Translations under genes and position numbers: made by a program
In this document: piece after piece, positions 1 through 27,152 of the stretch
Layout: each line of letters opens with the position of its first letter
Numbering within the stretch: position 1 is the first letter of the stretch
The notes under the pieces: generated by a model
What the model saw: only the letters and a program-made list of their open reading frames with translations
What the model was told of the DNA's origin: nothing
The model's database searches: none
From: a virus
Strand: one strand, 5' to 3'
Length of the DNA: 27,152 bases
Virus record (IMG/VR): IMGVR_UViG_3300042485_000002
Location: 1-27,152 of that record

Positions 1-103
1 GTCAATTTCGGGGGGGTACAAAGTCAAGAGGGGGGAGTCTTTTGCGTGGGAATTCCCTGAATGTGGTACGCTTGCGTCAGACAAGACAAAAGGAACTCAA
101 CCT
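1..103. other. G-rich leader upstream of terS, candidate packaging/cos region
   Basis: No gene is visible here. The stretch holds two direct repeats of the form GTCAA, 2-4 bases, then a G run: GTCAA at 1-5 followed by seven Gs at 10-16, and GTCAA at 23-27 followed by six Gs at 30-35. A perfect 10-bp palindrome GGGAATTCCC lies at 48-57. An AAGGA ribosome binding site precedes the terminase gene. Repeats immediately upstream of terS fit a terminase recognition or cos/pac region, because small terminases often bind next to their own gene. That role is inferred from position; no cleavage site can be read from the sequence. Confidence 0.4.
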
Positions 104-475
104 ATGGCAAAAAAACCTCGTCACATTCTTGGCTACTTAAACGACCCGTCCACTTGGGACAAGGCAGCGTTTGAAACGGCTATTCGCGCAGAAGTCGAAG
201 CCTCGACAGGAACACTCACGGCCTCTGACGAACTGTTGGTCGGCACATTGGTTATCACGGTTGACAGCTTGCTGACTGCCGAAATCAACATTCGTGAAGC
301 GGGTCATGTCACGGTGTACGGCAACAACGAAGGCGTGACAGCTTGGTTCAAGATTCGCACTGAGATGGCTGACAAGGCTATCAAGATGCTGGCTGAACTA
401 GGTCTTGTGGCCCGTGGTCGCCCGAAGTTGAAGGCAAAAGTGAGTGATGTAGATGAGCTATTCGCCACTGCTTAA
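104..475 (+). CDS. terS: Terminase small subunit (P27-like)
   Basis: The product is 123 residues and probably recognises phage DNA and recruits the large terminase for packaging. The sequence is mostly helical and charged. Its middle part (residues about 50-95) has the layout of P27-family small terminases: two helices ending in a segment rich in K, R and L (IKMLAELGLVARGRPKLK). The start ATG follows an AAAGGA ribosome binding site with good spacing. The end overlaps the large terminase gene by 23 bases in another frame, which suggests translational coupling. The assignment rests on size, position before terL and general resemblance; individual DNA-binding residues cannot be identified. Confidence 0.8.
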   Translation: MAKKPRHILGYLNDPSTWDKAAFETAIRAEVEASTGTLTASDELLVGTLVITVDSLLTAEINIREAGHVTVYGNNEGVTAWFKIRTEMADKAIKMLAELGLVARGRPKLKAKVSDVDELFATA

Positions 476-2132
476 CCCTGCGTTTGAGTATGCGGTAGCG
501 GTAACTAGGGGTGACATTCAGGCGTGTGAGGATGTCAAACTAGCTTGCCAAAGGTTCTTGGATATGGTCGAACGTAAGGATGCGCCTTACGAGTTTGTCC
601 CTGCCAAGGCTGAACACATCCTTAAATTCGTCAAGTTCTGCCGCCATGTCAAAGGTCCAGATGCCGGGAAGCCAATTGAGCTACAGCCGTTTCAGGTTAT
701 GTACTTGGCTGGCGTTTACGGGTTTAGGGACAGGCGTGACCACTCCTTTCGTTATGTCACTGATGTCATTTTGTTCGTTCCTCGTAAGTCAGGCAAGACA
801 ACCATTGCGTCCATCATTGCGCTGTATGAGTTGCAGTTTGGTGATGCTGGTGCTGAAGTGTTTACTCTGGCTACCAACAGGGATCAAGCGTCTATTTGCT
901 TTGATTCGTCCAAAGCTATCGTAGAAAACATGAGGCCCGAGTTGGGGGCTAAATTCATTGCCTACCGCAGTGAACTGAAGAAGGCTGGCGACTCGACCTC
1001 GACCTACCGTGCGCTGTCGCGAGAAAACCGTAAGACAGGTGACGGTAAAAACCCGTCTTGCGCCATGATTGATGAGGCTGCTCAGATTACTGAAAGACAG
1101 TCAATTGAGGTGTTGCACTCGGGCATGGGCGCTCGAAAGAACCCGCTGCGGATGTACCTGACAACTGCCAGCTTTACTAAGGAAACCAAGTTCTTTGAAG
1201 ACCTTTCGCACTACCGTAGCGTGTTGCGTGGCGCTGCTCCTGATAGTCATCGCTGGTTTGGCCTACTTTATAGCATTGACCCCGGCGATAATTGGGCTGA
1301 CCCTGCGGTATGGGGCAAAGCAAACCCGATGCTTGGAGTATCGGTCACGACTCAGCACATTCAGCAGATGGCTGAAGAAGCGTCTGCCAAGCCAGCAAGC
1401 CTAAACGAATTCCTGTGTAAGCAGCTAAACATCTATGTTTCGGCTAACTCTGCTTGGGTTGACCGCAGATATTGGGATGAGTCGGTTGAGGTTATTCCTG
1501 ATGAAAAGCCAGAATCGACATTTGTTGCGTTTGACTTGGCTCACACACGCGACTTGAATGCTGTCTGTACTTTGCACAGGTACAGTGAAGAAAACTTCTA
1601 TGCCAAGTTTCAATTCTTTCTGCCGGAAGAATCTATTGAGCTAATCCCCAATCACTACAAGAGCATTTTTCTGCAAGCCAAGGCAAGTGGCATTCTTAGG
1701 CTTACACCGGGTAACGTAACTGACCTGAATGAGATTGAAAGTTACATCAAACAGGAATGCGAAAAGCACAATGTTAAAGAGATTGGCTATGACCCGTATA
1801 ACGCTGCTGCTTTGGTGGCTAACCTGTACGCTGATGGCTTGCCTGTGAAAAAGGTTGGTCAAGGCATGGCAATGCTGTCAAACCCGTCCAAGACTACTGA
1901 GCAATTGATTCTGAAAAAAGCTATCCATCACGATGGCAACCCGTTTGTTGGTTGGCAACTAGGTAACTGCGAGGTTTACACCGATGTCAACGGCAACGTG
2001 AAGGTCAGGAAGAATGAAGCAGACCCGTCAGCCAAAGTGGACGGTATTATTGCCATGATTATGGCTTTGCACTGCCATTTGGATAACGTGTTTGTCAGTG
2101 ATTCATTTGGCTTTAGAGCAATAGAGTGGTAA
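453..2132 (+). CDS. terL: Terminase large subunit
   Basis: The 559-residue ATPase-nuclease packages DNA into proheads and cuts the concatemer. The N-terminal ATPase has a Walker A loop R-K-S-G-K-T at about residues 111-116 (VPRKSGKTT) and a Walker B motif ending D207-E208 (AMIDEAAQ). The C-terminal RNase H-like nuclease shows the expected acidic residues: D361 in AFDLAHTRDL, D447 in GYDPYNA and D530 in KVDGI. Length and motif order match the Terminase_1 (HK97/P27-type) family. The start ATG at 453 lies inside terS. An ATG two codons upstream runs straight into a stop, so 453 is the first usable start. All catalytic motifs are intact. Confidence 0.97.
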   Translation: MSYSPLLNPAFEYAVAVTRGDIQACEDVKLACQRFLDMVERKDAPYEFVPAKAEHILKFVKFCRHVKGPDAGKPIELQPFQVMYLAGVYGFRDRRDHSFRYVTDVILFVPRKSGKTTIASIIALYELQFGDAGAEVFTLATNRDQASICFDSSKAIVENMRPELGAKFIAYRSELKKAGDSTSTYRALSRENRKTGDGKNPSCAMIDEAAQITERQSIEVLHSGMGARKNPLRMYLTTASFTKETKFFEDLSHYRSVLRGAAPDSHRWFGLLYSIDPGDNWADPAVWGKANPMLGVSVTTQHIQQMAEEASAKPASLNEFLCKQLNIYVSANSAWVDRRYWDESVEVIPDEKPESTFVAFDLAHTRDLNAVCTLHRYSEENFYAKFQFFLPEESIELIPNHYKSIFLQAKASGILRLTPGNVTDLNEIESYIKQECEKHNVKEIGYDPYNAAALVANLYADGLPVKKVGQGMAMLSNPSKTTEQLILKKAIHHDGNPFVGWQLGNCEVYTDVNGNVKVRKNEADPSAKVDGIIAMIMALHCHLDNVFVSDSFGFRAIEW

Positions 2133-2156
2133 AGTGTAGAAAATTGAGGGGAAATC

Positions 2157-3554
2157 ATGGCAATTTTTGACATTTTCAAGCGTAAAAACACTCAGTCTGA
2201 GAGCAATACATTGTTCGGTCAGACCGCCTTGGGTAACAACATTGTTTATCAGGGCAGCGATAAACGTGCTGGTGTTAACACTCAAATCCTCTATGTAACG
2301 ACTGCCAGCACAACTACTGCTGGTCGCCCGGTAGATATGTCTGTGCTGACCAGAAACAGCACAATCATGTCTTGTGTGGGGGTAAAGGCTCGGGCTTTGG
2401 CGCAGTTGCCAATCAAGATTTGCTGCGAAACAGCAGACGGAAAAACCGTTGATGCAATTAGGGGTGAAGGTGTTGGTGCGCGAGATAAGGCCAAAGCCAA
2501 GCAAGTTGCCAAGCTATTGGGTAACCCTAACAACTTTCAGAGCAAGTATGAGTTCTGGTATCAGTGGCTTATGTGGTACGAATTGTCTGGTGAAGCCTTT
2601 ACCCTGTGGTGGAGGAAGGACCAGAACAGTTCTACAGAGACTCCGCTAGAAATGTATGTGTTGGATTCAACGCTGATTGCCGTGAATATCACGCCTACAC
2701 GTTATCCGACTTTCCGACTGTCTACGCCTAGCTATGGTTTCAACAAGGACCATGAGTTCAAGTATTTCCAAGTCATGCACGGCAAGGAAATGGCATGGCA
2801 AGGCTCTGCTGGTTTTAACAAAGCAATTTTGGCAACTGAATTGGTTGGTCTTGACCAAGACATTGACTTGTACGCCAACTTTGTCATGCAGAACGGTGCA
2901 AAGCCCTCTGGTATGTTTGTCACCGATCAGGTTATTCCTGACGGCAAGTACAAGGAGATCGCAGCCCGTCTGAAAGAGGCGTGGAACAACATGACAGGCA
3001 GCAAGACCAGTGACCCAAGCAAGCCGGGTCAGGGTATGTTGCTGGATCAGGGCATGAAGTATCAGAAACTAGAGATGCTGACTTTGCAAGACACTGACGC
3101 TGCTGCTTTGAAACTACAGACGATGCGCCGCATCTGTGGGTTGTTTGGTGTGCCGCCTTCTATGATCGGCATCCATGATGGCAAGTTTAACAACAGCCAA
3201 ACGGCTTTGGATGAGTTCTACAAAACCACCATGTACCCGACAATTGTCAATATCCAGCAGAAATTGACTCAACATTTGCTTGAGGGTTATCCATCACTGT
3301 GTGTCGAGTTTGACACTAAGGATTTCCTGAAGGGCGCTCCTTTGGATCAAATGAACTTTGCTACTGCTGGCGTAAAAGGTGGAATAATGACACCCAACGA
3401 AGCCCGTAACTACATGAATTTGCCATCTATGGACGGTGGTGATGAGTTGGTAAAAGAGCCTGACCCTGCCGAGCCAATTGCAGGTAGCAGTCCTAAAGAT
3501 ACTGGTGGCGGTGGTGGCAATCAGACCAAAAAGATGAATATAGGCGCGACTTGA
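2157..3554 (+). CDS. Portal protein (HK97 family)
   Basis: The 465-residue protein forms the dodecameric DNA entry vertex and docks the terminase. Diagnostic stretches are the N-terminal FKRK basic patch, the core KARALAQLPIK near residue 80, the motif RRICGLFGVPPSMIG around residues 325-340, and the C-terminal MTPNEARNYMNLP with a following GGDEL, all typical of HK97-type portals. The last 35 residues are a low-complexity tail with a run of five glycines. A GAGGGG ribosome binding site precedes the ATG. The gene follows terL after 24 bases. The stop is a TGA; the next in-frame codons lead directly into the small ORF at 3561. Confidence 0.95.
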   Translation: MAIFDIFKRKNTQSESNTLFGQTALGNNIVYQGSDKRAGVNTQILYVTTASTTTAGRPVDMSVLTRNSTIMSCVGVKARALAQLPIKICCETADGKTVDAIRGEGVGARDKAKAKQVAKLLGNPNNFQSKYEFWYQWLMWYELSGEAFTLWWRKDQNSSTETPLEMYVLDSTLIAVNITPTRYPTFRLSTPSYGFNKDHEFKYFQVMHGKEMAWQGSAGFNKAILATELVGLDQDIDLYANFVMQNGAKPSGMFVTDQVIPDGKYKEIAARLKEAWNNMTGSKTSDPSKPGQGMLLDQGMKYQKLEMLTLQDTDAAALKLQTMRRICGLFGVPPSMIGIHDGKFNNSQTALDEFYKTTMYPTIVNIQQKLTQHLLEGYPSLCVEFDTKDFLKGAPLDQMNFATAGVKGGIMTPNEARNYMNLPSMDGGDELVKEPDPAEPIAGSSPKDTGGGGGNQTKKMNIGAT

Positions 3555-3560
3555 TATATC

Positions 3561-3773
3561 ATGCACACTGATACACAATATCTGGTAGCATTAGCCAAAC
3601 AGGTCAAACGACCTAAAAAGTTGCCTGTACTTCTAGGGCAGCGCCCTAAAATACAGGACAATAACCAATCCATTGCTTTAGGGGCAATCAATGAAGACAT
3701 TGAATCTTATCTGCGAAGCCAAGCTGAACTTGAACGAGAAATCGCACAACGGCGAACCGTCTGGACAGATTGA
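3561..3773 (+). CDS. Small protein between portal and protease, overlaps protease start
   Basis: A 70-residue basic ORF begins six bases after the portal stop and in the same frame. It fills the otherwise empty 136 bases before the protease gene, then overlaps the protease by 83 bases in a different frame. The sequence starts with a basic, proline-containing segment (KRPKKLPVLLGQRPK) and ends with a charged helix (SQAELEREIAQRR). It has no recognisable domain. The ribosome binding site is weak, so translation may depend on coupling to the portal gene. It could be a small scaffold or accessory head protein, but no function can be assigned. The sequence looks like a real protein rather than a random frame. 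Confidence 0.55.
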   Translation: MHTDTQYLVALAKQVKRPKKLPVLLGQRPKIQDNNQSIALGAINEDIESYLRSQAELEREIAQRRTVWTD

Positions 3774-4470
3774 GGCTCGCATTACGACTTGGGGCGCACG
3801 GGAAGGCGCTGATGGTCGCAAGTTCTTTTATAAGCCAGAAGGCTTTATGCAATGGGCCAAAGAGTTTGCCGAAATGGGCCGACCACTTCCCATGTACGTT
3901 AACCACAATGCTGACGCTATCCCTGTGGGCGAGTGGACAAGCATTGAGATGGATGACGAGGGCATGAACGCTTCTGGTCGCCTGTATCTGAACACCACAA
4001 CTGGCTCTGATTTGTACCAAGTGATGAAAGAATCGCCCAATATGTTTGGCGGTGTTTCTGTTGGCGCTTATGCTGAAGAATATCAAATGGTCAATGCTGT
4101 TGGCGAACCAGACCAATCAGAAGAAGCCTATTTCCAAATCACTAAAGGTGGTTTGCGCGAAACTAGCGTGGTCATGCACCCAAATAACATGAAGGCAGAA
4201 ATCAAAAAGTTGGAATATTTCCGACCTGATGGCTCTGCTGATTTGAAAGTATTGGAAGAAGCCTTGCGGGATGCAGGTCTGTCCAAGCAGATGTCGGTTG
4301 CCGCCGCATCTGTATTCAAGACGGTAATTGAACAGCGTGATGCTGTTGAAGCGCCTATTGAAAATGCGCCAACTCAGAGTGATTCTGATGCGGAGGCAAC
4401 CGCTGAAATTCTCGCGGCTCTTGAGCAACGTGAACTTCTGAAACTCCTTGACAAACGACTTAAAGGTTAA
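3691..4470 (+). CDS. Prohead maturation protease (HK97 family, S78-like)
   Basis: The 259-residue protease should cleave the N-terminal delta domain of the capsid protein during head maturation and then itself. Catalytic candidates of the HK97 protease family are His72 in MYVNHNAD and Ser159 in LRETSVVMHP, the usual spacing and context for this family. The C-terminal third (residues about 180-259) is helical and acidic, probably the part that is removed or that packs with scaffold. The ATG follows an AGGGGC ribosome binding site and lies within the preceding small ORF. The gene ends three bases before the capsid gene, as expected for a protease-capsid pair. Confidence 0.92.
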   Translation: MKTLNLICEAKLNLNEKSHNGEPSGQIEARITTWGAREGADGRKFFYKPEGFMQWAKEFAEMGRPLPMYVNHNADAIPVGEWTSIEMDDEGMNASGRLYLNTTTGSDLYQVMKESPNMFGGVSVGAYAEEYQMVNAVGEPDQSEEAYFQITKGGLRETSVVMHPNNMKAEIKKLEYFRPDGSADLKVLEEALRDAGLSKQMSVAAASVFKTVIEQRDAVEAPIENAPTQSDSDAEATAEILAALEQRELLKLLDKRLKG

Positions 4471-4473
4471 ATC

Positions 4474-5823
4474 ATGTCCCAAGTTATCCTCGAAAAACTG
4501 GATGCTATCGAAGCTAAACAAGCCGAAAGCATCACTGCTGTAGAAGCCAAAATCCCTGCTGCTGTTGAGGCTGTCAAAGCTGAATTCAGCGAGATGGTTT
4601 CTGCTCTGGAAGCCAAAGTTGCTTCTATCAATATGCCTGAGTTCATTCGCACACCCGCTAAGACTGTTCGCCAAGATGTGAACCGTTCGGTGCGTGAGCA
4701 ACTGGCTACTTTCTACAAAGGCAACAACCGTTTGGAAAAAGAACTGCAAATCTTTGCAGACGAAGCCCAAATGGATGCGTACCTGAAAGAAGCCTCTGCC
4801 TTGACCGCTGGCGGTGATGGCAAGGGTGGTCGTACTGGCTACGATCCAGTGTTTGCTGCTCTGCGTTTGGCTAACCCCATGCGTGGTCTGTCGCGCACTG
4901 TGGCTACCGATGGTTCTAGCTATCAGTTCCGTGTCAAAACTGGCAATGCTGGTGTGGCATGGGGCTATACGATCCAGAACAACGGCTCGACCACAACTGA
5001 AGACACAAGCATCTGGCAATTGGTTCTGCAAGACTTGAACGTGCAGTTCCCAATCCGTACTGCTGCTTTGGATGACGTTGACGGTCTGGAAGCCAACGTG
5101 GTTGACGATATGCTGGCTGAGTTTGCTCAAGCCGAAGCCTTGTCGATGATCCAGAACAACGACCAAGCTGCTCAGTCGGGTACTAACCCCTACGGCGGTA
5201 CTAACGGTCTGCGTGGTCTGGATCAGTATGCTGGTGCTAACGCTACCTACGCTGGTGGTACATCGTCTGTTGCTGCTTTTGGCACTTCTGGCACTGGTTC
5301 TTCAAGCGGTCTGCACTCGCTGGCTACTTATGACCAGTTGACCTCTAACGTCAACACTGTTGGTTTGAACAACATTGTTTACAAAGATGTTATTAACACT
5401 GTCTACGCCTTGCCACAGCAGTATTGGACTCCTAACACCAAGTTCATGGTCAGCCCAATCTTGGCTCAAGCAATTCGTGGTCTGCAAGACACCAATGGTC
5501 GTCCGATCTTCAACTCTATGGAGTCGTTGAACCCTGATGGCATTATTGGTCAAATGCTTGGCTTTGACGTTGTGATGAACAAGTATCTGGACACTCCTAG
5601 CCAAACTACAGCGGGTTCTGCTGGCACAACTAGCCTGTACCCAATGTACTTTGGTGATTGGAGCCGTAGTCACACAATCATTGATCGTTTGAACATGGTT
5701 ATGCGCCGCTACGACCAGACGCTGCCCGGTTTTATCACCTTCTTTGGTGAGAAGCGTTTGGCAACTTCTGTACGCGACCCGAATGCCCTTATTCGGTATC
5801 GTTCAACAGCTACAGCTACCTGA
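4474..5823 (+). CDS. Major capsid protein with N-terminal delta/scaffold domain (HK97 fold)
   Basis: The 449-residue protein is the main head subunit. Residues 1 to about 105 are Ala-, Glu- and Lys-rich and helical, the layout of an HK97 delta domain that acts as built-in scaffold and is removed by the protease. The mature part would begin near the motif EASALTAGGDGKGGR (residues about 106-120). Core HK97-fold features follow: FAALRLANPMRGLSR, TNGLRGLDQY, and the C-terminal GFITFFGEKRLATSVRDP. Two in-frame stops (TGA then TAA) end the gene, followed directly by a strong intrinsic terminator. The next gene encodes a paralogue without the delta domain. Confidence 0.95.
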   Translation: MSQVILEKLDAIEAKQAESITAVEAKIPAAVEAVKAEFSEMVSALEAKVASINMPEFIRTPAKTVRQDVNRSVREQLATFYKGNNRLEKELQIFADEAQMDAYLKEASALTAGGDGKGGRTGYDPVFAALRLANPMRGLSRTVATDGSSYQFRVKTGNAGVAWGYTIQNNGSTTTEDTSIWQLVLQDLNVQFPIRTAALDDVDGLEANVVDDMLAEFAQAEALSMIQNNDQAAQSGTNPYGGTNGLRGLDQYAGANATYAGGTSSVAAFGTSGTGSSSGLHSLATYDQLTSNVNTVGLNNIVYKDVINTVYALPQQYWTPNTKFMVSPILAQAIRGLQDTNGRPIFNSMESLNPDGIIGQMLGFDVVMNKYLDTPSQTTAGSAGTTSLYPMYFGDWSRSHTIIDRLNMVMRRYDQTLPGFITFFGEKRLATSVRDPNALIRYRSTATAT

Positions 5824-5829
5824 TAAATC

Positions 5830-5856
5830 GGAGGGGCGTAAATGCCCCTCCTTTTT
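5830..5856 (+). terminator. Rho-independent terminator between the two capsid genes
   Basis: A perfect 8-bp GC-rich stem, GGAGGGGC at 5830-5837 pairing with GCCCCTCC at 5844-5851, encloses a 6-base loop and is followed by five Ts. It starts six bases after the capsid stop codon. Because the downstream genes run in the same direction and no clear promoter is visible in the 23 bases before the next start, it probably works as a partial terminator that lowers expression after the major capsid gene. The left arm GGAGGGG also resembles a ribosome binding site but has no start codon at a useful distance. Confidence 0.9.
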
Positions 5857-5879
5857 GTGCCAATAATTTAGGAACTGAT

Positions 5880-6914
5880 ATGACCATTACCGAACGCATC
5901 CTGTCTGGAATTAAGCAAACATTGGAAACTGGCGAGAAAGTCACAATTGACTTGCGCGAGGCATCTGCTATCACAGGCTCTGGTGACGGGGTTGGTGGTC
6001 GCACCTTTTTTGATAACGCATTTGCTGCATTGCGTTTTGCAAACCCAATTCGTGAGATGTCGCGTGTTATCCCTGCATCTGGCTCAAGCGTTCAGTTTGT
6101 CGCTAAGACAGGTAATGCGACAAACTCCACAAACCCGTTTGGATACACGTTCACGCCTAACAGCGGTTCGCCAAACATTAACACTTCCATTTGGCAATTG
6201 CCTACCCGTGTCATTTCTGCTCAACTGCCTGTTCGTTCAGCGGTTATGTCGGATGTGAACTACTTGAACGAAACGCTTGTTGAAGATTTGATGCTGGAAT
6301 TTGCACAGATCGAAGGCGCTTCAATGGTGCTGAACGATGACCAAGCTGGTTCGACAACCACTATCAACGGCGCTACAAATGGTTTGCGCGGACTGAATAT
6401 GTACACAAGCGCAGCATCGTCTGCATTTGGTACAAGTGGCACAGCAATCACCAACGGCATTCACACCATTGCTACATACACTCAAGCAGCAGCGGCTGTG
6501 TCGTATTCCGATATTACCGACATGACTCGTTTGTTCCCTGCTCAGTATTGGAATCTTCCCGGTACGGCATGGATGATGCACCCACAAACCATCCATGAAT
6601 TGCGGAACCTTGGCCCTGTAGCAGCGCCAAACATCAAACAATTTGCCGAGGTTGGTGATGATGATGGCGGCGCTGTTAAAAACATATTTGGCTTTCCTGT
6701 CATTGCGAACCCAAACATCCAAACAACTGGCGCTGGTAACTTTAACATTTACTTGGCTAATTGGCCCCGTTTTGTGAGCATTGCTGATGTGGAAGAAATG
6801 ACCATTCAGGCAATGGAACAGACAAGCCCCGGCTTCATTACGCTATATGCGGAGAAGCGTCTTGTAAGTACCGTGCGCGACCCGTTTGCTGGCATCCGAC
6901 TTGTAGGTGTTTAA
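5880..6914 (+). CDS. Second HK97-fold capsid-like protein, paralogue of the major capsid protein
   Basis: The 344-residue protein aligns with the preceding capsid protein over nearly all of its length. Matches include EASAITGSGDGVGGR, FAALRFANPIREMSR, ATNGLRGLNMY and GFITLYAEKRLVSTVRDP. The shared DGxGGR motif is at residue 36 here and at residue 115 in the first copy, so this copy lacks about 80 N-terminal residues, that is, the delta/scaffold domain. The two are diverged, so this is not a recent or assembly duplication. It may be a minor shell component such as a pentamer vertex subunit, or a decoration protein derived from a capsid gene. An AGGAACTGAT ribosome binding site precedes the ATG. 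Function is inferred. Confidence 0.88.
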   Translation: MTITERILSGIKQTLETGEKVTIDLREASAITGSGDGVGGRTFFDNAFAALRFANPIREMSRVIPASGSSVQFVAKTGNATNSTNPFGYTFTPNSGSPNINTSIWQLPTRVISAQLPVRSAVMSDVNYLNETLVEDLMLEFAQIEGASMVLNDDQAGSTTTINGATNGLRGLNMYTSAASSAFGTSGTAITNGIHTIATYTQAAAAVSYSDITDMTRLFPAQYWNLPGTAWMMHPQTIHELRNLGPVAAPNIKQFAEVGDDDGGAVKNIFGFPVIANPNIQTTGAGNFNIYLANWPRFVSIADVEEMTIQAMEQTSPGFITLYAEKRLVSTVRDPFAGIRLVGV

Positions 6915-6917
6915 ACC

Positions 6918-7589
6918 ATGAGCGTTGATAACTATCAATACGCTGCGCCCTTTGGCGCTCAAACGCGCAATCCGTTTAACTATGCAAAGGTTGAACAGAT
7001 TGGGCGTGATAGTGTCACTGCGTGGTTGACCCTTGATGAAATCACGCAACAATTGAATTTGTTTCAAGACGAAAGCCAAGACACATATTTGGAAAGCCTT
7101 GAATTGGCTACCAGACAAGCGATTGAAGATTACTTGGGGATGTCTATCCTTCCAGTAACTTATCGCGTCTGGTACGGTTCTGAGAGCCTTGTAGCATCAC
7201 CTATTAGTCTTGACTTGCCTGAAGTAAGTCAAAACTTTAATACAAATCAAGCTGGTGTGACCATCAATTCGGTTGGTTATTGGAATGACGCTTTCCCTCC
7301 AGTGTTTACAACACTTGCCAGCACCAGCTATTACTACGATGCCTCTGGCAACAAAGTGATTGTTAACAATTTGCCGACTGACGTTAATTCGGTGATGAGT
7401 GCGCCAATCATTGTGCAATACACGACTGTTGCAAATCCTTTGGCTGCTTACCCTGTCATCAAGCAAGCAGGTTTGTTGTTGCTGACGCACTTGTATAACA
7501 ACCGTGCAAATGCAACAGAGACAAAGCTGAAAGACATTCCATTTGGCGTGACCACCTTGCTGCGTTCTTACAAACCATTGGTGATGTAA
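6918..7589 (+). CDS. Head-tail connector/adaptor (HK97 gp6 / phiE125 gp8-like)
   Basis: The 223-residue protein probably forms the ring under the portal. The N-terminal part has the family pattern LTLDEITQQLNLF, a helix with acidic residues and TRQAIEDYLGMSIL. The C-terminal part has KQAGLLLLTHLYNNR followed by IPFGVTTLLRSY, the segment that ends most members of this group. The middle is beta-rich. The gene follows the second capsid gene after three bases and is joined to the next gene with stop and start adjacent (TAAATG). Position after the capsid and before the head-closure gene supports the call. Confidence 0.85.
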   Translation: MSVDNYQYAAPFGAQTRNPFNYAKVEQIGRDSVTAWLTLDEITQQLNLFQDESQDTYLESLELATRQAIEDYLGMSILPVTYRVWYGSESLVASPISLDLPEVSQNFNTNQAGVTINSVGYWNDAFPPVFTTLASTSYYYDASGNKVIVNNLPTDVNSVMSAPIIVQYTTVANPLAAYPVIKQAGLLLLTHLYNNRANATETKLKDIPFGVTTLLRSYKPLVM

Positions 7590-7934
7590 ATGTCAATTGC
7601 TCGTTTTGAAAACATCAACATCAACAATCTGACTTTTACCAAGTCGGCGTTTGGTGAGTCTGCGACTGTTCAGGCATTGTGGTTTGCAACACGGGCAAGA
7701 GTTTCAACAGTTGCTAACAGCCTAAAGATTGCTGATAAGTATCGGCTGTACCAAGACATGGTTAATTTGACGCTGAACTACACACCAAACACAAAGACAA
7801 TTGTTGATAGTCAGCACTTGTTTTCAATCACATATCGTGGAAAAGATTGGCGTATTGATAGTGTGCGGGAATCCGATGATCGAATGACCGTTACTCTCTT
7901 GTGCTATCGCTCTGATCCAGTTACGGCGGTCTAA
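7590..7934 (+). CDS. Head closure / head-tail joining protein
   Basis: This 114-residue beta-rich protein is of the size and in the position of the head-closure proteins that sit between connector and tail. The segment FSITYRGKDWRIDSVRESDDRMTVTLLCYR near the C-terminus, in which a beta hairpin ends in an RxD-type turn, resembles SPP1 gp16/HK97 joining proteins. The start codon directly follows the stop of the connector gene, and the stop overlaps the next start (TAATG). The identification is by context and general pattern; no catalytic residues are expected. Confidence 0.7.
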   Translation: MSIARFENININNLTFTKSAFGESATVQALWFATRARVSTVANSLKIADKYRLYQDMVNLTLNYTPNTKTIVDSQHLFSITYRGKDWRIDSVRESDDRMTVTLLCYRSDPVTAV

Positions 7935-8353
7935 TGGCAGCACAACTAAATCCTGTTGTTTACGGTAAGGCCATCCAGTATCAACTGGCTAACATTGTCA
8001 CGCCTGTGCCTGTGTATGCGGCTTTTAACCGTAACTTTGCGACTCAGCCCAAGTTCATTACTTGGATGCTGCGTAACGTGCATCAACCTGTATATACGGG
8101 AACACAGCAAAGCAACAAAGGCATTGATCGTCCTGTATTCCAGATTTCTATCTTTACTCAGCAGATTGAAGATGGATTTACAATCTCAAATCAGATTCTG
8201 CAAGCCTTGCATGGGTACAGCGGAATTTTCGGAAGCCAAGCAGATGGTTTTTACATTTCCAAGGCTGACGTTATGTGGCTGTACAACAGTTATAACGATG
8301 AGGAAAAAATGGCGCAAATCTTTTTAGATTGCACCATTGACATCCCGGCGTAA
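7934..8353 (+). CDS. Tail terminator / tail completion protein
   Basis: The 139-residue protein fits the DUF3168-like tail terminator group in length and position between head closure and tail tube. Features are an N-terminal helix (KAIQYQLANIV), the segment RPVFQISIFTQQIEDGFTISNQI with a central beta strand and helix, and a C-terminal strand (MAQIFLDCTIDI). Such proteins form the ring that caps the tail tube and docks it to the head. The start overlaps the previous stop. A 37-base gap with a GAAGGA ribosome binding site then leads to the first tail tube gene. Confidence 0.7.
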   Translation: MAAQLNPVVYGKAIQYQLANIVTPVPVYAAFNRNFATQPKFITWMLRNVHQPVYTGTQQSNKGIDRPVFQISIFTQQIEDGFTISNQILQALHGYSGIFGSQADGFYISKADVMWLYNSYNDEEKMAQIFLDCTIDIPA

Positions 8354-8390
8354 AACAAGACAATTGTTCAACTTTTGAAGGATACTCAAA

Positions 8391-8885
8391 ATGGCTTTAC
8401 CAAACAAAGTTCTTCCCGGTTTTAGCGCGGCTCTGTACGCACAGCCCGGAGCCACACCTACTCCTTTGACTACTACTCAGTTGTCCTTGGTTGCAAGTGT
8501 TAGCCCATTGGCTGTTATTGGCAACCTAATTCCTGTTGAAGCAATCCCTGCTTTCGGCATGGATGATGCTGTTGCCAGTTTCAGTGTGGCTGGTTCGCGT
8601 CAATCTGACAAGATCCCGGTTCAGGCGGCTCCTACATCCATGACCATTACTGCTGCATGGAACCCTGCTGACACCAACTTGTTGCTGATGCGTGCTGATG
8701 CCTATTCTGGGGTCATTGACCGCACTTTCATTGTCTCGGCTACCGAGGGTGCAAACATCGTCTATTACGCCTTCAACGGGCGTGTAGGTCAGTTCCAAGT
8801 GGATGCCGCTCCCGGTGCAGAAGCCAAGGCTACATTCACTATCCATCCCCGTGGCAATCAGTACGGTTGGTCCAACAACGCTTAA
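8391..8885 (+). CDS. Tail tube protein, copy 1
   Basis: The 164-residue protein lies where lambda-type phages carry the major tail subunit, between tail terminator and tail chaperones. It is beta-rich with a conserved core IPAFGMDDAVASF, AGSRQSDKIP, SMTITAAWNP, RADAYSGVIDRTF and YAFNGRVGQF, ending in FTIHPRGNQYGWSNNA. The next gene is a close paralogue. The ATG follows a GAAGGA ribosome binding site. It is probably the more highly expressed subunit because it comes first, but which copy dominates the tube cannot be decided from sequence. Confidence 0.8.
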   Translation: MALPNKVLPGFSAALYAQPGATPTPLTTTQLSLVASVSPLAVIGNLIPVEAIPAFGMDDAVASFSVAGSRQSDKIPVQAAPTSMTITAAWNPADTNLLLMRADAYSGVIDRTFIVSATEGANIVYYAFNGRVGQFQVDAAPGAEAKATFTIHPRGNQYGWSNNA

Positions 8886-8894
8886 GGAGTCATC

Positions 8895-9413
8895 ATGGCT
8901 ATCCCTGCAAAAGTTCTTCCCGGTTTTGCCGCATCGTTGTGGATGCAATCGGCTGCGACTCCAACTCCATTGACAACCGCTAACCTGTCTGTGTGGGTTG
9001 CTCAAGTTACCACCATTGTTGGCACTTCAGCTAACGGCACTGGCGCATCTGGTGTTGCTGTGCCTGTTGAAGCAATCCCTGCCTTTGGTATGGATGATGC
9101 GGTGGCAAGTTTCGGTGTTGCTGGCTCCCGTCAAAGCGACAAGATTCCTGTGCAAGCGGCTCCGACTAGCATGACTATCACTGCTGCTTGGAATCCTTCC
9201 GATGCGGCGTTGCTCCAGATTCGTGCTGACGCTTATTCTGGTGTTGTTGACCGCACTTTCGTGGTTGCAGCAGTTGAAAGCACAAACACTGTTGCTTATG
9301 CGTTTAACGGTCGTGTTGGTCAATTCCAAATTGACTCTGCACCCGGCGCTGAAGCCAAATGCACATTCACTATTCATCCACGGGGCAACCAGTACGGCTG
9401 GTCGAACAACTGA
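8895..9413 (+). CDS. Tail tube protein, copy 2 (tandem paralogue)
   Basis: The 172-residue protein is a paralogue of copy 1. From VEAIPAFGMDD to the end about 98 of 115 residues are identical by hand alignment. The N-terminal parts (before residue about 55) are more diverged, with an extra Gly-, Ala- and Ser-rich insertion in this copy (VGTSANGTGASG). An AAGGAGT ribosome binding site lies in the 9-base gap between the copies. The stop overlaps the next start as TGATG. The two may mix in the tube, or one may be used at the tip or collar of the tail; this is inference. Confidence 0.8.
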   Translation: MAIPAKVLPGFAASLWMQSAATPTPLTTANLSVWVAQVTTIVGTSANGTGASGVAVPVEAIPAFGMDDAVASFGVAGSRQSDKIPVQAAPTSMTITAAWNPSDAALLQIRADAYSGVVDRTFVVAAVESTNTVAYAFNGRVGQFQIDSAPGAEAKCTFTIHPRGNQYGWSNN

Positions 9414-9625
9414 TGAAAGTCTCTGACGCAATCGAAGCAATTGTGACCAGCTACGGCGACATTAATCTTGTTGCCCGTGGCATGGTGGTGGATGCTGCGG
9501 AGCTTGCCAAGGCCACAGCCAAACCTGACACAGCAGAAGCCATTGCTTTGGCTTTGCTAAAGAAGTACAACGTGACTGCTCCCGTAGTGGTCATTGAAGA
9601 AGTCCCTCCAGACACAACAGAGTAA
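9413..9625 (+). CDS. Small protein after the tail tube genes, function unknown
   Basis: The start is placed at 9413, where ATG overlaps the tail tube stop (TGATG). An open frame extends 54 bases further upstream but inside the tail tube gene, and coupling makes the later start more likely. The product is 70 residues, mostly Ala- and Val-rich with a helical N-terminal half (DAIEAIVTSYG, DAAELAKATAK) and a Pro/Glu/Thr-rich C-terminal end. No family was recognised. Its place between the tube and chaperone genes suggests a tail assembly or connector role, as far as position can tell. Confidence 0.65.
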   Translation: MKVSDAIEAIVTSYGDINLVARGMVVDAAELAKATAKPDTAEAIALALLKKYNVTAPVVVIEEVPPDTTE

Positions 9626-9631
9626 AAAGAT

Positions 9632-9853
9632 ATGATAGTAAAAGACAGTAATGACCTTCTAAACTTCCTTGTAGCCCAATCCGATTCTTCAAAGAATTGG
9701 TTTGGGTTTCAACAACAGAGAATCACGGCGATTGCTCTTGCACATGACATTGCAAGGTATCACGCTGATAAGATGACTCCTGACGAGGTGGTGGATTACG
9801 CCATCAGCGTCAATGAGTCGATTTACCACAAGATCATTAAAGCCACACGATAA
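9632..9853 (+). CDS. Small helical protein before the tail chaperones, function unknown
   Basis: A 73-residue ORF starts six bases after the previous stop and ends three bases before the chaperone gene. The sequence is predicted helical, with SSKNWFGFQQQRITAIALAHDIARYHADKMTPDEVVDYA as its main body split around residues 20-58, and no membrane segment. Its spacing and direction fit the operon. No domain was recognised. With the preceding gene it forms a pair of small unknown ORFs at a point where lambda has none. Confidence 0.65.
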   Translation: MIVKDSNDLLNFLVAQSDSSKNWFGFQQQRITAIALAHDIARYHADKMTPDEVVDYAISVNESIYHKIIKATR

Positions 9854-9856
9854 ACC

Positions 9857-10309
9857 ATGACAAAACTTACATCTGCCTTTGGCGAAATCCCCAATCTGCG
9901 TACCAAGTCTTTTGAGCTTGCTGGATACAACTTCAAGGTTCGTGTTCCGCTGACAAAAGAGCTTGATGCTATGCAAGATCGCATCGAGAAGTTTGACCAA
10001 GCCGAATTCCAAAAACGCTTTGACAAGATGACAGCATCTTTTCGCACTGGCACTTTTGATGGTGTTGTAGTGACGGATGATGATGTGGTTGTTGAAGGTC
10101 GCTCTACCAAAGAGTTGGTTCAAACCATCTTGCAGATGGAAAACAGAATGGTTGAGTACATCAGGCTGTTGGTTCCTGTAAATGGGACGCTTGATGAAAT
10201 CACTTATGAAGATATTGAGGCTGAGTGGCCCACTGCCGTTCAGTTAGAAGTCCTTGCCAAAATCTCTGAGGCAATTCAGCCCGGTTACAAGGACTCTCGA
10301 AAAAACTAA
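9857..10309 (+). CDS. Tail assembly chaperone G
   Basis: The 150-residue protein corresponds to lambda gpG, the short chaperone made in excess that coats the tape measure protein during tail assembly. It begins with a beta-rich part (FELAGYNFKVRVPLTKE), continues with charged helices (ALDEFY-like segment KELDAMQDRIEKFD), and ends with helix LEVLAKISEAIQP. The last codons before the stop are CGA AAA AAC TAA, which contain a canonical -1 slippery heptamer. It lies just before the frameshift extension and one gene before the tape measure gene's partner, which supports the assignment more than sequence similarity does. Confidence 0.8.
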   Translation: MTKLTSAFGEIPNLRTKSFELAGYNFKVRVPLTKELDAMQDRIEKFDQAEFQKRFDKMTASFRTGTFDGVVVTDDDVVVEGRSTKELVQTILQMENRMVEYIRLLVPVNGTLDEITYEDIEAEWPTAVQLEVLAKISEAIQPGYKDSRKN

Positions 10310-10650
10310 TCTGGGACATTCACCTGCAAGCCAGAGCGTATGTTTACGCTCATGGTGGGTGTCCTGATGATGTTCCTGTAGACGATATGCGGAATATCGA
10401 GATTATGTTGTCGGATGGTATGTTAGGTAACAAAGCTATTTTGCTGGCTTTGAGTTCCTTGACCACAGGCAACTTAAACTCGAAAATACAAAAGACGACA
10501 AGACCGTTTACGATGAAAGATGTTCTTCCATCAACGCACGAATACATTGTCCCGCCGCTGACAAAGGAACAACAGCAAGAGCAAGCCAGCAAGCAATTGA
10601 TGGCATTCTTGGCTACTAGACCGGGTTCGGAGGCTTACCTGAAAGAGTAG
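9857..10650 (+). CDS. Tail assembly chaperone GT, made by -1 frameshift
   Basis: Slippage at the A AAA AAC heptamer (10300-10306) moves ribosomes into the -1 frame, which is open from 10306 to a TAG at 10648-10650. The fusion would be 264 residues: the 150 of G plus a 114-residue T extension beginning LIWDIHLQARAYVYAHGGCP. The extension is open without an internal stop across the junction, and its size is close to lambda gpGT. The T part normally links the tape measure to the tube subunit. An in-frame ATG at 10387 exists but lacks a convincing ribosome binding site, so a separate gene there is unlikely. Confidence 0.85.
10289..10306 (+). promoter_or_regulatory. Programmed -1 ribosomal frameshift site
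   Basis: The heptamer A AAA AAC at 10300-10306 is in the correct phase (CGA AAA AAC), and the zero-frame stop TAA follows immediately. A Shine-Dalgarno-like AAGGA sits at 10289-10293, six bases upstream, as in bacterial sites where an upstream pairing stimulates slippage. The arrangement is a textbook pattern for G/GT tail chaperones. Confidence 0.88.
10334..10351 (+). promoter_or_regulatory. Hairpin downstream of the frameshift site
   Basis: A perfect 7-bp stem, GAGCGTA at 10334-10340 pairing with TACGCTC at 10345-10351, closes a TGTT loop. It starts 27 bases after the slippery heptamer, which is further than the usual 5-9 bases for a frameshift stimulator. It could help in combination with other pairing, or be incidental to the coding sequence. 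Confidence 0.4.
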
Positions 10651-10651
10651 C

Positions 10652-11167
10652 ATGGCTCAACACATTGATACGCAAGGCTTTGAAGGCAAGGACATGAAGT
10701 TCCAGCTTTCAGGCTTTGCTGAGTTTGAGCAGCAAATCATTGACCTTGCCAATGGGTTCAAGATGGATGTGGTGCTCAAGCAAACGCTTGCCAAGGCCGC
10801 TGAAGAATCCATGCAAAGCGTTTATTACGCTGCCCTAGCCTATGCCCCCTACGACAACGAAAAGCCTCGTAGCGCCTACAGTCCGTTTCACATGAGGGAT
10901 ACCCTCAAGCTAAAGTCCCGGCTTACAACTCCCAACGACAGAGAAGCACCTAGCATTAGCGAAAACTCTGTTGTCTTGGCAATTGTTTCTGTCAAACGCA
11001 GTGCTGTTTCTTTAGCGCAAGAGTACGGCACATCTAAAATACCTGCACGACCATTTTTGCGTCCAGCACTGCAATATGGGGCTACAACTGTCATCAATGA
11101 TTTGAAGGACAGTCTTGGTAGGATAATTCCAGAATACGCGCAAAAACTCGCTAGAAAGAGGAAGTAA
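10652..11167 (+). CDS. HK97 gp10-like neck/minor tail protein
   Basis: The 171-residue protein has the pattern of the HK97 gp10 group: an N-terminal LSGFAEFEQQIIDLA helix, a central AALAYAPYD segment followed by a MRDTLK motif, and a C-terminal VSLAQEYGTSKIPARPFLRPALQ in which 'EYGT...PARPFLRPA' is the diagnostic stretch. In most relatives this gene lies between the head-closure and tail-terminator genes, so its position between the chaperones and the tape measure is unusual. It starts one base after the T-extension stop and its TAA overlaps the next start. Confidence 0.8.
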   Translation: MAQHIDTQGFEGKDMKFQLSGFAEFEQQIIDLANGFKMDVVLKQTLAKAAEESMQSVYYAALAYAPYDNEKPRSAYSPFHMRDTLKLKSRLTTPNDREAPSISENSVVLAIVSVKRSAVSLAQEYGTSKIPARPFLRPALQYGATTVINDLKDSLGRIIPEYAQKLARKRK

Positions 11168-13593
11168 TGGCAACTCATCAAAACGCAGCAACATTGGGGA
11201 TTGCTCTTGATCTTCAGATGGGCAACTTTGCTACGGAAGCGCAAAAGGTCGCTTACGAAACGCAAAAGATGAAGAACGCCATTGCGCGGGAAATGAAGGC
11301 GGCTGATAAAGAAATTCAGTCGCTAAAGTATGCAACAGAAGATTACGGCAAGGTTGTTAGCAAGGTCACGCAAATTGAGCGTGAGTTGTCTAGTGGGCGT
11401 TTAAAAGACATTAAAGGCACAGACAAAGCAGCGCAACTTTTGGCACAGGCTGCGGCTTACGACAAAATTGCAATGTCGGCAAAAAATGCTGCTGGCGCTC
11501 AGTTCAAAATGAACGAGCAACAAAAAATTCAACTTACTTATCAAACCACTGATTTCTTTACACAGATTGCTTCTGGTCAAAGCCCGTTTATTGCAGCGTT
11601 GCAACAGGGTGGTCAGTTAAAAGATGTGATGGGTGGTATTCGGCCTATGTTTCAAGCCATAGGGTCTTTGCTTACGCCATTTACAGTTGGGATGACCGCT
11701 GCGGCTGCATCTGTTGGTGCGCTTGCTTACTCTTTTATCAATGCAGATAAGGAGTCAGCAGCATTTCGCGATAACATGATTTTGACGGGTCGATACGCTG
11801 GAGTAACTGAATCACAAGTAGTTGCCTTGTCGCAAAAACTTGGCACTGACTTAAATGTTGGCTACTCCAAAGCAAACGATGTAATTCTTGCGCTTGTTAG
11901 TTCTGGTAAATTTACATCAGCAGTTATTGATGACATGAGTAAAGTCATCTTGCAGTTTTCTAAGCTGTCTGGTGTTGACGCAAAAGAAGCTGCTCAGAAG
12001 TTGATGGGCGCATTTGATGGCACTGCTGCGTCTGTTCGCTCACTCAATTCGCAATACAACTTTTTGACCTTGGAACAATACAAACAAATTGTTGCATATG
12101 AAAAAGCAGGTAAAGCACAAGAAGCAATTAAGTTAGGCGTTAAGGCTTTTGGTGACAGCATTGATGGTCAAGTGCGTGATCTTGGTACGCTTGAAAGGGC
12201 TTGGAAGGCAGTTGGAGAAGCGGTCACTTACGTTAAAGATGCAATTCTTAGTATTGGCAGAAATTCAGATCAAGATAAATTGGTCAAATTAGCCGAAGAC
12301 ATTGAACGCATTTCTTCTGACATTGGTGGTACTGACACTCAAAGCATTGCTAACAGATCAAATAACAAAAAATTGTTGAAGGAAAAGATGGATGATTATC
12401 TTGCTCTTTCAAAGAAGATGCAAGATGACGTTGCTGCGGCGCAAATTGCCTCAGACAAAAAAGTAGCCGATCAAAAAGGAATAACTGATTTGGCTAAATA
12501 TGGGTCAATGCTGATAAGCAAAGACTTTGAAGTAGAAAAAGCAAAAGCTGATGCTGCTTATAAATTTGCTGAACGTGGCAAAAATGAAATTGAAAAGTTA
12601 GAGCTTGAATCACAGAAAAAGATTGCTGATGCTGCTTTGGAAATGCGTCAAAAGAATCAACAAGAAGACGGTAGAGCTACAGCACAAAACCTTGAAATTT
12701 ACAATAGTAAAGTTCTTATTGCTGAGACTGAACTTGCAGAAAAGAAAAGACAGATCAATGCAAAAAGAATGATTGCTCAATACAACGATGAAGAAGCAGC
12801 GGCAAATGAATTTAACACTGCATGGGCTATTGAAAACAATCGCAGAGGTGCTTTAGTTGTTGGCGCACAAAACCAAACTCGCGATATGGAATTTCAACGC
12901 GAATCGCTTGAGTTGAAATACAAAATGATTTATGCAACAGAGCAAGAGCAAAGGCTTGCTCAAATTTCTCTGGAATACGCTCGTAAGCGCAAAGAAGTTG
13001 AAGGCCAAGACCCACTTGTATTAAAAGAACTTAACAAGCAAGAAGAAATTGCAAAAATGTTTGTGACTATGGATGAGTCTGCCAAGCGCACACAGCAAGT
13101 ATTTGACAGCGTGTTTGGCAACTTGTCTTCTGCCATTGACAACTTTGTCAAGACAGGCAAATTGAGCATGAAAGACTTGGCTCGTAGCATCATTCAGGAT
13201 TTGATTGCTATCCAAATGAAAGCTGCTGTGATGCGCTTTTTAGGTGCGGCTTTTGGTCTTGCAACTGGCCCTAACGCATCAAATGACGGTTGGTTTGCAA
13301 ATGTCTATCAGGCAACGGCAGCAACGCCAAAAGCCACAGGTGGCCCTGTGAGCGCAGGTAGCCCGTACATCGTAGGAGAACGTGGGCCAGAATTGTTTAT
13401 GCCATCTGGCTCTGGGACAATCATTCCAAACAATCAGATGGGCATGGGAAGCACCACCAACGTCACAAACAACTACATCAATGCCATTGACGTTAAGTCG
13501 TTTGAAGATCGTTTGCTTGGTAGCTCAAACACTATTTGGGCGGCTAACCAATACGCCAACAAAAACCTGTCTACTAATTTCGGGAGAACTTGA
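11167..13593 (+). CDS. Tape measure protein (lambda gpH-like)
   Basis: The 808-residue protein sets tail length and is ejected with the DNA. The N-terminal part (to about residue 110) is helical. Residues about 128-155 carry the TMP_2-type sequence FFTQIASGQSPFIAALQQGG, and residues 168-191 are a hydrophobic segment. A block to about residue 360 resembles lambda gpH (TGRYAGVTESQV, AQKLMGAFDG). Residues about 370-640 are charged, coiled-coil rich and AT-rich in DNA. The C-terminal part contains KLSMKDLARSIIQDLIAIQMKAA and the conserved VGERGPELFMPSGSGTI (about residue 737). Length is typical of a mid-sized siphophage tail. The start overlaps the previous stop. Confidence 0.92.
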   Translation: MATHQNAATLGIALDLQMGNFATEAQKVAYETQKMKNAIAREMKAADKEIQSLKYATEDYGKVVSKVTQIERELSSGRLKDIKGTDKAAQLLAQAAAYDKIAMSAKNAAGAQFKMNEQQKIQLTYQTTDFFTQIASGQSPFIAALQQGGQLKDVMGGIRPMFQAIGSLLTPFTVGMTAAAASVGALAYSFINADKESAAFRDNMILTGRYAGVTESQVVALSQKLGTDLNVGYSKANDVILALVSSGKFTSAVIDDMSKVILQFSKLSGVDAKEAAQKLMGAFDGTAASVRSLNSQYNFLTLEQYKQIVAYEKAGKAQEAIKLGVKAFGDSIDGQVRDLGTLERAWKAVGEAVTYVKDAILSIGRNSDQDKLVKLAEDIERISSDIGGTDTQSIANRSNNKKLLKEKMDDYLALSKKMQDDVAAAQIASDKKVADQKGITDLAKYGSMLISKDFEVEKAKADAAYKFAERGKNEIEKLELESQKKIADAALEMRQKNQQEDGRATAQNLEIYNSKVLIAETELAEKKRQINAKRMIAQYNDEEAAANEFNTAWAIENNRRGALVVGAQNQTRDMEFQRESLELKYKMIYATEQEQRLAQISLEYARKRKEVEGQDPLVLKELNKQEEIAKMFVTMDESAKRTQQVFDSVFGNLSSAIDNFVKTGKLSMKDLARSIIQDLIAIQMKAAVMRFLGAAFGLATGPNASNDGWFANVYQATAATPKATGGPVSAGSPYIVGERGPELFMPSGSGTIIPNNQMGMGSTTNVTNNYINAIDVKSFEDRLLGSSNTIWAANQYANKNLSTNFGRT

Positions 13594-14228
13594 TGACATT
13601 TCAGGCTGTGTTTGAAATTCAGCAGTCCATGACTGTTAACAACCGTAGAACTGTAGGGCAGCAGGTCAGTCGATCAGGTCAAATGCGTGTAGCTCAGTAT
13701 CTGACTGCTGTGCCGTGGGTGTTCACTGTTATGCCACACAACTATTTGGCCTATGCAACCTCTCGTCAGATCATTCAAACGATTGACAACCTTGACAGGC
13801 AGTTGCCAGAAACAATTACTTTTAACAGCGCAAACTTATCTTGGTTTACGCGATACCAAGGTGGTGCGGCTACAACCCCAACAACAGTAACGCTAGGCGC
13901 TACACCTGCCGCCAACTCACAAACCTTGTCGTTGGCTAATTTACCTGCATCTACTGGCGCTATTTTTAAGGCTGGTGATTTCATAATGATTGGCGGCTAC
14001 AGCTACAAGATAACTGCTGATGTACCCTACACTGGTGCAACTGCAACTGTGAGCATTCATAGACCTGTTATTGGTTCGCCTGTATCTGGTGCTGCTGTGG
14101 CTTGCGGCAACAATTGCACGTTTACGGTCTTGGCAGAAAAGTGTCCTACCTATACACTAACGCCATATCCAGCAAGCGCACTTGTCAACTGGGATGATGC
14201 GTTTGTATTTAGAGAGAATATTACATGA
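13593..14228 (+). CDS. Minor tail protein (lambda M position)
   Basis: The start is taken as the ATG at 13593, which overlaps the tape measure stop (TGATG) and has GGGAG seven bases upstream; a TTG one codon earlier is less likely. The 211-residue product is beta-rich. Residues about 60-85 (NSANLSWFTRYQGG) are followed by a Thr/Ala-rich linker. Then comes a compact module AGDFIMIGGYSYKITADV and SIHRPVIGSPVSGA, which resembles the 'GD-x-I-x-ItG' modules of distal tail proteins. It directly follows the tape measure as lambda M does. The exact equivalence is inferred from order. Confidence 0.65.
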   Translation: MTFQAVFEIQQSMTVNNRRTVGQQVSRSGQMRVAQYLTAVPWVFTVMPHNYLAYATSRQIIQTIDNLDRQLPETITFNSANLSWFTRYQGGAATTPTTVTLGATPAANSQTLSLANLPASTGAIFKAGDFIMIGGYSYKITADVPYTGATATVSIHRPVIGSPVSGAAVACGNNCTFTVLAEKCPTYTLTPYPASALVNWDDAFVFRENIT

Positions 14229-14860
14229 GTACAACAATGACAGCGTTGGATAGTTCGTCTATCCGACATGGCGAGTTTATTCGGCTAACAATGCCGTCTA
14301 ACACCTACACTTTTTGCAATGCTGCTGCACCTATTACGGTAAGTGGCATCACCTTTTCAAACCTTGGCAGTCTGTTGCAGCTTTCTGATATCAAGCGTGA
14401 CATTAAGGCCAACAGTTCTGACTTGAGCATTTCGCTAACAGGTGTTGATGGAACAAACGTATCAATCGTTTTGGGGTCTGACATTAAAGGATCGCGCATT
14501 GAAGTTTGGCGCGGCTTTATGGACTCAAACAATCAGATCATTACAACACCTACGTTGCAGTTTTTCAAACGCTATCAGGGCATTGTTTCCAACTATTCAA
14601 TCACAGAAGATTGGAACGAGCAACTTAGAATTCGTGTGGCAACTGTAGGTTTGTCTTGCGCTTCTTTCCGCACGATCTTGGAAAACAGGGTTGGCGGTGT
14701 TCGCACTACTCCTAAGATTTGGCAAGCCTTCTATCCCGGCGACAACAGCATGAACCGAGTTCCATCTATTGCAGGCTCATACTTTGATTTTGGTGGTGAG
14801 CCAACATCAGGCAGTCAAGCAGTTACACAAGCACCATCACAAAGACGATTCGGCATATGA
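14225..14860 (+). CDS. Minor tail / distal hub protein (lambda L position, DUF2163-like)
   Basis: The 211-residue protein contains the pattern of DUF2163-like hub proteins: SLTGVDGTNVSIVL, SRIEVWRGFMD, FKRYQGIVSNYSITEDW and, near the C-terminus, RTTPKIWQAFYPGDNSMNRVP. Such proteins build the tail tip below the distal tail ring. Lambda L normally has a C-terminal Fe-S domain; only two non-clustered cysteines are visible here, so that feature appears absent. Start and preceding stop overlap as ATGA, and the end overlaps the next gene in the same way. Confidence 0.65.
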   Translation: MSTTMTALDSSSIRHGEFIRLTMPSNTYTFCNAAAPITVSGITFSNLGSLLQLSDIKRDIKANSSDLSISLTGVDGTNVSIVLGSDIKGSRIEVWRGFMDSNNQIITTPTLQFFKRYQGIVSNYSITEDWNEQLRIRVATVGLSCASFRTILENRVGGVRTTPKIWQAFYPGDNSMNRVPSIAGSYFDFGGEPTSGSQAVTQAPSQRRFGI

Positions 14861-15303
14861 TTCGACTTGCAACAAGATACGACATTCCAAGATTGCTAGA
14901 GTTTGTAGAGGCTTACTCAAAAGAATACCCTGTCAACATTCTTGGCGACACGACAAGACATTCAGTTAAGCACGTTGAGCAATTGTTGTTCTCAATTATT
15001 AATGGTCGTGGTTTTATCTTAATTGATAAGCACATGACCGGAACTTTGATTGCTATTAAGCAAAACAACATCTGGTGTCCTGACGTTGTAGAGCTGCATG
15101 AGTTGTTGTGGTGGGTAGACCATGAACACAGAAACAATCTAATTGGTGGCAAGCTGTGGATTGAATACGACAAAATAGCCAGTAAACTGCTTAATGATGG
15201 TGCTATACATTGCGCCTACACATCAGTTTCAGCAAATGGCCCATTAATAAATTACACCAAGCGCGGATACAAAGCTGTCGGCGCTAGTTTCGTGAAGGAA
15301 TAG
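14857..15303 (+). CDS. GNAT-fold acetyltransferase in the tail module
   Basis: The 148-residue protein reads as a GCN5-related N-acetyltransferase. Its start RLATRYDIPRLLEFVEAY is the usual beta1-alpha1 of the fold. Strands GFILIDKHMTGTLIAI follow, then VELHELLWWV, then a loop and helix RNNLIGGKLWIEYDKIA where acetyl-CoA binds in this family. A final YTKRGYKAVGASF matches motif B (Y-x-K-x-GY). The pyrophosphate loop is slightly degenerate relative to R-x-x-G-x-G/A. The gene sits where lambda has K (a peptidase) and just before J, with ATGA overlap to the gene before. It may acetylate a tail or host component, but the substrate is unknown. Confidence 0.75.
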   Translation: MIRLATRYDIPRLLEFVEAYSKEYPVNILGDTTRHSVKHVEQLLFSIINGRGFILIDKHMTGTLIAIKQNNIWCPDVVELHELLWWVDHEHRNNLIGGKLWIEYDKIASKLLNDGAIHCAYTSVSANGPLINYTKRGYKAVGASFVKE

Positions 15304-15305
15304 AC

Positions 15306-18300
15306 ATGGTTGGGACTTTAATTGTTGCAGCAATGGCTGGCGTAACTACCGCCGCTGTTACGGCATCTGCTTTTTATATGGCGGCTGCTTTTGCAGTTAA
15401 CTTTGCTGTTTCTTCATTATTGTCCAGAGCTTTTGCGCCTGATGCAAGTGGCAATCAAGCAGTAGACAACGGGGTGCGTCAACAAGTTCCTCCATCGTCA
15501 ACAAACAGTATTCCTGTTGTGTACGGCAACGCTTACATGGGTGGTTCGTTTGTTGATGCTGCATTGAGTACCGATGCAAAGACCATGTACTATGTTCTGG
15601 CGATTTCACACATTAGCCCTAACGGTCAATTTTCTTTTGACCTAACAGAAATGTATTGGGGTGATCGCAAAATTACTCTTGATGGAACAGACCAAACAAA
15701 GGTTGTTAGCCTGACTGACAGCGCAGGTAACATAGACACTAAGGTTAGTGGCAACCTGTTTATAGCTTTGTACAAGTCAACAGAAGCGGGTGTTATTACT
15801 TCTGCGAACGGAGCCTCTTTGCCTTCAACCTACATGGGCGGCTCAGACTTGCCTGTTGAGTTGCGGTGGGCGGCATCTAATCGCCAAATGAACGGTCTTG
15901 GTTTTGCGATTGTAAAAATGAATTACAACCGTGATGCGGAAACAACAAATATGCAAACTCTGACCTTTTCTGTTAGCCATTACCTTAACGGTACTGGTGC
16001 AGCAAAGCCGGGGGACGTTTGGTATGACTACATTACAAACGAAAAGTATGGCGGCGCTATGCCAGCAGACTTGGTAGATGCAACATCTGCCACAGCATTA
16101 AACACCTACTCTGATGGCTTAATACCTTACACAGATTCTGTTTTTGGGCCATTAACTCAACCTCGCTATCGAATTAACGGTGTGCTTGATACGGGTCAGT
16201 CATGTTTGAACAACATCAACTCAATAATGATTGTGTGCGATTCTTGGAATCAATACAACGCAGCGCAAGGCAAATGGAGCATTGTCATTAACAAGGATAC
16301 ATCAACAGCATATGCGTTTGATGACAATTCAATTGTTGGTGAAATTCGCGTTAGTGCTTACGACATTACAAGCAGCGTCAACCAGATTGAAGCCGAGTTT
16401 CCTCGCGGCGACAACCGTGACCAATCTGATTTTGTCTATTACGAGACTCCAGCAGGTCTGTTGTATCCCAACGAACCAATCAACAAGCAGTCAGTTCAGT
16501 TTGCGATGACCAACGATTCAGTTCAAGCGCAGTACCTTGCAACTCGAATCCTTGAGCAAGCCCGTGAAGACCTAATTGTGAGCTTCAGTACAGCGTATGT
16601 TGGAATTCAGGTTGATGCTGGCGATGTGGTGACTGTAACCAACTCATCTTACGGCTGGACAAACAAGCCGTTTAGGGTAATGCGTGTGTCTGAAATGTCG
16701 TTACCTGATGGTAACCTTGGCGCATCTTTTGAGTTGAACGAATACAACTCGCAAGTGTATGACGATCAAGACATTACAAAGTACATTCCAGCCCCGAATT
16801 CAGACCTACCTGACCCATCCTACTTTGGCCCTGTTCCAGCGCCTACAGTGACCTCTAGCTTTCCTAATGCTGCTGTTCCTAGCTTTAACGTGCAGCCATT
16901 TATGACTTCCGCTAGTTTTGCAACATATGCCGAAATTTGGTATTCCGCATTTGCAAGCCCAACCGCAACGCAACGATTGCTTGGCGGGACTACATCACTG
17001 CCTAGCAACGGTGTTCCTTATACTGCTGGTCAAACATTACCAACAGTCAACCTGCAAATCCCTGCTGGCAACTGGTATCTGTTTGCTAGATTGGTCAATC
17101 CAATTGCCAACAGCGAGTATTCACCAGCAAGCACTGTCTTTGCTTGGAGGCCAACAACATTTCAATACACAGACAGATACATTGCTGTTGCCTATGCGGA
17201 TAATGCAACAGGCACATCTGGCTTTAGCTTTAGCCCTCGAAACAAAGCATATTACGGTTTGTACAACAACGTGACTGCAAACGGCGGCACAGACCCAACA
17301 CTTTATGAGTGGTATTTGTCACCCGTAAATTTTGGAACATCTGCCGATAATTATTTGCTGTATGCGAACCGTAGCAACAGGAAATTTAGCTTTGCTGTAG
17401 GCAATGCTGGATACGTTAACCTTGGCGGCTCTTTTGTTCCAAGCGAAACATCTGTTTATGATTCAACAGTTTGGTCAGGACTGATTGACCCGTCTGGTGG
17501 AGTTCAAAGTTTTATTGACTTAGACCAATCAACTGGTCAAGTTATTATTAATGGATTCTCTAGCCCAAATCAAAACGATGGGTTTTTGTCTATTACCAAC
17601 AATACAAGTGGACAAATGCGAGTTAACTTGCAGCAGTTCTTAAATTTTGGTTCTGGCATTTATACAAAATCATTTACTGCCGCAACATTGACTGTAGACG
17701 TTTATGGGCGTGTAGTTGGATTCTTAGAACAGGATGAATTTTTCTATACGGAAACCGTATATACAGCCACTGCCGCACAGACTACATTTAGCAATACGCA
17801 TACTGTTGGTTGGATTCTTGTGTTTAGAAATGGTGTTTTGCTTGATACAAGCGAATACTCTGAAACATCAACTACTGTTGTTATGACAACAGCTTGCTCT
17901 GCTGGTGAAGTTATCGTTGTATTTTATATGCGTGGGGTTAGTACATCTGCATCGTATGTGCAAACCAATATGACAATTGCGTCTAGTACAAGCAACACAA
18001 TCACATATAACAATGCTCCTTGGCAAACTATTTATGTTGGTGATAATCTGACTTTTACAGATACAGGAACACCAACGCAATATGCTGTTCAAAGCATAAA
18101 CACCACAACCAAAGTGATTACGTTTACCACCACCATTGCTGGTGCAACTGCTGGCAATCAAGTGTTTATTGCACGGGCGGCTGGTTCTAGCTATGCTCCG
18201 TTCAGTAGATATAGCGAAAACCTAACCGCTGCCACAACATACACGCCAACAACATGGGCAATTCAAAACGGAGCTGAATCAATTTATGTAAACGGTCTTC

Positions 18301-18641
18301 AGATTAATGAAATTGACTACAACATTACTGGGTTGGCAATTGATGGATTCCCTGCGCCATTGACGGGGCTAATGACCATTATTATGTTTGCACCAAACAA
18401 CTTGAACGTGCCAGCGTCAAACGTGGTTAACGTCACTGCATACTCAACAGCAGGTCAAACAACATATCCGTTTACTAGCAATCCGTTGTCACTGGAAATC
18501 TATGCCAATGGTGTTTTACTTGCACAAGGTGCGTCATATGATTACACTGCAAGTTCGGCAAATTACATTTTGACCACAGCATTCAACAACAATTTAACCC
18601 TTTTGAATCAACAAACTTTTGCCCGAGATGGCGCAGCATAA
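15306..18641 (+). CDS. Tip attachment / host-specificity protein J-like
   Basis: The 1111-residue protein is the central tail tip. Residues about 8-45 are strongly hydrophobic, as in many J proteins. The segment PVVYGNAYMGG and the later QYLATRILEQAREDLIVSFSTAY and VDAGDVVTVTN are typical of the J family's gp27-like core (to about residue 510). Fibronectin-like beta modules follow to about residue 800. From about residue 812 to the end come three related modules each with a 'NGV/NGL' turn (VFRNGVLLD, YVNGLQINE, YANGVLLAQ), like small beta domains in tail fibres. AAGGA precedes the start. The receptor-binding part is probably in these C-terminal modules. Confidence 0.88.
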   Translation: MVGTLIVAAMAGVTTAAVTASAFYMAAAFAVNFAVSSLLSRAFAPDASGNQAVDNGVRQQVPPSSTNSIPVVYGNAYMGGSFVDAALSTDAKTMYYVLAISHISPNGQFSFDLTEMYWGDRKITLDGTDQTKVVSLTDSAGNIDTKVSGNLFIALYKSTEAGVITSANGASLPSTYMGGSDLPVELRWAASNRQMNGLGFAIVKMNYNRDAETTNMQTLTFSVSHYLNGTGAAKPGDVWYDYITNEKYGGAMPADLVDATSATALNTYSDGLIPYTDSVFGPLTQPRYRINGVLDTGQSCLNNINSIMIVCDSWNQYNAAQGKWSIVINKDTSTAYAFDDNSIVGEIRVSAYDITSSVNQIEAEFPRGDNRDQSDFVYYETPAGLLYPNEPINKQSVQFAMTNDSVQAQYLATRILEQAREDLIVSFSTAYVGIQVDAGDVVTVTNSSYGWTNKPFRVMRVSEMSLPDGNLGASFELNEYNSQVYDDQDITKYIPAPNSDLPDPSYFGPVPAPTVTSSFPNAAVPSFNVQPFMTSASFATYAEIWYSAFASPTATQRLLGGTTSLPSNGVPYTAGQTLPTVNLQIPAGNWYLFARLVNPIANSEYSPASTVFAWRPTTFQYTDRYIAVAYADNATGTSGFSFSPRNKAYYGLYNNVTANGGTDPTLYEWYLSPVNFGTSADNYLLYANRSNRKFSFAVGNAGYVNLGGSFVPSETSVYDSTVWSGLIDPSGGVQSFIDLDQSTGQVIINGFSSPNQNDGFLSITNNTSGQMRVNLQQFLNFGSGIYTKSFTAATLTVDVYGRVVGFLEQDEFFYTETVYTATAAQTTFSNTHTVGWILVFRNGVLLDTSEYSETSTTVVMTTACSAGEVIVVFYMRGVSTSASYVQTNMTIASSTSNTITYNNAPWQTIYVGDNLTFTDTGTPTQYAVQSINTTTKVITFTTTIAGATAGNQVFIARAAGSSYAPFSRYSENLTAATTYTPTTWAIQNGAESIYVNGLQINEIDYNITGLAIDGFPAPLTGLMTIIMFAPNNLNVPASNVVNVTAYSTAGQTTYPFTSNPLSLEIYANGVLLAQGASYDYTASSANYILTTAFNNNLTLLNQQTFARDGAA

Positions 18642-18650
18642 GGACATCAC

Positions 18651-19232
18651 ATGACCCAAGCCTTCAACCTTTCGCAGCTTGCAAACAACCTTGACTCTAG
18701 TGGTCGCTTGGATGCAACTGACGGTCTTGTAAACGCTGTACCTGTAGCTAATGGCGGTACAGGAGCATCTAGCGTTGCTGCTGCTGTTTCTAACTTGTCG
18801 GCATCAATTTATCCTGTTGGATCAATTTACATCAATGCAGGAGTCACAACGAATCCTGCAACATTGTTGGGTTTTGGAACATGGACAGCTTTTGGTGCTG
18901 GTCGAGTTCTTGTTGGCTTAAATTCTTCTGATTCGGCTTTTGATACGCTGCAAGAAGTTGGCGGCAATAAAGACGCAGTGCTTGTAAGTCACTCACACAC
19001 GGCTACTGTTACAGACCCCGGCCACGCGCACAATTTAGACGGTCAAACTATTCAAGGAGGGGTAAGTCATTCACCCTCGGCGGTCACGGACTTTAATACA
19101 AGGCCGTTGGGCTTTCAAACGGCTGTTGCAGCCACGGGTATTTCTGTTGGCATCTCTAGCGCAGGTTCCAGTGCAACCAACGCAAACCTTCAGCCATACA
19201 TTACTGTTTGTATGTGGCTGCGAACTGCCTAA
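18651..19232 (+). CDS. Tail fibre/collar-type receptor-binding protein
   Basis: The 193-residue protein has an N-terminal linker with VANGGTGASS and then a collar-type domain starting YPVGSIYINAG, followed by GFGTWTAFGAGRVLVGLN. Histidine-rich pairs HSH and GHAH follow, which in T4 gp12-like short fibres bind metal along the trimer axis. It ends with LQPYITVCMWLRTA, a usual C-terminus for these domains. An AAGGA ribosome binding site precedes the ATG, nine bases after the J gene. It is probably a short fibre attached to the tail tip. Confidence 0.8.
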   Translation: MTQAFNLSQLANNLDSSGRLDATDGLVNAVPVANGGTGASSVAAAVSNLSASIYPVGSIYINAGVTTNPATLLGFGTWTAFGAGRVLVGLNSSDSAFDTLQEVGGNKDAVLVSHSHTATVTDPGHAHNLDGQTIQGGVSHSPSAVTDFNTRPLGFQTAVAATGISVGISSAGSSATNANLQPYITVCMWLRTA

Positions 19233-19270
19233 TAAGGCATAATTGCATTAAGACATGACAAGACCCGTAG

Positions 19271-19310
19271 CCCTGTGAGTACATAGGGAGCGTCACCACC
19301 TGAGTACAGG
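19271..19310 (+). promoter_or_regulatory. Two hairpins with identical AGTA loops ahead of a tail gene
   Basis: Hairpin 1 pairs CCCTGTG (19271-19277) with CATAGGG (19282-19288), seven pairs with one G-U. Hairpin 2 pairs CCTG (19299-19302) with CAGG (19307-19310). Both close the same AGTA loop. The right arm of hairpin 2 contains part of the AGGGA ribosome binding site of the gene starting at 19317, so it could regulate its translation. Confidence 0.45.
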
Positions 19311-19316
19311 GAAATT

Positions 19317-19808
19317 ATGGCTGTCTTTAACAAAAACTCACTTACGCAAGTGTCAGGGTTTGACAACCCTATCATTGCAGGAGAGCTAGTGTGGGATCAG
19401 CAAACTTTTTGGAATTTCAATCTAAAAAGTGCTGACAACATTACTCCATTGAACCTGACGGGCGCAACAATTGATGCTCAGATTGTTCGCCGCAACGTCA
19501 CCAACATTCAAGATACCCGCAATGGGTTGACGTTTGACATTGGCAACTACACGCCAACCCCTCCATCCATTCCATTAACAATCACAAACCGTGACAACCT
19601 CACTGGCGCATTCACTCTGGTGATTGACAGCGCAGCTTGGGGGTTGATGGATAACGACCCCGGACTAGACATCAACGCACAGAACTGCGTTGGATACTCA
19701 GGCCGAGTAAAAATTGGTTTTCCTGCTGTGGGCACAACAGTTCCTGCTGACGATGCAATTATCTTTTTGATGTTTTTGGTGCGCTCTGACGGTATCGTTG
19801 TGGAGTAA
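19317..19808 (+). CDS. Tail-fibre-region structural protein (BppU-like beta domain?)
   Basis: The 163-residue protein is beta-rich, with a segment TPLNLTGATIDAQIVRR resembling the start of BppU-type baseplate proteins, in which a linear-tension 'LTG' turn precedes a strand. A proline-rich turn (TPTPPSIPLTI) and the C-terminal strand IIFLMFLVRSDGIVV follow. It lies between two fibre genes and is probably part of the tail tip or fibre base. The ribosome binding site overlaps a small hairpin. The family call is tentative and rests on pattern alone. Confidence 0.65.
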   Translation: MAVFNKNSLTQVSGFDNPIIAGELVWDQQTFWNFNLKSADNITPLNLTGATIDAQIVRRNVTNIQDTRNGLTFDIGNYTPTPPSIPLTITNRDNLTGAFTLVIDSAAWGLMDNDPGLDINAQNCVGYSGRVKIGFPAVGTTVPADDAIIFLMFLVRSDGIVVE

Positions 19809-19813
19809 ACATC

Positions 19814-20104
19814 ATGGCAAGCGTCAATGTTTCGGTACAAAGCGGTAACAGCTTGATTGCAAATGTTGAAACGACTTCACAAGTCATCAACTTAAATAGC
19901 ACAAGCATTACTGCAAGCATCACTTCAACACCAAATCAAGTCATCAGCCTTGATCGTGGCTTGGTTGGCCCTCCGGGTCCAAACGCCATCGGCGGTTATC
20001 CAATTAGCGTGTCAACTCCGTCCAACTACGATGCGCTAATGTTTTTAGACAATGAATGGACAAACGTACCGCAAGTGGAAATCACTGACGGTGGAAACTA
20101 CTGA
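19814..20104 (+). CDS. Small tail protein with a collagen-like segment
   Basis: The 96-residue protein is rich in Ser, Thr, Val and Asn, as expected of a beta-structured tail accessory. Residues about 48-58 read RGLVGPPGPNAIGG, a short collagen-like Gly-Pro-Pro stretch often seen in phage fibre linkers. The last third (SNYDALMFLDNEWTN) resembles the small peptide-binding motif found at the ends of fibre-associated proteins. It lies five bases after the previous gene and eleven before the next fibre gene. It is probably a fibre joint or linker, judged by context. Confidence 0.65.
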   Translation: MASVNVSVQSGNSLIANVETTSQVINLNSTSITASITSTPNQVISLDRGLVGPPGPNAIGGYPISVSTPSNYDALMFLDNEWTNVPQVEITDGGNY

Positions 20105-20115
20105 GGAATAGCATC

Positions 20116-21672
20116 ATGGCAAACACAATTCGAATCAAGCGCAGAGCAAACGGCGGTGGTGCTGGCGCACCCGCAACCCTTCAAAACGCTGAACTTGCGT
20201 TCAACGAACAAACCAATGTGCTGTACTACGGCACAGGTACAGGCGGTGCTGGCGGCAGCGCAACCAGTGTCATTGCAATTGCGGGTACTGGCGCTTTCGT
20301 TGACACCTCGACAAACCAGACTATTGGTGGAACCAAGACGTTTAGTACCCCCATTACTGGTTCTGTAACTGGCAATGCTGGCACAGCTACAGCCCTTGCA
20401 ACTGGACGCACTATTGCCATCACTGGCGACTTGGCCTACACCAGCGGCTCTTTTGATGGCACGGCCAACGTCACTGGCACTGGCACACTGGCGACCGTCA
20501 ACAGCAACGTGGGCACTTACACCAAAGTGACCATCAACGCCAAAGGCTTGGCAACTGCTGGCTCACAAGCAAGCCTGTCTGATTTGTCTGTGCCTACGGC
20601 AGCATTCAGCTTCAACAGCCAAAACCTGACAAACCTTGCTGACCCCGTAAACGCACAGGACGCTGCAACCAAGTCGTATGTGGACAGCACAGCTCAAGGC
20701 TTGGACACCAAGGCATCTTGCGTTGTTGCGTCTACAGCCAACATTGCGACATTGAGTGGCTTGTTGACCGTGGATGGCATTACTGTTGCTGCTGGAAATC
20801 GCGTTTTGGTAAAGAACCAGACAGCGCAAGCCGACAACGGTATTTATGTCGCAAGCGCATCGGCATGGGCACGTTCTTCTGACATGGATGTGTATTCGGA
20901 GTTTCCGGCTGCTTACACTTTTATTGAGCAAGGAACAACACAAGCCGACACAGGATGGGTCTGTACTGTCAACCAAGGCGGCACGTTGGGCACAACCCCA
21001 ATTACTTGGGCGCAGTTTAGCGGCGCTGGCAGCTATACCGCTGGCACTGGCCTTACCCTTACCGGGACCACGTTTGCTCTTGCTACACCCGTTGCAGTGG
21101 CAAACGGCGGTACAGGCGTAACTACCAGCACAGGTTCCGGCGCAAACGTGTTGGCTACAAGCCCAACACTGGTCACTCCTTTGCTTGGCACACCAACATC
21201 TGGCACTTTGACAAACTGTACTGGCTTGCCCGTGGCTTCCGGCATTAGCGGCTTAGGCACTGGTGTTGCCACCTTCCTTGCAACACCTTCCAGCGCAAAC
21301 TTGGCAGCAGCAGTTACTGGCGAAACTGGTAGCGGAGCATTGGTATTTGCAACCAGCCCTGCTTTGGTTACTCCAGCCCTTGGCACACCATCTAGCGGCA
21401 CTTTGACAAGTTGCACGGGTTTGCCATTGACCACAGGCGTTACTGGCACTCTGGCTGTTTCCAACGGCGGTACAGGCGCTACAACGCTGACTGGCTACGT
21501 CAAGGGTACTGGCACAACAGCCATGACTGCCTCGTCTACAATTCCCAACACAGACATCACGGGATTGGGCACAATGTCAACTCAAAGTGCTGCAAGCGTT
21601 GCAATCACTGGTGGTAGCATCATTAACCTGACCACCTTTGACGGCATCACAATTGACGGTGGTACGTTTTAA
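20116..21672 (+). CDS. Tail fibre protein with repeat modules
   Basis: The 518-residue protein begins with the attachment-type N-terminus MANTIRIKRR and QNAELAFNEQTNVLYYG, which the next gene also carries in variant form. Residues about 190-300 hold a module AQDAATKSYVDST, then ITVAAGNRVLVKNQTAQADNG and TTQADTGWVCT, a common domain of phage fibres. The C-terminal half has Thr-, Gly- and Ser-rich repeats with NGGTG turns and two copies of a 24-residue unit ending GTLTxCTGLP. The end NLTTFDGITIDGGTF is a typical fibre end. No C-terminal collar domain is present, so it may be a shaft that joins to another fibre. Confidence 0.82.
   Translation: MANTIRIKRRANGGGAGAPATLQNAELAFNEQTNVLYYGTGTGGAGGSATSVIAIAGTGAFVDTSTNQTIGGTKTFSTPITGSVTGNAGTATALATGRTIAITGDLAYTSGSFDGTANVTGTGTLATVNSNVGTYTKVTINAKGLATAGSQASLSDLSVPTAAFSFNSQNLTNLADPVNAQDAATKSYVDSTAQGLDTKASCVVASTANIATLSGLLTVDGITVAAGNRVLVKNQTAQADNGIYVASASAWARSSDMDVYSEFPAAYTFIEQGTTQADTGWVCTVNQGGTLGTTPITWAQFSGAGSYTAGTGLTLTGTTFALATPVAVANGGTGVTTSTGSGANVLATSPTLVTPLLGTPTSGTLTNCTGLPVASGISGLGTGVATFLATPSSANLAAAVTGETGSGALVFATSPALVTPALGTPSSGTLTSCTGLPLTTGVTGTLAVSNGGTGATTLTGYVKGTGTTAMTASSTIPNTDITGLGTMSTQSAASVAITGGSIINLTTFDGITIDGGTF
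21160..21231 (+). repeat. Fibre 24-residue repeat, copy 1
   Basis: The 72 bases encode a unit beginning SPTLVTPLLGTP and ending GTLTNCTGLP. It matches the copy at 21355-21426. The extended unit also shares the upstream TGSGAxVxATS sequence, so the real repeat period is about 195 bases including spacer. Confidence 0.8.
21355..21426 (+). repeat. Fibre 24-residue repeat, copy 2
   Basis: The 72 bases encode SPALVTPALGTP through GTLTSCTGLP, the second copy of the unit at 21160-21231 in the same fibre gene. The copies differ at only a few residues, which is consistent with expansion by recombination. Confidence 0.8.
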
Positions 21673-21687
21673 TCATTTATCAACCCT

Positions 21688-21699
21688 GCTTATATAAGC
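21688..21699. promoter_or_regulatory. 12-bp palindrome with TATATA core before a fibre gene
   Basis: GCTTATATAAGC is a perfect palindrome in the 43-base gap between two fibre genes, 16 bases before the next start codon. The TATATA core could serve as a -10 element or an operator half-site, but no -35 box at proper spacing is visible. Confidence 0.25.
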
Positions 21700-21715
21700 G
21701 CAACAAGGGAGCCAT

Positions 21716-23323
21716 ATGGCAAACATCATCAAACCCAAGCGGTCAAACACAGCCGCAAAAGTCCCAAACACCATTGAACTGACGAGTGGTGAGTTAGGGG
21801 TTAACATGGCTGACCGCAAGGTTTACATCAACAACGGCACGGCTGTTGTTCAGGTGGGCGCGGGCAACCTGAGCGGCCTTGGTGATGTTGCCATTGCAAC
21901 CCCGACCAACGGTCAAGCGTTGACCTACAACACAACCACCAGCAAATGGGTAAACTCATCCGCTGGAACAGGTACAGTCACAAGCGTTGGAATCACAGCC
22001 GGAACTGGCGTGACCGTAAGCAACAGCCCTATTACGACAAGCGGCAACATCGCTGTTGGCTTGAGCACCAAACTCACTGCGATTGAAAACCTGTCCGGCG
22101 CGGGCTTCATCACACAAAACGGCAGTGGCGCAATTGCCGGGCGCACATTGCAAGCCGGAACCGGAATCAGCATTGCTCACGGCAACGGTTCCTCACAAGA
22201 CCCAATCATCACAAACAGCGCACCAGACCAGACCGTTGCTTTGACAGGCGGTGGCGCAACCAGCATCAGTGGGACATACCCTAACTTCACAATTTCTAGT
22301 GTCAACACGACATACGGCGCGGCCACATCAACTGTTCCCGGTTTGATTGAGTTGGGCTCAGACACGGCGCAAACGGTTGCCGCCAATGCTGTTACGGCCA
22401 CGGCATCCCGTTCATACGCTTTGCAAGTCAACGCGGCGGGTCAGGGTGTTGTCAACGTCCCTTGGACAAACTCAGGCGGCACGGTTACGAGCGTGGGCGG
22501 CACGGGCACGGTCAGCGGCCTGAGCCTGAGCGGAACCGTCACCACCAGCGGCAACTTGACGTTGGGCGGCACTTTGGCTGTGACGCCTTCCAACTTTGCA
22601 AGTCAAACAGCCAAAACAGTTCTTGCTGCACCAAATGCTGCGGCTGGTGTTCCCACATTTAGGTTGTTGGTTGCATCTGACATTCCAACACTGAACCAGA
22701 ACACAACCGGGACGGCCGCAAACGTGACGGGCACTGTTGCGATTGCCAACGGCGGTACTGGTGCGACAACAGCGGCCATCGCTTTGACCAACCTTGGCGC
22801 GTATGCTGCAACAAATCCAAACGGTTACATCACAACACCATTCCCTGTTGGTACGGTCATGCTGTTTGCGCAAACTGCCGCACCAACAGGCTGGACGAAG
22901 GTTACAACCCACGACAACAAGGCGTTGCGCGTTGTCAGCGGCACTGCCTCAAGCGGTGGCTCAGTGGCATTTACAACTGCTTTTGCTTCACAAGCGGTGA
23001 GCGGCTCAAACTCATCCACAACAGTAACCGGCACGGTCAACGGGACAACCCTGAGCGGCGGTCAGCTTGCCAGCCACAGTCACGGACGCGGCACGACTTA
23101 CACAGGTGGCCCGGCAAACCCCGGTGTTCAGTGGGGCGCAAACGTGTACTACACAAACTCAGGCGGAGGTTACACGGCGGACGGGGCGGGAACAGATGCG
23201 GCAGGTGGCAACGGGTCACACGACCACGGGTTCAGTGGCGGTTCCCACACGCACACATTTACCGGGACAGCAATCAATTTGGCTGTTCAGTATGTTGATG
23301 TAATCTTGGCTTCAAAGGCATAA
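21716..23323 (+). CDS. Tail fibre protein with C-terminal collar domain
   Basis: The 535-residue protein has a fibre N-terminus (MANIIKPKRS, TSGELGVNMADRKVYINNG) related to that of the preceding fibre gene. A long Gly/Thr/Ser shaft follows, with the motif ANGGTGATT near residue 345. The C-terminal domain starts PFPVGTVMLFAQTAAPTGWTKV, a hallmark of tail collar domains, and carries HSHG and GGSHTHTFTGTA metal-type histidines before the terminal AVQYVDVILASKA. It is probably the main adhesin. An AAGGGAG ribosome binding site precedes the ATG. GC content is clearly higher than in J (62-68% in hand-counted 60-base stretches against 37%), suggesting exchange. Confidence 0.88.
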   Translation: MANIIKPKRSNTAAKVPNTIELTSGELGVNMADRKVYINNGTAVVQVGAGNLSGLGDVAIATPTNGQALTYNTTTSKWVNSSAGTGTVTSVGITAGTGVTVSNSPITTSGNIAVGLSTKLTAIENLSGAGFITQNGSGAIAGRTLQAGTGISIAHGNGSSQDPIITNSAPDQTVALTGGGATSISGTYPNFTISSVNTTYGAATSTVPGLIELGSDTAQTVAANAVTATASRSYALQVNAAGQGVVNVPWTNSGGTVTSVGGTGTVSGLSLSGTVTTSGNLTLGGTLAVTPSNFASQTAKTVLAAPNAAAGVPTFRLLVASDIPTLNQNTTGTAANVTGTVAIANGGTGATTAAIALTNLGAYAATNPNGYITTPFPVGTVMLFAQTAAPTGWTKVTTHDNKALRVVSGTASSGGSVAFTTAFASQAVSGSNSSTTVTGTVNGTTLSGGQLASHSHGRGTTYTGGPANPGVQWGANVYYTNSGGGYTADGAGTDAAGGNGSHDHGFSGGSHTHTFTGTAINLAVQYVDVILASKA

Positions 23324-23325
23324 AA

Positions 23326-23784
23326 ATGAGACTGACCGTAATTCCAGAAGACAAAATGGTGATTGTTGATTTGGTTGCCAAAAGCCCATTGGTTTGGGAA
23401 GGCACGCCAAACGATGTTCACGCCTTGCAGTGGTACGACACATATGGCGTCATTGAACTGAAGAACCCAACGCGCACGGAAGACATTTCAGAACTTCCGC
23501 AATGGGCGTTGAACGCGGTTGCTTCATGGGAAGTTGGCCCCATTGTTCCGCCACTTCCACCAGCAACTGCCGAACAAAACAAAATCACTGCGGCTTGGCT
23601 TTTGGCTGACACCGATTGGACGACAATTCCAGACGTTGCTGACCCGGCAAAAAGCAACCCGCACCTTGGCAACGTCAATGAATTCTTGGCTTACCGAAAT
23701 GCGGTCAGAGCAATCGCAATCAACCCTGTTGCCGGGAACATTGATTGGCCCGTAAAACCCGCCAGCGTTTGGCTTACAACATAA
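23326..23784 (+). CDS. Tail fibre assembly chaperone-like protein
   Basis: The 152-residue protein lies directly after the terminal fibre gene, the usual place of fibre assembly chaperones. Its C-terminal part has the pattern AAWLLADTDWTTIPDV, then NEFLAYRNAVRAIAINP and WPVKPASVW, like the phage tail assembly chaperone family (Phage_tail_APC type), where an 'L..TDWt..pD' helix is followed by 'YR.alR.i' and 'WP'. The N-terminal half is a short beta domain with DVHALQWYDTYGVIEL. It should help folding or trimerisation of the fibre and may remain attached to it. Confidence 0.82.
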   Translation: MRLTVIPEDKMVIVDLVAKSPLVWEGTPNDVHALQWYDTYGVIELKNPTRTEDISELPQWALNAVASWEVGPIVPPLPPATAEQNKITAAWLLADTDWTTIPDVADPAKSNPHLGNVNEFLAYRNAVRAIAINPVAGNIDWPVKPASVWLTT

Positions 23785-23792
23785 GACACGAT

Positions 23793-24089
23793 ATGAAAAT
23801 TGAACCCAAATCCAACTGCCCTTTGCATAATTTCCAGCCTTGCAAACAAACCGATTGTGCTTGGTTTACTCAGGTGCGCGGGCACAACCCCAACACGGGC
23901 GCGGAAATTGACGAATGGGCTTGCGCGGTAGCTTGGTTGCCTGTGTTGCTGATTGAAAACAGCCAGCAGCAGCGGTCAACCGGGGCGGCGGTAGAGTCAT
24001 TCAGGAATGAAATGGTCAAGACCAACCAAACAAGCCAACAGTTGCTGATTGACGTTGCCAACCGTGGGCCAGCGTTGGGAAGTCATTGA
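23793..24089 (+). CDS. Cysteine-motif protein of unknown function
   Basis: The start is taken at the ATG at 23793, eight bases after the previous stop; an open frame to 23745 lies inside the fibre chaperone gene. The 98-residue product has four cysteines near the N-terminus, spaced C-x7-C-x4-C and then WAC about 20 residues on, which could bind a metal. A conserved-looking stretch HNPNTGAEIDEWACAVAWLPVLLIEN follows in two parts, then a charged helix (AAVESFRNEMVKTNQ). No domain of known function was recognised. Its place at the beginning of the lysis region suggests a late accessory role. Confidence 0.7.
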   Translation: MKIEPKSNCPLHNFQPCKQTDCAWFTQVRGHNPNTGAEIDEWACAVAWLPVLLIENSQQQRSTGAAVESFRNEMVKTNQTSQQLLIDVANRGPALGSH

Positions 24090-24362
24090 ATGTGGACACA
24101 CTACTGCGAAGCTGAAAAGACCACGATTTCAGTGGGTGACGGTGAGCAATGCAACTGGTGCAATTTATTTACAGGAAGCGGTATGGCAAGCATTAACGAA
24201 ACAGAAGCCCGGTTGAACTCACATGAGGCTGTGTGTGCTTTGCGCTATGAACAAATCAACGCACGCCTTAAGAGGATTGAGAACATCATGCTAAAGACTG
24301 CTGGCATAATGATTTTGGGAATGGGTGGCACGATCTTTTCGGCTGTGTGGATATTGAAATGA
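24090..24362 (+). CDS. Small membrane protein with possible dual start
   Basis: From the ATG at 24090 the product is 90 residues: an N-terminal piece with cysteines (YCEAEKTT and CNWC) followed by a 59-residue protein beginning MASINETEARLNSHEA. This ends in a helix (INARLKRIENIMLK) and one C-terminal membrane segment (AGIMILGMGGTIFSAVWIL). The inner ATG at 24183 has a strong AGGA site six bases upstream, so it is probably the main start, and the longer form may be made as well. A small protein with one membrane helix in this position could be a holin-like or anti-holin partner, but this is inference. Its stop overlaps the next start. Confidence 0.6.
   Translation: MWTHYCEAEKTTISVGDGEQCNWCNLFTGSGMASINETEARLNSHEAVCALRYEQINARLKRIENIMLKTAGIMILGMGGTIFSAVWILK
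24173..24185 (+). promoter_or_regulatory. Strong internal ribosome binding site and start
   Basis: AGGA at 24173-24176 followed six bases later by ATG at 24183 lies within the longer ORF that starts at 24090, and in its frame. It would produce a 59-residue membrane protein lacking the Cys-rich N-terminus. Confidence 0.6.
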
Positions 24363-24457
24363 AAGACTGGGCCGTTAGCTTTATTGCTGCGGCCCTACTT
24401 TGTGGGCTGGTGGTTTGGTGCGCCAAAGTGTTTATTGAGGTGTTGTATGTTGGCTGA
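24359..24457 (+). CDS. 32-residue single-span membrane peptide
   Basis: A very short ORF begins at the ATGA overlap with the previous stop and runs to TGA at 24455-24457. It encodes MKDWAVSFIAAALLCGLVV, then WCAKVFIEVLYVG: a short charged start, one membrane helix and a short tail. Its end overlaps the next gene by eleven bases. The tight fit between two genes and its composition argue that it is translated. It could be a holin-like or regulatory membrane peptide. No family was identified with certainty. Confidence 0.6.
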   Translation: MKDWAVSFIAAALLCGLVVWCAKVFIEVLYVG

Positions 24458-24893
24458 ACTTGCTGCTGCTAATGCGGCCTTTGCAGTAATAAAAGGTGCG
24501 TTGGCAAATGGCAAGGAACTGTCTGCGCTCGGCTCTAGAGTGTTTGACTACTTTGACAACAAGGCAGTGATCCAAGAACGGGCCACCAAAAAGGGCGGCG
24601 GCTCTGACATAGAAGAATTCATGGCGCTTGAGCAACTGAACGCGCAAGAGGTTGAGTTGCGTGAACGGATGGTCTACGCTGGCAGACCCGGCATGTGGGA
24701 GGATTGGCAGAAGTTCCAAGCCGCTGCTGCCCGTAGACGCAGGGAAGCCAAGGAAGAAGCCGCCAGAGAAGCAAAGAGGCGGCAGCGGCAGCTTGAAGAC
24801 ATGGCTGAGTACATAGCCATCGGATTGGGAGTAATCGTCCTTGCTGGCCTTCTGGTAGGCGGCATTGTTTTTTACATGAAGCACCTGAGATGA
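24447..24893 (+). CDS. Charged membrane-anchored protein of unknown function
   Basis: The start is placed at the ATG at 24447, which has GAGG seven bases upstream; an earlier start at 24384 would overlap the whole preceding small gene. The 148-residue product begins MLAELAAANAAFAVIKGAL. The middle part contains the motif YAGRPGMWEDWQKF (about residues 76-90), and the stretch from about 88 to 121 is rich in Arg, Lys and Glu and helical. One membrane segment spans about 122-143, with a short basic C-terminus. It fits a tail-anchored protein of the lysis or membrane-associated region. Its stop overlaps the next start by ATGA. Confidence 0.75.
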   Translation: MLAELAAANAAFAVIKGALANGKELSALGSRVFDYFDNKAVIQERATKKGGGSDIEEFMALEQLNAQEVELRERMVYAGRPGMWEDWQKFQAAAARRRREAKEEAAREAKRRQRQLEDMAEYIAIGLGVIVLAGLLVGGIVFYMKHLR

Positions 24894-25498
24894 GCGAAAA
24901 GCCTGAGTCCATCATTGACAAAGTGCTGTCCTATGTAGACAGCCCGTTCAAGCTGTTTGCCATCCTTGTGATGGGCATGGTGGCCTTTGCCGGGTACTTC
25001 CTTTGGCAGAACCAGACCTTCATGTTTGACGCTTACAAAGAGTCCAAGAAGCTGCCAGAGATCAACGCTGCAAGGGCCGATGATGCCAGTTCCATGCTGC
25101 TCAAAAAGACGAACGCAACCGTGGTGGCGGTGTTCAAGGTCAACCCGTTGTTTAACAGCCGGGTGCTGTACAAAGCCTACACCAAGGACGGGCGCGACAA
25201 GACGATTGAAGACATTGATGTAGGCCTGTTTAGCCAAAACTCTGCCAACAACGCTGATGTGGTCAAGTTGATGACCAATGAGATTCCCTGCGGCGACTAC
25301 CGCTATGCTCAGTCTGAGGTGGGCTTGTGGTACTTGGAAAAGGGCGTGACGTTTACCTGCCGGGTCAGCGTACCACCTGACAGCCACCGCTTTGTAGGAC
25401 AGGTCACGGTCGGGTGGGCAGAGCCACCGCAAGACATTCAACAAGTAAAATTCATGCTGGAGATCGCCAGCGCAATGCTAACCAAAAGGGGTAATTAA
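24890..25498 (+). CDS. Membrane protein with large external domain, function unknown
   Basis: The 202-residue protein has a short N-terminal cytoplasmic part, one membrane helix (about residues 20-39) and a roughly 160-residue domain that should face the periplasm. That domain includes AVFKVNPLFNSRVLYKAY, GLWYLEKGVTFTCRVSVPPD and two cysteines (C134 and C157) that could form a disulfide. It is mixed alpha/beta rather than a long coiled coil, unlike known inner spanins. The gene lies between other membrane proteins and the holin, so it may assist lysis or protect the cell from superinfection; function is not known. Confidence 0.75.
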   Translation: MSEKPESIIDKVLSYVDSPFKLFAILVMGMVAFAGYFLWQNQTFMFDAYKESKKLPEINAARADDASSMLLKKTNATVVAVFKVNPLFNSRVLYKAYTKDGRDKTIEDIDVGLFSQNSANNADVVKLMTNEIPCGDYRYAQSEVGLWYLEKGVTFTCRVSVPPDSHRFVGQVTVGWAEPPQDIQQVKFMLEIASAMLTKRGN

Positions 25499-25499
25499 T

Positions 25500-25997
25500 A
25501 TGGATTGGCTTAAACAAATCGCACCTACCATCGCTACTGCAATGGGTGGCCCACTAGCGGGTATGGCTGTGTCGGCTATCTCCAAAGCTATTGGCGTTGA
25601 CCCTGACAAAGTTGGAGACATGATTAGCAACAACAAGCTGTCGGCAGAACAAATCGCACAGGTCAAAATTGCTGAAATTGAACTTCAAAAGCAAGCGCAA
25701 GAACTTGGCCTTAACTTTGAAAAGCTAGAGGTGGAAGACCGCAAGTCAGCACGGGAGATGCAAGCCACCACTCGCAGCATGATGCCACCTATCTTGGCTG
25801 GCGCTGTGACCATTGGTTTTTTTGGCATTATGGTAATGATGTTCTTTAACCAAATTGACAGCAACAACCCTGCAATCTTGATGATGCTTGGCAGCTTGGG
25901 TACTGCGTGGACGGGCATCATTGCCTACTATTTTGGATCGTCTGCTGGTTCACAAGCCAAGACCGATTTGCTTTCTAAATCTGGAGCATCTAAGTGA
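25500..25997 (+). CDS. Holin (GTA-type, three membrane segments)
   Basis: The 165-residue protein has a hydrophobic N-terminal segment (about residues 8-32) and a charged helical middle (to about 95). Two C-terminal membrane helices (about 96-116 and 125-146) lead into a conserved end GTAWTGIIAYYFGSSAGSQAK. This matches the GTA_holin_3TM family, which forms holes in the inner membrane to release endolysin. The gene lies directly before the endolysin, and its stop overlaps the endolysin start. An AGGGG ribosome binding site precedes the ATG. Confidence 0.85.
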   Translation: MDWLKQIAPTIATAMGGPLAGMAVSAISKAIGVDPDKVGDMISNNKLSAEQIAQVKIAEIELQKQAQELGLNFEKLEVEDRKSAREMQATTRSMMPPILAGAVTIGFFGIMVMMFFNQIDSNNPAILMMLGSLGTAWTGIIAYYFGSSAGSQAKTDLLSKSGASK

Positions 25998-26590
25998 TTA
26001 CTGCTGAACAACTTAAAGAATTGCACATTAGTGGCGATTGGCTAGAGCCTTTAAATGAGGCTATGCAACGCTATGAAATCAACACGCCACTGCGTATAGC
26101 TGCTTTTATTGGTCAATGCGCTCACGAATCAGGCAACTTTAAGACTCTGCAAGAAAACTTGAATTACTCAGCGGAAGCCCTGTGCCGGGTCTGGCCTAGC
26201 CGATTCCCTAATCTTGAGGCAGCACAACCGTATCACCGCAATCCCGACAAGATTGCAAACAAGGTGTATGGTGGTCGTATGGGGAATGGAACCGAAGAAA
26301 CTGAGGAAGGCAGCTTGTACAAGGGCAGAGGTCTGGTCCAATTGACTGGCAAGGACAATTACATTTTGTGCAGCGATGCCTTGCGTGAAGATTTCATTCA
26401 TTCGCCTGACCTCCTATTGTCACCAAAATACGCAGCACTTTCAGCGGCTTGGTTTTGGAATAAGCGTGGCCTAAACAAAGAGGCTGATGCAAAAGATTAT
26501 GTCGCCATGACTAAGAAGATCAATGGCGGCACAATCGGCTTAGAGGATCGACTCAAGCACATCAATCATGTGCTGGAAGTCTTGTCTTGA
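25994..26590 (+). CDS. Endolysin, GH19 chitinase-like lysozyme
   Basis: The 198-residue protein degrades peptidoglycan. The family motif FIGQCAHESGNF with catalytic Glu45, the substrate stretch YKGRGLVQLTGKDNY (residues 109-123) and the C-terminal MTKKINGG are all present. No signal peptide is visible, so export depends on the holin. The start is a GTG overlapping the holin stop (GTGA), with no ATG nearby. The last 25 bases overlap the end of a gene on the opposite strand. Confidence 0.92.
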   Translation: MITAEQLKELHISGDWLEPLNEAMQRYEINTPLRIAAFIGQCAHESGNFKTLQENLNYSAEALCRVWPSRFPNLEAAQPYHRNPDKIANKVYGGRMGNGTEETEEGSLYKGRGLVQLTGKDNYILCSDALREDFIHSPDLLLSPKYAALSAAWFWNKRGLNKEADAKDYVAMTKKINGGTIGLEDRLKHINHVLEVLS

Positions 26591-26877
26591 TATTCCAACT
26601 CAAGCAATAACTCTAAGTAGTGAATGGCTTTGCGTATGTCAGCAGCGCCGCCTTTGGTTTTGTACCTAGTAACATATTTCACTACGTTTCCGGCACAAAA
26701 ACCTAGATTGTTGGCGTGAATGTAAACGATAGGCTGGATGCCTTTGTCTTTGTAGTGATTACCCGACTCTTGTTTATCAAGGGCAGACACATGAACAGTT
26801 GCTTGTGTACTAATACGCATACCGCAATGCCCAAGATTTACACAATGAGTTGGATTTGTACAAGTATTGCAAAGCAT
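26566..26877 (-). CDS. DUF3310 protein with an N-terminal four-cysteine motif
   Basis: The reading starts at ATG 26877 on the minus strand; AAGGAG lies five bases upstream. A GTG codon one codon earlier is less likely. The 103-residue product begins with cysteines spaced C-x2-C-x5-C-x5-C (CNTCTNPTHCVNLGHC), which may bind zinc. The rest is the DUF3310 pattern SGNHYKDKGIQP, then GNVVKYVTRYKTKGG and ADIRKAIHYLELLLE. DUF3310 proteins occur widely in phage early regions and have been called nucleotide-kinase-like, but the role is unsure. It ends inside the endolysin gene in convergent orientation and starts over the stop of the MazG-like gene. Confidence 0.88.
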   Translation of the reverse strand: MLCNTCTNPTHCVNLGHCGMRISTQATVHVSALDKQESGNHYKDKGIQPIVYIHANNLGFCAGNVVKYVTRYKTKGGAADIRKAIHYLELLLELEYQDKTSST

Positions 26878-27152
26878 CACGACTCCTTTACAAATTGACC
26901 TGCTTTGTTCATATAACCTTTGCGTGGCTCTATGACCTTGTAGGCGTTATAGAAACATTGGCGCAAGTCCAAGTCGCACAACACACCTACGTTGACCAGC
27001 GTGACCATAACGTCACCAATGGCATCAGCAATTTCCTCACGGTCATTGGCGGCAACAGCAGCAAGCAACTCGCCAGCTTCCTCAAGCGTTTTCTTTGCTT
27101 GGCCTAACGCTGTACCGTTTTCGTAAATGTCCCGGTCTTTTGCCCACTGCAT
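26877..27152 (-). CDS. MazG-like nucleotide pyrophosphohydrolase, truncated by window edge
   Basis: The 91 visible codons include the all-alpha NTP pyrophosphohydrolase signature EExxE followed by ExxD (TLEEAGELL, then REEIADAIGDVMV). The residues that hold Mg are intact. The ATG lies at the very edge of the window; family members usually have more N-terminal sequence, so the gene probably starts outside. It should hydrolyse nucleotide triphosphates to clean the pool or lower alarmone-like signals during infection. It is cotranscribed with the DUF3310 gene, whose start overlaps its stop. Confidence 0.85.
   Translation of the reverse strand: MQWAKDRDIYENGTALGQAKKTLEEAGELLAAVAANDREEIADAIGDVMVTLVNVGVLCDLDLRQCFYNAYKVIEPRKGYMNKAGQFVKES

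Follow-up and report, generated by a model that had tools for sequence, protein, structure and literature searches.

The head operon of a virus contig from IMG/VR encodes two diverged HK97-fold capsid proteins in tandem, here designated MCP1 and MCP2, of which only MCP1 carries an N-terminal scaffold (delta) domain. That this two-protein system exists, is old and is universal in its phage lineage is practically certain. On balance, MCP2 appears to be a dedicated penton (vertex) subunit of a two-component HK97-type shell, analogous to gp24 of phage T4; we infer its presence in the virion, its location in pentamers and its stoichiometry from the genomic evidence given below.

Organization of the head operon and relationship of the two capsid proteins

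The window (the whole stretch of 27,152 bases from IMG/VR that was analyzed) contains a siphophage-type head/tail operon with genes for terminase large subunit, portal, S78 protease, MCP1, MCP2, a gp6-like connector, tail terminator, tail tube, tape measure and more tail proteins (Table 1). The two tandem open reading frames on which the original prediction was built were recovered with exactly the same boundaries. The tail-tube (major tail protein) gene of the window is also present as tandem paralogues (8391-8885 and 8895-9413), which are 73% identical. Two copies of this gene were found in 102 of 150 relatives tested and one copy in 48, with some loci being redundant. This is the second duplicated structural gene of the lineage and, unlike the capsid pair, it is not fixed.

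Table 1. Features of the head operon in the analyzed window.
Feature	Position	Strand	Remarks
Portal protein	2157..3554	+	Opens the conserved order portal-protease-MCP1-MCP2-connector
Prohead serine protease (Peptidase_S78)	3691..4470	+	Presumed to remove the MCP1 delta domain
MCP1, HK97-fold major capsid protein	4474..5823	+	449 aa; delta (scaffold) domain of ~100 aa at the N-terminus; predicted hexamer protein
MCP1 delta (scaffold) domain	4474..4785	+	Residues ~1-104; absent from MCP2
Intrinsic terminator between MCP1 and MCP2	5827..5856	+	Stem GGAGGGGC/GCCCCTCC at 5830-5851, then TTTTT; predicted to lower transcription of MCP2 and downstream genes
MCP2, HK97-fold capsid paralogue without delta domain	5880..6914	+	344 aa; predicted vertex (penton) subunit
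MCP2 leader	5880..5951	+	24 residues, conserved, MTITERILSGIKQTLETGEKVTID; predicted helix 3-17; kept between swapped alleles
MCP2 A-domain	6465..6734	+	Residues 196-285; boundary inferred from predicted secondary structure
gp6-like head-tail connector	6918..7589	+	Adjoins MCP2 downstream

BLASTP aligned MCP1 and MCP2 with 139 identical residues out of 343 (41%; 229 bits, E = 4e-76), which bears out the proposal that they are diverged paralogues. The alignment starts at residue 104 of MCP1 and at residue 25 of MCP2; thus, MCP2 is 79 residues shorter at its N-terminus. Both proteins matched PHROG_10 ("major head protein") and the Phage_capsid profile PF05065, the latter with 103.4 bits for MCP1 and 68.4 bits for MCP2 at a curated cut-off of 24.2.

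Structure prediction of both proteins, a check proposed along with the original prediction, was performed using AlphaFold2 with alignments and gave an HK97 fold for MCP2 as well as for MCP1. In the MCP2 model (pTM 0.73) residues 3-17 form a short N-terminal helix and residues 129-151 the spine helix. The MCP1 model (pTM 0.63) showed a long N-terminal helix at residues 2-51, in line with a delta domain. The N-arm and the tip of the E-loop were of low confidence. In Foldseek searches with the two models the matches listed were HK97-fold capsids, with the capsid of the gene transfer agent RcGTA first and E-values down to 6e-17 and 1.6e-17, respectively. The part of MCP2 most diverged from MCP1 is the A-domain (28% identity). 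In or beside its A-domain MCP1 has additional loops of about 7-9 residues, which are absent from MCP2 and have a near-fixed length (135 of 135 pairs), and the tip of the E-loop contains three more residues in MCP2 than in MCP1.

Distribution and age of the pair

The original prediction had also called for a search for other phages with the same tandem pair, and this search revealed that the pair is fixed across a widespread freshwater phage lineage. Several hundred loci were obtained by scanning viral contigs (six scans) and genome contigs (one scan). Several of these scans used MCP1 or joint queries, so that the presence of MCP2 was not presupposed. Exactly one MCP2 lay between MCP1 and the connector in all 230 distinct loci holding both of the latter. 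A paralogue that arose by one duplication and is kept beside the hexamer protein throughout a lineage is what would be expected of a gp24-like vertex paralogue.

One cultured relative was found. Among 50,697 phage records searched by tblastn, Methylophilaceae phage P19250A (KX815270) was the sole related record. Its genes P19250A_0005 and P19250A_0006 form the same pair in the same operon and encode proteins 60% (MCP1) and 55% (MCP2) identical to those of the window; the annotation of its MCP2 is just "hypothetical protein" and assigns it no role in the capsid. Phage Venkman (L252, MT375522), which has been described as syntenic with P19250A (PMC8163748), was rejected as a second cultured member. 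Scaffolding is encoded by a separate gene in its record, which also lists tail tubes A/B and just one annotated MCP and gave no tblastn match to MCP1 or MCP2. The head module in this record is podovirus-like, despite the reported synteny with the siphovirus P19250A.

A few loci deserve separate mention. A contig (L143) from a metagenome-assembled genome (MAG) labelled Polymorphobacter was rejected as a locus without MCP2, since it is chimeric: its phage part (positions 1-250) is an MCP1 fragment that stops at the terminator hairpin and is fused to chromosomal sequence. In another locus (L203:5799-6752) MCP2 is split into two overlapping open reading frames, by a sequencing error or a real frameshift. 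Loci of the lineage were also present on genome contigs of MAGs labelled Candidatus Nitrosotalea (L141) and Alphaproteobacteria (L140); these are probably mis-binned phage contigs and not evidence of the host.

Many of the longer contigs of the lineage measure 36-41 kb, and the genome of P19250A 38.7 kb. The genomes of T7, P22 and lambda, phages of the T=7 size class, have 39-48 kb (PMC5646251). Judging from this match, the shell of the lineage probably has T=7 architecture.

A quick maximum likelihood tree was calculated with the capsid proteins of five single-MCP phages as outgroup, whose branches were very long. MCP1 (SH-aLRT 95) and MCP2 (SH-aLRT 99) each occupied one side of a branch with respect to the five outgroup capsids and had long stems, which indicates a single old duplication followed by divergence. 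Outside the lineage, the nearest capsid proteins aligned over parts of their length, at about 20-32% identity. The median dN/dS was 0.13 for MCP1 and 0.10 for MCP2. The two separate clades and the purifying selection on both genes confirm the earlier statement that the duplication is old and that both copies are kept. A recent duplication or an assembly artefact was ruled out, since the duplication is old and occurs in independent contigs as well as in a cultured phage.

The selection data also bear on the idea that MCP2 is no longer a virion component but a relic, or else serves a different function as regulator or decoy. The copy in P19250A, with its uninformative annotation and no known role, would be compatible with this idea. 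However, the low dN/dS of MCP2, its intactness in nearly all loci, its invariable position in the head operon and the retention of the whole shell fold across the family argue against it, and we regard it as highly improbable.

MCP2 lacks the delta domain and retains a short leader

MCP1 shows the features of HK97-type self-scaffolding, namely a coiled-coil delta domain of about 100 residues at the N-terminus and an adjacent gene for an S78 protease, by which this domain is presumably cut off. In 221 copies of MCP2, ranging in length from 326 to 357 aa, the delta domain was not found. There is just a short leader of about 24 residues, some 7-8 residues longer in the P19250A-type copies, and the whole N-arm motif EASA(I/L)TxSGxxxGGRT is retained. 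Thus, the original claim that MCP2 lacks about 80 N-terminal residues, i.e., the delta domain, is right for the bulk of the domain, but MCP2 is not leaderless and the remaining leader is conserved.

The ATG start codon of MCP2 was found at the same place in 19 of 19 representative genes. With the same ATG and length across the family, a mis-called start or a frameshifted full-length MCP was ruled out as the source of the short MCP2. The N-arm of MCP2 in P19250A (L083:6066-7124) is preceded by a few additional residues (EAAGLQGSG), which nearly match EQAGLQGSG in the MCP1 of the same phage. The extra residues of the P19250A-type copies possibly reflect gene conversion or an intermediate stage in the loss of the delta domain.

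A conserved terminator separates MCP1 from MCP2

A strong, G+C-rich intrinsic-terminator hairpin followed by a T-run was found in 121 of 121 distinct MCP1-MCP2 gaps, which are usually 49-77 nt long. The median folding energy was -18.5 kcal/mol compared to -3.7 kcal/mol in shuffled sequences. In the window the hairpin between MCP1 and MCP2 (-18.6) is by far the strongest of 26 gene junctions, the next one reaching -9.4. The stem is kept while its sequence differs between sub-lineages. In one locus (L117) the gap comprises about 585 nt, and an open reading frame with a GIY-YIG homing-endonuclease-like sequence (recognized by eye) is seemingly inserted just past the hairpin.

The bias toward C-ending codons was stronger in MCP1 than in MCP2 in 179 of 190 loci. 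From the terminator and the difference in codon bias we predict that MCP2 is made in smaller amounts than MCP1. A terminator after MCP1 would lower the expression of all downstream head and tail genes, too, and consequently points to a lower supply of MCP2, not to a role at the vertex.

Low predicted expression would also suit a protein needed at one special place or step and not at all vertices, such as a ring of subunits around the portal vertex or the initiation of assembly together with portal and protease. The gene order protease-MCP1-MCP2-connector fits such a role, and the conserved helical leader, which persists between swapped alleles, could bind a partner such as the portal or the protease. 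However, portal-adjacent positions are filled by ordinary hexamers in known tailed phages, e.g., in JBD30 (PMC11445458), and nothing in the sequences links MCP2 to the portal. Such a specialized role therefore seems rather improbable.

Alleles of MCP2 are exchanged and differ mainly in the A-domain

MCP2 is more variable than MCP1, with a mean pairwise identity of 69% versus 81% for mature MCP1, and the trees of the two proteins disagree. In close relatives of the window whose mature MCP1 is 92-96% identical, the MCP2 allele is only 66-69% identical; for one of them (L199) the values are 96% for MCP1 and 66% for MCP2. The drop in DNA identity between the carriers of different alleles starts and stops at the MCP2 gene. 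MCP2 alleles exchange as cassettes and pair freely with near-identical MCP1. Between the alleles the A-domain is 39-41% identical, compared to 69-83% for N-arm, E-loop, spine and P-domain. The A-domain of MCP1 showed 87-97% identity in the same comparisons (97% for L199).

In the HK97 fold the A-domain contacts the neighbors of the same capsomer round its axis. Since the A-domain of MCP2 changes greatly while MCP1 stays constant, the A-domains of MCP2 probably touch only each other, which would imply homomeric MCP2 capsomers. Within an icosahedral shell, a minor capsomer of this homomeric kind would naturally sit at the five-fold vertex. In many HK97-fold proteins no part varies more than the A-domain, which is also the more variable part of MCP1 itself; therefore, the hypervariability of MCP2 is suggestive only.

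MCP2 could alternatively be a minor subunit mixed with MCP1 in hexamers, and perhaps in pentamers, acting as a delta-less diluent that tunes stability, curvature or the crowding of delta domains in the procapsid. The shared fold with retained N-arm and E-loop and the lower predicted expression agree with this proposal, and a subunit without delta domain would be expected to ease the packing of scaffold domains inside the prohead. But an A-domain that differs this strongly from that of MCP1 and is only about 40% identical between alleles, with MCP1 nearly unchanged, is hard to square with shared capsomer centers. In addition, mixed rings would suffer from clashes or gaps at the loops of near-fixed length that only MCP1 has. 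We consider mixed capsomers unlikely.

The allelic turnover of MCP2 could also suggest an exposed surface under selection, as on an alternative particle or in an inner or decoration layer (a separate small shell, an inner shell or a surface antigenic variant). HK97-fold proteins can form stand-alone small shells. MCP2, however, lacks a scaffold domain, no cargo or packaging partner was seen, its fold is a full shell fold and not a decoration fold, and it is located beside MCP1 in every genome. An alternative particle or layer is thus very unlikely.

The original prediction had offered three roles for the second protein, i.e., vertex subunit, minor shell patch or decoration. The vertex subunit is favored by the terminator, the codon bias, the MCP1-only loops in and beside the A-domain and the allele swapping centered on the A-domain of MCP2. 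Decoration is unlikely because the predicted fold of MCP2 is that of a complete HK97 shell protein, including N-arm and E-loop, not the small accessory fold on the outer surface that characterizes decoration proteins (Soc, Hoc, gpD-like).

Proposed assembly and comparison with known capsids

According to the vertex model, MCP1, at a high expression level and with a delta scaffold domain of its own, would build the hexamers and drive procapsid assembly together with portal and protease. MCP2 would join via conserved shell-edge contacts (N-arm, E-loop, P-domain) and form homopentamers at the 11 non-portal vertices, like gp24 beside gp23 in T4. By limiting read-through, the terminator between the genes would reduce the amount of MCP2, a T=7 shell requiring about 55 copies versus 360 copies of MCP1. 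The protease would then cut off the delta domain, and it might remove the leader of MCP2 as well; expansion and packaging would follow.

The T4 proteins gp23 and gp24 are likewise two HK97-fold paralogues from a gene duplication, one forming hexamers and the other pentameric vertices; for MCP2 the vertex location is predicted. T4 gp24 is present in 55 copies (PMC5694885). Its propeptide comprises 10 residues versus 65 in the major protein (PMC9958956), and a shorter N-terminal region on the second paralogue is thus common to gp24 and MCP2. In T4 an A-loop of gp23 stabilizes hexamers, and some gp24-bypass mutations are located in the A-domain of gp23 and let it replace gp24 at the vertices (PMC9958956). 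T4, however, is a myophage of about 170 kb whose head is prolate (T=13/Q=20) and whose scaffold is a separate core, whereas the present lineage has genomes of about 38 kb and a delta-domain scaffold fused to MCP1. Moreover, gp23 and gp24 share about 20% identity, compared to 41% for MCP1 and MCP2. Profiles of MCP1 or MCP2 did not find gp23 or gp24 at E ≤ 0.01, while the capsids of RcGTA and EcCI2 were found. Since, in addition, MCP2 groups with MCP1, the duplication is separate from that of T4, and the likeness would be convergent and not due to membership in the gp24 family.

The closest solved capsid, by profile (E-values of about 1e-10 and 1e-12 with MCP1 and MCP2, respectively) as well as by fold, is Rcc01687 of the Rhodobacter capsulatus gene transfer agent (PDB 6tb9, 6tba). 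This system differs in having one capsid protein, and the sequence match is confined to the A-domain and the C-terminal part. HK97 gp5 shares with the lineage the order portal-protease-MCP, the N-terminal delta domain (here on MCP1) and the fold; in HK97, however, one protein makes hexamers and pentamers, and here there are two paralogues. Most small T=7 phages have a single MCP, as do the five outgroup phages examined, so that in principle such a shell can do without a penton protein of its own.

In the open-access literature neither a description of the MCP1-MCP2 pair nor proteomics or a structure of any member of the lineage was found. JBD30, Patience and jumbo phages were rejected as other two-MCP cases, as the respective papers describe single-MCP shells or unidentified vertex proteins. 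The suggestion of a previously undescribed two-component HK97 shell has therefore to be restricted: T4 gp23/gp24 is already known as such a shell, and what was not found described is an independent case in a lineage of small siphophages. New here are the asymmetry in terminator and codon bias between MCP1 and MCP2 and the swapping of MCP2 cassettes centered on the A-domain.

A recent review gives T4 as the example of separate HK97-fold proteins for hexons and pentons and links this to the large genome of T4 (PMC13185644). We judge it an evenly balanced question whether this freshwater siphophage lineage of about 38 kb independently evolved a T4-like two-component shell, with a scaffold-bearing hexamer protein, a delta-less penton protein, dosage set by a conserved terminator and the penton A-domain as an exchangeable cassette. 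If so, an independent and more recent duplication in a phage of this size would mean that the hexon/penton split needs no big genome. We know of no earlier example of such a division of labor among small phages whose capsid protein is self-scaffolding. At their level of identity MCP1 and MCP2 are far easier to compare than gp23 and gp24. The long-standing question of which residues set rings of five versus six for HK97-fold subunits, and whether every subunit needs a scaffold domain, would become testable. For the lineage itself, the analysis provides a likely capsid function for a gene that is "hypothetical" in the isolate P19250A and is found across hundreds of viral contigs.
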